DNA of 64,000 bases from Actinoallomurus spadix (GTDB lineage: Bacteria > Actinomycetota > Actinomycetes > Streptosporangiales > Streptosporangiaceae): positions 62,001-126,000 of the forward strand of contig NZ_JAMXMX010000013.1 of the NCBI RefSeq assembly GCF_024055725.1, read 5' to 3'. The position numbers and the translations under genes are program-made. Shown one piece after another: positions 1-64,000 of the stretch (the stretch's first letter is position 1; each line of letters starts with the position of its first letter). The notes under the pieces are model-generated. The model searched no databases and was not told where the DNA came from. It saw only the letters and a list, made by a program, of their open reading frames with translations.

Positions 1-484
1 TCTCGTCCGGCTCCAGCGCGGACGTCAGGTAGTCGGTGAAGAAGTCGCGGGCCGGGATCTCCCGCGCCGACGTCACGAACACGCCGTCCATCGCCAGTGC
101 CACGGCCGGCAGGTCACCGGCCGGGTCGGCGTGCGCGAGCGAGCCGCCGATCGTGCCCCGGTGGCGGACGGCCGGGTCGGCGACGGTCGCGGTGGCCGCG
201 GCGAGCAGCGGCGCGTGCGCCTGGATCAGGGGGTCGCGGATGACCTCGTAGTGGGTGGTCATCGCCCCGATGAGCAAGGAGTCCCCGTCGTCGCGCACGC
301 CGCGCAGCTCGGGCAGGCCGGAGACGTCGACGAGGACCTCGGGGTAGGCCAGCCGGAGCCGCAGGAGCGGCAGCAGGCTCTGCCCACCCGCGATGACCTT
401 GCCCTCCTCGTCGGCCTCGCGCAGGGCCGCGACCGCGTCGCTCAGCGAGGACGGCCGCACGTAGTCGAAGATCGCCGGGATCAC
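1..484 (-). CDS. Molybdenum hydroxylase, FAD-binding medium subunit (CoxM-like), partial
   Basis: Carries electrons through FAD from the molybdenum and iron-sulfur subunits of a xanthine dehydrogenase/CO dehydrogenase-type enzyme. The GTG start at 484 is preceded by GGGAGG and overlaps the TGA of the large subunit by 4 bp, so the two are translationally coupled. The visible N-terminal 161 residues begin [14 protein letters not shown] and contain AGGQSLLPLL and the TIGGSLAHADPAGDLP stretch. Both match FAD-contacting segments of the family's FAD_binding_5 domain. The C-terminal part lies outside the window. It is the third gene of the order small-large-medium subunit, all on the minus strand. 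The substrate cannot be read from this subunit. Confidence 0.9.
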   Translation of the reverse strand, partial: MIPAIFDYVRPSSLSDAVAALREADEEGKVIAGGQSLLPLLRLRLAYPEVLVDVSGLPELRGVRDDGDSLLIGAMTTHYEVIRDPLIQAHAPLLAAATATVADPAVRHRGTIGGSLAHADPAGDLPAVALAMDGVFVTSAREIPARDFFTDYLTSALEPDE

Positions 485-2994
485 GCCGCACCTCCCGCCG
501 AGCCGAGGCCACTCCCCGCGCCGGGTCCGGGCGTACCTTCCGTGGAGCCGAGACCGCCGCCCGCGCCGGGTCCGGGCGCGCCGCCGGGCGGCGCCGAGCC
601 GCGGCGGACGGCGGTCAGCGCGCGCCAGACCCGTTCGGGCGTGCACGGCATCGGAACGTCGTCGACCCCGTACGGGCGCAGCGCGTCGACGATCGCGTTC
701 ACGACCGCCGGCGTCGAGGCGATCGTGCCCGCCTCGCCGACGCCCTTGACGCCGAGCGGGTTGGTGGTCGCCGGGGTCTCCGTACGGTCGGTGGTGAAGG
801 TGGGCAGGTCCGCCGCCGAGGGCACCAGGTAGTCGGCCATCGTGGTCGTCGTCAGGTTGCCGTCCTCGTCGTACACCGCCTCTTCGTACAGCGCCTGCGC
901 GATGCCCTGCGCGAGGCCGCCGTGCACCTGGCCCTCGACGATCAGCGGGTTGACGACCTTCCCGACGTCGTCGACGGCGACGTACGAGCGGATCCGCACG
1001 AAGCCGGTCTCGGTGTCGACCTCGGCGGCGCACAGGTGCGTGCCGTGCGGGAAGGAGAAGTTCTCCGGGTCGTGGGTCGCCTCGGAGTCCAGGGACGGCT
1101 CGAACCCCTTGGGCAGGTCGTGCGCGGCGAACGCGGCGAGGGCCACCTCCTGGAGCGTACGGGCCTGGCCCGGCACGCCCTTCACCGCGAACGAGCCGCC
1201 GGAGAACTCGATGTCGCCCTCGTCGGCCTCCAGCAGGTGCGCGGCCATCCGGCGGGCCTTGTCGATCACCTTGTCGCAGGCGTTGAACAGCGCGACGCCG
1301 CCGACGGCGAGGGAGCGCGAGCCGTACGTGTCCATGCCCTTCGGCGAGATGCCGGTGTCGCCGTGCAGCACCCGGACGTCCTCGAACGGCACGCCCAGCC
1401 GGTCCGCGGCGATCTGCGCCCACGCGGTCTCGTGGCCCTGCCCGTGCGCGGACGAACCGGTGACGACCTCGACCTTGCCGGACGGCAGCACCCGTACGGA
1501 GGCGTGCTCCCAGCCGCCCGCGCCGTACGACAGGGAGCCCAGGACCCGCGACGGCGCCAGCCCGCACATCTCGGTGAACGTCGAGACGCCGATGCCGAGC
1601 TGTACGGGGTCGCCGCGGTCCCGCCGGTCGGCCTGCTCGGCGCGCAGCTTGTCGTACTCGAACAGCCGCAGGGCCTTCTCGGTCGCCGCCTCGTAGTTGC
1701 CGGAGTCGTACGTCAGCCCGGCGATCGTGTCGTAGGGGAACTCCTCGTGCCGGATCCAGTTGCGCCGGCGCACGTCGAGGGGGTCCAGGCCCAGCTCGTT
1801 CGCGAGTTCGTCCATCAGCCGCTCGATGGCGAAGGTCGCCTCCGGCCGTCCGGCGCCCCGGTACGCGTCGGTCGGTGTCTTGTTCGTGAACACGCCGGTG
1901 CAGGTGAAGGAGTAGGCGTCCATCTTGTAGATGCCGTTGAACATGAACGCGCCGAGCAGCGGGATGCCGGGCGTGACGAGCATGAGGTAGGCGCCCATGT
2001 CGGCGAGCAGGTCGACCTTCAGCCCGCGGATCCGGCCGTCGCGGTCGGCGGCGAGGGACAGCCGCTGGATCTGGTCGCGGCCGTGGTGCACGGCCATGTT
2101 GCCCTCGCTGCGCGACTCGGTCCATTTCACCGGGCGGCCGAGGCGGCGGGCCAGCAGCAGGCAGACGACCTCTTCGCCGTACACCTGCAGCTTCGAGCCG
2201 AACCCGCCGCCGACGTCGGGTGCGATCACCCGTAGCCGGTGCTCGGGGATGCCGGTGACCGTGGCGAGCATCAGCCGCAGGATGTGCGGGATCTGCGTGG
2301 CCGACCACAGGGTGTACTCGTCGCCGACGGCCGAGCAGACGACCGCGCGGGGCTCCATCGCGGTCGGGATCAGCCGCTGCTGGACGTACCGCCGCTCGAT
2401 CACGACGGGCGCGTCCCGGAACGCCGCGTCCAGGTCGCCCGCCTCGAACACCCAGGTGTAGCTCTTGTTGGTGCCCTCGCCGGCGTGGACGAGGTCGGCG
2501 CCCTCCTCGATCGCGCGTTCCATGTCGACGACGGCGGGCAGCGCCTCGTAGTCGACGTCGACGGCCTCCAGCGCGTCCACCGCGGCGTACCGGTCCCGGG
2601 CCACGACGACCGCCACCGGTTCGCCGACGTAGCGCACCTCGTCGACGGCGACCGGCGGGTGGTCGGGCAGCACCATGTCCTCGGTGACCGGCCACGCGCA
2701 CGGCAGGCTGCCCTGCTCGCCGGCGAGATCGGCGCCGGTGAGGACGGCGATCACCCCGGGCCGGGCGCGGGCGGCGTCCGCGTCGATCCGCGCGATCCGG
2801 GCGTGGCTGATCGGGCTGCGCAGGAACGCGACGTGCAGCATGCCGGGTAGCTGGATGTTGTCCGTCCAGTTGGTGCGCCCGGTGATCAGCCGGGCGTCCT
2901 CCGTACGCCTGCGGGCCCGGCCGACCTCCGCCGTCGCGTCCGGCGCGCTGGGGGTGACCTGCTCGGCGACGGCCTCGGGGGCGATCTCGCTCAT
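481..2994 (-). CDS. Molybdenum hydroxylase large subunit, form II CoxL-like
   Basis: Molybdopterin-cytosine-dinucleotide-binding catalytic subunit of an aerobic CO dehydrogenase/xanthine dehydrogenase family enzyme, 837 aa. The N-terminal half holds the a/b hammerhead domain ([16 protein letters not shown] onward). The Mo-binding part includes [10 protein letters not shown] and, at residues 377-383, AYRGAGR. That is the form II motif; true form I CO dehydrogenases carry AYXCSFR, so CO oxidation should not be assumed. The conserved catalytic glutamate lies in [13 protein letters not shown] near the C-terminus. After the normal end of the fold there is a Gly/Pro-rich tail of about 35 residues built from a 15-residue repeat. 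Start ATG at 2994; GGAGGCCTC lies just upstream. Substrate unknown. Confidence 0.93.
500..582 (-). repeat. 45-bp direct repeat encoding the CoxL-like C-terminal tail
   Basis: Two copies start at 500 and 545, 45 bp apart, sharing GCGCCGGGTCCGGGCG. They encode two 15-residue units of PGPGAGxGLGS type directly before the stop codon. Confidence 0.75.
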
Positions 2995-3058
2995 GAGGCC
3001 TCCTCCGCCGGAGGAGTGACCGTGCGCGCCGTGTTCCCGGTTCGCTCGCTCCGCTCGC

Positions 3059-3553
3059 TCACCGGTGTGCCTCCTCGGCCTGGTCGCTCCGGCGCATGTC
3101 GTCCGCGGCCCGGCGGACGGCGCGGACGATGTTCTGGTAGCCGGTGCAGCGGCACAGGTTGCCCTCGAGCCCGGCGCGGATCTCCTCGTCGGAGGGGTCG
3201 GCGTTCTCCCGGCGCAGGTCGAGCGAAGCCATGATCATCCCTGGGGTGCAGTAGCCGCACTGGAGGGCGTGCTCCTCGTGGAAGGCGCGCTGCATCGGGT
3301 GCAGGGTCCGCCCGTCGCCGAGGCCCTCGATGGTGGTGATCTCGTGTCCGTCCGCCTGGACGGCGAGGACGGAGCAGCTCTTGACGCTGAGGCCGTCCAT
3401 GAGGACGGTGCAGGCGCCGCAGTTCGACGTGTCGCAGCCGATCGGGGTGCCCACCTTGCCCAGCCGGTCGCGAAGATGGTGGGCGAGCAAGAGGCGCGGT
3501 TCGACGTCGTCGTCGTATCTCACGCCGTCGACCTCTACCGACACGCGCGGCAT
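3059..3553 (-). CDS. Molybdenum hydroxylase small subunit, [2Fe-2S] (CoxS-like)
   Basis: Two-cluster iron-sulfur subunit of the molybdenum hydroxylase encoded with the two genes downstream, 164 aa. The plant-ferredoxin-type N-terminal cluster is held by C40, C45, C48 and C60 (CDTSNCGAC...C). The C-terminal cluster is held by C99, C102, C134 and C136 (CGYC and CRC). The ATG at 3553 is chosen because GGGAGG lies 6 bp upstream and the protein then starts [13 protein letters not shown], the usual N-terminus; the frame stays open further upstream but is not family-like. A 64-bp gap with two GCTCGCTC units separates it from the large subunit. Confidence 0.93.
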
Positions 3554-3748
3554 ACGTTCCTCCCGGATGTGCGTACTCGGATACGGGCAGGCCGTGCCCG
3601 GGAGGCCGTACGGGCGTGCCGGAGCGGCGCCTCGCGGGAGCCGCGGCAACGGTCCTGCGGGCGTACCGAGACGGCACCCGGCCGCGTCCGCGAGGCTGCG
3701 GACGCCGGCCGCGCGCCGGCTCCCGGTGCACGGTGTGGTGCGCGGGCG

Positions 3749-3868
3749 TCAGCCCTGGTTGAACTGGTGGTGCGAGTTCACCTTGTGGCTGCGCCGGGCG
3801 CCTTCACGGTGCTTGCGCCGCATCTTGGCGGCGGCTCGTCTGGTGCGCTGGTTACGGCTTCGCGACAT
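3749..3868 (-). CDS. 39-aa arginine-rich basic peptide
   Basis: Not recognised. A 39-residue peptide starting [20 protein letters not shown] and ending SHHQFNQG; more than a third of residues are Arg, Lys or His. ATG at 3868 with GGAGC 5 bp upstream. The frame remains open upstream to 4090, but that extension looks like noncoding translation. The composition suggests RNA or ribosome binding, which is inference only. It stands alone between the CoxS-like gene and a glycosyltransferase on the other strand. Confidence 0.6.
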
Positions 3869-4123
3869 CGCTTGCTCCAGTGGCAGGAGGCGTTGCGTGT
3901 TGTCAACGTAAGCCCGGAATGCCGGGAAGGCCAGAGGTGAGACGAAACCTGGCGGTTGGTTGACCGACCCTCGGCCGTACGGCGGGAACGACGCGGGTGA
4001 GCCGGGCTCCCGTGCCGCGCGGGGTGCAAGATTGGCGCTGGCCAGGCTTTCGTCGCAACGTTCCCAGCGGAGTGCCCAAAGTGGTGGCATTGTGGTGGTC
4101 CGTCACGTTTGAACGGAGGGGCC

Positions 4124-5566
4124 GTGACGAGTCTCGAGGAGCGCGTCGCCGATGATCCCGGCCCGGTGGCGGTGGACGGGGAGGCTCCCGGACGCCTGAA
4201 CCGCGGCCTGGCGTTCGCGGGCCGGCACCGCGTCCTCCTCGCCGTCCTCGCGCCGGCCGTCACGCTCCGCCTGGTCACGACGCTCGGCTACCGGGGCGCG
4301 ATGTGGTTCCCCGACTCCTACGACTACGTCAGCGGGGCGCTGACCCTTACCCCGAACCTCATCCGGCCCAGCGGATACTCCCTGTTCCTCTGGCTGCTGT
4401 CACCGTTCCACAGCCTGACCCTCGTCGTGCTCGTCCAGCACGCCATGGGCGTCACCGTGGGAGTGCTGGTGTACGCGCTGCTGCGGCACCGGTTCGGGCT
4501 GCCTGGCTGGGCGGCGTCCGCCGCCGCGGTCCCCGCGCTGTTCGACGCCTTCGGGATTCAGCTCGAACACCTGATCATGTCCGACACGCCGTTCACCTTC
4601 CTGCTGACGCTCGCGGTGACCCTCGCGCTATGGGACCCGCGGCCGAGCACCCGGCGGATGGCCCTCGTCTGCCTCCTCGTGGGCCTCGCGGCGGTCACCC
4701 GCTCGGTGGGCCTCCCGATCCTCGTCCTCACCCTGGCCTGGCTGGCCGTACGCCGGGCCGGGCGCCGCGCCGTCGTCGCCGGGCTCGTCGCCGGGCTGCT
4801 GCCCGTCGTGCTGTACGCCGGGTGGTTCTCCTCCCGTACGCACCGGTTCGCGCTGACGTACAGCACGGGGATCTTCCTCTACAGCAGGACGATGCCGTTC
4901 GCCGACTGCCACAAGATCAAGCCGCCGGTCGACGAACTGCCGCTGTGCATCAGCACGCCGCCCGCCGAGCGGGGACGCTCCCAGTTCTACATCTGGGGCC
5001 GGATCTCGCCGTTCCACCGGCTCGGCGAGCACAAGTTCACCCCCGACGTCGAGGGCCGGGCGGGCGACTTCGCCCAGCGGGCGATCACCGCGCAGCCCGG
5101 TGACTACGCCGAGATCGTGACCTCCGACCTGCTGCGGACGTTCCGGTGGCACCACCCGCCGTTCCCGGACTCCGAGACGTACGACCACTACCTCTTCCGG
5201 GTTCACCCGCCACAGCCGCCGCCCACGGCGGCGGCGCGGATGCGCGCGTACGACCCGGGCCACCTCACCACCCACGTCGTCCGGCCGTACGCCTCGATCA
5301 TGCGCACCTACCAGCGGTTCTTCTTCGTCCGTGGCGCGGTGTTCGGCCTGATCCTCCTGGCGGGCCTGGGCGCGCTGCTGCGCCGGCGCTGGGACGCGCT
5401 GCTGCCGTGGTCGGTGGCGGCGGTCGCCATCGTCGTGCCGCCGACCACCGCCGAGTTCGACTACCGCTACGTCATCCCCGCGCTCCCCGTCGCCTGCGTC
5501 GCCGCCGCCCTCGCCTTCACCCGCCCTGCCCCCCGTCCAGAACCGGCCCACCCGCGGGTCGACTAG
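4124..5566 (+). CDS. GT-C fold membrane glycosyltransferase (ArnT/PMT-like)
   Basis: Integral membrane glycosyltransferase of about 480 aa, likely transferring a sugar from a polyprenyl-phosphate donor on the outer face. The first membrane segment (HRVLLAVLAPAVTLRLVTTL) is followed by an acidic loop MWFPDSYDY, the position of the catalytic Asp in GT-C enzymes. At least eight further hydrophobic segments follow, and a soluble insert lies around residues 255-390. GTG at 4124 is preferred because GGAGGGG lies 5 bp upstream; an in-frame TTG at 4109 has no such site. The last 50 bp overlap a convergent small ORF. Acceptor and sugar are unknown. Confidence 0.8.
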   Translation: MTSLEERVADDPGPVAVDGEAPGRLNRGLAFAGRHRVLLAVLAPAVTLRLVTTLGYRGAMWFPDSYDYVSGALTLTPNLIRPSGYSLFLWLLSPFHSLTLVVLVQHAMGVTVGVLVYALLRHRFGLPGWAASAAAVPALFDAFGIQLEHLIMSDTPFTFLLTLAVTLALWDPRPSTRRMALVCLLVGLAAVTRSVGLPILVLTLAWLAVRRAGRRAVVAGLVAGLLPVVLYAGWFSSRTHRFALTYSTGIFLYSRTMPFADCHKIKPPVDELPLCISTPPAERGRSQFYIWGRISPFHRLGEHKFTPDVEGRAGDFAQRAITAQPGDYAEIVTSDLLRTFRWHHPPFPDSETYDHYLFRVHPPQPPPTAAARMRAYDPGHLTTHVVRPYASIMRTYQRFFFVRGAVFGLILLAGLGALLRRRWDALLPWSVAAVAIVVPPTTAEFDYRYVIPALPVACVAAALAFTRPAPRPEPAHPRVD

Positions 5567-5738
5567 GGTCCCGCCGGTCGTAGAGCTCCAGGCTCTTGCG
5601 CGCCGCCTCCGGATACCGCCGTACGAGCCGGTCGAGACGGATCAGCTCGGCGGCCTCGGACACCCCCGGCGCCCCGATCGCGTCGAGGGCCGCGTGGAGC
5701 GCGTCGATCGAGCGCATGAGCTCGTCCGGCGAGGTCAT
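5517..5738 (-). CDS. Small helical hypothetical protein
   Basis: A 73-residue predicted protein, MTSPDELMRSIDALHAALDA onward, helical in character with a Gly/Pro-rich tail. Not recognised. Its 3' 50 bp overlap the convergent glycosyltransferase gene. The ATG at 5738 lacks a clear ribosome binding site. Coding is supported mainly by natural amino-acid composition in a strand where most shadow ORFs are Arg/Pro-rich. Confidence 0.45.
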   Translation of the reverse strand: MTSPDELMRSIDALHAALDAIGAPGVSEAAELIRLDRLVRRYPEAARKSLELYDRRDPSRPAGGPVLDGGQGG

Positions 5739-5787
5739 GGCCGTGGCGGGAGGGGCACGGAGACGACCTTCGTGATGAGCTCGACGA

Positions 5788-6069
5788 ATGCGACTGGTGG
5801 AGCTCGCGCGGCACGATCACATCCTCGTCCAGGTGATCCCGTTCAGTGTCGGAGCGCACGCCGGATTCGCCGGTGGCCCGATCGTGCTCGCGACCGTCGA
5901 CGGCAGGGAGATCGCCTACGTCGACAACGCGCTCCGCGGGGACGTGATAGAGAAAACGGAGGACGTGGCCGCGATCCGGCGGCTCTGGCAGATGCTGAGC
6001 GCCAAGGCGCTGCACGAACAGGCATCGATCGAGCTCATCACGAAGGCAGCGGAAGCATGGGAAACCTGA
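5788..6069 (+). pseudogene. C-terminal remnant of an XRE/DUF5753 regulator
   Basis: 93 residues matching only the C-terminal end of the DUF5753 domain: RLVELARHDHILVQVIPFS, then GAHAGFAGGPIVL and GREIAYVDNALRGDVIE. Complete family members are about 270-290 aa with an N-terminal Xre helix-turn-helix. Here the sequence before MRLVELA is an unrelated antisense ORF, so the DNA-binding part and most of DUF5753 are gone. It is directly followed by a DUF397 gene with a 13-bp overlap, the usual partner order. Possibly still translated, but it cannot bind DNA as these regulators do. Confidence 0.75.
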
Positions 6070-6149
6070 GCTGGCGCAAGTCGACCCGCAGCACGAACAA
6101 CGGTGGCGACTGCGTCGAGGTCGCCGTCGTCGAAGAGAGCGGTAAGTGA
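6057..6149 (+). CDS. Truncated DUF397 protein, 30 aa
   Basis: Thirty residues, MGNLSWRKSTRSTNNGGDC then VEVAVVEESGK. It keeps the DUF397 signature (WRKSxxSxxGGDCVEVA) but stops before the usual second half (about 30 more residues ending near SPAEWxAF). GGAAG lies just upstream of the ATG. It overlaps the DUF5753 remnant by 13 bp and is followed by a terminator. Compare the similarly short copy at 33820-33915. Confidence 0.65.
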   Translation: MGNLSWRKSTRSTNNGGDCVEVAVVEESGK

Positions 6150-6187
6150 CGTGAACGGCGCCGGATAGGCGTCGTGTCCCCCCGGCG

Positions 6188-6224
6188 TCCCCCGCCCTTG
6201 CTCACCGGAGCCGAGGGCGGGGGA
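6188..6224. terminator. Bidirectional hairpin terminator
   Basis: 11-bp perfect stem TCCCCCGCCCT / AGGGCGGGGGA with a 15-nt loop between the DUF397 fragment and the convergent thioesterase gene; TCTCTCATTT follows on the plus strand. Confidence 0.7.
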
Positions 6225-6243
6225 TCTCTCATTTCCAGGGAGG

Positions 6244-7029
6244 TCAGCGCCGGCGGATCAGAAGGGGCTGACTGACGTCCCCGAGCCGGCCGCCCGGGTC
6301 GGAGACGGTGGCGTGGGTGGCGCCGAGGCCGTCGTCGGCCAGGTGCGTCCGGCAGTCCAGGTGCACCCATTCGCCCTCGGGATGGCGCAGCAGCGTGGTG
6401 GTCATCGTAGGCGGGATGGACAGCCACTCCTTGATGGGCAGCGTCGCCGAGAGCCCGTTGGCGGCGTCGGCGACGATCAGCGTGCGGTCCAGGCCCGTGA
6501 TCTTCCGGCCCGCGATCAGCGGGATGCGCACACGGGTCCAGACCTCGGCGAAGCCGAGAGGTTCGCGGCCGCCGCGAATGAACCGCCATTCGATGGCCTG
6601 CCCATAACCCCAGTCGGGCATACCGAGCAGCGACTCCCACTCGTCCGGAGCCTGCGGGATCGGAGGCGGCGGGACCCGTTCGGTCTCCACAGGAGGAGTC
6701 GGACCCGTCGCGATGTGCCAGGCGCGGGCGGTCACCGCCGCCCGCCCGTCGACGACCAGGTGCGCCTCGGTCAGGCGGACCTGCCGGCCGGGCCGCAGCG
6801 GGGTGACCTCGACGCGGGCCGGGCGGCGGGGGATGGGGCCGAGGAAGTCCACCGAGACGCGCGCCAGGCGCATGCCGGGCCCGACGGTGGCGTCGATGAC
6901 GTGGGCCAGCAGCGCGGTCGGGGGCCCGCCGTGCTGCGCGGCACTGTCCCAGGGACTCTCGGTGGCGCGCGTCGGCTCGTACACGTCGTCACCGGCCGGC
7001 AGGTAGAAGGCTTCGGGCTGATCACTCAT
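6244..7029 (-). CDS. Acyl-CoA thioesterase-like double-hotdog protein
   Basis: Predicted 261-aa thioesterase-superfamily protein with two hotdog halves. AQHGGPPTALLAHVID and RVSVDFLGPIPRRPARVEV are typical of the N-terminal 4HBT_3-type domain. In the C-terminal half, MTTTLLRHPEGEWVHLDCRT and the GLGATHATVSDPGGRLG stretch match the second hotdog. ATG at 7029 is chosen because homologous proteins begin near DQPEAFYLP; an in-frame TTG at 7047 is an alternative. It likely hydrolyses acyl-CoA, but the substrate is not predictable. Single gene, convergent with the DUF397 fragment. Confidence 0.82.
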   Translation of the reverse strand: MSDQPEAFYLPAGDDVYEPTRATESPWDSAAQHGGPPTALLAHVIDATVGPGMRLARVSVDFLGPIPRRPARVEVTPLRPGRQVRLTEAHLVVDGRAAVTARAWHIATGPTPPVETERVPPPPIPQAPDEWESLLGMPDWGYGQAIEWRFIRGGREPLGFAEVWTRVRIPLIAGRKITGLDRTLIVADAANGLSATLPIKEWLSIPPTMTTTLLRHPEGEWVHLDCRTHLADDGLGATHATVSDPGGRLGDVSQPLLIRRR

Positions 7030-7399
7030 GACCCAATATTCGGACAAGGCGCCCTTCGCGGCCGCACCTGGGCACTGTTCGAGGCCAGGGGCGCGCGGAC
7101 GGAACGCGCAGCGCTCCCCTTCGCCGCCGTCAGTGACGCACCAGACCCGGCGAATCGGTCACCCTCCGGGCAACGTCGACGGCCACGTGCCCACCTCGAC
7201 GGCGAAGTCCCCTGGACGCCGAGTCTCGCGGCCACGCCCATGCGGGTCCGGCCAGGCCGCGCGCGCTCCCGCCGATGGGGAGAGGACGCGGTAAGCCCGC
7301 TGCGTGTCGGAACCTGATGTCGGATTCCTGCCAGCGCTGACCGCCCGGAAGGGTGCAAGGTCGTCCAGGCGGTGATCGTGATGGCGTTAGGCGGGGAGC
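7030..7399. other. Intergenic region between divergent genes
   Basis: 370 bp between the thioesterase and the flavin-reductase-like gene. It holds one copy of the 61-bp repeat (7134-7194) and the GGGGAGC ribosome binding site of the downstream gene. No convincing gene. Confidence 0.6.
7134..7194. repeat. 61-bp dispersed repeat, copy A
   Basis: Matches copy B at 8079-8139 at 53 of 61 positions, including the identical core CCAGACCCGGCGAATCGG. The two copies bracket the flavin-reductase-like gene. Confidence 0.8.
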
Positions 7400-8038
7400 A
7401 TGCACAAGGCGACCGAGGTGAAGGTGCTGTACTTCGGGACCCCGGTGGTCCTGATCGGCTCACGGAACGAGGACGGCTCGCCGAACCTCGCGCCGATGTC
7501 GTCCGCCTGGTGGCTCGGTGACTGCGCCATGCTGGGCCTCGGCAACAGCGGCCAGACCACGGCGAATCTCCGGCGTGAGCGCGAGTGCGTGCTGAACCTC
7601 GCCTCCTCGGCGATGGTCGACGCGGTCGACCGGCTGGCGATGCTCACCGGGAGGCCTGAGGTGCCGCCGCGCAAACGGGAGCAGGGATACCGCCATGAGC
7701 GGGACAAGTTCGGAACGGCCGGGCTCACCGAGCAGCCCGCCGACCTGGTGCGGGCGCCGCGCGTCGCGGAGTGCCCGATCCAGCTCGAGTGCGTGGTCGA
7801 GGCGATCCACCCGTTCGAAGGCCCGGAGGTGGCGGCGACGGCCTTCCAGGTGAGGGTCGTCCGCACCCACATCGAGGAAGAGCTGATCATTCCGGGAACG
7901 CACTACGTCGACCCGCTCCGCTGGGATCCGCTGATCATGAAGTTCTGCGAGTTCTTCGGCGGCGGCGAGAACATCCACCCCTCACGGCTCGCCGAGGGCT
8001 GGAAGATGCCCCACCGCCTCGAACACACGCCCGCCTGA
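7400..8038 (+). CDS. Flavin reductase-like FMN-binding split-barrel protein
   Basis: 212-aa protein of the flavin reductase-like split-barrel family, probably binding FMN and acting in the cytoplasm. The N-terminal KVLYFGTPVVLIGSRNEDGS, then NLAPMSSAWWLGD, matches the family's beta-barrel start (pVvLiTt...dG.pNaapmS). RRERECVLNLASSAMVDAVD is the following conserved stretch. ATG at 7400 with GGGGAGC upstream. No oxygenase partner is adjacent, so whether it is a reductase or only a flavin-binding protein is open. It is flanked on both sides by the same 61-bp repeat. Confidence 0.8.
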   Translation: MHKATEVKVLYFGTPVVLIGSRNEDGSPNLAPMSSAWWLGDCAMLGLGNSGQTTANLRRERECVLNLASSAMVDAVDRLAMLTGRPEVPPRKREQGYRHERDKFGTAGLTEQPADLVRAPRVAECPIQLECVVEAIHPFEGPEVAATAFQVRVVRTHIEEELIIPGTHYVDPLRWDPLIMKFCEFFGGGENIHPSRLAEGWKMPHRLEHTPA

Positions 8039-8078
8039 CGAATCTCCACCGGATCGCCAGCCACTTCCACGTCACCGG

Positions 8079-8139
8079 TGACGCGCCAGACCCGGCGAAT
8101 CGGGCACCGACCGGGCAATATCGACGGCAACGTGACCAC
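8079..8139. repeat. 61-bp dispersed repeat, copy B
   Basis: Same orientation as copy A (7134-7194), 945 bp away; 8 mismatches in 61 bp. It begins 40 bp after the stop codon of the flavin-reductase-like gene. Confidence 0.8.
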
Positions 8140-8963
8140 GATGGCGACGGAGTCGCACGGCTGCGGAGCACAATTTCGGTAATTCCCGGTGAGCATCGCC
8201 GAAAGGGCGTCGTGCCCGGCAGGAATCACTTGCCGCCGGCGATCACACGGGGGTCGGTTTCGTCGCCGCGGTGATCCGATGTCACTGCGACATCGTCCCC
8301 GGATCTTGGACGACGATCCCTTCCTGGTGGAACCCTACGGAACCCCGTAGGCCCCGCCCAGAGCGGTGGATGACCCGTCAGGGCGCGTTGGCCCTTGACC
8401 GAACTCTTGCCGGGCATGCGGCTCTGGTCGTCGACGCAAGTGTGCTGGTGAACGCGCACAGCGAGCGCGCACTGTACGGTGCGCGCTCGCTGTGCGCGCG
8501 TACCGTACGCGCGGCCGCGCCGGTCGATGACGTCGCCGGCGCACGTCCGCGAGGGCGAGGGCGTGCGCGCCGGGCGGGCACGCTGGCCATGGCCGGCCTT
8601 TCCCACCCGTACCTTTCATGTTCATCCGGCCCGCTGGAGCCCGCTGGTGTGCGACTTCCGGCACTACTTCGGCCTGGAGCGGCGGCTCGGCCGTACGTTC
8701 CGCGCGGAGTACTGACATCCGCCGGTGACGGGGGCCGGAACGCCCATCTCATCCCGGGCGCGACGGTCGGGGCGGTGCGGCGTTTGACGTGGCGTGCCGG
8801 TGACCTGCACACTTGGTGTCATGCCAGCGTGCCGGATCCCGACCGCCCCCGTGGCCTCTCGCCACGCGGTCGCCGCGCTGTGTCCTTCGTGTTGTTGTCG
8901 CTGACCCCGTTCCAGCCGACCGTCAGCCCGCGGCACGCCGCCGCGCCACCGAAGGACTTCCCG
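8140..8963. other. Gene-poor stretch with hairpins
   Basis: About 820 bp with open frames on both strands but none with family-like or natural composition. It holds a 7-bp stem with tetraloop (CCTACGG-AACC-CCGTAGG, 8334-8351) and a 20-bp perfect hairpin at 8453-8498. No gene is supported. Confidence 0.6.
8453..8498. repeat. 20-bp perfect inverted repeat (hairpin)
   Basis: Left arm 8453-8472, 6-nt loop TGTACG, right arm 8479-8498; all 20 pairs match, and the arms begin CGCGCACAGCGAG. No T-tract follows, so it is either an actinobacterial-type terminator lacking U's or another structural site. Confidence 0.85.
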
Positions 8964-9365
8964 GTGAACCTTTCCGTCATCCCGGATCTGACCATGCAGG
9001 GCTCCGACAGCCCGTACGCCACCCGCCCGACCGTCACGGTCGGCCGCCTGGCCGGGCTCGTCCGTGAGCTCGCCGCCCGCCCCGGCGACTGGTGGCACCT
9101 CGCCCGCTTCGACGGCGTGCCCGTGCGGCTGCCCGGCGAGTCGGAGATCTTGCTGTACGGGTGGCCGCCCGGGCGCCGCGCCGCTCCCGCCGCCGACGTG
9201 CTCGCCGTGCTCGCCGGGGAGCTGTCCGAACGGACGATCACCGATCACGGGGTCGCGGAGCGCGCCGTACGGGCGAACCGGATCCGCGTGTACGGCGCCG
9301 GGCATCCGCGTGAACTGGTCAACCCCGGCCCCGCGTACGCGGTCAGCCTGCACGCGACCGTCTGA
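8964..9365 (+). CDS. Cysteine-dioxygenase-like cupin lacking the metal-binding HxH
   Basis: 133-aa protein whose C-terminal half aligns by eye with bacterial cysteine dioxygenase-type cupins: WWHLARFDGVPVRLPGESEI, LLYGWPPG, LAGELSERT, then RIRVYGAGHPRELVNPGPAYAVSLHA. In active relatives the segment after W.PG carries the iron ligands (HDHG). Here it reads RRAAPAADVLAVLAGELSER with no His, and only the third-ligand-equivalent H114 remains. Iron binding and thiol oxidation are therefore unlikely; a binding or regulatory role is conceivable. GTG at 8964 is chosen because GAAGGA lies 8 bp upstream; the frame is open back to 8271 but that part is not protein-like. Confidence 0.65.
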   Translation: MNLSVIPDLTMQGSDSPYATRPTVTVGRLAGLVRELAARPGDWWHLARFDGVPVRLPGESEILLYGWPPGRRAAPAADVLAVLAGELSERTITDHGVAERAVRANRIRVYGAGHPRELVNPGPAYAVSLHATV

Positions 9366-9386
9366 TCCGGCGCGCGCGGTCGGGCC

Positions 9387-9530
9387 CCCGCGTGCCGTCC
9401 GTCCCGTACCGCCCGGTCGGCCCCAATGTGGCGTCCGGCTCCGTACGCCCGGTCGGCCCCGGTGTGCCGTCCGGCTCCGTACGCCCGGTCGGCCCCGGTG
9501 TGCCGTCCGCTCCGTACCGCGTGGCCGGCG
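9387..9530. repeat. 36-bp tandem repeat, four copies
   Basis: Copies begin at 9387, 9423, 9459 and 9495. Copies 2 and 3 are nearly identical and 1 and 4 are diverged; the shared core is CTCCGTACGCCCGGTCGGCC. The array starts 22 bp after the stop of the cupin gene and ends 85 bp before the mannosyltransferase. There are no unique spacers. Confidence 0.85.
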
Positions 9531-9615
9531 CGCACGCGACCGGTAGGTGAGCGTTCGATGAACACCGCGTCTCACCTGCTGCAATCCCTATATTCCGGGC
9601 TTACGGTCATGTCAC

Positions 9616-11085
9616 ATGTCCCGCGTCTTTTCTTGGGTGATGCTGGGGGTGAGCATCGTCGCGATGGGCGCGGCGATGGTGCTCGGGACCTCGGCGGCCG
9701 TGCCGTACTTCGGACCGACCTGGCCGTTCCTGACCCTCGGTGGATCCCCGTCCTCGGCGACGGTCACGGCCCTGACGTGGACCGCGGCGCTGACCGCGGG
9801 CGCCGGGGTCCTGTCCGGGCTGTACGCCCTGCGCGGGGGCGCGTGGGTGAGCCCACGGCGGTTGCTGATCGCCGGTGCGGTCGTCGCCTGTGTCTACGCG
9901 CTGCTGCCGCCCGCCGGTTCCGTCGACATGATGAACTACGCGATCTACGGGCGGATCACCGACCTGGGCCGCGACCCGTACGTCACGACGCCGATGCGGC
10001 TGGCGCACACCGGTGACCCGGTCGGCCTGCTCATGCCGAGCGGCTGGCAGCGGGTCCCCACCGTGTACGGGCCGATCATGACGTTCATCCAGTGGCTGGC
10101 CGCGCACTTCGGCGGGAACTCGATGGCGCGGATCATCTTCCTGCTCAAGTGGGCCAACGCGGCCGCGTTCGTCGGCACCGGGGTGATCCTGCACCGGATG
10201 ACCGGTCCCGACCCGGTGCGCCGGCTCCGGGCCTGCCTGCTCTGGACGGCGAACCCGCTGATCCTGTTCTGGATGGTCGGCAGCGGGCACGCCGACGTCT
10301 TCGCGGTGTTCTTTTTGGTGGCGGCCCTGTACGCGGCGCGGCGCTCGGCCTTCGCGGGCGGGCTGCTGGGCGGCGCGGCGGTCGCCGTCAAGGCGTCGTT
10401 CCTGTTCCCCGCGGCGGGCCTGGTGCTCGCCGCGTGGTTGTCGCCGGCGCGGTTCCGGCGCGCGGGGGCCTCCGCCGCGGGCCTGCTGCTGGTCGCCGGG
10501 GGCGGCTACCTGCTCGCCGGGCCGGCCGCGCTGCACTCGCTGAACGCCCGGCTCGGCCGGAAGAAGGACCGGTACCTGCCGGTTCCGGAGTACATCCTGA
10601 CCCACCACGGCCTCTACGTGGTGTGGATGGCCGCGCTCGCGGTAGCGCTGACGGCGTTCCTGTGGTGGCGGGCCGGCCTGCCGTTCGCGCTGTGGCGGCC
10701 GGTGCCCGAGGAGAAGTGGCGCCCGCCGCTCGACGTGCTGCCCGTGGCGGTGCTCGCGTTCGGCACCACCCTGGTCTCGCCGCTGCAATACCCCTGGTAC
10801 GACGCCATGCTGCTGCCGATCCTGGCGCTGCTGCCGTACCGCCTGGACTGGACGCTGATCGCCCGGGGGGTCATGCTCGGGCTGTGCACGCTCCCCGGCG
10901 TGCGCGTGAACGGATACCAGCACTTCTACGTGCGCTGGGCCAACCTCGTGTGGCTGGCCGTCTTCATCGTCGTCGTCTGGTGGGGGACCCGCCGCACCGC
11001 CGCCGGACCGCCCGCCGAGTCGCCGGGACCGACGTCACCGTCGTCGGTGGCGCCGCCGCCGTCGTCCTCACCGGCTCCGGCCTGA
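9616..11085 (+). CDS. Polyprenol-phosphate-mannose-dependent alpha-(1,6)-mannosyltransferase-like membrane protein (MptB-like)
   Basis: 489-aa multi-pass protein resembling the MptA/MptB group of actinobacterial GT-C mannosyltransferases, which extend lipid-linked mannans at the membrane. Supporting segments are SVDMMNYAIYGRITDLGRDP, GPIMTFIQWLAAHFGGNSM, ANPLILFWMVGSGHADVFA and VSPLQYPWYDAMLLPILALL. The Asp in SVDMMNY occupies the GT-C catalytic loop position. A Pro/Ser-rich tail of about 30 residues follows the last membrane helix. Ribosome binding site is weak. Exact linkage is not determined by sequence. Confidence 0.8.
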   Translation: MSRVFSWVMLGVSIVAMGAAMVLGTSAAVPYFGPTWPFLTLGGSPSSATVTALTWTAALTAGAGVLSGLYALRGGAWVSPRRLLIAGAVVACVYALLPPAGSVDMMNYAIYGRITDLGRDPYVTTPMRLAHTGDPVGLLMPSGWQRVPTVYGPIMTFIQWLAAHFGGNSMARIIFLLKWANAAAFVGTGVILHRMTGPDPVRRLRACLLWTANPLILFWMVGSGHADVFAVFFLVAALYAARRSAFAGGLLGGAAVAVKASFLFPAAGLVLAAWLSPARFRRAGASAAGLLLVAGGGYLLAGPAALHSLNARLGRKKDRYLPVPEYILTHHGLYVVWMAALAVALTAFLWWRAGLPFALWRPVPEEKWRPPLDVLPVAVLAFGTTLVSPLQYPWYDAMLLPILALLPYRLDWTLIARGVMLGLCTLPGVRVNGYQHFYVRWANLVWLAVFIVVVWWGTRRTAAGPPAESPGPTSPSSVAPPPSSSPAPA

Positions 11086-11106
11086 CCGCGTCCCGGCGGG
11101 CGGTCC

Positions 11107-11160
11107 GGCGGCTCACTCGTCGCGCGGGCCCTCCGGGTCCACGAGGCGGCGGGCGGTACG
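11107..11160 (-). repeat. Duplicated 3' end of the FtsX-like gene
   Basis: 54 bp lying directly downstream of the permease gene and matching its last 54 bp (11161-11214) at about 42 of 54 positions. Translated in the same frame it gives TARRLVDPEGPRDE and a stop, against TVRRLMGPEGLRTE and a stop in the gene. Either a tandem duplication spanning the stop codon or the remnant of a deleted paralogue. Confidence 0.75.
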
Positions 11161-11166
11161 GGCGGC

Positions 11167-13539
11167 TCACTCCGTGCGCAGGCCCTCGGGGCCCATCAGG
11201 CGGCGTACGGTCGGGAGGCTGAGCGCCGTGACCAGGAGCACCACGGCGGCCGCGGTGCCGCAGATGCCCGCGATGGCTCCCCACTGGACGGAGACCGCCT
11301 TTTCGGACATCTTGAGCAGCAGCGCGCCGAGACCGGCCCCGGCCGGGACGGCCAGCGACAGGCCCAGCAGCATCGGCAGGGCGGTCTGCCACAGCACCGA
11401 CCGGTTCAGGACGGAACGCCGGGTGCCGAACGCGACCAGCATCGCCAGCAGGCGGCGCCGCTCCCTCATCTGCTCCAGGACGGTCACCAGCAGGACCGCT
11501 CCGATCACGAGGAGGGAGGCGATCGCGCCGATGAGCAGACCACGGCGGACCGCGCCGAACCGGTCGTCCTCCCGCGTGGCGGACGTCACCGTGACATCGG
11601 CCATCGGTTCGATGGCCGCCACGGTGTTGCGCATCCGCTCCATGGCGTCCCGGTCGGCCTCGTTCACCCGCACGAGCGTGGCGACGTGGGTCATCCGGAG
11701 GATCCGGGCGTCGATGGCGGAGGGGGTGGCGAAGACGCCGTCCTCGGTCTCGCCGAGGAGGTCGGTCCGCTGCCCGGCCGGGCGCGCGGACGTGGGGATC
11801 CGCCACGCCGGCCCACGGCCTCCCGCGGTGTCCTCGCCGGAGTCGACCCGGCCGGTCTCGCCCGGCCGTGGAGCGGTGGGCTCCTGCGGACCGGCGAGGA
11901 AGACGTCACCGTCGGCGCAGTGGTTCATCCGGATGAGTTCCCGGAGGGCGGGGCAGTCGGCGACGGTCAGCGTCGCCGAGCGCTCGTCCTTCCCCTTGCT
12001 CGGGAGTTTCAGGCCCGTCATGGCCTTGACGATCGTCCCGCGGACCCCGGGCGTGGAGCCCAGCCGTGCGCCGATGCCGGCGGCGCGCGTACCGTCGACG
12101 GTCCCGTGGAAGGTCACCTGAGCCTGCGCGCGCGAGGTGTCCTGGCCGGTCTGCTCGACGTAGTCGCCGCGCACGCCGGTGAACATCGTCTGCAGCGCGA
12201 TCGCTCCCGCGGTCGCGACGACGATGCCGCTGACGGCCCGCACGGAGGCCCCGCCGTCCAGCTGCAGCCGGCGTACCGCGAGCTGCCAGGACAGCCCACC
12301 GCCGCGCCCGAGGCGGGCGACGACCGCCTCGACGATCCACGGCAGCAGGGCCGCGATGCCGATGAGCAGCAGCGTCACGCCCGCCGCGACCTGGTACTCG
12401 TTGAAGCCCTCCGCCCGGTTGACCCCGCCGAGCAGCGGATACAGCAGCCCGAGGCCGATGACGGGGACGATCGCGCGCCACCAGAGCCGGCGCCGGGACC
12501 GGGCGGCGTTGCGGACGACACCGAGCGGCTCGATCATCACCTTCCGCAGGGAGAAGAGGGCGACGAGTACGGACGAGACGGGAACGGCCGGCACCATCAG
12601 GAGCGTGGGCAGGAGCGCGGGCCGGACGTCGGCGGTGAAGAAGCCGACGCCGAGCACCGTGACCCGCTCGACGAACACCCGTACGACCAGGAACATGAGC
12701 GCGCCGGCCAGCAGCCCGGTCACCGACGCCAGCAGCGCCTCCGCCGCGGCGAAGCGCCGTGCCATGTGCTGGTCGACGCCCATCAGGCGCAGCGCGGCGA
12801 GCCTCCGGTCGCGGGATTCACCGCCGAAGCGCATGGCCGTGCCGATGAACACCGCGACCGGCAGCAGCAGGACCACGAAGGCGATCACGACGAGCAGCAG
12901 CAGGATCGGGCCGAGGCCCTCCCCGGGGGAGCGGTCGCCGAACGAGGTGACGCGCGCGACGGCGCCCGACCGCTCGGTGAGCCGGTCGCTGCCGGCGTAG
13001 AAGGCGTACTCCCGCGCGCCTCCGAGGCCGGCGTGGCCGATCGTGCCGACGACGCGGTAGCCGAGGCGCGGCCGCAGCAGCGCGCCCTCGCGTGAGGACA
13101 GCAGGTCCGCCAGCACCGGCGACACCACCATCTCGCCCGGCTTGGGGAAGGCGGTCAGGCCGGGCGGGAGCGGTGCCCGCGGCCCTTCGGGGCGGAGGAC
13201 CCGGCCTCTGATCGACCTGCCGTGGAAGTCGGTGTCCTGCACGCCGATGAGGAGTGAGCGGTCCGAAGGCGCCGGCGCCTCGGCGGCCGGTGTGTTGTCG
13301 CGCGCCGAGGTCCGCTCGTGACGTTCCTGGAGCATCGTCGGCATCGAGGCGGCGACCAGGAGCATCATCACGCCGAGCCCGACGCCGACCGCGGTCATCG
13401 CGATCCTGGTCCACCCGGAGCGCCCGCCCGCCAACGCGAGCCGGAGACCGAGCGCGAGGTCGCCGGACCAGCGCGCGTACCAGGGGCGCGCCGCCGGTCG
13501 CGACGTCACGGACGGCGCGCCGGCGCGTGGACGGCTCAC
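11167..13539 (-). CDS. FtsX-like ABC transporter permease
   Basis: About 790-aa permease with the two-repeat FtsX/MacB architecture. The first membrane segment is near residues 35-55 (GWTRIAMTAVGVGLGVMMLL), followed by an extracytoplasmic region, a cluster of membrane helices, a second soluble domain and a C-terminal helix set. GTG at 13539 overlaps the TGA of the ATPase gene by 4 bp, with GAGG 8 bp upstream. The frame is open further upstream but that part is the shadow of the ATPase gene. With the ATPase it likely forms an exporter or envelope-stress ABC system controlled by the PadR gene. Substrate unknown. Confidence 0.88.
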   Translation of the reverse strand: MSRPRAGAPSVTSRPAARPWYARWSGDLALGLRLALAGGRSGWTRIAMTAVGVGLGVMMLLVAASMPTMLQERHERTSARDNTPAAEAPAPSDRSLLIGVQDTDFHGRSIRGRVLRPEGPRAPLPPGLTAFPKPGEMVVSPVLADLLSSREGALLRPRLGYRVVGTIGHAGLGGAREYAFYAGSDRLTERSGAVARVTSFGDRSPGEGLGPILLLLVVIAFVVLLLPVAVFIGTAMRFGGESRDRRLAALRLMGVDQHMARRFAAAEALLASVTGLLAGALMFLVVRVFVERVTVLGVGFFTADVRPALLPTLLMVPAVPVSSVLVALFSLRKVMIEPLGVVRNAARSRRRLWWRAIVPVIGLGLLYPLLGGVNRAEGFNEYQVAAGVTLLLIGIAALLPWIVEAVVARLGRGGGLSWQLAVRRLQLDGGASVRAVSGIVVATAGAIALQTMFTGVRGDYVEQTGQDTSRAQAQVTFHGTVDGTRAAGIGARLGSTPGVRGTIVKAMTGLKLPSKGKDERSATLTVADCPALRELIRMNHCADGDVFLAGPQEPTAPRPGETGRVDSGEDTAGGRGPAWRIPTSARPAGQRTDLLGETEDGVFATPSAIDARILRMTHVATLVRVNEADRDAMERMRNTVAAIEPMADVTVTSATREDDRFGAVRRGLLIGAIASLLVIGAVLLVTVLEQMRERRRLLAMLVAFGTRRSVLNRSVLWQTALPMLLGLSLAVPAGAGLGALLLKMSEKAVSVQWGAIAGICGTAAAVVLLVTALSLPTVRRLMGPEGLRTE

Positions 13540-14261
13540 GCGGGCTCGCCTCCCCGCGTCCGGCCGTCGCGGACCACGATCTCGCGGTCCGAGTAGGCGG
13601 CGACCCGCGCGTCGTGCGTCACCAGCAGGACGGCGGTGCCCGTCCGCCGGGCGGACATGGTGAGCAGGTCCATCACCCTCTCCCCGTTCAGGGAGTCCAG
13701 TGCGCCCGTCGGCTCGTCCGCGAAGATGACGCTGGGGCCGGCCGCCAGCGCCCGGGCCACCGCGACCCGCTGGCCCTGGCCGCCGGAGACCTCCCCGGGC
13801 CGTTTGGCGGCGACGTCGGCCACCTCCAGCACCTCCAGCCATTCCGCGGCCTTGGCCTCGGCGGCGCGCTGCCGGGCGCCGCCGAGGCGCAGCGACAACG
13901 CGACGTTCTCCAGGCAGGACAGCTCCGGTACGAGCTGCCCGAACTGGAAGACGAACCCGAACTCCGTACGGCGGAGCGCGCTGCGCCTCGCGTCGGACAT
14001 GGTCGTCAGGTCGTCGTTCCGGTAGAGAACGCGCCCCGAGTCCGGTCGTACGATGCCGGCCAGGCAGTGCATCAGCGTGGACTTCCCGGACCCGGACGGG
14101 CCCATGAGCGCCACCACCTCACCGGCCCGGATGTGCAGCGAGGCGCCGTCGAGGGCCCTGCTCGGGCCGAACGCCTTGTGCAGGTCGACGCCGTACAGCA
14201 GCGGCGGGGCGTCGGCCCGGCCGCCGGTCATCGGCGCCTCCGAGGAGATCGTGTGGCTCAC
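13536..14261 (-). CDS. ABC transporter ATP-binding protein (MacB/LolD type)
   Basis: 241-aa ATPase. Walker A GPSGSGKST, Q-loop FVFQFGQLVPEL, signature VSGGQGQRVAVARAL (ABC motif SGGQ), Walker B VIFADEPTGALDS and H-loop VTHD are all present. It energises the FtsX-like permease encoded immediately downstream. GTG at 14261 overlaps the PadR stop by 4 bp; GGGAGG sits 8 bp upstream. An ATG about 10 codons later is an alternative start. The LDSLNGERVMDLL stretch after Walker B is typical of the MacB/LolD subfamily. Confidence 0.92.
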   Translation of the reverse strand: MSHTISSEAPMTGGRADAPPLLYGVDLHKAFGPSRALDGASLHIRAGEVVALMGPSGSGKSTLMHCLAGIVRPDSGRVLYRNDDLTTMSDARRSALRRTEFGFVFQFGQLVPELSCLENVALSLRLGGARQRAAEAKAAEWLEVLEVADVAAKRPGEVSGGQGQRVAVARALAAGPSVIFADEPTGALDSLNGERVMDLLTMSARRTGTAVLLVTHDARVAAYSDREIVVRDGRTRGGEPA

Positions 14262-14782
14262 CGGCGCACCTCCCGCGTGAGCTCGTCGAGTCGCGCGGCG
14301 GTCAGTTCCAGCCAGCGCAGGTCCGCTTCGAGGTGGAAGAGCGCGTGGTCGCAGATGAGCTTGTCGGCGAGGTCCCCCTGCTGCTTGCGGCGGGTCAGCT
14401 CGCGCATGAGGCGCAGGTGCTCCGCCCGCTGGGTGTCGAGGATCTCGGCGGCGGCGCGGCCGGTCAGCAGGGCCAGCACCACCTTCGTGTACAGGGTGCT
14501 CTGGAGGTACGGCTCGGGCTTCTCCGGCTGCGTGAGCCAGTGTTCGACGTCGGTGATCCCGGCGTCGGTGATGGTGTAGCACTTACGCTCCGGCCCGCCG
14601 CCCGGCTCGACGCTCTCCACCTCCACGAGCCCGTTCTTCAGCAGCCGGGCCAGAGTGGAGTACACCTGCCCGTAGTGCAGGGGGCGGTCCCGTCCGAATC
14701 GTTCGTCGTACGCGCGCTTGAGGTCGTAGCCGTACCTCGGGCCCGACTCTAGGAGGCCGAGCAGGGTCTGTGCGACTGACAT
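14258..14782 (-). CDS. PadR family transcriptional regulator
   Basis: 174-aa PadR-type repressor: winged helix at residues 1-85 (QTLLGLLESGPRYGYDLKRA, HYGQVYSTLARLLKNGLVEV, ERKCYTITDAG), then a helical Vir-type C-terminal dimerisation domain (residues 95-174). It is the first gene of a coupled operon with the ABC ATPase and permease. ATG at 14782 is chosen because the winged helix begins there; an upstream in-frame ATG at 14803 lies inside the operator region. Autoregulation through the palindrome at 14805-14821 is likely; ligand unknown. Confidence 0.9.
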   Translation of the reverse strand: MSVAQTLLGLLESGPRYGYDLKRAYDERFGRDRPLHYGQVYSTLARLLKNGLVEVESVEPGGGPERKCYTITDAGITDVEHWLTQPEKPEPYLQSTLYTKVVLALLTGRAAAEILDTQRAEHLRLMRELTRRKQQGDLADKLICDHALFHLEADLRWLELTAARLDELTREVRR

Positions 14783-14804
14783 GCTCGCGACTATACACTC
14801 CACA

Positions 14805-14821
14805 TATACACAGTGTGTATA
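14805..14821. promoter_or_regulatory. PadR operator palindrome
   Basis: Perfect 17-bp palindrome TATACACAGTGTGTATA (8-bp arms around one G), 22 bp upstream of the PadR start. It is embedded in a longer dyad with CTATACACT at 14791-14799 and AGTGTGTATAG at 14812-14822. AT-rich, unlike its surroundings. Confidence 0.7.
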
Positions 14822-14886
14822 GCTGGAGCGTCGTCACGGCCCTCCTTTTCCGCTCGACGCGGCGGATCGTCAGACGCGGCGGATCG

Positions 14887-15063
14887 TCAGGGTTCGCGGC
14901 GCCGGGCGCGGAACAGCCCCCGGAGCACGAGCACGACCCCCAGCGCGACGGCGACGCCGGGGACCACCCAGGCGGGAGGGCGCCCGCCGAGGTAGCGCAC
15001 GGCGACGCCGAGGAACACCACCCCCGCGACCAGCGACGACGGGTCGAACCTATGCCGGAACAC
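14887..15063 (-). CDS. 58-aa two-helix membrane protein downstream of PspC
   Basis: Reads VFRHRFDPSSLVAGVVFLGV, then VVPGVAVALGVVLVLRGLFR ending in a basic RARRREP tail: two predicted membrane helices. GTG at 15063 has GGAGG 5 bp upstream and overlaps the end of the PspC-domain gene by 14 bp, so it is translationally coupled to it. No recognised family; probably a partner or accessory to the PspC protein. Confidence 0.75.
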   Translation of the reverse strand: MFRHRFDPSSLVAGVVFLGVAVRYLGGRPPAWVVPGVAVALGVVLVLRGLFRARRREP

Positions 15064-16288
15064 GGGTGACCTCCATGTCCCCGACCTTGCCGCGCAGCCG
15101 CAGCGCGATGACCGGCGCCCCGTCCGCCGGGGGCGCCTCCGGGGCGAGCACGCGGTTCACCTTCGCCCGCGGGCCGCTGATGATCTGCCGGTCCACGGTG
15201 ATGTCACCGAGGAACGACTGCGCGTCCAGCTCGACCCGCGCCGTGGCGGGCAGCCTGACCGTGAGCACGCCGAGCGTCACGGTCGCGGTGACGTTCAGCC
15301 GCTGCCCCGGGGTGAGCGGCACCGAGGTCAGGTCGACCGTGCCCTCACCGATGAGGACCCTGTGGGACTGTTCGGCGTTCGCCACGCCGGCGGGCCGCCA
15401 GGCCATGGCGTGCGTCCTTCGCGCGACGGCCGGATCGCCGGCGATCGAGCTCGATGCGAGTGCCAGAGACATGATCGCTCCAACGAAGATCAGCTTGCGG
15501 TCCCGGCCGAACCAGGAGCCGATGAGAAGACCGGCCGCGACCACGACGAGTGCGCCGGCGATGATGATCTGGAGGCGGCCGAGGTCCGGTCGCCGATCGC
15601 CGACGGCGTACAGCACGCCCGCCACCAGGACCGCGGTCACCAGAGTGCACGCCGTCAGGTAGGACCGACGCCGTCGTGGAACGACGGGTGCGGGTCTCGG
15701 CGGCGAGGGGGGAGGCGGATCCGTCTCGGACGGTCGAGTTCCGAGTGGCTCCGCGCGCGCCAGACGAGCAAGATCGATCATACCGTCGGGCGCCTGGTAG
15801 GGGAGGGGCGGGTCGGAGGAGGCCGGGGGAGTCCACACCGACAGCGGACGGCCCTTCACGGTCTCCGGCAGGCCACGCGCCGCCCCGACGAGGTCGACTC
15901 CGCGCGAGCGCGCGACCACCAGGGTGAGCGCGAAGACGATGAACGCCGCGAGCGCGTCCAGGGAGCCCCAGTCACCGGCGGCCGCGAACACCGCCGAGGC
16001 GCCCAGGGCCGCGCCGAGCAGCGTCAGCGCGCCGTCACCGTCGAACAGCCGGCGGCCCCACCGCTCGATCTTCGAAGGACCGCCGTCGGGCGCGCCCATC
16101 AGCAGGAACGCCCCGATGTACAGCAGGACGCCGACCCCGGTCGTGAGGACGAGGAGCGCGAAGCCCACGCGGAACACCACCGGGTCGATCCGCGTGTACC
16201 GGCCCAGGCCGGCGCACACGCCCGTGATGAGCCGGCCCTCCTGCGCCCGGGTGAGCCGCCGCAGGGGCGCCCCGCTGTCCTCCGTCAT
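15050..16288 (-). CDS. PspC domain membrane protein with C-terminal beta domain
   Basis: 412-aa envelope protein. Residues 8-68 form a PspC domain (RLTRAQEGRLITGVCAGLGR, YTRIDPVVFRVGFALLVL). Several further membrane segments follow and then a C-terminal region of beta-strand character (INVTATVTLGVLTVRLPATA-like) resembling the LiaF/DUF2154 'toastrack' fold. ATG at 16288 is used because PspC starts soon after; the frame extends to 16354. Divergent from a sensor kinase that also begins with a PspC domain, so the two likely belong to one cell-envelope stress system. Confidence 0.82.
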   Translation of the reverse strand: MTEDSGAPLRRLTRAQEGRLITGVCAGLGRYTRIDPVVFRVGFALLVLTTGVGVLLYIGAFLLMGAPDGGPSKIERWGRRLFDGDGALTLLGAALGASAVFAAAGDWGSLDALAAFIVFALTLVVARSRGVDLVGAARGLPETVKGRPLSVWTPPASSDPPLPYQAPDGMIDLARLARAEPLGTRPSETDPPPPSPPRPAPVVPRRRRSYLTACTLVTAVLVAGVLYAVGDRRPDLGRLQIIIAGALVVVAAGLLIGSWFGRDRKLIFVGAIMSLALASSSIAGDPAVARRTHAMAWRPAGVANAEQSHRVLIGEGTVDLTSVPLTPGQRLNVTATVTLGVLTVRLPATARVELDAQSFLGDITVDRQIISGPRAKVNRVLAPEAPPADGAPVIALRLRGKVGDMEVTRVPA

Positions 16289-16381
16289 GAGGACATCGTC
16301 GCGAACGCCGCCCCCGACCACCATCCGGGACACCCCTGACCCGTCCCTGAGCATCTCGGGGTCGGCCCAGGGACAGCCCCG

Positions 16382-17584
16382 ATGCGATCAGTGGCGGAGA
16401 CGTGTGACGATCGGCATGTGCCCGAGAACCCCGCTGAGGCCGCAGACGTTCCACCGCGCCTCGAACGACGCGCCGACGGCAGGGTCGCCGCCGGCGTGTG
16501 CCGCGGCCTGGCCGACCACCTCGGGATCGACCTCGTCATCGTCCGGGTGGCGTTCGCCGTGATCGTCGGCGCCGGCGTGGGCGTCATCGCGTACGTCGCG
16601 CTGTGGCTGCTCGTCCCGCAGCGGGCGGACGTCCGGCCGCGGCGCGACTGGACCCAGCTGTTCGCGTACGGAGTGGTCGTGGGCGTGCTGGAGGCGTTCA
16701 CGCTGGCCTCGGTCACCGAACGCGGGGCGCTGTGGCCCCTGGTGGCGGGCGGTGTCGGCGTCGGCATCATCTGGCAGCAGGCCGACCCCGAGCACCGGCG
16801 GCGCTGGGTCCGCAACACCCGTTCCCTGTGGATCCGCAGCGTCGTCGGCGCGGCCCTCGTCATCGCGGGGCTCGCCGCGTTCCTGCTGCAGAACATCCAG
16901 CACGTCGGGCAGGTCCTGCTGGGCTCGGCCATCGTCCTCGCCGGGGTCGCCGTCATCGTGGCGCCCTGGCTGCTGCGCATGTGGCACGACCTGGACGACG
17001 AGCGCCGGGAACGGATCCGATCACAAGAGAGGGCCGAAGTGGCCGCACACGTACACGACTCGGTGCTGCACACGCTCACGCTGATCCAGCGGAACGCGCA
17101 CGACCCGAAGGAGGTCCAGCGGCTGGCGCGCGCCCAGGAACGGGACCTGCGCGCCTGGCTGTACCAGCCGAAGGCCGACGCCGAGCAGGCGCTCGCCCCG
17201 GCCGTCCGCAAGATCTCCGCGGAGGTGGAGGACCATCACGGTGTCCCCATCGAGGTCGTCTGCGTCGGCGACTGCCCGCTCGACGAGCGGCTCGGCGCGA
17301 TGCTGCAGGCCGCCCGCGAGGCCATGGTCAACGCCGCGAAGTACGCCGGCGGGGCGAACGGCGAGACGCCCTCCGTCTCGGTCTACGCCGAGGTGGACGG
17401 CGACGAGGTCATGATCTTCGTACGGGATCGGGGCCGGGGATTCGACCTCGACGCCGTACCGGCGGACCGCATGGGCGTCCGGGAGTCCATCATCGGACGC
17501 ATGGAGCGCAACGGCGGCCGGGCGGAGATCCGTACGGCCCCGGGTGAGGGAACCGAAGTGAGACTGGAGTTGAAGCGCTCGTGA
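16382..17584 (+). CDS. PspC-domain sensor histidine kinase
   Basis: 400-aa kinase: N-terminal PspC domain (RLERRADGRVAAGVCRGLAD through ALWLLVPQ), several membrane helices (residues about 100-200), HisKA_3 dimerisation domain with phospho-acceptor His in ERAEVAAHVHDSVLHTL, and a C-terminal HATPase (REAMVNAAKYAGG, VRDRGRGFDLDAVP). The stop overlaps the start of the LuxR-type regulator by 4 bp. Start is uncertain: ATG 16382 has no clear ribosome binding site and an in-frame GTG at 16418 would still keep the PspC domain. Senses an envelope or membrane signal by analogy; the signal is unknown. Confidence 0.88.
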   Translation: MRSVAETCDDRHVPENPAEAADVPPRLERRADGRVAAGVCRGLADHLGIDLVIVRVAFAVIVGAGVGVIAYVALWLLVPQRADVRPRRDWTQLFAYGVVVGVLEAFTLASVTERGALWPLVAGGVGVGIIWQQADPEHRRRWVRNTRSLWIRSVVGAALVIAGLAAFLLQNIQHVGQVLLGSAIVLAGVAVIVAPWLLRMWHDLDDERRERIRSQERAEVAAHVHDSVLHTLTLIQRNAHDPKEVQRLARAQERDLRAWLYQPKADAEQALAPAVRKISAEVEDHHGVPIEVVCVGDCPLDERLGAMLQAAREAMVNAAKYAGGANGETPSVSVYAEVDGDEVMIFVRDRGRGFDLDAVPADRMGVRESIIGRMERNGGRAEIRTAPGEGTEVRLELKRS

Positions 17585-18252
17585 CGAGAGTGGTGCTGGT
17601 CGACGACCATCAGATGTTCCGCAGCGGCGTGAAGGCCGAGTTGGGCGACGCGGTGGAGATCGTCGGGGAGGCGGGCGACGTCGACGAGGCCGTCGAGGTG
17701 ATCGCGGCGACGCGGCCCGACGTCGTGCTGCTCGACGTCCACCTGCCCGGCGGTGGCGGCGTCGAGGTGCTGCGCCGGGTGCTCGGCGGGGCGCGGACCG
17801 GCCCGGCCGAGGCGGCGGCGGCCGAGCGGGCGGCGCCGACGCGCTTCCTGGCCCTGTCGGTGTCCGACGCCGCCGAGGACGTCATCGGCGTGATCCGCGG
17901 CGGCGCCCGCGGCTACGTCACCAAGACGATCTCCGGCCCGGAGCTGACGAGCGCGATCGGCCGGGTCGCCGAGGGCGACGCGGTCTTCTCTCCGCGCCTG
18001 GCCGGGTTCGTGCTGGACGCGTTCGCCGCGACCGACGCGCCGTCCATCGACCCCGAGCTGGACCAGCTCACCCAGCGCGAGCGCGAGGTGCTGCGGCTGA
18101 TCGCCCGCGGCTACGCCTACAAGGAGATCGCCAAGGAGCTGTTCATCTCGGTCAAGACCGTCGAGACGCACGTGTCGTCGGTGCTGCGCAAGCTGCAGCT
18201 GTCCAACCGGCACGAGCTGTCCCGCTGGGCCGCCGCCCGCCGCCTCGTCTAG
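17581..18252 (+). CDS. NarL/LuxR-family response regulator
   Basis: 223-aa regulator paired with the PspC-domain kinase. The receiver domain begins TRVVLVDDHQMFRSGVKAEL with the acidic pocket DD and the phospho-acceptor Asp in PDVVLLDVHLPGGGG; the conserved Lys is in GYVTKTISG. C-terminal LuxR helix-turn-helix: LTQREREVLRLIARGYAYKE followed by VKTVETHVSSVLRKL. GTG at 17581 overlaps the kinase stop. Its TAG and the stop of the convergent carbonic anhydrase share 4 bp. Confidence 0.93.
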   Translation: MTRVVLVDDHQMFRSGVKAELGDAVEIVGEAGDVDEAVEVIAATRPDVVLLDVHLPGGGGVEVLRRVLGGARTGPAEAAAAERAAPTRFLALSVSDAAEDVIGVIRGGARGYVTKTISGPELTSAIGRVAEGDAVFSPRLAGFVLDAFAATDAPSIDPELDQLTQREREVLRLIARGYAYKEIAKELFISVKTVETHVSSVLRKLQLSNRHELSRWAAARRLV

Positions 18253-18743
18253 AGGGTGACCTCGCGCAGCTCGCCGGACTTCACGTCGAAGACGAAGCCG
18301 CGCACGGAGTCCTTGTGCTGGACGAACGGGTTCGCCATGATCCGCGCGATCGACTGGCGCACGTCCTCGTCGACGTCGGTGAACGACTCGACCGCCCAGT
18401 CCGGCTTGAGACCGGTGTCGGCGTGCAGTTGCTCGCGGAACCCGTCGTCGGTGATGCCCTGCATGCCGCAGCCGGTGTGGTGGATCAGGACGACCTCGCG
18501 CGTGCCGAGCATCCGCTGGCTGATCGACACCGAGCGGATCACGTCCGGGGTGACGACGCCGCCGGCGTTCCGGATGATGTGCGCGTCGCCGATCTCCAGG
18601 CCCAGCAGGCCGAACGTGTCGAGGCGGGCGTCCATGCACGCCACGACCGTCAGGTGCCGCGTCGGCGCCGCCGACATGCCTTCGGCGTCGAAGCCCTCGC
18701 GGTAGCGCCGGGCGTTCTCCAGCAGTTCATCGGTGACGGACAT
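18249..18743 (-). CDS. Beta-class carbonic anhydrase
   Basis: 164-aa zinc enzyme interconverting CO2 and bicarbonate. Zinc ligands are visible as C36 (ACMDAR, with the Asp-Arg dyad D38/R40), H89 and C92 (HHTGC). Length and the IIRNAGGVVTPDVIRS stretch fit the short Rv1284-type beta-carbonic anhydrases of actinobacteria. Divergent from the toxin-antitoxin pair and convergent with the response regulator. Confidence 0.92.
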   Translation of the reverse strand: MSVTDELLENARRYREGFDAEGMSAAPTRHLTVVACMDARLDTFGLLGLEIGDAHIIRNAGGVVTPDVIRSVSISQRMLGTREVVLIHHTGCGMQGITDDGFREQLHADTGLKPDWAVESFTDVDEDVRQSIARIMANPFVQHKDSVRGFVFDVKSGELREVTL

Positions 18744-18851
18744 GCGTGACGGCTCCCCTCTCCAAGTGGATCGCTACATTCCATCACGAAGCCGGTTTCC
18801 GGAATCCTCCACCCCTCGATACCGCCGGACGGCTCACGAACCCGATGTTGG

Positions 18852-18883
18852 GATGTAGGTACAATGAAGTCGATGTAGGTACA
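18852..18883 (+). promoter_or_regulatory. Direct-repeat operator and -10 of the toxin-antitoxin pair
   Basis: Two identical 12-bp repeats GATGTAGGTACA at 18852-18863 and 18872-18883, 20 bp apart (about two helical turns). A TACAAT -10-like hexamer (18860-18865) overlaps the first. The antitoxin start is 16 bp downstream. Consistent with autorepression by the antitoxin/toxin complex. Confidence 0.65.
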
Positions 18884-18898
18884 CGAGGGGGCGGCGTC

Positions 18899-19183
18899 AT
18901 GAGCACGGTCTCGGTGAGAGAGTTCTCGTACAACCCCAGTGCGATCTTCGCTCGTGTCGAACAGGGGGAGACGATCGAGGTCACCCGCCATGGGAACGTC
19001 ATCGCCCTCCTCCTGCCGGGCAGCGGCACGCTGGGAAGATATTCCGCGCTGGTGGCGAGGGGCGTGCTGAGGCTGAAGTCCACGACCACCAACGACCTTG
19101 ATCGGCTTCCCCACTACAGCGTTCCCGCGGACGTATCGCCGGTGGAACTGCTCCTGGCGGAGCGAGAGGAAGACGATCGTTGA
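18899..19183 (+). CDS. Phd/YefM-type antitoxin (VapB role)
   Basis: 94-aa antitoxin. N-terminal STVSVREFSYNPSAIFARVE plus GETIEVTRHGNVIALLLPG is the Phd/YefM DNA-binding fold. The acidic C-terminus (PVELLLAEREEDDR) would bind the toxin. ATG at 18899 has GGGGG upstream; the frame extends upstream to 18746 but that covers the operator. The TGA overlaps the toxin's TTG start by 3 nt within TTGA. Confidence 0.88.
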   Translation: MSTVSVREFSYNPSAIFARVEQGETIEVTRHGNVIALLLPGSGTLGRYSALVARGVLRLKSTTTNDLDRLPHYSVPADVSPVELLLAEREEDDR

Positions 19184-19572
19184 TCTACCTGGACGCTTCC
19201 GCGTTGATCACGCTGATCACCGGGCGCTCTCACGCTCAGTCCCTGCGGACCTTCCTGGCGGGCAGGCCTGGGATGCCCATGGGCACCAGCACCATCGGAT
19301 TCGTGGAGACGGTCCGAACCCTCGATCGCGTCGGAGACTTCCCGAACATCATGGAGGAACTGACGCGGGACTTCGTCGAGATCCTGGTGACCGACGAGGT
19401 CCGGGACGCCGCAGCGCTGCTGCCCGTCGGGATCAGAACGCTCGATGCGATCCATGTCGCGAGCGCGCAGATCATCGGTGAGGCGCTGGAGACGCTGATC
19501 ACCTACGACAAACGCATGCTGGACATCGCGTGCTCCGTCGGGTTGCCGACGGCGGCGCCCGGCCTCGAATGA
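19180..19572 (+). CDS. PIN-domain toxin (VapC-like ribonuclease)
   Basis: 130-aa PIN-domain protein, predicted Mg-dependent RNase. The four acidic residues are in place: D5 (IYLDASAL), E43 (IGFVETVR), D89 (RTLDAIHVASA) and D110 (ITYDKRML). TTG start at 19180 in a TTGA overlap with the antitoxin stop, AGAGGAAGA upstream. The RNA target cannot be inferred. Confidence 0.9.
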   Translation: MIYLDASALITLITGRSHAQSLRTFLAGRPGMPMGTSTIGFVETVRTLDRVGDFPNIMEELTRDFVEILVTDEVRDAAALLPVGIRTLDAIHVASAQIIGEALETLITYDKRMLDIACSVGLPTAAPGLE

Positions 19573-19582
19573 CGATCCGCGG

Positions 19583-20032
19583 TCAGCGGCGGATCATGGG
19601 GACGTGGGGGATGCCGTCCTCGACGTACTCCGGGCCGTCGGCGACGAAGCCGTACTTCCCGTAGAAGCCCGCGACCCGCGTCTGCGCGTCGAGCCGGACC
19701 GTACGGTCGCCGGCGACCCGCAGGGCGGCCTCCATGAGCCGCCCCGCCAGCCCGGCGCCGCGCGCGTGCGGTGCTGTCACGACCCGCCCGATCCGCGCGC
19801 CCTCCGGATCCTCCAGCACCCGCAGGTACGCCTCGGGAGCGCCCGAGTCGCCCGGCAGCCAGACGTGCCGGGTGCCGGGCTCGGTGTCGCGCCCGTCCAG
19901 CTCCGGGTACGGGCAGTCCTGCTCGACGACGAAGACGTCCACGCGGAGCCGCAGCAGCGCGTAGAGCGTGCCGGCGTCCAGCTCCGCGAACGACGCGACC
20001 CGCGGTTCGCCGGGGATCACGGATGCGTTCAC
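19583..20032 (-). CDS. ElaA-type GNAT N-acetyltransferase
   Basis: 149-aa acetyltransferase. FAELDAGTLYALLRLRVDVF with VVEQDCPYPELDGRD is the ElaA N-terminal signature; the acetyl-CoA loop is RVVTAPHARGAGLAGRLM and the C-terminus has FYGKYGFVADGPEYVEDGIP. GTG at 20032 overlaps the stop of the nucleoside hydrolase gene by 4 bp, making it the last gene of a three-gene operon. Acceptor unknown. Confidence 0.88.
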   Translation of the reverse strand: MNASVIPGEPRVASFAELDAGTLYALLRLRVDVFVVEQDCPYPELDGRDTEPGTRHVWLPGDSGAPEAYLRVLEDPEGARIGRVVTAPHARGAGLAGRLMEAALRVAGDRTVRLDAQTRVAGFYGKYGFVADGPEYVEDGIPHVPMIRR

Positions 20033-20970
20033 AGCAGGGCCCTGAGCAGGCGTTCCTGGAAGGCGGCCACGTCGCTGCCGACGGCGACCTTCACGACCGG
20101 GCGGTCGCCCTCATCGGCGTACGAGCGGCGGTCCCACAGGGTCGTGCCGCGGGTCCGCTCGCCGCGCAGCTCCACGCGTACAGGGCGCTCGGCGTATTCA
20201 CCGAGGGACGGGTCGACAGCCAGCATCGCGGCCAGCGCGTCGTGGATCACCGCGCCGCGGGTGCCGAGCGAGGCGGTGTAGGCGGTGGTGTAGAACTCCA
20301 GGATCCGCGCGGCGAACCGCGCGATCTCCGAGTCCGCCGCCGCAAGCCGGTCCAGCCAGGCCCCGTCCACCGCGGTCGGGTGGGTGGCGTCGAGGGGCAC
20401 CAGTGTGACCGGCCAGCCCGCGCTGAACACGAGCTCGGCGGCCTCCGGGTCGTGCCAGATGTTGGCCTCGGCGTGGCTGGTGATGTTCCCCTGGTGGTCG
20501 AACGCCCCGCCCATGACCACCACCTCGCGGAACATCGTCGGCAGCGACGGCTCCAGTAGCAGCGCGATGGCGAGGTTGGTCAGGGGGCCGACGGCCAGCA
20601 GCGTCAGCTCGCCGGGCCGTTCTCGGCCCAGCCGGATGATCTGCTCCGGCGCGGTCGTCTCGATCGGGCGGCCCGCCGGCGCGGGGAGGTCCGTGTCGCC
20701 CAGGCCGTCCTTGCCGTGCCAGTCGGACGCGTACTCCACGGCCTGGGCCATGGGGCGGACGGCGCCCACGGCGACGGGCACGCCGGGCAGACCGGCCCGT
20801 TCGAGGACCCGGAGGGTGTTGAGCGCGCCGGCCTCGGGGGCGACGTTGCCGTGCACGGTGCCGACGGCGACCAGCTCCACCTCCCCGGCCTTCGCGAGGT
20901 GGGCCAGGTACAGGAGGGTGATCGCGTCGTCGATGCCGGTGTCGCAGTCGAGCAGGATCTTCGGTGCCAC
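20029..20970 (-). CDS. Inosine-uridine preferring nucleoside hydrolase
   Basis: 313-aa N-ribohydrolase. The calcium-binding motif near the N-terminus is DCDTGIDDA (residues 8-16), followed by GTVHGNVAPEAGALNTLRVL. VVMGGAFDHQGNITSHAEAN is the conserved central segment and HDALA near the C-terminus supplies the catalytic-site His. GTG at 20970 is chosen because the hydrolase begins there with GAAGAGAA upstream; the longer frame is a shadow of the PIG-L gene. Likely cleaves the N-glycosidic bond of nucleosides in salvage; base preference unknown. Confidence 0.9.
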   Translation of the reverse strand: MAPKILLDCDTGIDDAITLLYLAHLAKAGEVELVAVGTVHGNVAPEAGALNTLRVLERAGLPGVPVAVGAVRPMAQAVEYASDWHGKDGLGDTDLPAPAGRPIETTAPEQIIRLGRERPGELTLLAVGPLTNLAIALLLEPSLPTMFREVVVMGGAFDHQGNITSHAEANIWHDPEAAELVFSAGWPVTLVPLDATHPTAVDGAWLDRLAAADSEIARFAARILEFYTTAYTASLGTRGAVIHDALAAMLAVDPSLGEYAERPVRVELRGERTRGTTLWDRRSYADEGDRPVVKVAVGSDVAAFQERLLRALL

Positions 20971-21007
20971 GTCGTCCGTTTCTCTTCGTCGATCGGGGGT
21001 GCGGGGG

Positions 21008-21730
21008 CTATTCGGCCGGGACGACCTGGAACACCTCGGCGAGGCGGCCCTCGGGCAGGCCGCCGCGGCGGGCGTTCGCGCCCATCCAGGTGCGCAGCAT
21101 CTGCTCCAGGTCGTCCCGGTGTGAGACCTGGCTGACGTGCGCGCGCAGGGCCGCGAGCTTGCGGTCGAAGACGTCGGTGACGTCGACGTACTGGTTGAGG
21201 GAGGGCCCGCCGGTGATCCAGATCTCCCGGGCGGTCCAGGCCTCCAGGCCCTCGGCACGCAGCTCCGGGAAGGCGTACGGGTTGCGGGCGTCGGGGTAGA
21301 CGGCGTCGAACGCCGCCGAGCCGACCGCCCGGTGGTCCGGGTGCCCGGCGTAGATGCGCTCGTAGTTGCGCTCGGGGCTGGGGATGACGACCCGGTCGGG
21401 GCGGACCTGCCGGATCACGCGGGCGATGTCGCGGCGCAGGTCGAGGGTCGGCTCGACGCGTCCGTCCGCGTAGCCGAGGAAGCGCAGGTCGGTGACGCCG
21501 ACGCACTTGGCGGCCGCGGTCTGCTCGGCCCGGCGCAGCGGGCCCATCTCCTCGCGGGGGACGTCGTCGTCGAAGCCGCCGGCGTCGCCGTCGGTGACGA
21601 GGAGGTAGGAGACCTCGATGCCGGCGTCGACCCAGGCGGCGACCGTGCCGGCGCAGGAGAAGTCGATGTCGTCGGGGTGGGCCATCACTACGAGTGCGCG
21701 CTGAACGTCGTCGATCACGGTCGTCATCAT
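21008..21730 (-). CDS. PIG-L family zinc deacetylase
   Basis: 240-aa LmbE/PIG-L protein. Zinc site AHPDDIDF (H18, D21) with HPDH (YAGHPDHRAVG) further on. Family members deacetylate N-acetylglucosaminyl substrates, such as MshB and Bca in mycothiol and bacillithiol synthesis. It is the first gene of an operon with the nucleoside hydrolase (37-bp gap) and ElaA protein. AGGAG lies about 10 bp upstream of the start. MshB or a bacillithiol role is not implied by these neighbours. Confidence 0.88.
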   Translation of the reverse strand: MMTTVIDDVQRALVVMAHPDDIDFSCAGTVAAWVDAGIEVSYLLVTDGDAGGFDDDVPREEMGPLRRAEQTAAAKCVGVTDLRFLGYADGRVEPTLDLRRDIARVIRQVRPDRVVIPSPERNYERIYAGHPDHRAVGSAAFDAVYPDARNPYAFPELRAEGLEAWTAREIWITGGPSLNQYVDVTDVFDRKLAALRAHVSQVSHRDDLEQMLRTWMGANARRGGLPEGRLAEVFQVVPAE

Positions 21731-21768
21731 AGGAAATGTGCTCCTTTAACCCTGCAATCAGCCATAAC

Positions 21769-21782
21769 TCTGGCGCCAGAGG
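21769..21782. promoter_or_regulatory. 14-bp perfect palindrome between PIG-L and dhaK
   Basis: CTCTGGCGCCAGAG, fully self-complementary, in the 76-bp divergent promoter region, 24 bp before the dhaK start. Operator candidate for either side. Confidence 0.5.
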
Positions 21783-21806
21783 GGTCGGCAGGGGTATCCC
21801 GGACCC

Positions 21807-22802
21807 ATGAAGAAACTGATCGGTGACGTCGACGACGTCGTCCTCGACACCCTGCGCGGCATGGCGGCCGCCCATCCGTCGCTGCGGGTGGATCTGGATC
21901 AGCGCATCATCGTCCGGGCCGACGCCCCCCGCACCGGCAAGGTCGGGCTGGTCTCCGGCGGCGGCTCCGGGCACGAGCCGCTGCACGGGGGCTTCGTCGG
22001 GTACGGCATGCTCGACGCCGCCTGTCCCGGCGAGGTGTTCACCTCGCCGGTGCCCGACCAGATCCTCGCCGCGACCACCGCGGCGTCCGGCGGGGCCGGG
22101 GTCGTCCACATCGTGAAGAACTACACCGGCGATGTCCTGAACTTCCAGATGGCCGCCGAACTGGCCGAGGACGAGGACATCGAGGTCGTGCCGGTCGTGA
22201 TCGACGACGACGTGGCCGTTCAGGACAGCACGTACACCGCCGGGCGGCGGGGCACCGGCGCGACGCTCTTCGCCGAGAAGGCCGCCGGCGCGCTCGCCGA
22301 GGCCGGCGGATCGCTGCAGGACGTCGCCGCCGTCGCCCGCGAGGTCAACGAGCGGACCCGCTCCTTCGGGGTCGCGCTCACCGCCTGCACCGTCCCGGCC
22401 GCCGGACGGCCGACGTTCGAGCTGGGCGACGACGAGATCGAGCTCGGCATCGGCATCCACGGCGAGCCCGGCCGCGAGCGTACGAGGCTGCGCCCCGCCC
22501 CGGAGATCGTCGACGTGGCGCTGTCGGCGATCCACGAGGACATGTCCCTGTCCGGGTCCGAGGTCCTCGTCCTGGTGAACGGCATGGGCGGCACCCCGCT
22601 GATGGAGCTGTACGTCGCGTACGCCGCCGTCGCCGAGTGGCTCGGCGGGCACGGCGTCACGGTGGCGCGCTCGCTCGTCGGCAACTACGTCACGAGCCTG
22701 GAGATGGCGGGCGTGATGATCTCGGTCCTGCGCCTCACGCCGCGGCTCACCGAACTATGGGACGCCCCGGTGGAGACGCCCGGCCTGCGCTGGGGGCGCT
22801 GA
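21807..22802 (+). CDS. dhaK: Dihydroxyacetone kinase, DhaK subunit
   Basis: 331-aa dihydroxyacetone-binding subunit of the PTS-dependent kinase. [15 protein letters not shown] (near residues 50-65) and the covalent substrate-binding His in [14 protein letters not shown] are present. It receives phosphate via DhaL-ADP from DhaM, giving dihydroxyacetone phosphate. ATG at 21807; the stop overlaps the dhaL start by 1 bp. The third subunit gene, dhaM, lies 1.9 kb downstream after two MerR genes. Confidence 0.95.
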
Positions 22803-23410
22803 TGGACACCCGCCGCTGGATCGAGCGCTTCGCCGAACTGGTCGCGGCCGACGCCGACCGCCTGACCCGGCTCGACGCCGCGATCGGGGACGGCGACCAC
22901 GGCGCCAACCTGAACCGCGGCCTGAAGGCGGCCGTCGAGGCCCTCGGACCGGACCTGCCGCCCGGGAAGGTGCTGATGACCGCCGGCCGGGCCCTCGTGT
23001 CCAAGACGGGCGGCGCGTCCGGCCCGCTGTACGGTGGCGCGCTGCGCCGGGCGGGCAAGGCCCTCGGCGACGCCGCCGACGTGGACGCCGCCGCGCTGGC
23101 CGCCGCCCTGCGCGCCGCGCTCGACGCCGTCCAGGAGCTGGGCAAGGCCGTCGAAGGGGACAAGACGATGGTCGACGCCCTCCTGCCGGCGGTCGCGGCC
23201 TACGAGACCGCGGCCGGTGACGGACCGGCCACCGCCGCGCGAGCCGCCCTGAACGCGGCGGAGACGGGCGCGGAGGCGACCGTGCCGCTGCAGGCGCGCA
23301 AGGGCCGCGCCAGCTACCTCGGGCCGCGCAGCGTCGGCCACCTGGACCCCGGGGCCGCCTCGACCGTCCTGCTGTTCCGCGCCCTCGCCGACGCCGCGGC
23401 CGAGGAATGA
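22802..23410 (+). CDS. dhaL: Dihydroxyacetone kinase, ADP-binding DhaL subunit
   Basis: 202-aa DhaL. The Mg-nucleotide motif AAIGDGDHGANLNRG is followed by SKTGGASGPLYGGALRRAG, with GDKTMVDALLPAV and RKGRASYLGPRSVGHLDPGA in the C-terminal half. Cytoplasmic carrier of a tightly bound ADP phosphorylated by DhaM. Start overlaps the dhaK stop by 1 bp, so the two are coupled. Confidence 0.95.
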   Translation: MDTRRWIERFAELVAADADRLTRLDAAIGDGDHGANLNRGLKAAVEALGPDLPPGKVLMTAGRALVSKTGGASGPLYGGALRRAGKALGDAADVDAAALAAALRAALDAVQELGKAVEGDKTMVDALLPAVAAYETAAGDGPATAARAALNAAETGAEATVPLQARKGRASYLGPRSVGHLDPGAASTVLLFRALADAAAEE

Positions 23411-23417
23411 CCGGAGC

Positions 23418-23448
23418 TTGCGCCTGACGTGACGTCAGGACCTACCGT
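23418..23448 (+). promoter_or_regulatory. MerR-type promoter of the first merR gene
   Basis: -35 TTGCGC (23418-23423) and -10 TACCGT (23443-23448) separated by 19 bp, the long spacer typical of MerR-controlled promoters. The spacer holds the palindrome CCTGACGTGACGTCAGG (8-bp arms around one G, 23423-23439). The ATG at 23456 lies 8 nt after the -10, where transcription should begin. Confidence 0.7.
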
Positions 23449-23455
23449 CCCGGAC

Positions 23456-24079
23456 ATGACGCCAGACGCGGACACCGGCCGGACGCTGTCGGTGGGGGAG
23501 CTCGCCCGGATCACCGGGCTGACCGTACGGACCCTCCACCACTACGACCGGCTCGGCCTGCTGTCGCCCGCCCGGGACCGGGCCGGACGACGGTGGTACG
23601 GCCCGGCCGAGGTCCGCCGCCTGCACCGGATCCTCGCCCTGCGCGGGTTCGGGCTGTCCCTCGCCGAGATCGGGGACGTCCTGGACGGCGCGGGGACCGA
23701 CCTGCGAGAGCTGCTGCACCGGCAGCTCGAGCAGACCGAGGAACGGATCGCGGCGGCCCAGCGGCTCCGCCGCACGCTCCTGGCCGTCATCGACGCGTCG
23801 GCCCGGAACGACGAGGGGGCCGGCCCGTCGGCCGATGAACTCGTCGAACTCATCGAGGTGATGATGACCATGGATCGTAAGCTCACGCGCGAGGAATTCG
23901 AGCAGATGAACCGGCGGCGGCAGGAGGCGATGGCCCGGCTGAGCCCGGAGGAGGCCGAGGAGCTGCAGCGGAGGCGCGCCGAGATGGCGTCCCGGCTCGG
24001 CCCCGAAGAGCTGGAGGAGATGAGCCGCCGCCGACGGCGTCTCCTCCCCGAGGGCCTCGACGCCGCCGATGAGGCGTGA
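23456..24079 (+). CDS. MerR family transcriptional regulator, full-length copy
   Basis: 207-aa TipA-like MerR regulator. Winged helix at residues 8-75 (TLSVGELARITGLTVRTLHH, YDRLGLLSPARD, RRWYGPAEVRRLHRILALRG), a coiled-coil linker (LLHRQLEQTEERIAAAQRLR), then a charged helical C-terminal region with repeated EEAEELQRRRAEM-like stretches. ATG at 23456 is preferred over the in-frame GTG at 23429 because the GTG lies inside the promoter palindrome. It sits between dhaL and a second merR copy; regulation of dihydroxyacetone metabolism is inferred from position only. Confidence 0.88.
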   Translation: MTPDADTGRTLSVGELARITGLTVRTLHHYDRLGLLSPARDRAGRRWYGPAEVRRLHRILALRGFGLSLAEIGDVLDGAGTDLRELLHRQLEQTEERIAAAQRLRRTLLAVIDASARNDEGAGPSADELVELIEVMMTMDRKLTREEFEQMNRRRQEAMARLSPEEAEELQRRRAEMASRLGPEELEEMSRRRRRLLPEGLDAADEA

Positions 24080-24087
24080 GCGGGGGC

Positions 24088-24118
24088 TTGCGCCTGACGC
24101 GACGTCAGGATCTACCGT
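24088..24118 (+). promoter_or_regulatory. MerR-type promoter of the second merR gene
   Basis: Duplicate of the promoter at 23418-23448: TTGCGC (24088-24093), 19-bp spacer with CCTGACGCGACGTCAGG (one arm mismatch), TACCGT (24113-24118), ATG at 24126, 8 nt after the -10. Confidence 0.7.
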
Positions 24119-24125
24119 CCCGCAC

Positions 24126-24788
24126 ATGACGCCAGACGCGGATGCGAGCCGGACGCTGTCGGTGGGGGAGCTGGCCCGGGCGACCGGGCTGACGGTACGG
24201 GCCCTGCACCATTACGACCGGCTCGGTCTGCTGTCGCCCGCCCGGGACGGGGCCGGGCGGCGGTGTTACGGGCCGGCCGAGGTCCGCCGCCTGCATCGCA
24301 TCCTCGCGCTGCGGGGGTTCGGGCTGTCCCTGGCCGAGATCCAGGAGGTCCTGGACGGCGCGGGGACCGACCTGCGGACGTTGCTGCGCCGGCAGCTGGA
24401 GCAGACCGAGGAGCGGATCGCGGCGGCGCAGCGGCTGCGCGGTGCGCTGCTGGCGGTCATCGGCGCGTCGGCCGGCGGCGAGGGGACCGGCGCGTCGGCC
24501 GGCGGCGAGGGGGCCGGCCCGTCGGTCGACGAACTCGCCGGCCTCGTGCCGGCCCGGCCGGCCCCCGGCTCCGCAGGGCCCCCCGGCTCCGGAGGGCCCG
24601 CCGGCTCCGCCGGTCGCGAGCATGACGCGGTCGGATGCATCAGATGCCCCGGAATGCGGCACCATCTGGTGCATGAGCACCGTGGGAATCGTCCTGATCT
24701 CGCACAGCCGTTCCCTCGCCGAGGGAGCCGCCGAACTCGCCGCGCAGATGGGTGTCGGGGAGGTCGCCGTACGGCCCGCCGGAGGTGA
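24126..24788 (+). CDS. MerR family regulator, second copy with degenerate C-terminus
   Basis: The first about 110 residues are a close duplicate of the preceding MerR protein (winged helix and coiled-coil linker to AAQRLRGALLAVIGASA). After GPSVDELAGL the frame departs: a Gly/Pro/Ala low-complexity stretch follows and then an Arg-rich tail that is the out-of-frame reading of dhaM, overlapping it by 116 bp. The effector-type C-terminal domain of the first copy is therefore missing. A 27-bp internal duplication lies at 24462-24512. Probably a DNA-binding half only, or a decaying duplicate; the true stop at 24788 gives a 220-residue product. Confidence 0.6.
   Translation: MTPDADASRTLSVGELARATGLTVRALHHYDRLGLLSPARDGAGRRCYGPAEVRRLHRILALRGFGLSLAEIQEVLDGAGTDLRTLLRRQLEQTEERIAAAQRLRGALLAVIGASAGGEGTGASAGGEGAGPSVDELAGLVPARPAPGSAGPPGSGGPAGSAGREHDAVGCIRCPGMRHHLVHEHRGNRPDLAQPFPRRGSRRTRRADGCRGGRRTARRR
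24462..24512 (+). repeat. 27-bp in-frame tandem duplication in the second merR
   Basis: A 24-bp identical unit at 24462-24485 and 24489-24512 encodes GASAGGEGT and GASAGGEGA. The first merR has no such repeat. Confidence 0.85.
24635..24674 (+). promoter_or_regulatory. Imperfect inverted repeat overlapping the dhaM start
   Basis: ATGCATCAGATG (24635-24646) faces CATCTGGTGCAT (24663-24674); the right arm runs into the ATG of dhaM. May be an operator or an mRNA hairpin hiding the start. Confidence 0.4.
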
Positions 24789-25092
24789 CGGCGAGGGCGG
24801 TCTGGGGACGAGCATCGACCTGGTCGAGCAGGCCGTGCGGGAGGCCGACGGCGGGGCCGGAGTCGTACTGATCGCAGATCTCGGTTCCTCGGTCCTGACC
24901 GCCCGGACGTACCTGGAGGAGCTCGAGGACGCCCGCGCCGGCCGCCCCGGCGATCCCGAGACGAACGTCGTCCTGGCCGACGCGCCGTTCGTCGAGGGTG
25001 CCGTCGCGGCCGCCTCCGCCTCGGCCGGAGGCGCCGACGTGGCCGCCGTCGTACGGGCCGCGAACGAGGCGTACGGCTTCCGGAAGACCTGA
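24673..25092 (+). CDS. dhaM: Dihydroxyacetone kinase phosphotransfer subunit DhaM
   Basis: 139-aa protein consisting only of the EIIA-mannose-like domain. The phospho-acceptor His is H10 in IVLISHSRSLAEGAAELA, followed by GVGEVAVRPAGGDGEG and VVLIADLGSSVLTARTYLEE. It relays phosphate from HPr of the PTS to DhaL-ADP. Start ATG 24673; no strong ribosome binding site, and the start lies within the preceding merR frame. Separated from dhaKL by the two merR genes. Confidence 0.93.
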   Translation: MSTVGIVLISHSRSLAEGAAELAAQMGVGEVAVRPAGGDGEGGLGTSIDLVEQAVREADGGAGVVLIADLGSSVLTARTYLEELEDARAGRPGDPETNVVLADAPFVEGAVAAASASAGGADVAAVVRAANEAYGFRKT

Positions 25093-25253
25093 GGAACGAC
25101 CGGCGCGGGCCGCAGGGGGACCCAGGGAACGAGCGGCGAGGGCCTGCGGAAGGCCGGAGGGCGCGAGCGGGCCGGGCCGGGACGAGCGGTACGGGCCGCC
25201 GGAAGACCGGAGAGCGGCGCGCGATGTCGTGAACCTCCAATACTCTTCATTGA

Positions 25254-27656
25254 GTGTCGACGCTCGTAAGCCACCCTCTCCTCGACGGCCTCAATGACGC
25301 CCAGCGCGCGGCGGTCGCCCACCAGGGCGCTCCGCTGCTGATCGTCGCGGGTGCGGGCTCGGGCAAGACCCGCGTCCTCACCCACCGGATCGCCTACCTG
25401 CTCGCGGAGCGGGGCGCGCAGCCCGGCGAGATCCTCGCGATCACGTTCACGAACAAGGCTGCCGGCGAGATGAAGGAGCGCGTCGACGCGCTCGTGGGGC
25501 CGCGCTCGCGGGCGATGTGGGTGATGACGTTCCACTCCGCGTGCGTGCGCATCCTGCGCCGGGAGGCGAAGCGGCTCGGCTTCCCGTCGAGCTTCTCGAT
25601 CTACGACCAGGCCGACTCGCAGCGGCTGATGGCGCTCGTCTGCCGGGAGCTCGACCTGGACGCCAAGCGTTACCCGCCGCGCAGCTTCTCCGCGCAGGTC
25701 TCCAACCTCAAGAACGAGCTGATCGACTACGAGACCTTCCGCGACCAGGCGTCGACGCACATGGAGAAGACCCTCGCGGAGGCCTACACGACCTACCAGG
25801 CGCGGCTGCGGCAGGCCGGCGCGATGGACTTCGACGACCTGATCATGACGACGGTCAACCTGCTGCAGGCGTTCCCCGACGTGGCCGAGCACTACCGGCG
25901 CCGGTTCCGGCACATCCTCGTCGACGAGTACCAGGACACCAACCACGCGCAGTACGTCCTGATCCGCGAGCTGGTCGGGCAGGCCGGCGACGACGCCGTC
26001 CCGCCCGCCGAACTGTGCGTGGTCGGTGACGCCGACCAGTCGATCTACGCCTTCCGCGGCGCGACGATCCGCAACATCCTGGAGTTCGAGCGCGACTACC
26101 CCGACGCGGCCGTCATCCTCCTGGAGCAGAACTACCGCTCCACCCAGACGATCCTGTCGGCGGCCAACGCGGTGATCGAGCGCAACGCCGACCGCAAGCC
26201 CAAGCGCCTGTGGTCCGACCAGGGCGAGGGGCCGAAGGTCAGCGGGTACGTCGCCGACAACGAGCACGACGAGGCGGCGTTCGTCGCCCAGGAGATCGAC
26301 CGGCTCAGCGACGAGGAGGACGTCGCGCCCGGTGACGTGGCGGTCTTCTACCGCACCAACGCCCAGTCGCGGGTGTTCGAAGAGGTCTTCATCCGGGTGG
26401 GCCTGCCGTACAAGGTCGTCGGCGGCGTCCGGTTCTACGAGCGCAAGGAGATCCGCGACCTGCTGGCCTACCTCCGGGTGCTCGCCAACCCGGAGGACAC
26501 CGTCAGCCTGCGCCGCATCCTCAACGTGCCCAAGCGGGGGATCGGCGACCGCGCCGAGGCGTGCGTGGAGGCCCTCGCCGGGCGCGAGCGCATCTCGTTC
26601 TGGCAGGCGCTGCGCCGCGCCGAGGAGGCGCCGGGCATCGCCACCCGCTCGCTGAAACAGATCAAGGACTTCGTCGCGCTGCTCGACGAGCTGGGGGAGA
26701 TGGTCGAGACCGCGACGCCGGCCGAGCTGATCGAGGCGATCCTGACCCGGAGCGGTTACCTCGCGGAGCTGGAGGCGTCCCGCGACCCGCAGGACGAGAC
26801 CCGCATCGAGAACCTCCGCGAGCTGGAGTCCGTGGCGGCCGAGTTCGAGGAGCGCCTCGCCGCCGGTGTGACCCCGCCCGCGGCCGGTGCGGTCGGCACG
26901 GTCGGCACGGGCGACGCGACCGGCACGGCCGATGCGGCCGGTACGACCGACGCGACCGGCCCCGACGACGCGGCCGGTGCGGCCGACGCGGAGGAGGCGC
27001 CGGCGCCCGCCGGCGCGGAGGGCCGGCTCGTGGAGTTCCTGGAGCAGGTGGCCCTGGTCGCCGACGCCGACCAGATCCCCGGCGGGGAGGCGGGCGTCGT
27101 TCCGCCGAGCGACCGGGGCCACGAAGGCGTCGTCACGCTGATGACCCTGCACACGGCGAAGGGCCTGGAGTTCCCGGTCGTGTTCCTCACCGGCATGGAG
27201 GACGGGGTCTTCCCGCACCTGCGCTCGCTCGGCGACGTCAAGCAGCTGGAGGAGGAGCGGCGGCTCGCCTATGTCGGCATCACCCGCGCCCGGCAGCGGC
27301 TCTACGTCTCCCGCGCGACGATGCGCAGCTCGTGGGGCGCCCCGTCGTACAACCCGCCGTCGCGGTTCCTCGGGGAGATCCCCGGCACGCTCGTCGAGTG
27401 GAAGGGCGGCGGCCAGGGCGCGCAGGCCACCCCGGCGATGGCGTCGCTGTCCCAGCGGCCGGGCGTGCGCTCGCCGGGCAACCGCGCGGTCCCCGCGCTG
27501 TCCCCCGGGGACCGGGTCGTCCACGACTCGTTCGGTCTCGGCACGGTCGTCTCGGTCGACGGGGCCGGGGAGAAGGCCGCCGCCACCGTCGACTTCGGCG
27601 GCGACTACGGCGTCAAGCGCTTCGTCCTCCGCTACGCCCCGATCGAGAAGCTGTAG
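25254..27656 (+). CDS. pcrA: ATP-dependent DNA helicase UvrD/PcrA
   Basis: 800-aa SF1A 3'-5' helicase in repair and replication. Motif Q/I: LNDAQRAAVAHQGAPLLIVA then GAGSGKTR (residues 32-40); motif II VDEYQDTN; motif III GDADQSIYAFRGA; motif IV LEQNYRST; motif V TLHTAKGLEFPVVF; motif VI VGITRARQRLYV. A C-terminal Tudor-like RNAP-interacting domain is visible (SPGDRVVHDSFGLGTVVSVD). Between 26878 and 27010 a low-complexity Ala/Gly/Thr/Asp linker of about 45 residues interrupts domain 2B. GTG at 25254 follows a TACTCT hexamer by 7 nt, so transcription may start at or next to the start codon. Confidence 0.95.
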   Translation: MSTLVSHPLLDGLNDAQRAAVAHQGAPLLIVAGAGSGKTRVLTHRIAYLLAERGAQPGEILAITFTNKAAGEMKERVDALVGPRSRAMWVMTFHSACVRILRREAKRLGFPSSFSIYDQADSQRLMALVCRELDLDAKRYPPRSFSAQVSNLKNELIDYETFRDQASTHMEKTLAEAYTTYQARLRQAGAMDFDDLIMTTVNLLQAFPDVAEHYRRRFRHILVDEYQDTNHAQYVLIRELVGQAGDDAVPPAELCVVGDADQSIYAFRGATIRNILEFERDYPDAAVILLEQNYRSTQTILSAANAVIERNADRKPKRLWSDQGEGPKVSGYVADNEHDEAAFVAQEIDRLSDEEDVAPGDVAVFYRTNAQSRVFEEVFIRVGLPYKVVGGVRFYERKEIRDLLAYLRVLANPEDTVSLRRILNVPKRGIGDRAEACVEALAGRERISFWQALRRAEEAPGIATRSLKQIKDFVALLDELGEMVETATPAELIEAILTRSGYLAELEASRDPQDETRIENLRELESVAAEFEERLAAGVTPPAAGAVGTVGTGDATGTADAAGTTDATGPDDAAGAADAEEAPAPAGAEGRLVEFLEQVALVADADQIPGGEAGVVPPSDRGHEGVVTLMTLHTAKGLEFPVVFLTGMEDGVFPHLRSLGDVKQLEEERRLAYVGITRARQRLYVSRATMRSSWGAPSYNPPSRFLGEIPGTLVEWKGGGQGAQATPAMASLSQRPGVRSPGNRAVPALSPGDRVVHDSFGLGTVVSVDGAGEKAAATVDFGGDYGVKRFVLRYAPIEKL

Positions 27657-27783
27657 CCTCCCGCGCGTACGTGGCGGAGCCGAAAATGGTTGCACGGCCG
27701 ATATGGCCGGATGCGGGCGTCGACACGAGACGCGCGGACCGTCATGATGCACCTGGGAGCACCTGCGGCCCGTTGGGAGGAAA

Positions 27784-29247
27784 ATGGGGCGGTTCGCGCG
27801 GCGTCTCCTCGTCGCGGTCGTGTCCGCGCTGAGCACGACCGTAATCACGTCATCGGCCTTCGCGTCGTCCGCCGCGGCCTCCCCGGGCCGTCCGGTGTCG
27901 CCGCCGGCCGGCGCCTACCACATCCCCGCCTATCGCCCGGCACCGGCGGCGCAGCGGCTGGTGGTCTGCGAGCGTGGCGGTCACTACACCGGCCTGGCGC
28001 AGCAACTCGCGGCCGAGTGCGCCTACCACGACGTCCAGGCGGCCGTCGATGCCGTCCGGCAGCGCGGCACCACCATCTACGTCCTCCCCGGCACCTACCG
28101 TGAGCGGCCGAGCCTCGCCGCCCCGTCCGGGCCCTGCCACGCGCTCGCCGGCAAGGCCACCCTGACGTACGAGCAGGAGCGCGCCTGCCCCCACCTGCGC
28201 AACCTGATCAGCGTCTCCGGCCTGGGCGACCTGCAGCTCGAGGGCGTCGGCGACGGGGTCGTCATCGAGGGTGACAAGCCGATCGGCGTCCGCGCCGACC
28301 GCGCCGACGGCTTCTACCTGCGCAACGTCACGGTCCGGGGTTTCAAGGAGGACGGCGTGGCCGTCGTCGAGACCGACGGGTTCGTCCTCGACCGCGTCAC
28401 CGCGCGCGACGACGGCCGGGACGGGCTCGCGGCGTACGGCACCGACCACGGCGTGATCGCCGACTGCGAGGCGGCCGGCAACGGTGACGCGGGCATCGCC
28501 ACGGCCTCCGCCTCCGACCGGCGCGGCGACCGGCTGTCCGTGGAGATCCGCGGCTGCCGCTCCCACGGGAACCTGGTCGGCTACTCCGGGACGGCCGGGG
28601 ACTCGGTGTACGTCCACGACAACGAGTTCTCCGGGAACGCCACCGGCGCGGTGCTCGACAGCAGTGTGCAGGCGGTCGGCATGCCGCAGAACCACGCGAT
28701 GTTCGTGGCGAACCGCGTGTTCGGTAACAACGCCGACCCCTACCGCGACTGCGGGACGCACTGCCCGGCGCGCGCCGTCCCCGTCGGCACCGGCATGCTC
28801 CTCGCGGGCGGTGACGAGAACACCTACGCGAGTAATTTCGTCTACGACAACTGGCGCTACGGCATCGCCCAGCACTGGATCCCGGCGAGCCGGCGCGGTG
28901 AGACCGACCCCGCCAAGCAGCGCGACACCTCACACGGCAACCGCTACGTCGGCAACCTGATGGGCGTCACGCCGTACGGCGCGGCGGCGCCGAACGGCGT
29001 CGACTTCTGGTGGGACGAGCAGGGCGACGGCAACTGCTGGCAGAACAACGCCTCCTCGTGGGGCCGGCCGCGCAGCGACCCGGCGGCGCTGCCCGACTGC
29101 GACCACCCGTCCTCCGGCGGCCCGTACGCCCGGCAGGGCAACCCCGCCAAGACCGCGGTCGTCACCGCCTGCGCCGCGTACGCCCCGGGCCGCCCGCGGC
29201 CCGCCGGCTGCACCTGGCTCACCGCCCCATCGAAGCCCGCGGCCTGA
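27784..29247 (+). CDS. Secreted right-handed parallel beta-helix protein
   Basis: 487-aa exported protein. Signal peptide MGRFARRLLVAVVSALSTTV with cleavage near ASS-AAAS. PbH1-type beta-helix repeats follow (residues about 120-350: LISVSGLGDLQLEGVGDGVV, FYLRNVTVRGFKEDGVAVVE, FVLDRVTARDDGRDGLAAYG, and VIADCEAAGNGDAGIA). ATG at 27784 with GGGAGGAAA upstream. Such folds occur in polysaccharide lyases, epimerases and glycosidases; no catalytic residues can be assigned, so the substrate is unknown. The C-terminal region holds several Cys that may form disulfides. Confidence 0.82.
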   Translation: MGRFARRLLVAVVSALSTTVITSSAFASSAAASPGRPVSPPAGAYHIPAYRPAPAAQRLVVCERGGHYTGLAQQLAAECAYHDVQAAVDAVRQRGTTIYVLPGTYRERPSLAAPSGPCHALAGKATLTYEQERACPHLRNLISVSGLGDLQLEGVGDGVVIEGDKPIGVRADRADGFYLRNVTVRGFKEDGVAVVETDGFVLDRVTARDDGRDGLAAYGTDHGVIADCEAAGNGDAGIATASASDRRGDRLSVEIRGCRSHGNLVGYSGTAGDSVYVHDNEFSGNATGAVLDSSVQAVGMPQNHAMFVANRVFGNNADPYRDCGTHCPARAVPVGTGMLLAGGDENTYASNFVYDNWRYGIAQHWIPASRRGETDPAKQRDTSHGNRYVGNLMGVTPYGAAAPNGVDFWWDEQGDGNCWQNNASSWGRPRSDPAALPDCDHPSSGGPYARQGNPAKTAVVTACAAYAPGRPRPAGCTWLTAPSKPAA

Positions 29248-29336
29248 CCGGCCTGGTCCGAGACGGCCCGGCCCGGGACGGTCCGGGTGGTCCGGGACGG
29301 TCCGGACCGCTCGGCGGCGTCCGCGCGTGCTACGAC

Positions 29337-29342
29337 TAGGGT
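29337..29342 (+). promoter_or_regulatory. -10 hexamer of the B12-binding protein gene
   Basis: TAGGGT, 37 bp before the ATG at 29379, matching the TAGGNT form common at actinobacterial housekeeping promoters. No clear -35. Confidence 0.4.
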
Positions 29343-29378
29343 GCGAAGCAGCCCACGCATTCCCGGTAGGAGGCAGTA

Positions 29379-29780
29379 ATGGCGGGTCCGATCCGCGTCG
29401 TCATCGCCAAGCCCGGTCTCGACGGTCATGATCGCGGCGCGAAGGTCGTCGCCCGCGCGCTGCGCGACGCCGGCATGGAGGTCATCTACACGGGGCTGCA
29501 CCAGACCCCCGAGCAGATCGTCGATGCGGCGCTGCAGGAGGACGCCGCCGGCATCGGGCTGTCCATCCTGTCCGGCGCGCACATGACGCTCTGCGCCAAG
29601 GTCGTGGAGCTGCTGAAGGACCGCGACGCCCTCGACATCACGGTCTTCGTCGGCGGCATCATCCCGGACGCCGACATCCCCGAGCTCGAGAAGCTCGGCG
29701 TCGCGCGGATCTTCACGCCCGGGGCGACCACCCAGGAGATCGTCGAGTGGGTCCGCGCCAACGTCGGCGGCGAGGACTGA
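29379..29780 (+). CDS. Cobalamin-binding small subunit of an acyl-CoA mutase
   Basis: 133-aa stand-alone B12-binding domain, the small subunit of methylmalonyl-CoA or isobutyryl-CoA mutase. The lower-ligand motif DGHDRG (D15, H17, G20) is followed by SILSGAHM and GVGGIIPD-type ([14 protein letters not shown]) sequences. A large subunit lacking this domain is encoded at 57784-59406, 28 kb away, and is the obvious partner in the window. GGAGG lies 10 bp before the ATG. Whether it also serves other mutases in the genome cannot be told. Confidence 0.92.
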
Positions 29781-29813
29781 GTCCCGGCTCCGGGGGAGGC
29801 GGGGGAGCCGCGC

Positions 29814-31205
29814 TCAGCCCGGTGGTACGGGCAGCGGCGCGCGTTCGGCGCTGAGGGCCAGCACCACCAGGGCCGACGTCCAGCCGAGCGGGGCGACCCC
29901 GGCCTGACGGCCGTGGTCGTCGACCTTCTCCGGGAACGACCCGAGCGTCGAGCGGTGCGCGATGAGCCAGTCCAGCCAGTCGTGCTCCCCGAACCGGTCG
30001 CCGATCGCCGCCGCCTCCAGCGCGAACAGGCCCGTCTCCGGCGTCCACGCGGCGCCGGCGCCGTACCTCTCGCCGGGCACCGCGCCGCCGCCCGGCAGCC
30101 GCAGCCGGTCCCGGATCCGGGCGACGGCGGACAGCACGCCGGGCGTGGGCTCCGCGAACGGCGGCGCGAGGAAGGTGACCGAGGCGTCCACGGCACCGCC
30201 CGGGATCGGGGAGCGCGGATAGCCGTGAGGTCCGAAGCGCCGCTCGATGGCCGCCGCCAGCCGGTCGGCGGCGTGCTTCCAGCGCTGCGCCGCCCCGGTG
30301 TCCCCCCGGTCCGCGGCCAGCGCCGCGGCGGACCGCAGGCCGGCCAGCATGGGCGCGCAGACGCCGAGCGTCGGAACGCGCGGTGCCTGCTCCCGCGCCG
30401 GGCTGCGCTCCCAGTAGTCCGGTGACGGCGGTGGCAGGCCGTCGCCGCGCAGGGCGTTCGCGGACCGGTCGGCGGCCCTGCGGATCATCGGCCACAGCGT
30501 GTCGAGGTCGGCCGCCCGCGGGTCCTTCGCGCGCAGGAACCAGGCCGCCCACAGCACCCAGCCGAGGCTGTCGAGCTGCACCTCGCGGCCGTCGGCGACG
30601 GCGGTGCCGTCGGGGCGGTACCGCGCGGCCCACAGCCCCGTCGGCTCCTGGGCGCGGGCGAGGAAGTACAGCACCCGCTGCGCGTCGCCGCCGTGCCCGG
30701 TCGCGGCGAACGCCGCCACGGTGAACGCGGCGTCGCGCGGCCACACGTAGTCCCACGCGCCGTACCAGGACGCGGTCGAGGCGCCGTTCGGCAGGGTCAG
30801 CATGCGCAGGTCGAGCAGGGCGCGGCCGGCGGCCTCGCGCTGTTCGGCCGTGGCGCCGGGGATCGTGCCCGCGGCCAGCCACGCCTGGTCGGAGCGGATC
30901 GCGTCGGTCACCCGCGGGTCGTCGCGGCTCACGGTCACCGGCTCGGTCCCGCCGAACGGGATGAGCTGCGCCCGGCCGTCGGGGAGCAGCAGGACCGCGC
31001 TTCCCGGGGCGTACGACGCGCCGGCCGCCTGCTCCGGGGTGACGGGCACCCGCGCGAACGGCCAGCCGCCGTTGCCGAGCAGCCCGGGACTGCGCCACGG
31101 GGTGTCGCCGGACCGCGGCAGGGCGGCGGCACAGGTCGCGCTGAGCGACGCCACGAGGAGGAGCAGGGCGACGCGGCGAATGCTTCGTGCCGTCTTCCGT
31201 GTCAC
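29814..31205 (-). CDS. Secreted GH15-like (alpha/alpha)6-barrel protein
   Basis: 463-aa exported protein. N-terminal signal peptide VTRKTARSIRRVALLLLVAS ending near SATCAAA. The Cys does not sit in a strict lipobox, so the form is uncertain. Glucoamylase-type landmarks follow: GAWDYVWPRDAAFTVAAFAA, GLWAARYRPDG, QLDSLGWVLWAAWF and a C-terminal AAWTPETGLFALEAAAIGD. GTG at 31205 has GGAGGTGCGCCG upstream. Likely hydrolyses or binds an alpha-glucoside; general acid and base were not assigned. Divergent from sucC. Confidence 0.75.
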   Translation of the reverse strand: MTRKTARSIRRVALLLLVASLSATCAAALPRSGDTPWRSPGLLGNGGWPFARVPVTPEQAAGASYAPGSAVLLLPDGRAQLIPFGGTEPVTVSRDDPRVTDAIRSDQAWLAAGTIPGATAEQREAAGRALLDLRMLTLPNGASTASWYGAWDYVWPRDAAFTVAAFAATGHGGDAQRVLYFLARAQEPTGLWAARYRPDGTAVADGREVQLDSLGWVLWAAWFLRAKDPRAADLDTLWPMIRRAADRSANALRGDGLPPPSPDYWERSPAREQAPRVPTLGVCAPMLAGLRSAAALAADRGDTGAAQRWKHAADRLAAAIERRFGPHGYPRSPIPGGAVDASVTFLAPPFAEPTPGVLSAVARIRDRLRLPGGGAVPGERYGAGAAWTPETGLFALEAAAIGDRFGEHDWLDWLIAHRSTLGSFPEKVDDHGRQAGVAPLGWTSALVVLALSAERAPLPVPPG

Positions 31206-31376
31206 CGGCGCACCTCCCGTCCCGTTCCGTGCCCGACCTCGGGTCCCGCCGTCGATGACGTTCCAGTACATCAAATCGCGCAGGCCACTTTGACGACATC
31301 GGCTGCTTACCCGGCCGCCGTTCCCGCGACGCGCTCCGGTGCGGACCCACCGGCCCGCGCCGTGTGATGGAAGGAC

Positions 31377-31382
31377 TAGGCT
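31377..31382 (+). promoter_or_regulatory. -10 hexamer of the sucCD operon
   Basis: TAGGCT, 65 bp upstream of the sucC GTG in the 241-bp divergent region with the GH15-like gene. No clear -35. Confidence 0.4.
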
Positions 31383-31446
31383 GCCTGGTCGGAGCGGACC
31401 GCTGGACGCGGTCGTTAGCTGTCGATCCCGTTAAGGACGGACCCCC

Positions 31447-32637
31447 GTGGACCTGTTCGAACATCAGGCGAAGGAGCTCTTCGCGGAGTACGGCGTCCCG
31501 GTCCCCACCGGCAAGATCGCCACCACGCCGGAGGAGGCCCGCGCGATCGCCGAGGAGTTCGCCGCGGCCGGCACCTCGCGCGTCGTCGTCAAGGCGCAGG
31601 TGAAGACCGGCGGCCGTGGCAAGGCCGGTGGCGTGAAGGTGGCCGACTCACCCGCGGACGCCGAGGAGAAGGCACGGCAGATCCTCGGCATGGACATCAA
31701 GGGCCACACGGTCCACAAGGTCCTCGTCGAAGAGGCCAGCGCCATCGCCCAGGAGTACTACTTCTCGTTCCTGCTCGACCGCGCCAACCGGACGTTCCTG
31801 TCCATCTGCTCGGTCGAGGGCGGCATGGAGATCGAGGAGGTCGCCGCGACCAAGCCGGACGCGGTGGCCAAGGTGCCGATCTCGGCCCTGACCGGCGTCG
31901 ACCGGGCCAAGGCCCGCGAGATCGCGGCCGCCGGCCGGCTGCCGGCCGAGGCCCTGGACGGCGCGGCCGAGCTCATCGAGCGCCTGTGGGCCGTCTTCGT
32001 CGACGAGGACGCCCTTCTCGTCGAGGTCAACCCGCTGATCCTCACGGAGGACGGCCGGGTCGTCGCCCTCGACGGCAAGGTCACCCTCGACGACAACGCG
32101 ACCTTCCGCCAGGCCGAGCACGAGGCCCTGGAGGACAAGGCCGCGGCCGACCCGCTCGAGGCCAAGGCCAAGGAGAAGGACCTCAACTACGTCAAGCTCG
32201 ACGGCTCCGTCGGCATCATCGGCAACGGCGCGGGCCTGGTCATGTCGACGCTCGACGTCGTCGCGTACGCCGGTGAGGAGTTCGGCGGCCAGAAGCCGGC
32301 CAACTTCCTCGACATCGGCGGCGGCGCCTCGGCCGAGGTCATGGCCAACGGCATGGAGATCGTGCTGGGCGACCCCGACGTCAAGAGCGTCTTCATCAAC
32401 GTGTTCGGCGGCATCACCTCCGGTGACGCCGTCGCCAACGGCATCGTCCAGGCCGTGAAGCTGCTGGGCGACCGCGGCGAGACCGTCGACCGGCCGATCG
32501 TGGTCCGGCTCGACGGTAACAACGCGGAGGAGGGCCGGCGCATCCTCAACGAGGCCGCGATCCCGGTCATTCAGCAGGTAGAGACGATGGACGAAGCGGC
32601 CCGCCGTGCCGCCGAGCTGGCCGCGCAGGGGGCATGA
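31447..32637 (+). CDS. sucC: Succinyl-CoA synthetase beta subunit
   Basis: 396-aa ADP-forming succinyl-CoA ligase beta chain of the TCA cycle. The ATP-grasp domain begins [34 protein letters not shown] is the nucleotide-binding stretch. The C-terminal CoA-ligase domain carries [18 protein letters not shown] and [22 protein letters not shown] start at 31447. One base separates its stop from the sucD ATG, so the pair is one operon with a strong terminator at 33541. Confidence 0.97.
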
Positions 32638-32638
32638 G

Positions 32639-33523
32639 ATGGCGATCTGGCTGACCGAGAACAGCAAGGTCATCGTCCAGGGGATGACCGGCGGTGAGGG
32701 TTCCAAGCACACCGCCCGTATGCTGCGCGCCGGCACGAACGTCGTCGGCGGCGTCAACGCCCGCAAGGCCGGGCAGACCGTCACGCACGAGGGCCGGGAC
32801 CTCCCGGTGTTCGGCACCGTCGCCGAGGCGATGGAGCAGACCGGCGCCGACGTGTCGGTGGTATTCGTGCCGCCGAAGTTCACCAAGGACGCCGTCGTCG
32901 AGGCCATCGACGCGGAGATCCCGCTGTGCGTCGTGATCACCGAGGGCATCCCGGTGCACGACAGCACCTGGTTCTGGAAGCACGCGGTCGAGAAGGGCGG
33001 CAAGACCCGCATCATCGGCCCGAACTGCCCCGGCATCGCCTCGCCGGGCAAGTCCAACGCCGGGATCATCCCGGCCGACATCACCAGCCCCGGCCGCATC
33101 GGCCTGGTCAGCAAGTCCGGCACGCTGACCTACCAGATGATGTACGAGCTGCGTGACATCGGCTTCTCCACCTGCGTCGGCATCGGCGGCGACCCGGTCA
33201 TCGGCACCACGCACATCGACGCCCTCGAGGCGTTCCAGGCCGACCCCGAGACCGACGCGATCGTGATGATCGGTGAGATCGGCGGCGACGCCGAGGAGCG
33301 CGCCGCCGCGTACATCGAGCAGCACGTCACCAAGCCGGTCGTCGGCTACGTCGCGGGCTTCACCGCCCCCGAGGGCAAGACGATGGGCCACGCCGGCGCG
33401 ATCGTCTCCGGCTCCTCCGGCACGGCGCAGGCCAAGAAGGAGGCCCTGGAGAAGGTCGGCGTCCGGGTCGGCAAGACCCCGAGCGAGACCGCCCGCCTCA
33501 TGCGCGAGATCATGTCCGCCTGA
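32639..33523 (+). CDS. sucD: Succinyl-CoA synthetase alpha subunit
   Basis: 294-aa alpha chain, binding CoA and carrying the phospho-histidine in [16 protein letters not shown]. The N-terminal Rossmann CoA site includes [30 protein letters not shown] is also diagnostic. Forms the catalytic complex with SucC. ATG at 32639 follows the sucC stop by one base. Confidence 0.97.
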
Positions 33524-33540
33524 TTCCGCGGGGCAGCCGT

Positions 33541-33580
33541 CGAAGACGCCCGGCCGGGTTCGCCCGGCCGGGCGTCTTCG
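33541..33580 (+). terminator. Strong hairpin terminator of sucCD
   Basis: 18-bp perfect stem (33541-33558 and 33563-33580) with the stable TTCG tetraloop; 18 bp after the sucD stop. Confidence 0.9.
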
Positions 33581-33819
33581 CGTTCGGGGGCGGGGAACGT
33601 TTCGCGCGTCCGGCGGCGTTCGAGCCGCCGGGTGAAGAGTCACCGAACCTCATCACGCAGCGAATAGAGGCTTTGACTGCCTTGTGACAACCGCGACGTC
33701 AGAGGGTACTCTGCGATCACTCCCGCCGACCGGGCCCGGTCGCACAGTGCCCGTCGACCCGTCTTCCGCGGGGAGCCGGCGGGATCCTTTATTGCCTCCT
33801 AGCACCTTCCGGAGGATCA

Positions 33820-33915
33820 GTGGCCACCTGGACGAAAAGCAGCTACTCCTCGAACGGGGGCGACTGCGTAGAAGTCGCTGTCGTCCTCGACCGAGGAGTC
33901 GAAACCACCCCATAG
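33820..33915 (+). CDS. Truncated DUF397 protein, 31 aa
   Basis: VATWTKSSYSSNGGDCVEVA followed by VVLDRGVETTP and a stop. It keeps the KSSYSxxGGDCVEVA signature and ends where complete DUF397 proteins continue for another 25-30 residues. GTG at 33820 has GGAGG 5 bp upstream, and a terminator follows 14 bp after the stop, so it has the marks of a self-contained transcription unit. No DUF5753 partner is adjacent. Confidence 0.65.
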   Translation: MATWTKSSYSSNGGDCVEVAVVLDRGVETTP

Positions 33916-33928
33916 ATCGCGATCCGCC

Positions 33929-33958
33929 GAAGCCCCGCCGGCCCTCTGGCGGGGCTTC
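33929..33958 (+). terminator. Hairpin terminator after the DUF397 gene
   Basis: 11-bp perfect stem GAAGCCCCGCC / GGCGGGGCTTC with an 8-nt loop, followed by TCTCGC. Confidence 0.85.
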
Positions 33959-34086
33959 TCGCATCCGCGCCCCGGGCCGGGCGGCGCCCGGTGATGCGGC
34001 GACACGCCGGGCGGATGCGCGGAATGGCCCGTTCGGCGCTGCCAGCATGGGGAGGCCCGCAGCGAGTGAGGAGTGGTGAGCGACCG

Positions 34087-35466
34087 ATGACCACGACGGA
34101 CCACGACGACGCGGAGCTAGAGAAGACCGGCCTGCCGCCCGTGGCCGAGACGGTGACGCGCCCGCTCGCCGTCTCCGGCATCGTGGCGGCGGTCTGGGCG
34201 GCGGGCATCGGGCTGACCGTCCTGACGACCATCACGCTGCTCGGCTGGATCGCCGCGCCGCGCGGCGCGCTCGGCACCGGCCTGCCCGGCGTCTTCCGCA
34301 CGGCGGTCGGGTTCTGGCTGATGGCGCACCACGCCGGGTTCACGGTGCCCCGCGGCCGGGTCGGGCTGCTGCCGCTCGGGCTGATGGTCCTGCCGGGCGC
34401 GCTGCTGTTCCGCGCCGGCGGCTGGATCGCGCGGACCGGCCGGGTGCGGGGCCGGTACCGCATCGGGGTCACGCACGCCGCGTTCGCGCTGGCGATCCCG
34501 TACGCGGTGCTGTCCGGTCTGCTCGCGCTCGTGGCGAGCTCGTCGGCCATCCGGCCGTCGGCGTGGCAGGCGCTGCTGCTGTGCTTCCTGCTGGCCATGA
34601 TCGCCGGCGGTCTCGGGGCGGCGCGGACCCTGGTCTCGACGACCAACCGCGCGCCCTGGGTCGCGATGCTGGGGCTGCTGCCCCGGCGGGCCCGTTCCGT
34701 GGCCGCCGGGGTCACCGGCGCGACGGCGGTCCTGCTCGGCTTCGGAGTCCTGATCTTCCTGACGTCGCTGCTGTTCCACCTGTCCGAGGCCAAGAACCTC
34801 TACGACGTGCTCAAACCGGGCGTGGTCGGCGGCGTCCTGCTGGTGCTGATCGGGCTGGTGTACCTGCCGAACGCCGCGCTCTGGGCCGTCGCGTACGCCG
34901 TGGGGCCGGGGTTCGCGGTCGGCGCGGGCACGAGCGTGTCACCGTCCGGGGTGTTCGTCGGCATGATCCCCGCCTTCCCGCCGTTCGCCGCGCTGCCGGA
35001 ACCTGGCCCGGCGCCGGCCGTGTCGCTGTTCGCGCTGGCGGTGCCGTTCGTCGCCGGAGCCGTCGGCGGTGTCTTCACGATTCGGTACCAGCCGACCGAG
35101 GCGACCGAGGCGGCACCGCTGTGGGGGTTCGTGTCCGGCGTGGCGACCGGGGGTGTGATCGCCTTCCTCGCCGCGCTGTCCGGAGGCCCGCTCGGCGGCG
35201 GGCGCATGGCGGTGATGGGACCCTCCGCGTGGCAGACGGGGCTGCTGGCCGCGCTGGAGGTGGGGGTGTCGGCGGCGATCGCCGCCTGGATCGCGAACTG
35301 GCGGCTGGCGCGGCGTACGCCCCCATCCGGCCAGGCGCCCCTGGACGACGATCAGGACACCGAGGAACTCGAGTTCGAGGAACCGGACCCGGTGCTGGCC
35401 ACCGTCGACGAGCCGCTGCCCGAGGGCGTCATCCCGCTCAGGAAACGCCCCGCGAGCGACCACTGA
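34087..35466 (+). CDS. DUF6350 multi-pass membrane protein
   Basis: 459-aa integral membrane protein with about 10-12 hydrophobic segments and an acidic cytoplasmic tail (DDDQDTEELEFEEPDPV). Its position between sucCD and purNH is typical of the actinobacterial DUF6350 family, sometimes labelled cell-division PerM-like; function is not established. ATG at 34087 with GAGGAGTGG upstream. The last codons (ASDH and stop) are repeated in the DNA 29 bp downstream. Confidence 0.8.
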   Translation: MTTTDHDDAELEKTGLPPVAETVTRPLAVSGIVAAVWAAGIGLTVLTTITLLGWIAAPRGALGTGLPGVFRTAVGFWLMAHHAGFTVPRGRVGLLPLGLMVLPGALLFRAGGWIARTGRVRGRYRIGVTHAAFALAIPYAVLSGLLALVASSSAIRPSAWQALLLCFLLAMIAGGLGAARTLVSTTNRAPWVAMLGLLPRRARSVAAGVTGATAVLLGFGVLIFLTSLLFHLSEAKNLYDVLKPGVVGGVLLVLIGLVYLPNAALWAVAYAVGPGFAVGAGTSVSPSGVFVGMIPAFPPFAALPEPGPAPAVSLFALAVPFVAGAVGGVFTIRYQPTEATEAAPLWGFVSGVATGGVIAFLAALSGGPLGGGRMAVMGPSAWQTGLLAALEVGVSAAIAAWIANWRLARRTPPSGQAPLDDDQDTEELEFEEPDPVLATVDEPLPEGVIPLRKRPASDH

Positions 35467-35500
35467 GCGGCCCGGGTCCCGCGAGCGACCACTGAGCGGC
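35451..35500 (+). repeat. 21-bp duplication spanning the DUF6350 stop codon
   Basis: CGCGAGCGACCACTGAGCGG(C) occurs at 35451-35471 and again at 35480-35500; both include the TGA. Confidence 0.9.
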
Positions 35501-35511
35501 GCCCAGCCCGG

Positions 35512-35979
35512 TCAGGGCCAGGAGGGATCCTGCCGCAGGGAGCCCTTCGGCAGGTGGAAGCGGTGCTCGATCCGCGGCAGGTACTCATCCTGGCAGGTCT
35601 TCTTGTCGTCGATCGTGAGGGCCGACTCACGGCACGTGACGTAGCCGTTGAGGTCGTCCCACGCGATCGCGTACAGCGTGATCTGGGAGAGGGCCAGAAC
35701 GAGGCTGATCACGGCCAGGACGATCCCGGCGACCGCGCCGGGCGCCGGGGCGAGGACCCGCCGCGCCCGCTTGCGGGAGCGCACACCCGTCACGAGCGCC
35801 GCGATGGACAGCACGAGGCCGGCCGGGAGGAACAGGACCGTCAGGACGAGTCCGGCGATACCGAGAAGCCGTGCCCGGGGGCCGCCGCGCTCGGGCGCGG
35901 TCGGCGGCAGGGGCGGACGGGGCGGGTCGGGGAGCTGCGTCTGCGGCCCGGCCTGATCGGGGCCTGGCGCGTCACTCAA
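35512..35979 (-). CDS. DUF4190-like membrane protein with Pro-rich N-terminus
   Basis: 155-aa protein: Pro-rich cytoplasmic N-terminus (residues 1-35), two close membrane helices (LLGIAGLVLTVLFLPAGLVL and VAGIVLAVISLVLALSQITL) separated by a basic turn RSRKRARR, then an extracytoplasmic C-terminus with two Cys (TCRESALTIDDKKTC) that could pair. TTG start at 35979 is supported by AGGAGG 6 bp upstream; the longer frame from 36045 lacks a site. Convergent with the DUF6350 gene; divergent from purN. Function unknown. Confidence 0.78.
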   Translation of the reverse strand: MSDAPGPDQAGPQTQLPDPPRPPLPPTAPERGGPRARLLGIAGLVLTVLFLPAGLVLSIAALVTGVRSRKRARRVLAPAPGAVAGIVLAVISLVLALSQITLYAIAWDDLNGYVTCRESALTIDDKKTCQDEYLPRIEHRFHLPKGSLRQDPSWP

Positions 35980-36023
35980 CTGGTCCTCCTGGTGTCGGCT
36001 GAGCCGAGCCGAGCGGCGGCCGA

Positions 36024-36029
36024 TAGGCT
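36024..36029 (+). promoter_or_regulatory. -10 hexamer of purNH
   Basis: TAGGCT, 36 bp upstream of the purN ATG; same form as at sucC. Confidence 0.4.
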
Positions 36030-36064
36030 GATACGGCCCGCCCACCAGTCATTCCTGGGGAGAA

Positions 36065-36673
36065 ATGGTGTCCGCCCGGCTCGTCGTCCTCGTCTCCGGT
36101 GCGGGGACCAACCTACAAGCGCTGCTCGACGCGTGTGTCGATCCAGCTTATGGCGCGCGGGTCAGTGCCGTGGGCGCCGACCGCGACGACATCGAGGGGC
36201 TGCGCCGCGCCGAGCGCGCCGGAGTGCCGACCTTCGTCGTCCGCGTGACGGACCATCCCAACCGGGACGCGTGGGACGCGGCGCTGACCGACGCGGTCGC
36301 CGCGTACACCCCGGACCTGGTCGTGTCGGCCGGCTTCATGAAGATTCTCGGCAAACGGTTCCTCGACCGCTTCGGCGGCCGGGTGATCAACACCCATCCG
36401 GCGCTGCTCCCCGCCTTCCCGGGCACCCATGGGCCGCGCGAGGCGCTGGAGTACGGCGTCAAGGTGACCGGCTGCACGGCGCACTTCGTGGACGCCGGCG
36501 TCGACACCGGGCCGATCATCGCCCAGGAGACCGTGCCGGTCCTGGACGACGATGACGAAGACTCGCTGCACGAGCGGATCAAGGCGGTCGAACGCCCGCT
36601 GCTCGTGGGCACCGTGGGCCGTCTGGTCCGCGAGGGATGGACCATCGAGAACAGGAGAGTGAGGATCGGGTGA
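36065..36673 (+). CDS. purN: Phosphoribosylglycinamide formyltransferase
   Basis: 202-aa GAR transformylase using 10-formyl-THF in purine synthesis. [19 protein letters not shown] at the N-terminus, catalytic [12 protein letters not shown] (Asn and His) and [13 protein letters not shown] (Asp) are all in place. GGGGAGAA precedes the ATG at 36065. Stop overlaps the purH GTG by 4 bp. Confidence 0.96.
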
Positions 36674-38220
36674 CCCGTATCGCGATCAAGCGGGCGCTGA
36701 TCAGCGTCTACGACAAGACCGGACTCGAAGGGCTCGCCAGGGGCCTGCACGAGGCCGGTGTAGAGATCGTCTCCACCGGGTCGACGGCCGCGCGCATCGC
36801 CGAGGCGGGCGTCCCGGTCATGAAGGTCGAGAAGCTCACCGGCTTCCCCGAGTGCCTCGACGGCCGGGTCAAGACCCTGCACCCGAAGGTGCACGCGGGG
36901 CTTCTGGCCGACCGCCGGAACCCGGACCACGTCCAGCAGCTGGAGGACCTGCACGTCGAGCCGTTCGACCTGCTGATCTCCAACCTGTACCCCTTCCGGG
37001 AGACCGTCGCCTCCGGCGCCGCCCCTGACGAGATCGTCGAGCAGATCGACATCGGCGGCCCGGCGATGGTGCGCGCCGCCGCCAAGAACCACCAGACCGT
37101 GGCCGTCGTCGTCGACCCGGCGGCGTACGACCAGGTCCTCGACGCCGTGCGCCGCGGCGGTTTCGAGCTGGCGGAGCGCAAGCGGCTCGCGGCCCAGGCC
37201 TACGCTCACACCGCGTCGTACGACGTCGCGGTGGCGTCGTGGTTCGCGAGCGCGTACGCGCCGGACGGCGACACCCGCTGGCCGGACGTCATCGGCGCGG
37301 TCCGCACCCGCCAGAGTGTCCTGCGCTACGGGGAGAACCCCCACCAGGAGGCGGCGCTCTACACGGACGGCGAGGGCGGCCTGGCCGGGGCGGAGCAGCT
37401 GCACGGCAAGGAGATGTCCTACAACAACTACGTCGACGCCGACGCGGCCCGCCGCGCCGCGTACGACTTCACCGAGCCGTGTGTCGCGATCATCAAGCAC
37501 GCCAACCCGTGCGGCATCGCGATCGGCGCCGACATCGCCGAGGCGCACCGCAAGGCGCACGCCTGCGACCCGGTGTCGGCGTACGGCGGCGTGATCGCCA
37601 CCAATAGGCCGGTATCGGCCGAAATGGCGCGCCAGCTCGCCGACATCTTCACCGAGGTGATCGTCGCTCCCGGCTTCGAGGACGAGGCCCTGGAGCTCCT
37701 CACGGGCAAGAAGAAGAACCTCCGGCTGCTCGTCTGCCCGGAGGGCCCGGCCGCCCAGGTGGACACCCGGCAGATCGACGGCGGCCTGCTCCTCCAGACG
37801 CGGGACCGGATCGACGCCTCCGGCGACGACCCGGCGAACTGGCAGCTCAAGACCGGTGAGCCGGTCGACGAGGCCACCCTCCGCGACCTGGCGTTCGCCT
37901 GGCGCGCCTGCCGCTCGGTCAAGTCGAACGCCATCCTGCTCGCCGCCGACGGCGCCACCGTCGGGGTCGGCATGGGCCAGGTCAACCGGGTCGACTCCGC
38001 CCGCCTCGCGGTGTCCCGGGCGGGGGACCGCACCACCGGATCGGTGGGTGCCTCGGACGCCTTCTTCCCCTTCCCCGACGGCCTTCAGGTGCTCGCGGAC
38101 TCCGGAGTGCGGGCTATTGTCGAACCCGGCGGTTCGATTCATGACGACGAGGTGATCGAAGCGGCCGCCAAGGCCGGCGTGACCCTCTACTTCACCGGGG
38201 TCCGCCACTTCTTCCACTGA
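36670..38220 (+). CDS. purH: Bifunctional AICAR transformylase/IMP cyclohydrolase
   Basis: 516-aa enzyme for the last two steps of IMP synthesis. The MGS-like cyclohydrolase domain ([51 protein letters not shown]) covers residues 1-190. The transformylase domain has [21 protein letters not shown] and [15 protein letters not shown] at 36670 overlaps purN. Uses 10-formyl-THF, linking it to the nearby folD gene. Confidence 0.97.
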
Positions 38221-38228
38221 CCCCATCG

Positions 38229-38257
38229 GGTCGCCGGGGCCCTCCGCCCCGGCGACC
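38229..38257 (+). terminator. Hairpin after purH
   Basis: 11-bp perfect stem GGTCGCCGGGG / CCCCGGCGACC with a 7-nt loop, 8 bp after the purH stop. Confidence 0.75.
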
Positions 38258-38276
38258 ACACCCCCAGGGAGACCCC

Positions 38277-38465
38277 GTGGCGAACGGAATCCTCGAGTTC
38301 GGCGTGGCAGCGGTCATCCGCAGCGCGGCGCTCACCGACCAGGTCCGCCCCCTGATCGGCCTCATCGCAGCCGTGCTGGCCGCCGTTCTCGCGGGGTCCG
38401 CGAGCTGGCACCTGACGGACCGCCTCGTCGCGTGGCGTCAGCGGGCCGACCAGGACGAGCTGTAA
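38277..38465 (+). CDS. 62-aa single-helix membrane protein
   Basis: Starts VANGILEFGVAAVIRSAALT and has one membrane helix (PLIGLIAAVLAAVLAGSASW) followed by a short charged tail. GTG at 38277 with AGGGAGA 6 bp upstream. Lies between purH and folD; no recognised family. Confidence 0.7.
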   Translation: MANGILEFGVAAVIRSAALTDQVRPLIGLIAAVLAAVLAGSASWHLTDRLVAWRQRADQDEL

Positions 38466-38517
38466 TCCTCCTCGGGTCGATCGAGCCTCTTCCTTCCCCG
38501 CCTGAGAGAATCAAACG

Positions 38518-39369
38518 GTGACCGCACGAATTCTCGACGGCAAGGCGACCGCGGCGGCGATCCGCGCGGAACTGAAGCAGCGCGTCGACGCGCTGCGCGA
38601 GCAGGGCATCGTTCCCGGGCTGGGCACCGTGCTCGTGGGCGACGACCCGGGAAGCCAGGCGTACGTCGCGGGCAAGCACCGCGACTGCGCCGAGGTGGGG
38701 ATCGCCAGCATCCGGCGCGACCTGCCGGCCACCGCCACCCAGGCGGAGGTCGAGGCCGCCGTGGACGAGCTCAACGCCGACCCCGCCTGCACCGGCTACA
38801 TCGTCCAGCTGCCGCTGCCCAAGGGCCTGGACGAGCAGCGGGTCCTCGAACGCATCGATCCGACGAAGGACGCCGACGGCCTGCACCCGGTCAACCTCGG
38901 GCGCCTGGTGCTGATGCAGCCCGGCGCGCTGCCGTGCACGCCGCGCGGCATCGTCGAACTGCTGCGCCGCCATGACGTGCCGATCCGGGGCGCCGATGTC
39001 ACCGTCATCGGCCGCGGCATCACCGTGGGCCGGGCGCTCGGCCTGCTGCTCACGCGCCGCTCCGAGAACGCCACCGTCACCACCTGCCACACCGGCACCA
39101 AGGACCTCGCGGCGCACACCCGCGGGGCCGACATCGTCGTCGTCGCCGCCGGCGTCCCCGGCCTGCTCACCGCGGACATGGTCAAGCCCGGCGCGGCCGT
39201 GCTCGACGTCGGCATCACGCGCACCGACGAGGGCCTCGTCGGCGACGTCCACCCTGGCGTCCGCGACGTCGCCGGCTGGATCGCGCCCATGCCCGGCGGC
39301 GTGGGCCCCATGACCCGCGCCATGCTCCTCGCGAACGTCGTCGAGGCCGCGGAGAAGGCCTCGGCCTGA
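38518..39369 (+). CDS. folD: Methylene-THF dehydrogenase/methenyl-THF cyclohydrolase
   Basis: 283-aa bifunctional enzyme producing 10-formyl-THF for the purine pathway. Catalytic Lys in [12 protein letters not shown]; family segments [27 protein letters not shown] and NADP site [17 protein letters not shown]-terminal [20 protein letters not shown] start at 38518. Immediately after the stop there is a triple 8-bp repeat. Confidence 0.97.
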
Positions 39370-39390
39370 GCCACTGAGCCACTGAGCCAC
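39367..39390 (+). repeat. Triple 8-bp repeat beginning at the folD stop
   Basis: TGAGCCAC three times in tandem, the first TGA being the folD stop codon. Confidence 0.9.
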
Positions 39391-39550
39391 GGACCGGCCG
39401 TCCGGCGCCCGCTCCGAAAGGGCCGGCGCCGGCCGGCGGTCTCCCCGCGGAGCGCAGGCCGGCGGCCTTCCGCACGGGAACGCCCCGGCCTCGGTCCGAC
39501 CGGCCGGGCGTCGTGTCGCCGGGTGCGCCGGGCGCGCCCGGCGCGGGAGG

Positions 39551-40267
39551 TCAGCTCGCGCGGCGTCCCGGGGCGGTCGGCTGGCCGGGTGTCATCGGCT
39601 GGCGCGGCTGCGGCGGCGTGCCCGGCCGGGCGCCGTCGGGGCGGCGCGCCTGCTCCGGCGCGCGGCCGCCCTGGGGCGGCACGTGCACGGGCGGCAGCGG
39701 GCGGACCAGCCCGAGCGCGATCACCTCGTTGGCCAGCCGGGTGCGCCGGTTGGCGCCCTCCGGGATGCGGAACTTCTGGTACAGCCGGAGCAGGTGCTGC
39801 TTGACCGCCGCCTCGGTCACCACCAGGTCGGTGGCGATCTCCCGGGCCGTCGCGGGGGCGACGAACGCCTCGTCGGACAGGGCGGGACGGCACAGCGACG
39901 TCAGCACGTCGATCTCGCGGCGGGTGAGCTCCGGGGCGACGGCGCGGCGCAGTTCGACGTCCGGGTCGACGTCCTCGCGCGGGATGCCGCCCATCCGGCA
40001 GCGCGCGGCGCCGAAGCTGACCACGTCACCGTCCTCGAGCACGCGCCGGGCGATCGGGCGGCCGTTCACCCGCGTGCCGTTGCGTGACAGGCCGAGATCC
40101 ACGACATAGACGTACGGGCCGCGGCGGACCAGTTCGGCGTGCAACCGGGACACGCTGGGATCGTCGAGTCGTATGTCCACGCCCCGGCCTCGTCCGATCG
40201 TCGTGACCTCGGAGCGCAGTGGTAGTACCGTGCCGGTTTCTTCGATCCGTATGTACGGGCCCTCCAC
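39551..40267 (-). CDS. FHA domain protein with C-terminal helix-turn-helix
   Basis: 238-aa protein. FHA phosphothreonine-binding domain at residues 18-95 (TTIGRGRGVDIRLDDPSVSR, LHAEL, LGLSRNGTRVNGRPI). It is followed by a helix-turn-helix-like region (ELTRREIDVLTSLCRPALSD; TAREIATDLVVTEAAVKQHL) resembling LuxR-type output domains, and a Pro/Gln-rich disordered tail of about 45 residues. GTG at 40267 has GGAGGGA upstream. It probably couples a Ser/Thr-kinase signal to transcription; no kinase lies nearby in this window. Confidence 0.8.
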   Translation of the reverse strand: MEGPYIRIEETGTVLPLRSEVTTIGRGRGVDIRLDDPSVSRLHAELVRRGPYVYVVDLGLSRNGTRVNGRPIARRVLEDGDVVSFGAARCRMGGIPREDVDPDVELRRAVAPELTRREIDVLTSLCRPALSDEAFVAPATAREIATDLVVTEAAVKQHLLRLYQKFRIPEGANRRTRLANEVIALGLVRPLPPVHVPPQGGRAPEQARRPDGARPGTPPQPRQPMTPGQPTAPGRRAS

Positions 40268-40453
40268 AGCGGTCCCTCCAGTAGTTAGCGACCCCTGTCT
40301 GCCTGGTTACCCGGACCGGCGATGGTCACACCCGCCTACCGGCGGGTAAGGCCGAGTACACCGGAGATTACGGGACATTCGACCCGCCGGGAAGGGCCCC
40401 TGTTCGCGCCGGAGGCGGGCGCACCACCCGCGGGCGCTGCCAAGATAGGGGGT

Positions 40454-40852
40454 ATGTCGGAGCAGTACGGGTCACCGGACACCCAGGACACGTCTCTGGG
40501 GGACGTTCCCGCCGCGGCGCAACCCGTGCCCGGCCCGAAGACGCCGCCGTCCCCGCGGCGCACGGAGCGCGCGCCGGCCCGCCCGGCGGTGCCACGATGG
40601 CTCGGCCAGTTGCCGTACACCTTCGTCCTCTGCGGCGTCGCCGCCGGCCTGGCCGTGGTCGCGACCAACCACTTCCGGCGGGGCGGCATGCTCATCGCCG
40701 CCGCCGTGTTCATCGGCGCGCTCGCCCGCCTGGTGCTGCCGGAGAGCCAGACCGGCATGCTCGCCGTACGCCGCCGGTGGATGGACGTCGGTCTCATGAC
40801 GGTCGCGGCGGTCGGTGTCACGCTCGTCGCGTTCGTGGCGAAGGGGCAGTGA
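40454..40852 (+). CDS. DUF3017 membrane protein
   Basis: 132-aa protein: Pro-rich N-terminus, then three membrane helices (LPYTFVLCGVAAGLAVVATN, GGMLIAAAVFIGALARLVLP, VGLMTVAAVGVTLVAFVAKG). The RRWMDVG stretch and its place beside folD, icd and mdh identify DUF3017. ATG at 40454 with AGGGGGT just upstream; the frame extends to 40322 without support. Function unknown. Confidence 0.82.
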   Translation: MSEQYGSPDTQDTSLGDVPAAAQPVPGPKTPPSPRRTERAPARPAVPRWLGQLPYTFVLCGVAAGLAVVATNHFRRGGMLIAAAVFIGALARLVLPESQTGMLAVRRRWMDVGLMTVAAVGVTLVAFVAKGQ

Positions 40853-43419
<2,567 letters not shown>

Positions 43420-43470
43420 CGCTCACACCGGCATCGCGTGACCTGACAAAGGCCTGATCTCCCACTCCGC

Positions 43471-43504
43471 GAGAGCCGCCCGCCGTGCCCGGTGGGCGGC
43501 CCTC
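43471..43504 (+). terminator. Hairpin terminator of icd
   Basis: 14-bp stem with one mismatch and one wobble around GCCGCCC/GGGCGGC, 6-nt loop GTGCCC, 51 bp after the icd stop, followed by GCCGTTTCTG. Confidence 0.7.
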
Positions 43505-44867
<1,363 letters not shown>

Positions 44868-44898
44868 TCTCACGTCACCACTTCCCTGTGTGATCGAG

Positions 44899-44927
44899 TT
44901 GACGCGGAGGGTGACCTCTGTGACTCT
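44899..44927 (+). promoter_or_regulatory. Candidate promoter of the coiled-coil gene
   Basis: TTGACG (44899-44904), 17-bp spacer, GACTCT (44922-44927); about 180 bp upstream of the ATG at 45109. Confidence 0.4.
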
Positions 44928-45108
44928 TACTCCCGGAGTCACCGCTTCAAGCGCCATCACCGTGTCGGCCAGCGATGGTCGTGTCCCCGCGTCGAGGCCG
45001 TCTGGGTGGGCGTGCAGACGGACGTGAGGAGCTTGAAGAAGACTCACCGCAGCCAGCGGTCGCCCTTCTTCGGTTCAACTCAACCCCCACCGAGGAGGCG
45101 GTAACACC

Positions 45109-45495
45109 ATGGGCATCATGGAGACCACGCAGGACCGGGTCAGCGTGCTGGAGAGCCGCATGAACGATCACGACGCCGGTCACGTCCGGATCGAGCAGCG
45201 GCTCGACCGGCTGACCGCCGACATGGCAGAGGTCAAGAGCGACGTCGCCGTCCTCAAGACCGATGTCGCCGTCCTCAAGACGGATGTCGCCGTCCTCAAG
45301 ACGGATGTCGCCGTCCTCAAGACGGATGTCGCCGAGCTCAAGACGGACATGGCTCAGGTCAAGGCCAACACCGCGGACCTCGGCGAGATCCGGGCGCGGG
45401 TCGCGGTCATCCCTGAGCTGATGGCCGGGCAGGTCGAGCTGCGGGAGATGGTCGCGAAGCTGCTCGCGCGTGCCGAGGCCGACCACCGCTCCTGA
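45109..45495 (+). CDS. Heptad-repeat coiled-coil protein
   Basis: 128-aa protein predicted to be almost one long coiled coil. The centre is five consecutive DVAVLKT-type heptads (residues 45-79) with near-identical DNA; flanks LEQRLDRLTADMAEVKS-like and TDMAQVKANTADLGEIRARV continue the pattern. No membrane segment or signal peptide. ATG at 45109 with GAGGAGG upstream. Single gene between a candidate promoter and a strong terminator. Role unknown; it could oligomerise or act as a spacer. Confidence 0.85.
   Translation: MGIMETTQDRVSVLESRMNDHDAGHVRIEQRLDRLTADMAEVKSDVAVLKTDVAVLKTDVAVLKTDVAVLKTDVAELKTDMAQVKANTADLGEIRARVAVIPELMAGQVELREMVAKLLARAEADHRS
45241..45345 (+). repeat. 21-bp coding tandem repeat, five copies
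   Basis: Units start at 45241, 45262, 45283, 45304 and 45325; copies 2-4 are GATGTCGCCGTCCTCAAGAC plus one base. Each encodes one heptad. Confidence 0.92.
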
Positions 45496-45516
45496 CGCGG
45501 TTCCCGAGCGAGGGTG

Positions 45517-45552
45517 AAGGCCGCCGGGTCCCTGAGGGGACCCGGCGGCCTT
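45517..45552 (+). terminator. Strong hairpin terminator after the coiled-coil gene
   Basis: 16-bp perfect stem (45517-45532 and 45537-45552) with loop TGAG and a short T run, 22 bp after the stop. Confidence 0.9.
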
Positions 45553-45624
45553 TCGCGTCCGTGCCTCAGCGCGCCCTGCCGTGCGTTCGGGGAGCCCCGG
45601 TCACGGTTCGGCGGGCGGGCCGGT

Positions 45625-45984
45625 TCAGGCCGTGCGGCGGGCGCGCCAGGTCAGGTAGGCGGCGGTGAGCAGCGGGCCCGCGATGGCGACGATGAGGAGC
45701 GGGACGCCCAGCCAGCCGGACAGGGCGGCGCCCGTGCACTGGCCGCCGTGCCGGTGCCCGCTCGCGTCGTCCACGTAGACGCACTCCCGGGTGGGGGCGA
45801 ACGCGACGAGGCTCGCCGCCACGGCCAGCCCGCCGGGCCAGACCAGCAGGCCGGCCAGCTTGTCGCGCATCGACCAGCGGGAGGAGGCGAGGAGCAGCAC
45901 CGCTCCGATCAGCCAGCCGACCACCGGGAGCAGCACCCCTCCGACGAGGAGCAGGAACACCGTTATCGCCTCATACCGCCGCAT
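45625..45984 (-). CDS. Three- to four-helix membrane protein
   Basis: 119-aa protein with hydrophobic segments AITVFLLLVGGVLLPVVGWL, LLVWPGGLAVAASLVAFAP and GVPLLIVAIAGPLLTAAYLT. A small extracytoplasmic loop with two Cys (ECVYVDDASGHRHGGQC) may be disulfide-linked. Not recognised as a named family. It stands alone, 36 bp downstream of galK on the same strand. Confidence 0.75.
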   Translation of the reverse strand: MRRYEAITVFLLLVGGVLLPVVGWLIGAVLLLASSRWSMRDKLAGLLVWPGGLAVAASLVAFAPTRECVYVDDASGHRHGGQCTGAALSGWLGVPLLIVAIAGPLLTAAYLTWRARRTA

Positions 45985-46020
45985 GCCACCAAGGATGGCG
46001 GTACGGGCGGTCGCGGGGGG

Positions 46021-47136
<1,116 letters not shown>

Positions 47137-47141
47137 CGTGC

Positions 47142-48311
47142 CTATCGTGTGGGCAGCGATCCTATCGGCAGCCCGTCGGGGAAAAGGCCCGCGGTCGCCC
47201 GTTCGAGGGCGATGTGGACGGCTCCGGTGGCGACCGCCTCGTCGCCGAGCGTGGACACCCTGACCTCGGGCGGCGGCGGGCACAGCGCGGCGAGCCGATC
47301 GCGCAGCCCCTCGGCGATCAGATCGCCCGCGCGCGACAGGCCGCCGCCCACGACGACGGCGGCGGGATCGACGGCGAGGAGCAGGGCGGCGGTGCCGGTG
47401 GCGAGGTCGTCGGTGAAGCCGGCGACGGCGGCGGAGGCCCGTGCGTCGCCGGACCGGGCGGCCGCGAAGACGGCGGCGAGGTCGCCGCTGCCGGGGCAGG
47501 CGGCCAGCAGGCGGTCGGGCGCGCCCTCCCAGCGCAGGACGGGCAGGAGGCCGAGCTCTCCGGCGCCGCCCCGGTGCCCGCGGTGAAGCCGGCCGCCGAT
47601 GATGACGCCCGCCGCGACACGGTTGCCGGCGAGGACGCAGACGGCGTCGCGTACGTCCCGGGCCGCCCCGCGCCAGTGCTCGGCGATGGTGGCGAGGTTG
47701 GCGTCGTTCTCCACGATCACCGGCAGGCCGGTCCCGTCGACCGGGGGAACGGCGCCGGCCGGGTCGGCGGGGGCGGTCGTCAGCGCGCCCGCGAGGTCCA
47801 GGCCGCTCCAGCCGGGCAGCACGGTGCACAGGGTGACGACGCCGTCCTGGACGACGCCGGGGGTGCCGACGCCGATCGCGCGCAGGCGGCCCGGGGGGAT
47901 CCCGCTCTCGTCGAGGCAGCCGGCCAGGGTCTCCCGGGCGGCCGTGAGGCGCTCGGCGCGGCCGGATCCGGGCTCGACCGTGGTGCGGCGGACCCGCCGG
48001 ACCTCGCCCTCCAGGTCGGCGAGGACCACCAGGACCTTGTGGACGCCGATGTCGATCCCGGCGACGAAACCGCCGTCGGCGGCGAAGCGGAAGCGCCGGG
48101 CGGGCCGCCCCGTGCTGCCGGGCTCCGGCGGCAGTTCGCGGACGATCCGGTCGCGCACGAAGGCCTCGACGACGTCCTCGACCGTCGGCCGGGACAGTCC
48201 GGTCTCGGCGCTGATCTCGGTGAGCGTACGGGGCCCCTGGGTGTAGAGGGCCGTGAGCACGTCCGCGGAGTTCAGCCGCCGCAACCGGGACGGGTCGCCG
48301 CCTCGTCTCAC
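47142..48311 (-). CDS. ROK family transcriptional regulator
   Basis: 389-aa repressor: N-terminal winged helix (LNSADVLTALYTQGPRTLTE, ISAETGLSRPTVEDVV) and a C-terminal ROK sugar-kinase-like domain (FVAGIDIGVHKVLVVLADLE, IGVGTPGVV, VENDANLATIAEHWRG). The usual ROK zinc motif CxCGxxGCxE is absent: the region after GAGELGLLPVL reads RWEGAPDRLLAACPG. GTG at 48311 is favoured with GGGGG upstream. It likely represses the divergent oxidoreductase/binding-protein genes and itself through the palindromes at 48354-48380. Confidence 0.9.
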   Translation of the reverse strand: MRRGGDPSRLRRLNSADVLTALYTQGPRTLTEISAETGLSRPTVEDVVEAFVRDRIVRELPPEPGSTGRPARRFRFAADGGFVAGIDIGVHKVLVVLADLEGEVRRVRRTTVEPGSGRAERLTAARETLAGCLDESGIPPGRLRAIGVGTPGVVQDGVVTLCTVLPGWSGLDLAGALTTAPADPAGAVPPVDGTGLPVIVENDANLATIAEHWRGAARDVRDAVCVLAGNRVAAGVIIGGRLHRGHRGGAGELGLLPVLRWEGAPDRLLAACPGSGDLAAVFAAARSGDARASAAVAGFTDDLATGTAALLLAVDPAAVVVGGGLSRAGDLIAEGLRDRLAALCPPPPEVRVSTLGDEAVATGAVHIALERATAGLFPDGLPIGSLPTR

Positions 48312-48353
48312 CTTGACCCCCTTGACATCCGTGCCCGTGCATCCGATCCTACC

Positions 48354-48380
48354 GTTATTAAATAACCTTTCGTTAATAAC
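48354..48380. promoter_or_regulatory. AT-rich ROK operator palindromes
   Basis: GTTATTAAATAAC (48354-48366; 6-bp arms around one A) and GTTAATAAC (48372-48380), in the 82-bp divergent region between the ROK gene and the oxidoreductase gene. The only strongly AT-rich tract in the neighbourhood. Confidence 0.7.
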
Positions 48381-48393
48381 CCCGGGAGAGTGC

Positions 48394-49662
48394 ATGCCGG
48401 TCACCCTGGCCCTGGTCGGAGCGGGCATGCGCGGCTCGGACTACGGCCGCCGCGCGGTCCGTGACGGCCGCGCCCGCGTCGTGGCGGTGGCCGACCCCGT
48501 CGCCGAGCGCCGCGAGCGGGCCACCGCCGAGCACGGGCTCGGGCCGGACCAGGTCTTCACCGACTGGCGGGAACTGGCGGCGCTGCCCCGGCAGGCCGAC
48601 GGCGTCATCGTTGCGACCCGGGACGGCGAGCACCTCGAACCCGCCGTCGCCTTTGCTGAACGCGGCTACCACCTGCTCCTGGAGAAGCCGATGGCGCCCA
48701 CCGAGGCGGGGTCGGCGGCGATCGCGGCGGCCGCCGAGCGTGCCGGGGTGATGCTGGCGGTGTGTCACGTCATGCGGTACTCGGCCTACACGCGGGCGCT
48801 GAAGGCGCTGATCGACGCGGGCCGGATCGGCGCCGTCGTCAGCGTGCAGCACCTGGAGCCGATCGGCTGGTGGCACTTCGCCCACTCGTACGTGCGCGGC
48901 AACTGGCGGCGCGAGGACGAGTCCTCCCCGATGCTGCTGGCCAAGTGCTGCCACGACATCGACTGGCTGGCCCACGTCATCGGCCGGCCCGCCGCGCGGG
49001 TGTCCTCGTTCGGCGCGCTCACCCACTTCCGGCCCGAGAACCGCCCCGAGGGGGCCGCCGACCGGTGCCTCGACTGCGCGGTCGAGCCGTCCTGCCCGTA
49101 CTCCGCGCCGCGCACGTACCTCGGCTTCGTCGGCGACCCCGACCGCGCGCACTGGCCGCTGAGCGCCCTGACCTTCGACACCTCGCCCGAGGGAGTGCGC
49201 GCCGCCCTGCGCGACGGGCCGTACGGCAGGTGCGTCTACACCTGCGACAACGACGTCGTGGACCAACAGGTCGTCACGATCGAGTACGAGGGCGGGGTGA
49301 CGGCGTCCTTCACCGCGACCGCCTTCACCCCGATGGGGTTCCGCAAGACCCGGATCTTCGGCTCGCACGGCTTCATCGAGGGCGACGGCGTACGTCTCAC
49401 GGTCGAGGACTTCGTGACCGGCGGCCGGGAGGTCGTCGAGACCGACGACGGGGAGGAGGTCTCGCTGGCCGGCGACCACGGCGGGGCGGACCAGGCCCTC
49501 GCCGACGCGTTCGTCGCCGCGCTGGCCGCCGGCGACCCGTCGCTGCTCCTCTCCGACGCCCGTACGTCCCTGGCGAGCCACCGGCTCGTGTGGGCCGCCG
49601 AGCGCGCCCGGCGCACCGGCACCGTCGTCTCCCTCACCGACGGCGCGACCCCCGCCCCCTGA
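48394..49662 (+). CDS. Gfo/Idh/MocA family oxidoreductase
   Basis: 422-aa NAD(P)-dependent sugar oxidoreductase. Rossmann start TLALVGAGMRGSDYGRRAV; EKPMAPTEAG is the family Lys-Pro motif. A Cys-rich segment DRCLDCAVEPSCPYSAPRTY is found in a subset of the family acting on sugar or inositol derivatives. ATG at 48394 with GGGAGAG upstream. First gene of a two-gene unit with a sugar-binding lipoprotein; presumably controlled by the ROK protein. Substrate unknown. Confidence 0.9.
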   Translation: MPVTLALVGAGMRGSDYGRRAVRDGRARVVAVADPVAERRERATAEHGLGPDQVFTDWRELAALPRQADGVIVATRDGEHLEPAVAFAERGYHLLLEKPMAPTEAGSAAIAAAAERAGVMLAVCHVMRYSAYTRALKALIDAGRIGAVVSVQHLEPIGWWHFAHSYVRGNWRREDESSPMLLAKCCHDIDWLAHVIGRPAARVSSFGALTHFRPENRPEGAADRCLDCAVEPSCPYSAPRTYLGFVGDPDRAHWPLSALTFDTSPEGVRAALRDGPYGRCVYTCDNDVVDQQVVTIEYEGGVTASFTATAFTPMGFRKTRIFGSHGFIEGDGVRLTVEDFVTGGREVVETDDGEEVSLAGDHGGADQALADAFVAALAAGDPSLLLSDARTSLASHRLVWAAERARRTGTVVSLTDGATPAP

Positions 49663-49697
49663 CACCCCCAGCACCCGATCCGACCCGCGGAGTTCCC

Positions 49698-50960
49698 ATG
49701 AAGCACCGTTTCCCGCGCCGGAGCGTTCTCGGCGCCGTCCTGGCCCTCGGCCTGTGCGCCTGCGGATCCTCCGCGGGCTCCGACGACTCGGCCGGCGGCG
49801 GACCGATCACCTGGGCGAGTTTCAAGGAGCCGACCGGCACGCTCCGCAAGGTCGTCGACGACTGGAACTCCTCGCATCCGGACAAGAAGGTCACCCTGGT
49901 CGACCTGCCCGAGGCCGCCGACGCCCAGCGCCAGCAACTTGTGCAGAACGCCCAGATCAAGTCGACCGCGTTCGACGTCGTCACGCTGGACGCCGTCTGG
50001 ACCGCCGAGTTCGCCGCCAACCGGTGGGTCGAGCCGATGAGCGGCCTGGACACCGGCGGGTTCCTCGCTCCGTCGCTCCGGACCGGCCAGTACCGCGGGA
50101 AGCTGTACGCCGCGCCGTGGCTCACCGGCGCCGGGCTGCTGTACTACCGGACCGACCTGCTGAAGAAGGCCGGCATCGCCCGGCCGCCGAAGACGTGGCA
50201 GGAGCTCACCGACGACTGCGCCAAGGTGCGCGAGTCGGCCGACATCGGGTGCTACGCCGGTCAGTACGACAAGTACGAGGGCCTCACCGTCAACGTCACC
50301 GAGGCGATCGGCAGCGCGGGCGGGCACGTCCTGGACGCCTCCGGACGGCCCGCCCTGAACACCCCGGAGGCCCTCGCCGGCCTGCGGTTCCTGACGGACG
50401 GTCTCAAGAACGGCCTGATCCCCGAGGCCGCCCTGACGTACCAGGAGGAGAACGGCCGGCGGGCGTTCGAAGCCGGCGACCTGCTGTTCCACCGCAACTG
50501 GGCCTACGTCTACTCCCTCGCCGGCAAGACCGACGGCTCCAGCAAGGTCGCGGGCAGGTTCGCGGTCGCGCCGCTGCCCGGGCGCACCGGCCCGGGCACC
50601 TCGACCCTCGGCGGGAACAACGTCGCGATCTCCGCCTTCTCCAAGCACAAGAGGACGGCCCTGGAGTTCGTGCGGTACGTCACCGGCGCCGAGGCCGAGA
50701 AGACCTTCGGGCTCGGCAGCGCCTACCCGATGTCCCGCGTCGCGCTCTACTCCGACCCCGCGATGGTCAAGGCGCAGCCGTACCTGCCGACACTGGCCGT
50801 CTCCATCCAGAACGCCGCGCCGCGGCCGGAGGCCGTCCACTACGGCGACGTCACGAGCGCGATCCAGGAGGCCGCCTATTCGGCCCTGCGCGGGCGGCAG
50901 AGCCCCGAGCAGGCCCTGTCCGGCCTCCAGGCCAAGCTCGGCCCGCTCACCACGGGCTGA
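49698..50960 (+). CDS. ABC transporter sugar-binding lipoprotein
   Basis: 420-aa family 1 extracellular solute-binding protein. The signal peptide KHRFPRRSVLGAVLALGLCA leads to a probable lipidated C22 (LCAC). Fold landmarks are ITWASFKEPTGTLRKVVDDW, FDVVTLDAVWTAEFA, GKLYAAPWLTGAGLLYYRTD and TSTLGGNNVAISAFSKHKRT. It would capture a sugar or oligosaccharide at the cell surface. No permease or ATPase gene follows; the next gene is galE in the opposite direction, so the transporter partners must be elsewhere. Confidence 0.9.
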   Translation: MKHRFPRRSVLGAVLALGLCACGSSAGSDDSAGGGPITWASFKEPTGTLRKVVDDWNSSHPDKKVTLVDLPEAADAQRQQLVQNAQIKSTAFDVVTLDAVWTAEFAANRWVEPMSGLDTGGFLAPSLRTGQYRGKLYAAPWLTGAGLLYYRTDLLKKAGIARPPKTWQELTDDCAKVRESADIGCYAGQYDKYEGLTVNVTEAIGSAGGHVLDASGRPALNTPEALAGLRFLTDGLKNGLIPEAALTYQEENGRRAFEAGDLLFHRNWAYVYSLAGKTDGSSKVAGRFAVAPLPGRTGPGTSTLGGNNVAISAFSKHKRTALEFVRYVTGAEAEKTFGLGSAYPMSRVALYSDPAMVKAQPYLPTLAVSIQNAAPRPEAVHYGDVTSAIQEAAYSALRGRQSPEQALSGLQAKLGPLTTG

Positions 50961-50991
50961 GGTCGCTCCGGCCGGGAACCGGCGTCCCGGG

Positions 50992-51939
50992 CTACCGCCG
51001 CGCGAAGGCCCAGGCGTCCGTGACCATCGTCCGCAGGTCGCGTTCGGGCTTCCAGCCGAGCCGCTCGGAGATCTTCGCCGAGGAGGCGATCAGCACGGCG
51101 GGGTCCCCGGCCCGCCGGGGGCTCTCCACCTCCGGGATCTCGTGCCCGGTGACCTCGCGGCACACGTCGATCACCTCGCGGACCGAGTAGCCCGAGCCGC
51201 TGCCGAGGTTGAAGATCTCGTGTGTGCCCGGCGCGCAGGCGCCGAGGGCCAGCAGGTGCGCCTCGGCCAGGTCGACGACGTGGATGTAGTCGCGGACGCA
51301 GGTGCCGTCCGGCGTGGGGTAGTCGGTGCCGAAGACGCCGACGGACTCGCGCTCGCCGAGCGGAACCTTCAGCACGTTGGGAATGATGTGCGTCTCGACC
51401 GTGTGGCGCTCGCCGTGGCGCCCGTACGCGCCCGCGACGTTGAAGTAGCGCAGGCTGACCCCGCCGAGGCCGTACATCCGGGCGTACTCGGCGAGCGTCG
51501 TGTCGATCGCCAGCTTCGAGGCGCCGTACGGGTTGGTCGGGCGGGTCGGGTCGGTCTCCAGGATCGGCGTCCGCTCGGGTTCACCGTAGGTCGCGGCGGT
51601 GGAGGAGAACACGATGCGCGGCGTCCCGTGGGTGCGCATCGCGTCGAGCAGGGCCAGCGACTCACCGAGGTTCTTGTCCCAGTAGAGGCCCGGCTTCTCC
51701 ACCGACTCGCCCACGAGGGACTTGGCGGCGAAGTGCAGCACGCCGTCGAACCCGGCGGCCAGCGTCTCGTGGGCCGTCTCCCGGAGCGTGCCCCGGACCA
51801 GCCGCGCGCCGTCCGGCACCGCGTCGGCGTGCCCGGTGGACAGGTCGTCCAGCACGACGACCTCGTGCCCCGCCTCCAGCAGCCGGGCCGTGACGACGCT
51901 GCCGATGTAGCCGGCGCCCCCAGTGACGAGAAGTTTCAT
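50992..51939 (-). CDS. galE: UDP-glucose 4-epimerase
   Basis: 315-aa short-chain dehydrogenase-type epimerase of the Leloir pathway. NAD site [20 protein letters not shown], catalytic YGASK ([11 protein letters not shown]) and Ser/Thr in [32 protein letters not shown] and [18 protein letters not shown] are GalE-specific. ATG at 51939 with GGAGG 5 bp upstream. Convergent with the sugar-binding gene. Confidence 0.95.
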
Positions 51940-52036
51940 CGGACCTCCAACAGGCATGAACGGGTACGCTTTCAGCTCTAGTCTTCCGAACAACCCACCT
52001 GGACATGGACGACCCACATAGTCTTAGGCGTTTCTC

Positions 52037-53341
52037 ATGAGAGAAACGCTGGTGAGCGCCGCGATCGTCCTCGCGCTCATTCTTGTCGAGGCCCTCTTCG
52101 TGGCCTCCGAGATCGCTCTGGTGTCGCTGCGCGACAGTCAGGTCCGCCGCATGGGTGAGACCGGGCGGCGCGGTCAGGCGGTGGCGAGGCTCGTCAGCGA
52201 CCCCAACCGCTTCCTCGCCGTGGTGCAGATCGGTGTCACGCTGACCGCGCTGCTGTCCTCCGCCTACGGCGCGATCACACTGTCCGAGACCGCCAAGAAG
52301 GCCCTGGTCCGCGAAGGCATGTCGGACGGGCTGGCCGGGTTCATCGGCGTCGTCGGCGTCACCCTGATCATCTCGTACGTCACGCTGGTGGTCGGCGAGC
52401 TCGCGCCCAAGCGGCTCGGCCTGCAGCGGGCCGAGGGCACCGCGATGATGGTGGCGCCGTTCCTCGACCGGATGGCGAAGGTCTCGCGGCCGGTCATCTG
52501 GCTGCTGTCCAGGTCGACGAACCTGGCGGTGCGCCTGCTCGGCGGCGATCCGGAGACCTCCCGCGAGGCGATCACCGCGGAGGAGATCCGCGCGCTGGTG
52601 GCCGGCACGACCGAGATCGACCCGGACGAGCGGAACCTCATCGAGGAGGTCTTCGACGCCGGGGAGCGGCAGTTGCGCGAGGTGCTGGTGCCGCGCACGG
52701 AGGTGGAGTTCCTCGACGCGTCGACGCCGCTGGCCAAGGCCGCGCGCACGACCACCGGCAGCCCGCACTCGCGCTACCCGGTCTACCGCGACTCCCACGA
52801 CGACGTCATCGGGTTCGTGCACGTCCGTGACCTGCTGGATCCGCAGCTCGCGGGCCGGTCCACGCCGGTCGGTGAGCTGGTCCGGCCGGTGCTGTACCTC
52901 CCGGCCAGCAAGCGGGTCCTGGCCGCGCTGTCGGAGATGCGGCGCGAGGGGCATCACCTGGCGATCGTCGTCGACGAGTATGGCGGGACGGCGGGGATCG
53001 TGACCCTCGAGGACCTGGTCGAGGAGCTCGTGGGGGAGATCCGCGACGAGTACGACGTCGAGGACGCCCACGCCCGCCGGCTGCACGGCGGGGCGCTCGA
53101 GGTCGACGGACTGCTCAACCTCGACGCGTTCGCCGACGAGACCGGCCTGGAGCTGCCCGAGGGGCCGTACGAGACCGTGGCGGGTTATCTGATGGCCGTT
53201 CTCGGGCACCTGCCCCAGGTGGGGGAGAGCGCCGAGGTGAACGCGTACCGCCTCACCGTCAGCGAGGTGGACGGCCGGCGCGTGTCGCGGGTCCGCCTCA
53301 CCCCGCCGCCGACCCCACCGGACGACGCCGACGAAGCCTGA
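52037..53341 (+). CDS. CNNM/CorC family membrane protein (hemolysin-like)
   Basis: 434-aa protein. N-terminal DUF21 membrane domain (LVEALFVASEIALVSLRDSQ; LISYVTLVVGELAPKRLGLQ), a pair of CBS domains (residues about 210-330: VPRTEVEFLDASTPLAKAAR, SRYPVYRDSHDDVIGFVHVR, LAIVVDEYGGTAGIVTLEDL) and a C-terminal CorC_HlyC domain (DGLLNLDAFADETGLELPEG). Such proteins are implicated in Mg or Co efflux or homeostasis. 12 bp upstream of trpS and on the same strand. Confidence 0.9.
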   Translation: MRETLVSAAIVLALILVEALFVASEIALVSLRDSQVRRMGETGRRGQAVARLVSDPNRFLAVVQIGVTLTALLSSAYGAITLSETAKKALVREGMSDGLAGFIGVVGVTLIISYVTLVVGELAPKRLGLQRAEGTAMMVAPFLDRMAKVSRPVIWLLSRSTNLAVRLLGGDPETSREAITAEEIRALVAGTTEIDPDERNLIEEVFDAGERQLREVLVPRTEVEFLDASTPLAKAARTTTGSPHSRYPVYRDSHDDVIGFVHVRDLLDPQLAGRSTPVGELVRPVLYLPASKRVLAALSEMRREGHHLAIVVDEYGGTAGIVTLEDLVEELVGEIRDEYDVEDAHARRLHGGALEVDGLLNLDAFADETGLELPEGPYETVAGYLMAVLGHLPQVGESAEVNAYRLTVSEVDGRRVSRVRLTPPPTPPDDADEA

Positions 53342-53353
53342 GAGAATCCAGCT

Positions 53354-54382
53354 ATGCCCATCGAGCCCAGCCCGTCCGCACCGCGCCCGCGGGTCCTGTC
53401 CGGCATCCAGCCGACCGCCGACTCGTTCCACCTCGGCAACTATCTCGGCGCGCTCCGTCAGTGGGTCGCCCTGCAGGACACCCATGACGCGTTCTACTTC
53501 ATCGCCGACCTGCACGCGATCACGGTGGAGCAGGACCCGGAGGCGCTGCGGCGGCGCACGCGGGTGGCGGCCGCGCAGCTGTTCGCGATCGGGCTGGACC
53601 CGGAGCGCAGCACGCTCTTCGTGCAGAGCCAGGTGCCCGAGCACGCGGAGCTGCAGTGGGTGCTGTCCTGCATCACCGGGTTCGGTGAGGCCGGCCGGAT
53701 GACGCAGTTCAAGGACAAGTCGGCCAAGCAGGGCACCTCGGGCACCTCGGTGGGCCTGTTCACCTACCCGGTCCTGCAGGCCGCCGACATCCTGCTCTAC
53801 CAGCCGGACCAGGTGCCGGTCGGAGAGGATCAGCGGCAGCATCTGGAGCTGACCCGCACGCTCGCGCAGCGGTTCAACCACCGGTTCGGCGAGACCTTCG
53901 TCACCCCCGAGGCGTACATCCTGAAGGCCGCCGCGAAGATCACCGACCTGCAGGAGCCGACGGCGAAGATGAGCAAGTCCTCGTCGTCCCCGCAGGGCAT
54001 CGTCGACCTGCTCGACGAGCCGGGCCCGCTGCGCAAGAAGATCATGCGGGCGGTCACCGACACCGGCACGGAGGTCAAGGCCGACGAGGAGAACAAGCCG
54101 GGCGTCACCAACCTCCTCCGGATCCACTCCGCGCTGTCCGGCACCTCCATCGAGGACCTCGAGCGCCACTTCGAGGGCCAGGGGTACGGCGCGCTCAAGA
54201 AGGAGCTCGCCCAGATCCTCCTGGACACGTTCGAGCCGATCCGGGAGCGCACCGGCAAGCTGCTGGCCGACGAGGCGCAGCTGGACCGGATGCTCGCCGT
54301 CGGCGCCGATCGCGCCCGTGAGGTGGCCCGCGAGACGATGGAGACGGTTCGCGGCCGGGTGGGGTTCCTGGGCCGTGCCTGA
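53354..54382 (+). CDS. trpS: Tryptophanyl-tRNA synthetase
   Basis: 342-aa class I enzyme. HIGH-type motif [15 protein letters not shown] in [13 protein letters not shown], tryptophan-pocket segment [23 protein letters not shown] at 53354. Its end overlaps the GTG of the next gene by 8 bp, so the two may be cotranslated. Confidence 0.96.
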
Positions 54383-54917
54383 CGCCGAGGAGCGAACGAT
54401 CGGGGTGGCCGTCGCCGTCCCCGATCCGTACGGTCCCGAGCTGCAGAGCCGCCGCGCCTCGTTCGGCGATCCGCTCGCCGCGGCGATCCCGGCCCACATC
54501 ACGCTCGTCCCGCCGACGCGGGTGCCGGTCCTGATGCTCGACGACATCGACCGGCACCTGCGCGGCGTGGCGCTGGACGAACGCCCGTTCCGCATCCACC
54601 TGCGGGGGACCGGGACGTTCCGGCCGGTCTCGCCGGTGGTGTTCGTCGCGCTCGCCGAGGGCATCGGCGACTGCGAGCGCCTCGAGTACAAGGTCCGCCG
54701 CGGTCCGCTCGCCGCGCCGCGGCTCTTCCCGTACCACCCGCACGTGACCGTCGCCCACCATCTCCCGGACGAGGTCCTCGACCAGGCGTTCAAGGAGCTC
54801 GCGGCGTACGAGGCGGAGTTCCCGGTGGACGGCCTGTCGCTGTACGAGCACGGGGTGGACGGCGTGTGGCGGCCCCGTTGGCACTTCCCGTTCGGCGGCC
54901 GCGCATACCGTTCATGA
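54375..54917 (+). CDS. 2'-5' RNA ligase superfamily (2H phosphoesterase) protein
   Basis: 180-aa protein with the two catalytic HxT/S-x motifs: HITLVPP near residue 41 and HPHVTVAHH near residue 118. The fold and length fit 2H phosphoesterases, which act on cyclic phosphates or 2'-5' linked RNA. GTG at 54375 lies inside the end of trpS, an association common in actinobacteria. In vivo substrate unknown. Confidence 0.85.
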
Positions 54918-54966
54918 TTGCTCACTCCGGGTGAATCTTCTCGCCGGGCCGGGGTAGTGCCCCACC

Positions 54967-55914
54967 ATGGCGCCGGTGATCAGCGGGGTGCAGCGGGGGG
55001 TCTCCTCCGCCGAGGAGCATTTCAAGGCGTTCCTGCGCGGGCTGCGGGCCCGATGGAGATGGTTCGACCACCTCGGCCGCGCCTACGACCGCTATCAGCG
55101 GTACCGCGGCGACCGGATGGCCGCCGCCCTGACCTTCTACGGCTTCCTGTCCTTCTTCCCGCTGGTCGCCCTGGCGTTCGCCGTGATGGGGTACGCCGTG
55201 GCGGTCAGCCCCGGCGCCCGCGACTACGTCACCAAGGCGATCTTCCAGCTCCTGCCCGGCCTCGCCGACAAGCTCCCGGTCCAGCAGATCGCCGACGCCA
55301 AGGCCGGGGCCGGGGTGTTCGCGCTGCTCGGCCTGTCCTGGAGCGGCCTGGGCTGGGTCGGCGTCTGGCGCGAGTCCCTGCGCACCATGTGGAAGGGTGA
55401 CCCGGACTACGACGCCAACCTCGTGATCAAGAAGCTCTCGGACCTGGCCGTCCTGGTCGTCCTGGGGATGACTCTGCTCGCGTCCGTCGCGCTGTCCAGC
55501 CTGGCCACCTCGGCCACCCACACCGTCCTCCAGCGGACCGGCCTGGTCGACGTCCCGGGTGCCGGCACCGCCCTGCGGCTGGTGGCGATCGGCGTCGCCA
55601 TCGCGGCGAACGTCCTGATCTTCCTGGTGCTCTTCGCCCGCCTCTCGGGCACCCGCGCGCCCTGGCGGCGGCTGCTGCGGGGCTGCCTGTTCGGCGCGGT
55701 GGGCTTCGAGGCGCTGAAGCTGCTCGGCACGTACCTCATCGGGCACGTGATGCGCAATCCGCTGTACGCGTCGTTCGCCGTGATCGTCGGGCTGCTCATC
55801 TGGATCAACGCGGTGTCGCGGTTCATCCTGTTCGCCGCGGCCTGGACGGCCACGCGCCGGGTGGTGCTGAACGTGGACGAGGAACCACCGACCCAGACGG
55901 AGAAGAAGTCCTGA
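54967..55914 (+). CDS. YihY/YhjD (BrkB) family membrane protein
   Basis: 315-aa integral membrane protein with about six helices. Signature DRYQRYRGDRMAAALTFYGF then LSFFPLVALAFAVMGY; RNPLYASFAVIVGLLIWINA near the C-terminus is also conserved. Sometimes mis-labelled ribonuclease BN; transport is suspected but unproven. Follows trpS and the 2H protein on the plus strand; convergent with the carboxypeptidase 7 bp away. Confidence 0.9.
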   Translation: MAPVISGVQRGVSSAEEHFKAFLRGLRARWRWFDHLGRAYDRYQRYRGDRMAAALTFYGFLSFFPLVALAFAVMGYAVAVSPGARDYVTKAIFQLLPGLADKLPVQQIADAKAGAGVFALLGLSWSGLGWVGVWRESLRTMWKGDPDYDANLVIKKLSDLAVLVVLGMTLLASVALSSLATSATHTVLQRTGLVDVPGAGTALRLVAIGVAIAANVLIFLVLFARLSGTRAPWRRLLRGCLFGAVGFEALKLLGTYLIGHVMRNPLYASFAVIVGLLIWINAVSRFILFAAAWTATRRVVLNVDEEPPTQTEKKS

Positions 55915-55921
55915 GCCGAAC

Positions 55922-57448
55922 TCAGTCGGTCAGCGGTTCGTCCGCTCCTCGCTCATCCTCGGTCTGGCGGCCGGTGCGGCGGGCGTCCTCCTCACCGGCA
56001 CCGTCACCGGTGTCGTGCCCGGCACCGTCACCACCGTCGCGCCCGGCGTCCTCGCCGTTCCGGCCACGTCGTACCGGGTTCGGCGCGGTCTCCCGGGCGG
56101 ACGGGGCCGCCGCGCCGAAGGACAGCGGGGCGCCCGCGACCTTGACGTCCCCCGGGTGCCGCAGCTTGAAGGACGGCTCGGTGTCCCCGGATCCGTCCGG
56201 CCCGTCCGGGGTCTCCGAGGTGGCGCCGGACGGCGGTCGTTCCGGGCCGAAGGCGTGGACGTGACCATCGACGGCCGATGGCGCGGCCACCGCCCCGGCG
56301 AGCGTCGCGCGCCGCCGTCGGCGCAGGCCGATGAACAGTCCGGTGACGATCGCCAGCACGGCCAGGCCGCCCCCGCCCGCCACGCCCAGTTTCGTCCAGT
56401 CGGGGCCGTCCGCCGGAGAGAGGCGGACCGTGGTGGGTCGCCTCGTCCCCGCCGGCGCCGGGGGCCTCTTCGGCTGCGGCGGCGGGATCGGGTCGACGAG
56501 CGTCCCGACCGCGCCTGCCTTCGCGCGCTCGGCGAATCCCCAGTCGAGCAGGGCGCGGGCGTCGTCCCAGAAGTCGGACTGGGCGTGCATCAGCGAGATG
56601 ATGATCGTGTGGCCGTTGCGGGTGGCCGCGCCGACGAAGCTGCCGAGCGCGTGGCTGGTCCAGCCGTTCTTCCCGCCGATCATTCCCTTGTAGGGCCTGC
56701 CGACCAGCAGGTGGTCGTGCGTGCCGATCTCGTAGCCGCCGGTCTTCTTGCCCTTCTCGCGCTCCTTCTTGTCCGGCGGGGCCGGCCACTGGTACAGCGT
56801 CGCGCCGACGTACTTGCGGAAGTCGGGCAGCTTCAGGCCCTGCTTCATGATCAGCGCCAGGTCGTAGGCGGAGCTGTGCTGCTGGGCGAGCGTGAGAGGC
56901 GGGTCGTCGTCGAGGCCGTTGGGCGTACGGGCGACCGTGTCCAGGGCCTGGATGCGGTGGGCCTCGGCGTTCATCTGGTCGATGGACGGCTTGAGCCCGC
57001 CGTTCGCCTCGCACAGGGCGATGGCGGCGTCGTTGCCCGACTGCATCAGCAGGCCGTGGAACAGGTCGCGCACCGTGTAGTTCCACTTGGTGTCCATGCC
57101 GACCGCCGACCCGGACGCGTTCACCGCGTTCTGCGACGGCTTCATCTTCTTGGCCGGGTCCAGGCGCGGGATGAGCGTGATCGCCGTGAGCGTCTTCAGC
57201 GTGCTGGCCGGCCGGTACTCGCCGTGCGGGTTCTTCGCCGCGAGGATCCGCCCGGTCTCCAGGTCGGCGACGACGTACGAGGACGCCTGGATGTGCGGCG
57301 GTTCGGACACCCCGGACGAGTGGTCCCAGATGTAGCCGTGTTTGCTGAGCTCGGGCCCGCCGACGACCGCGTCGGCCCGTGCCGGCACGGCGTACAGCGC
57401 CGGCGCGACGGCACCGGAAAGAGTGATGAAGGCGATCAACGTTCGCAT
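55922..57448 (-). CDS. D-alanyl-D-alanine carboxypeptidase with membrane anchor and long tail
   Basis: 508-aa penicillin-binding peptidase trimming peptidoglycan stem peptides. Signal peptide MRTLIAFITLSGAVAPALYA; SxxK in YRPASTLKTLTAI; SxN in LLMQSGNDAAIAL; third box IGGKNGWTSHALG (KNG in place of KTG). A membrane helix near residue 355 (AGGGGLAVLAIVTGLFIGLR) is followed by a cytoplasmic Gly/Asp-rich tail of about 130 residues. ATG at 57448; the longer frame to 57583 has no support. Neighbour of yihY and trpS. Confidence 0.92.
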   Translation of the reverse strand: MRTLIAFITLSGAVAPALYAVPARADAVVGGPELSKHGYIWDHSSGVSEPPHIQASSYVVADLETGRILAAKNPHGEYRPASTLKTLTAITLIPRLDPAKKMKPSQNAVNASGSAVGMDTKWNYTVRDLFHGLLMQSGNDAAIALCEANGGLKPSIDQMNAEAHRIQALDTVARTPNGLDDDPPLTLAQQHSSAYDLALIMKQGLKLPDFRKYVGATLYQWPAPPDKKEREKGKKTGGYEIGTHDHLLVGRPYKGMIGGKNGWTSHALGSFVGAATRNGHTIIISLMHAQSDFWDDARALLDWGFAERAKAGAVGTLVDPIPPPQPKRPPAPAGTRRPTTVRLSPADGPDWTKLGVAGGGGLAVLAIVTGLFIGLRRRRRATLAGAVAAPSAVDGHVHAFGPERPPSGATSETPDGPDGSGDTEPSFKLRHPGDVKVAGAPLSFGAAAPSARETAPNPVRRGRNGEDAGRDGGDGAGHDTGDGAGEEDARRTGRQTEDERGADEPLTD

Positions 57449-57783
57449 GGCGGTCCAACTGGAGACAGAGGTACGTGAGCGACACAGCGGGTGTACCCCC
57501 AATAATGAGGCGTGACGAGGCCCAATCGGTGTCTTGAGCCGTCTTGCCGCATTTGAAAGTTTCGAGTGGCTCATACTGGCCAAGAATTGGGCCGGTCATC
57601 CCGCCCGATCTACCGCGTTCCCTGCCACTTCCCAGGACCGGCCAGGGTGTGAACCAGGCCACCTTGTGGCCGCTCGATATCGGGGAGACGATCGGTCGTA
57701 CGATCGCACCAGAGGGTGGGTGGGACTCGCAGGCCGCGCCGCCGAGATCGTCTTCGCACGCCGGTGGCCTCGATGGGAAGGTG
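57449..57783. other. Divergent intergenic region
   Basis: 335 bp between the carboxypeptidase and the mutase gene. TTGCCG and TTGAAA hexamers occur near 57542-57555, but neither pairs with a well-spaced -10. No gene and no recognisable cobalamin riboswitch. Confidence 0.45.
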
Positions 57784-59402
<1,619 letters not shown>

Positions 59403-59406
<4 letters not shown>

Positions 59407-59468
59407 GCCGGAGGCGACCAGCAGACACTGGCCGGAGGCGACTCGAGCACTGAGCCGGAGGCGACCAG
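59403..59468 (+). repeat. Threefold repeat beginning at the mutase stop codon
   Basis: CTGAGCCGGAGGCGACCAG at 59403-59421 and 59450-59468, with a shorter CTGGCCGGAGGCGAC at 59428-59442. The first copy includes the TGA of the mutase gene. Confidence 0.9.
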
Positions 59469-59504
59469 AAGGCGCTTCCACCCCCGGGAGCGAGGAGGCA
59501 GGCG

Positions 59505-60275
59505 ATGAGTGGCGAGTGGCGGGCGAACATCGACGCGCTGGAACAGACGGCCCGTTCGATGAGCGCGCTGGGCGAGGAACTGGACACGGCCGACTGGGCT
59601 CGGCCGACCGAGTGTCCCGGCTGGTCGGTCCAGGACCAGTACGCGCATATCCTGGGGATCGAGCGCTGGCTGCTCGGCGAGGCCTCGGACGGCGAGCCGC
59701 GGACGGTGGCCAACACCGCCCTCGACGTGGAGGCCTTCCGCTCCTGGCCGCCGGAGAAGGTCCTCGACGAGCTGCGCGGAGTGATGGAGCGGCGGATCGC
59801 CTCGCTGCGGTCCGGCGCCGTCGACCTGGCCGAGGTCATCACGACGCCCTTCGGCCGGGACATGCCGTACGGCGATTTCATGGCGCATCGGGCGTTCGAC
59901 GTGTGGATGCACGAGCAGGACGTACGCCGCGCGACGGGGCGTCCGGGCAATCTCGACGGCCCCGCCGCCGAGGTGAGCGCGCGGATCCTCGGCGGCCTGC
60001 TGCCGCTCGTCGTCGGCAGGCGGGCACGGCCCGAGCCGGGCCAGTCGGTGGTGATCGAGACGCCGGTGCGCCGCTGGTGCGTCGAGGTGGGCGCCGACCG
60101 CCGTGGCCGCTTCGCGGAGGAGCCGCCGGAGCCGACCGTACGGCTCCGCATGGACTGGGAGACGTTCTTCCGGCTCGGCGGTGGGCGGGTGGACCCGTCC
60201 GGCGCCGACGTACAGGTCACCGGAGACGGTGAGCTGGCCGGCCGGGTGCTCGCGGGCATGGCCGTAACGCCCTGA
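59505..60275 (+). CDS. Maleylpyruvate isomerase-like, mycothiol-dependent (DinB-type) protein
   Basis: 256-aa protein with an N-terminal DinB-like MDMPI domain: WARPTECPGWSVQDQYAHIL, with metal-binding His in QYAHILGIE and in FMAHRAFDVWMHEQDVRRAT. A C-terminal SCP2-like domain follows (residues 170-256, ending DVQVTGDGELAGRVLAGM). Family members use mycothiol as cofactor, pointing to a mycothiol-producing actinobacterium. GCGAGGAGGCA upstream of ATG. Substrate unknown. Confidence 0.88.
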   Translation: MSGEWRANIDALEQTARSMSALGEELDTADWARPTECPGWSVQDQYAHILGIERWLLGEASDGEPRTVANTALDVEAFRSWPPEKVLDELRGVMERRIASLRSGAVDLAEVITTPFGRDMPYGDFMAHRAFDVWMHEQDVRRATGRPGNLDGPAAEVSARILGGLLPLVVGRRARPEPGQSVVIETPVRRWCVEVGADRRGRFAEEPPEPTVRLRMDWETFFRLGGGRVDPSGADVQVTGDGELAGRVLAGMAVTP

Positions 60276-60291
60276 ACGGACGTCCGAGCCG

Positions 60292-60315
60292 GTGACCGGT
60301 GATCACACTGGTCAT
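60292..60315. promoter_or_regulatory. Imperfect dyad downstream of the MDMPI gene
   Basis: 24-nt dyad with arms TGACC/GGTCA around a perfect GTGATCAC core; lies 230 bp upstream of the ligase gene. Operator candidate. Confidence 0.35.
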
Positions 60316-60547
60316 TAGTGAGGATCGCGCATAGCCGAATCGGATGGCGCCGGTCGCCCGGCGGGTGCTCCAGAAGAGTCAACCGTGCATCGTGGGGCAA
60401 AGACCTCCCGAGACGGCACGCGGTCGGCGGCATGATGGGCATCGGATCGGGGCGGTTTCGGTGCTCACCCTCGGCACCCGACGTGCTGGCCGAATTCAGC
60501 CACGCGGGCGACATTAACCTGCAAGGATTGAGGGACGGAGGTTGGCC

Positions 60548-61714
60548 GTGGCCATCACGTTCAACGCCTCACGGGGTGCCACGCTCGGCATCGAGTGGGA
60601 ACTTCAGCTCGTCGACGACCAGACGCGGCGCCTCCGCCAGGACGCCGGACAGGTGCTGGGGGCGCTGCCCGGGCTCAGCGAGGCCGAGCGCAACCCCAAG
60701 ATCCGCCACGAACTCATGGAGTCGACCGTGGAGATCGTCACAGACGTGTGCCACACGGTCTCCGAGGCGCGCGCCGATCTGGCCGCCACCATCGCCGAGC
60801 TCCGTTCCGTCGCCGAGCCGCGAGGCATCGGGCTGGCCTGCACCGGCACTCATCCGATCAGCGACTGGCGCGACGCGGAGATGGCGCCCATCCAGCGCTA
60901 CGCCGAGCTCGTCGAGCACTACCAGTGGCTCGCCCGGCGCATCCAGACGTACGGCGTGCACGTCCACGTCGGCATCCGCTCCGTGGACAAGGCCATTCCG
61001 ATCGTCAACGCCCTGTCCGCCTATCTGCCGCACTTCCTCGCGCTGACCGCGTCGAGCCCCTACTGGTGCGGCCACGACACGGGGCTGGCCTCCAGCCGGG
61101 CGATCGTGTTCGGGGCGCTGCCCACCGCCGGCCCGCCGCATCGGCTCGCGGACTGGGCGGAGTTCGAGGCGTACATGGACACGCTGCTGCGCGCCCAGGC
61201 GATTCAGAGCATCAAAGAGGTCTGGTGGGACATCCGGCCGCACCCGGATTTCGGAACCATCGAAATTCGGATGTTCGATGGCATTCCGACCCTTCGTGAG
61301 GTCGGAATGGCCGCGGCACTCTGTCAATCACTCGTCGAACTCTTCGATCACCAGCTTGATCGCGGCTACACTTTGCCCAGCCCAGCCGCTTGGGTCGTAC
61401 GCGACAACAAATGGCGCGCGACCCGCTACGGCCTGGACGCCATCGTGATCACCGACGATCAGGGCACCACCGCTCCACTCCGCGACGAGCTTTACGAACT
61501 GGTCCGGGAGCTGGAGCCGATAGCGGACCGGCTCGGCTGCGCCGAAGATCTGAAAGTGCTCTCCGACGTCCTCGACCAGGGCGCTTCGTATGAGCGGCAG
61601 CGCGCCATCGTCGCCGATGGCGGCAGCCTCGAGGACGTCGTCACCGCGGCTCTCACGGAATGCCGGGAGGACCGGTTCGTCAATTCACGGGAGGTTGAAC
61701 ATGCGGGGGATTGA
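60548..61714 (+). CDS. Carboxylate-amine ligase, GCS2/YbdK family
   Basis: 388-aa ATP-dependent ligase of the glutamate-cysteine ligase 2 family. TLGIEWELQLVDDQTRRLRQ (ATP/Mg Glu residues), RHELMESTVEIVTDVCHTV, and YGVHVHVGIRS are the characteristic segments. GTG at 60548 is used because GGAGG lies 7 bp upstream; TTG at 60542 is an alternative. Members include EgtA-type gamma-glutamylcysteine synthases and enzymes of unknown substrate. No ergothioneine genes are near. Overlaps the M20 amidohydrolase by 14 bp, so the pair is coupled. Confidence 0.9.
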   Translation: MAITFNASRGATLGIEWELQLVDDQTRRLRQDAGQVLGALPGLSEAERNPKIRHELMESTVEIVTDVCHTVSEARADLAATIAELRSVAEPRGIGLACTGTHPISDWRDAEMAPIQRYAELVEHYQWLARRIQTYGVHVHVGIRSVDKAIPIVNALSAYLPHFLALTASSPYWCGHDTGLASSRAIVFGALPTAGPPHRLADWAEFEAYMDTLLRAQAIQSIKEVWWDIRPHPDFGTIEIRMFDGIPTLREVGMAAALCQSLVELFDHQLDRGYTLPSPAAWVVRDNKWRATRYGLDAIVITDDQGTTAPLRDELYELVRELEPIADRLGCAEDLKVLSDVLDQGASYERQRAIVADGGSLEDVVTAALTECREDRFVNSREVEHAGD

Positions 61715-62969
61715 ACTCCCCGGTAAGGAGCCGGTGGGAGAAGGGCTCAGGCCGGCGCTCGACGCCTTTCTCGCGGAGAACGAGAAAGCTCTGATCGCTT
61801 TCCGCCGGGACCTTCACATGCACCCGGAGCTGGGCTTCGCCGAGCATCGCACGACGGCGCGTCTCATGGACGGGCTGACCGCGGTCGGGCTGCGGCCGGT
61901 GCGGCTGCCCAAGGGCACCGGCATCATCTGCGAGGTCGGCGCGGGCCCCGGGCCGGTGGTGGCGCTGCGCGCCGACATCGACGCGCTTCCCCTGGCGGAT
62001 GAGAAGGACGTCGCCTACCGCTCGACGGTGCCGGGTGTCGCCCACGCGTGCGGCCACGACGTGCACACGACGGTGCTGCTGGGAGTGGCCGGGTTCTTCG
62101 CACGGCAGGCGGCGGCCGGGCTCCTGCCCGGCCGGGTGCGCCTGATCTTCCAGCCGGCCGAGGAGACGCCCGGGGGCGCCCTCGACGTCCTGGCGGCCGG
62201 TGGGATCACCGGCGTCGACCGCATCTTCGCGCTCCACTGCGATCCGCGCGTGGAGGTCGGCCAGGTCGGTCTCCGGGTCGGCCCGATCACCGCGGCGTGC
62301 GACAAGGTCAACGTCCACGTGGCCGGACCGGGCGGCCACACCGCCCGCCCCCACCTCACCGCCGACCTGGTGTACGCCCTGGCGAAGATCGTCACGGAGC
62401 TGCCGGCCGCCCTGTCGCGGCGCGTCGACCCGCGGTCCAGCCTCAGTCTGGTGTGGGGGCGCGTGTCGGCCGGATCGGTGGCCAACGCGATTCCGGACGA
62501 CGGTATCGCCCAGGGCACGGTGCGCTGCTTCGACGAGGAGGCATGGCACTCGGCGCCCGAGCTCATGAAGACGCTCCTGAACTCGGTCGCCAGCGCGTAC
62601 GACGTCAAGGCCGAACTGGAGTACGTCCGTGGCGTCCCCCCGACCGTGAACGAGAAGAGCAGCGTCGAGCTGCTCGGTGAGGCCGCGGCGCTGGTGCTCG
62701 GCGAGGACGCGGTGGTCCCCACGCCGCAGAGTCTCGCCGGCGAGGACTTCGCCTGGTATCTCGAATCGATCCCTGGAGCGCTCGCCCGTCTCGGCGTGGC
62801 CCCGCCCGCGATGGTCGGCGCCTACGACCTGCACCGCGGCACCTTCGACGTGGACGAGCGCTGCATCGCCAGCGGAATCCGGATGATGTCCGCGGTCACG
62901 ATGCTCGCGCTCCGCGCCGGACCCCGGCAGCTCGATCCGGGGGTGATCGACGACGTCGCCATCGCCTGA
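61701..62969 (+). CDS. M20 family metal-dependent amidohydrolase
   Basis: 422-aa hippurate hydrolase/IAA-amino-acid hydrolase-like (M20D) protein. Metal site segments: RRDLHMHPELGFAEHRTTAR, ADIDALPL, CGHDVHTTVLLG, FQPAEETPGGALDVLAAG, and HCDP; the lid domain has VHVAGPGGHTARPH. It cleaves amide bonds of N-acyl amino acids or similar compounds. ATG at 61701 with GGGAGG upstream, inside the end of the carboxylate-amine ligase gene; the two make and break amide bonds and may act on related molecules (inference). Confidence 0.92.
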   Translation: MRGIELPGKEPVGEGLRPALDAFLAENEKALIAFRRDLHMHPELGFAEHRTTARLMDGLTAVGLRPVRLPKGTGIICEVGAGPGPVVALRADIDALPLADEKDVAYRSTVPGVAHACGHDVHTTVLLGVAGFFARQAAAGLLPGRVRLIFQPAEETPGGALDVLAAGGITGVDRIFALHCDPRVEVGQVGLRVGPITAACDKVNVHVAGPGGHTARPHLTADLVYALAKIVTELPAALSRRVDPRSSLSLVWGRVSAGSVANAIPDDGIAQGTVRCFDEEAWHSAPELMKTLLNSVASAYDVKAELEYVRGVPPTVNEKSSVELLGEAAALVLGEDAVVPTPQSLAGEDFAWYLESIPGALARLGVAPPAMVGAYDLHRGTFDVDERCIASGIRMMSAVTMLALRAGPRQLDPGVIDDVAIA

Positions 62970-62971
62970 TC

Positions 62972-63673
62972 TCAGGCGTCCCGCGCCCGGATGAGGACAC
63001 GGCGAAGGTGCCGCCGGCGGTCGGTGAACCCGTTCCGTGAGTGCATCATGCGCCAGTTGTCCCAAACCAGCATCGCGTTGCGTTGGATCTTGATCGCGAC
63101 GTGGTTGGCCTGAAAGAACTTCAGCCCCGCCGTGACGTAATGACGCGCGAGATCGCTCCCGTTCTCGGCCTGCAGGTCCAGAGTGCTGAACCGCATGACC
63201 AGCGTGCCCGAATGGTGGCTCAGGATCCGGTGCCGGGAGTGCTGGTCCACTCCTTCTCTCGCCAAGAGTGTGCGTGCCGAGCGCCAATTCTGTTCCTCGG
63301 TCAAGAGGCGATGGCGCTCTTCGGGAGTCAATTCGTCGAGGAAGGAATAGCCGTCCGCGAGGGTGGTCTCGCCGCCGGGGCCCTCGCCTTCGGTGACGCA
63401 CCACAGGGCGACATAGCGCGGTGGCAGGTCCGGGAATTCGTACCATTCCGTGTGCGGGGGCAGGGCGGCGGTGCTGTAGGCGCCCGTGTCGGCGTCCGTA
63501 TCGGGCCGAACGTCGCGGACGAGCTCGCCGCCGTACTGCGGCATCGGCGGCCCGAGTCGGCGTAACCAGGAAAGGTGGTCGAAGCCTTCGGGAATGGCGG
63601 CGACGTAGGAGAATCCGCGGCTTGACAAATCGGCCATGACCTGCCTGGCGTCGAGGTCTCCGTCTTCGCGCAT
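62972..63673 (-). CDS. TauD/TfdA-family Fe(II)/2-oxoglutarate oxygenase
   Basis: 233-aa non-heme iron oxygenase. The iron motif is HTE (H74, E76 in PPHTEWYEFPDLPPRYVALW) with the distal His at H211 (WRMMHSRNGF) and a basic RRRHLRR segment for 2-oxoglutarate. HxE rather than HxD is known from clavaminate-synthase-like amino-acid hydroxylases. ATG at 63673 has GAAGGGG 9 bp upstream; it is shorter than typical TauD (about 280). Convergent with the M20 gene, 2 bp apart. Substrate unknown. Confidence 0.85.
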   Translation of the reverse strand: MREDGDLDARQVMADLSSRGFSYVAAIPEGFDHLSWLRRLGPPMPQYGGELVRDVRPDTDADTGAYSTAALPPHTEWYEFPDLPPRYVALWCVTEGEGPGGETTLADGYSFLDELTPEERHRLLTEEQNWRSARTLLAREGVDQHSRHRILSHHSGTLVMRFSTLDLQAENGSDLARHYVTAGLKFFQANHVAIKIQRNAMLVWDNWRMMHSRNGFTDRRRHLRRVLIRARDA

Positions 63674-63755
63674 TTTGTCAACCCCTTCGTCCGGCGCAGT
63701 ATAACCCAGCGTCAGTGCCTCCAGCGTGGCCGGCCCGGCGGGCGCCGCGAACGGT

Positions 63756-64000
63756 CTAAGACCTGACCGGTGGGGTGAAGGTGAACTGATAGATGCCGCC
63801 GACGACTCCGAGGCACAGCGTTCTGCCGCTCGCGAACCAGCACACGTCGTTGGGTCGTCCATTCGTGCGCATCGCCGCGGCCGCACACCAGGTCCTCGCC
63901 TCCCAGATTCGCAGGGTGATGTCGGCGCCGGTGGTGGCGAGCCAGGCGCCGTCGGGGGAGAAGGCGCAGGCGGTGACCGTGTCGGTATGGCCGTCCAGGA
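63756..64000 (-). CDS. WD40 repeat protein, C-terminal end (partial)
   Basis: The last 81 residues of a beta-propeller protein run in from the right edge: DGHTDTVTACAFSPDGAWLA then TTGADITLRIWEARTW is a classic WD40 repeat, followed by a less regular blade ending GVVGGIYQFTFTPPVRS. In actinobacteria such C-termini are often attached to Ser/Thr kinases or NACHT/TIR-type proteins, but the N-terminal part is outside the window. Confidence 0.85.
   Translation of the reverse strand, partial: LDGHTDTVTACAFSPDGAWLATTGADITLRIWEARTWCAAAAMRTNGRPNDVCWFASGRTLCLGVVGGIYQFTFTPPVRS

Follow-up and report, generated by a model that had tools for sequence, protein, structure and literature searches.

A metal-less cupin of the cysteine dioxygenase type, preceded by a candidate cysteine attenuator, in Actinoallomurus and related actinomycetes

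Introduction

In the mycobacterial polycysteine attenuators of Canestrari et al. (2020), stalled ribosomes reportedly free the downstream ribosome-binding site. Pseudoenzymes are well known, and in cysteine dioxygenases (CDOs) the S-x-H-x-Y motif has an outer-sphere role.

In the parts of the literature available to us, leaderless short open reading frames (ORFs) with Cys codons are described as cysteine-responsive attenuators in Mycobacterium smegmatis (PMC9031893, PMC13236596), and the genes that they control are cysteine biosynthetic genes (PMC13236596). For Actinobacteria, Cys leader peptides ahead of cys operons had been predicted in 2005, and in the available text of that paper the mycobacterial cys leaders are described as having no conserved terminator hairpins (PMC1262725). 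Our literature search, which had limited coverage of subscription journals, returned among the matches listed neither a link between an actinomycete cysteine dioxygenase and a Cys leader nor a metal-less CDO family.

Here we describe a locus in a 64,000-nucleotide stretch of the Actinoallomurus spadix genome (GCF_024055725.1, contig NZ_JAMXMX010000013.1, positions 62,001 to 126,000; hereafter the window). As far as the available descriptions of the mycobacterial leaderless attenuators go, the leader at this locus likewise has Cys codons just ahead of its stop, a -35-like box at a spacing that would suit a leaderless start and a Cys-codon stretch that complements the ribosome-binding site downstream. 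The controlled gene differs, being a CDO-type cupin here and cysteine biosynthetic genes there, and the system here is a prediction from sequence. The leader is also like the candidate Cys leaders of Actinobacteria (PMC1262725) and those of the NCBIfam entry NF042934 ('putative leader peptide'), with a Cys run near the stop and a position upstream of a sulfur-related gene. Whereas the 2005 leaders are without conserved terminator hairpins in the text available, the leaders of the window family show a recurring complementarity to the Shine–Dalgarno (SD) sequence. With the ergothioneine dioxygenases 8QFL–8QFR, the closest solved structures in the CDO_I family, the window cupin shares its predicted cupin fold over residues 21–133; unlike them, it has neither H-x-H nor the third His nor the catalytic Tyr, and it has a conserved N terminus that is predicted to be disordered.

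Results

A cupin of cysteine dioxygenase descent

The cupin ORF in Table 1 had been called in a sequence-only reading of the window, and we confirmed its position, strand, start codon and length. That reading had also assigned the protein to the CDO-type cupins. The assignment held in a profile search with relatives and in structure prediction, although the protein's own score against Pfam CDO_I (PF05995) was 11.9 bits where the cut-off asks for 23. NCBIfam gave no match to the window cupin, and a search of PDB sequences with this protein alone returned no dioxygenase and just glycosyl transferases at E >1. It was relatives that tied the protein to the CDO family. All five His-bearing relatives tested scored above the CDO_I cut-off (28.3–41.3 bits); of two His-less relatives, one scored 15.1 bits and the other had no match. 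Profiles built from 57 and from 32 family members found solved cysteine and ergothioneine dioxygenases, with best E values of 1.2e-6 and 4.2e-7, respectively.

Table 1. Features of the leader–cupin locus, in window coordinates
Feature	Position	Strand	Remark
-35-like box TTGACG	8784..8789	+	37 nt upstream of leader ATG; position conserved
Weak -10-like hexamer CACACT (inferred)	8808..8813	+	18 nt after the -35-like box; missed by consensus scan
Poly-Cys leader ORF MPACRIPTAPVASRHAVAALCPSCCCR, ending ALCPSCCCR before the stop	8821..8904	+	Cys-ended short ORF at 93/94 family genes
Anti-Shine–Dalgarno arm (inferred role) GTCCTTCG	8882..8889	+	In leader Cys-Pro-Ser codons; complementarity
Cupin Shine–Dalgarno region CGAAGGAC	8950..8957	+	Complementary to 8882–8889
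Cupin ORF	8964..9365	+	GTG start, 133 aa; metal-less CDO-type cupin (fold and family evidence)
N-terminal conserved stretch (IPDLTM), codons 1–15	8964..9008	+	Predicted disordered, pLDDT <50
His-free stretch RRAAPAAD, codons 71–78	9174..9197	+	Place of HxH in relatives
Codon 114 (His)	9303..9305	+	Ligand supposed in the sequence-only reading; outside ligand column, not conserved
Codon 116 (Arg)	9309..9311	+	Third metal ligand position in His-bearing relatives

An AlphaFold2 model of the window cupin (pLDDT 82.5, pTM 0.73), whose input alignment contained His-bearing relatives and which is thus not fully independent of them, is a double-stranded beta-helix nearest to thiol dioxygenases. Its best structural match was the ergothioneine dioxygenase 8qfq (Z 13.8, rmsd 2.1, 110 residues), and Foldseek matched it to 8qfl with an E value of 9.9e-6; a His-bearing ortholog matched 8qfq with Z 16.4 and rmsd 2.0 over 119 residues. 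By descent and predicted fold, the window protein is a cysteine-dioxygenase-type cupin.

Loss of the metal site and of the catalytic Tyr

His residues occur in the window cupin solely at positions 45, 95, 114 and 130, so that HxH is absent under any alignment, as the sequence-only reading had noted. It had put the HxH segment about five residues shorter than in relatives; the segment is indeed shorter, but by three to four. The stretch from WPP to AGE measured 14 residues in six of the eight Actinoallomurus proteins and 15 in two, against 18 residues in 21 and 19 in four of 33 His-bearing family members, the pattern having misfired or failed in the other eight. A length of 14 was also found in 30 other members that lack at least one ligand (hereafter broken members).

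The further claim that one of three ligands, H114, survives did not stand. The third-ligand column is the residue directly before E-L-x-N, which reads HELTN, HDVRN or HRLVG in relatives; it is occupied by R in all eight Actinoallomurus proteins (R116 in the window), and H114 lies two residues upstream. We ruled out H114 as a surviving ligand, the same position being N in L009 and A in L010 of the same genus. The window cupin thus lacks the HxH and third His of a three-His Fe site, and all three His ligands are lost in all eight Actinoallomurus genomes. Because these eight genomes show the same state, the loss is not an artefact, and a frameshift or sequencing error hiding HxH, raised in the sequence-only reading, is ruled out.

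At the place of the S-x-H-x-Y motif the window cupin reads S-L-H-A-T, with the Ser and His retained and the Tyr gone. We found the Tyr in 6/6 canonical paralogs, in 3/33 His-bearing family members and in 0/61 broken members, where two of the 33 and six of the 61 were scored as lacking Tyr after the pattern failed. Since the Tyr is rare even among His-bearing members and absent from all broken ones, it seems to have been lost before the iron ligands. That the window cupin is a catalytically dead relative, as first suggested from its sequence, is well supported as a prediction by the absence of ligands and Tyr, the predicted cupin fold and the purifying selection described below.

Repeated ligand loss across the family

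Named contigs place the family in Actinoallomurus and Actinomadura, with Thermomonospora and Spirillospora. The window cupin as query had matches in 106 of the 297 host-family genomes, the weaker ones being canonical paralogs or chance, and in 8/8 genomes of Actinoallomurus; an ortholog query matched in 65/65 genomes of a second genus. When 394 genomes of the class were searched, hits above 180 bits were confined to the host family and the next scored at most 84 bits. When 26 lower-scoring loci were fetched, 25 had H-x-H and one was read in the wrong frame. We found no viral copies of the cupin by tblastn.

From 126 loci (L001–L126) we extracted 104 distinct proteins and retained 100, comprising 94 family members and six canonical paralogs. 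The proteins dropped were L001 (a paralog with no start assigned), L088 (in which the frame breaks off before the end), and L091 and L092 (a divergent and a partial copy, both from one genome). All three His are present in 33 of the 94 family proteins and at least one is missing in 61. These broken members have no His (26), one (26) or two (9) in the ligand columns, although for a few rows, L053 among them, the columns could be assigned only with doubt. Their states vary: none is left in Actinoallomurus, and Actinomadura shows H-x-Q, R-x-Q, D-x-R and others.

With the ligand columns left out, a quick tree of 137 columns shows nine state changes, of which starred branches force at least four. 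All three His are present in the canonical outgroup rows, so the changes are most simply losses. An AU test, with groups named after inspection of the tree, rejected a one-time loss of the metal site: placing all broken rows in one clade gave p 0.0008, or 0.026 when the most divergent branch was left out. The sequence-only reading had proposed a search for a conserved clade without HxH, and the eight Actinoallomurus proteins do form one supported branch (99, starred).

Other branches have changes of their own at this site. In six of eight proteins of a divergent branch (L104, L106, L107, L108, L110 and L111), a C-x-C occurs at the place of HxH (DCDC, ECAC, YCDC, HCEC, DCDC and ECRC, respectively), in a register uncertain by about one residue. 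All six keep the His of the third-ligand column, and L103 and L105 have no C-x-C; in the six, the ligands may have been exchanged and not lost. In the Actinomadura group, L089, L079, L086 and L090 carry extra residues in the metal-site loop or before NPG, as if loops at these places were free to vary.

A poly-Cys leader with complementarity to the cupin Shine–Dalgarno region

The strongest clue to the timing of cupin synthesis is the Cys-codon leader, on which the sequence-only reading was silent. Upstream of 93/94 family genes lies a short ORF whose last ten residues include two or more Cys, against 17/724 for random positions in these loci; when three or more Cys were required, the counts were 75/94 and 1/724. 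In the sole miss, L107, such an ORF abuts the assigned cupin start. None of the six canonical paralogs has a Cys-ended short ORF within 260 nt, and in one of them a short ORF containing Cys lies 333 nt away.

We found that the tail of the window leader, an ORF with tandem Cys codons before its stop, is complementary to the SD region of the cupin gene (GUCCUUCG with CGAAGGAC). In 26 loci this complementarity is lengthened to 11 bp (GUCCUUCGUGU with ACACGAAGGAC). Helices of at least 8 bp between leader and SD were present in 81/93 loci against 317/1023 control windows from the same loci, and helices of at least 10 bp in 54/93 against 85/1023, counts that are not independent because the loci are related; the helix was shorter than 8 bp in 12/93 loci. 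Four loci with CPA leaders have a compensated variant, GUGUCCUG with CAGGACAU, in which a U-A pair of the CPS type is replaced by G-C, and leaders of the Thermomonospora group use shifted pairs such as GUUGUUGUUGUC with GACGACAACAAC. The leader–cupin region of the window gave a folding z of -2.14, with the leader–SD helix included. Shuffling of the SD windows in a duplexfold energy test was weaker support for pairing with the ribosome-binding site, partly because some starts were mis-set: p was at most 0.05 in 60/93 loci and 0.06 in the window.

Codon choice is a stronger sign than the duplex-energy test. A Cys-Pro-Ser-Cys codon string, counted in any frame, lies within 200 nt upstream in 70/94 loci, and in 70/70 of these the Pro is CCT and the Ser TCG, with TGT in 69/70 at each flanking Cys. 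Across 12 window ORFs taken as background, CCT stood at 14% and TGT at 13%; two of the 12 are low in GC3 and perhaps miscalled.

The position of the -35-like box is conserved, so that the transcript would begin at or near the leader ATG. We counted the TTGAC box 52 times at -36/-37 in 54 loci with an M-x-A-type leader, the 54 being drawn from 76 loci in which the same script's rule gave a leader with three Cys or more. This may point to a leaderless leader transcript. A simple sigma-70 consensus scan upstream of the leader found no promoter, and Rfam gave no known RNA family at the leader up to an E value of 0.5. The window leader had no match to NF042934; among four leaders searched, only that of one relative gave a match, of 13.7 bits against a cut-off of 27. 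With its Cys codons and its complementarity, the window leader looks like a cysteine-responsive translational attenuator of the mycobacterial type, and we regard this regulatory part of our reading as well supported by the sequence comparisons.

Cys leaders elsewhere

We also searched the genome for other Cys leaders. The pattern TGYCCNWSNTGYTGY gave 29 matches against 32 in a backward control, that is, no excess, and its second match in the window (near 4800) has no leader context by eye. The pattern TGYTGYCGNTGA gave 95 matches against 24 in the backward control. Among 20 chosen TGYTGYCGNTGA stretches we saw no convincing second leader, and 17 of the 20 had no in-frame start codon; L311 is part of a longer ORF, and L304 and L309 are short ORFs with helices of 6–7 bp to the next ORF.

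In another family, probably from Streptomyces (L212–L236), His-bearing CDO-type genes have Cys-rich leaders in 13 of the 17 loci read. These leaders (..RCSCCCPSC, ..RCRCSSC) lie about 90–190 nt from the start, and their longest SD helix is 4–6 bp. Because such genes are His-bearing, a Cys leader alone is no sign of lost catalysis.

A proposed role at low cysteine

On balance we favour a reading in which the window gene encodes a pseudo-dioxygenase cupin, a non-catalytic binder made through a cysteine attenuator under cysteine shortage; we think this probable, if well short of certain. A cupin of the cysteine dioxygenase type would first have lost its catalytic Tyr, and the iron ligands would then have been lost in several lineages, including the whole of Actinoallomurus, under purifying selection. 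The short leader ORF would be translated first. With Cys-tRNA plentiful, the ribosome would reach the leader stop and UGU-CCU-UCG-UGU would pair with, and hide, the cupin SD sequence. When cysteine is scarce, the ribosome would stall on the Cys codons and cover the anti-SD arm, and the cupin would be made. The iron-free cupin would most likely bind a small thiol, a sulfur metabolite or a partner protein in its retained barrel, and the conserved disordered N terminus (PD.TM...) may be the contact. It could be a ligand sensor or carrier, as the sequence-only reading suggested.

Ancestry, the disappearance of every ligand, purifying selection, the leader and its complementarity stand as sequence results; from these and from analogy with the mycobacterial leaders, we infer attenuation, induction at low cysteine and the non-catalytic binding role. 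The metal site is gone, yet the gene is conserved and seemingly made only at cysteine shortage, so a different, non-catalytic job is probable. Translation at low cysteine would also be the wrong time for a protein that destroys cysteine, which fits a protein that no longer does so. A wider version holds that the family repeatedly made metal-free cysteine-starvation effectors, with the disordered N terminus as output, and that the divergent branch was remodelled to a Cys-ligated C-x-C beside the kept His; we offer this as a tentative idea, and a rather doubtful one.

Paralogs, selection and neighbourhood

CDO_I matches above the cut-off were found in all eight Actinoallomurus genomes, two to five in each. 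Every one of these genomes has at least one fetched paralog with HxH, the third His and S-x-H-x-Y, so that thiol oxidation could be covered by other proteins; in six of the genomes, one fetched locus did not fit this strict pattern. The intact paralog L001 of the window genome (G000:C8:29732-30124) reads VDVWLLCWTPESDTGWHDHD and by eye is like VDVWLLCWRAEDDTGWHDHD of a solved ergothioneine dioxygenase. Intact paralogs throughout the genus, together with an ergothioneine dioxygenase as top structural match, speak for another reading, in which the cupin is made at low cysteine and, as a partner, inhibits or stabilises one of the intact paralogous dioxygenases (cysteine or ergothioneine type), sparing thiols from oxidation. 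We consider such a partnership unlikely, given that identity to paralogs is 33–36% in the four of eight genus genomes with a second match.

In codon models fitted to subsets hand-picked from the tree, omega was 0.084 for the eight Actinoallomurus genes, 0.080 for 11 His-bearing Actinomadura-group genes and 0.166 for 21 broken Actinomadura-group genes. By this measure, constraint on the broken Actinoallomurus gene equals that on the intact one, and a decaying pseudogene is disfavoured. The doubled omega of the broken Actinomadura-group genes and the many ligand states among broken members would suit a drifting relic, functionless since catalysis went and with its leader kept by inertia. This has a low probability for the window gene, where omega equals that of His-bearing members and where the ORF, the leader and 8 bp of SD complementarity are found in 8/8 Actinoallomurus genomes. 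Elsewhere in the family, because 35/61 broken members keep one or two His and omega reached 0.166, some members may drift or retain a weak metal site.

The cupin could also still be an enzyme, either metal-independent or with other ligands such as the conserved Arg116. The invariant R at the third-ligand column in Actinoallomurus and the C-x-C near the HxH place in most of the divergent branch speak for this, but with none of three His left and the catalytic Tyr missing we rate continued catalysis as improbable as a relic.

At 62 named loci, a PhoD-like phosphatase family member was present in 41, with a median position upstream of the cupin, and a PspC-type member in 52, with a median position downstream; the gene calls are heuristic and seven proteins were annotated. 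Because these genes stand beside both His-bearing and broken members, they support orthology. The annotated neighbours in the window are a flavin reductase, a thioesterase, an FtsX permease and a gene without a Pfam match, and no sulfur-metabolism gene was among the seven annotated proteins. Directly after the cupin stop codon, positions 9373–9517 hold four 36-bp tandem copies with 88% matches. Further downstream lies a mannosyltransferase-like gene (9616–11085; a tentative label, without a Pfam match). That leader and cupin ORF mainly regulate this gene, the cupin protein being incidental, is very improbable, since selection acts on the cupin at the amino-acid level and since the family of same-strand genes shared by the five Actinoallomurus-group loci listed, where it comes after the cupin, is absent from the ten other loci listed, where the cupin persists.

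Discussion

A metal-free binder under cysteine control remains our preferred account of the window cupin. Neither its fold nor the regulatory principle is new; the novelty lies in a lineage of thiol dioxygenases that has lost its metal site repeatedly and yet has kept what looks like a cysteine attenuator. With its regulation conserved in both states, the family is a natural series for what becomes of a dioxygenase fold after its chemistry. If the attenuator is true, expression at low cysteine would be opposite to the need of a cysteine degrader, so that the change of function could be put to a direct test, and cysteine attenuation of the mycobacterial type would extend to a new gene and to other actinomycete genera.
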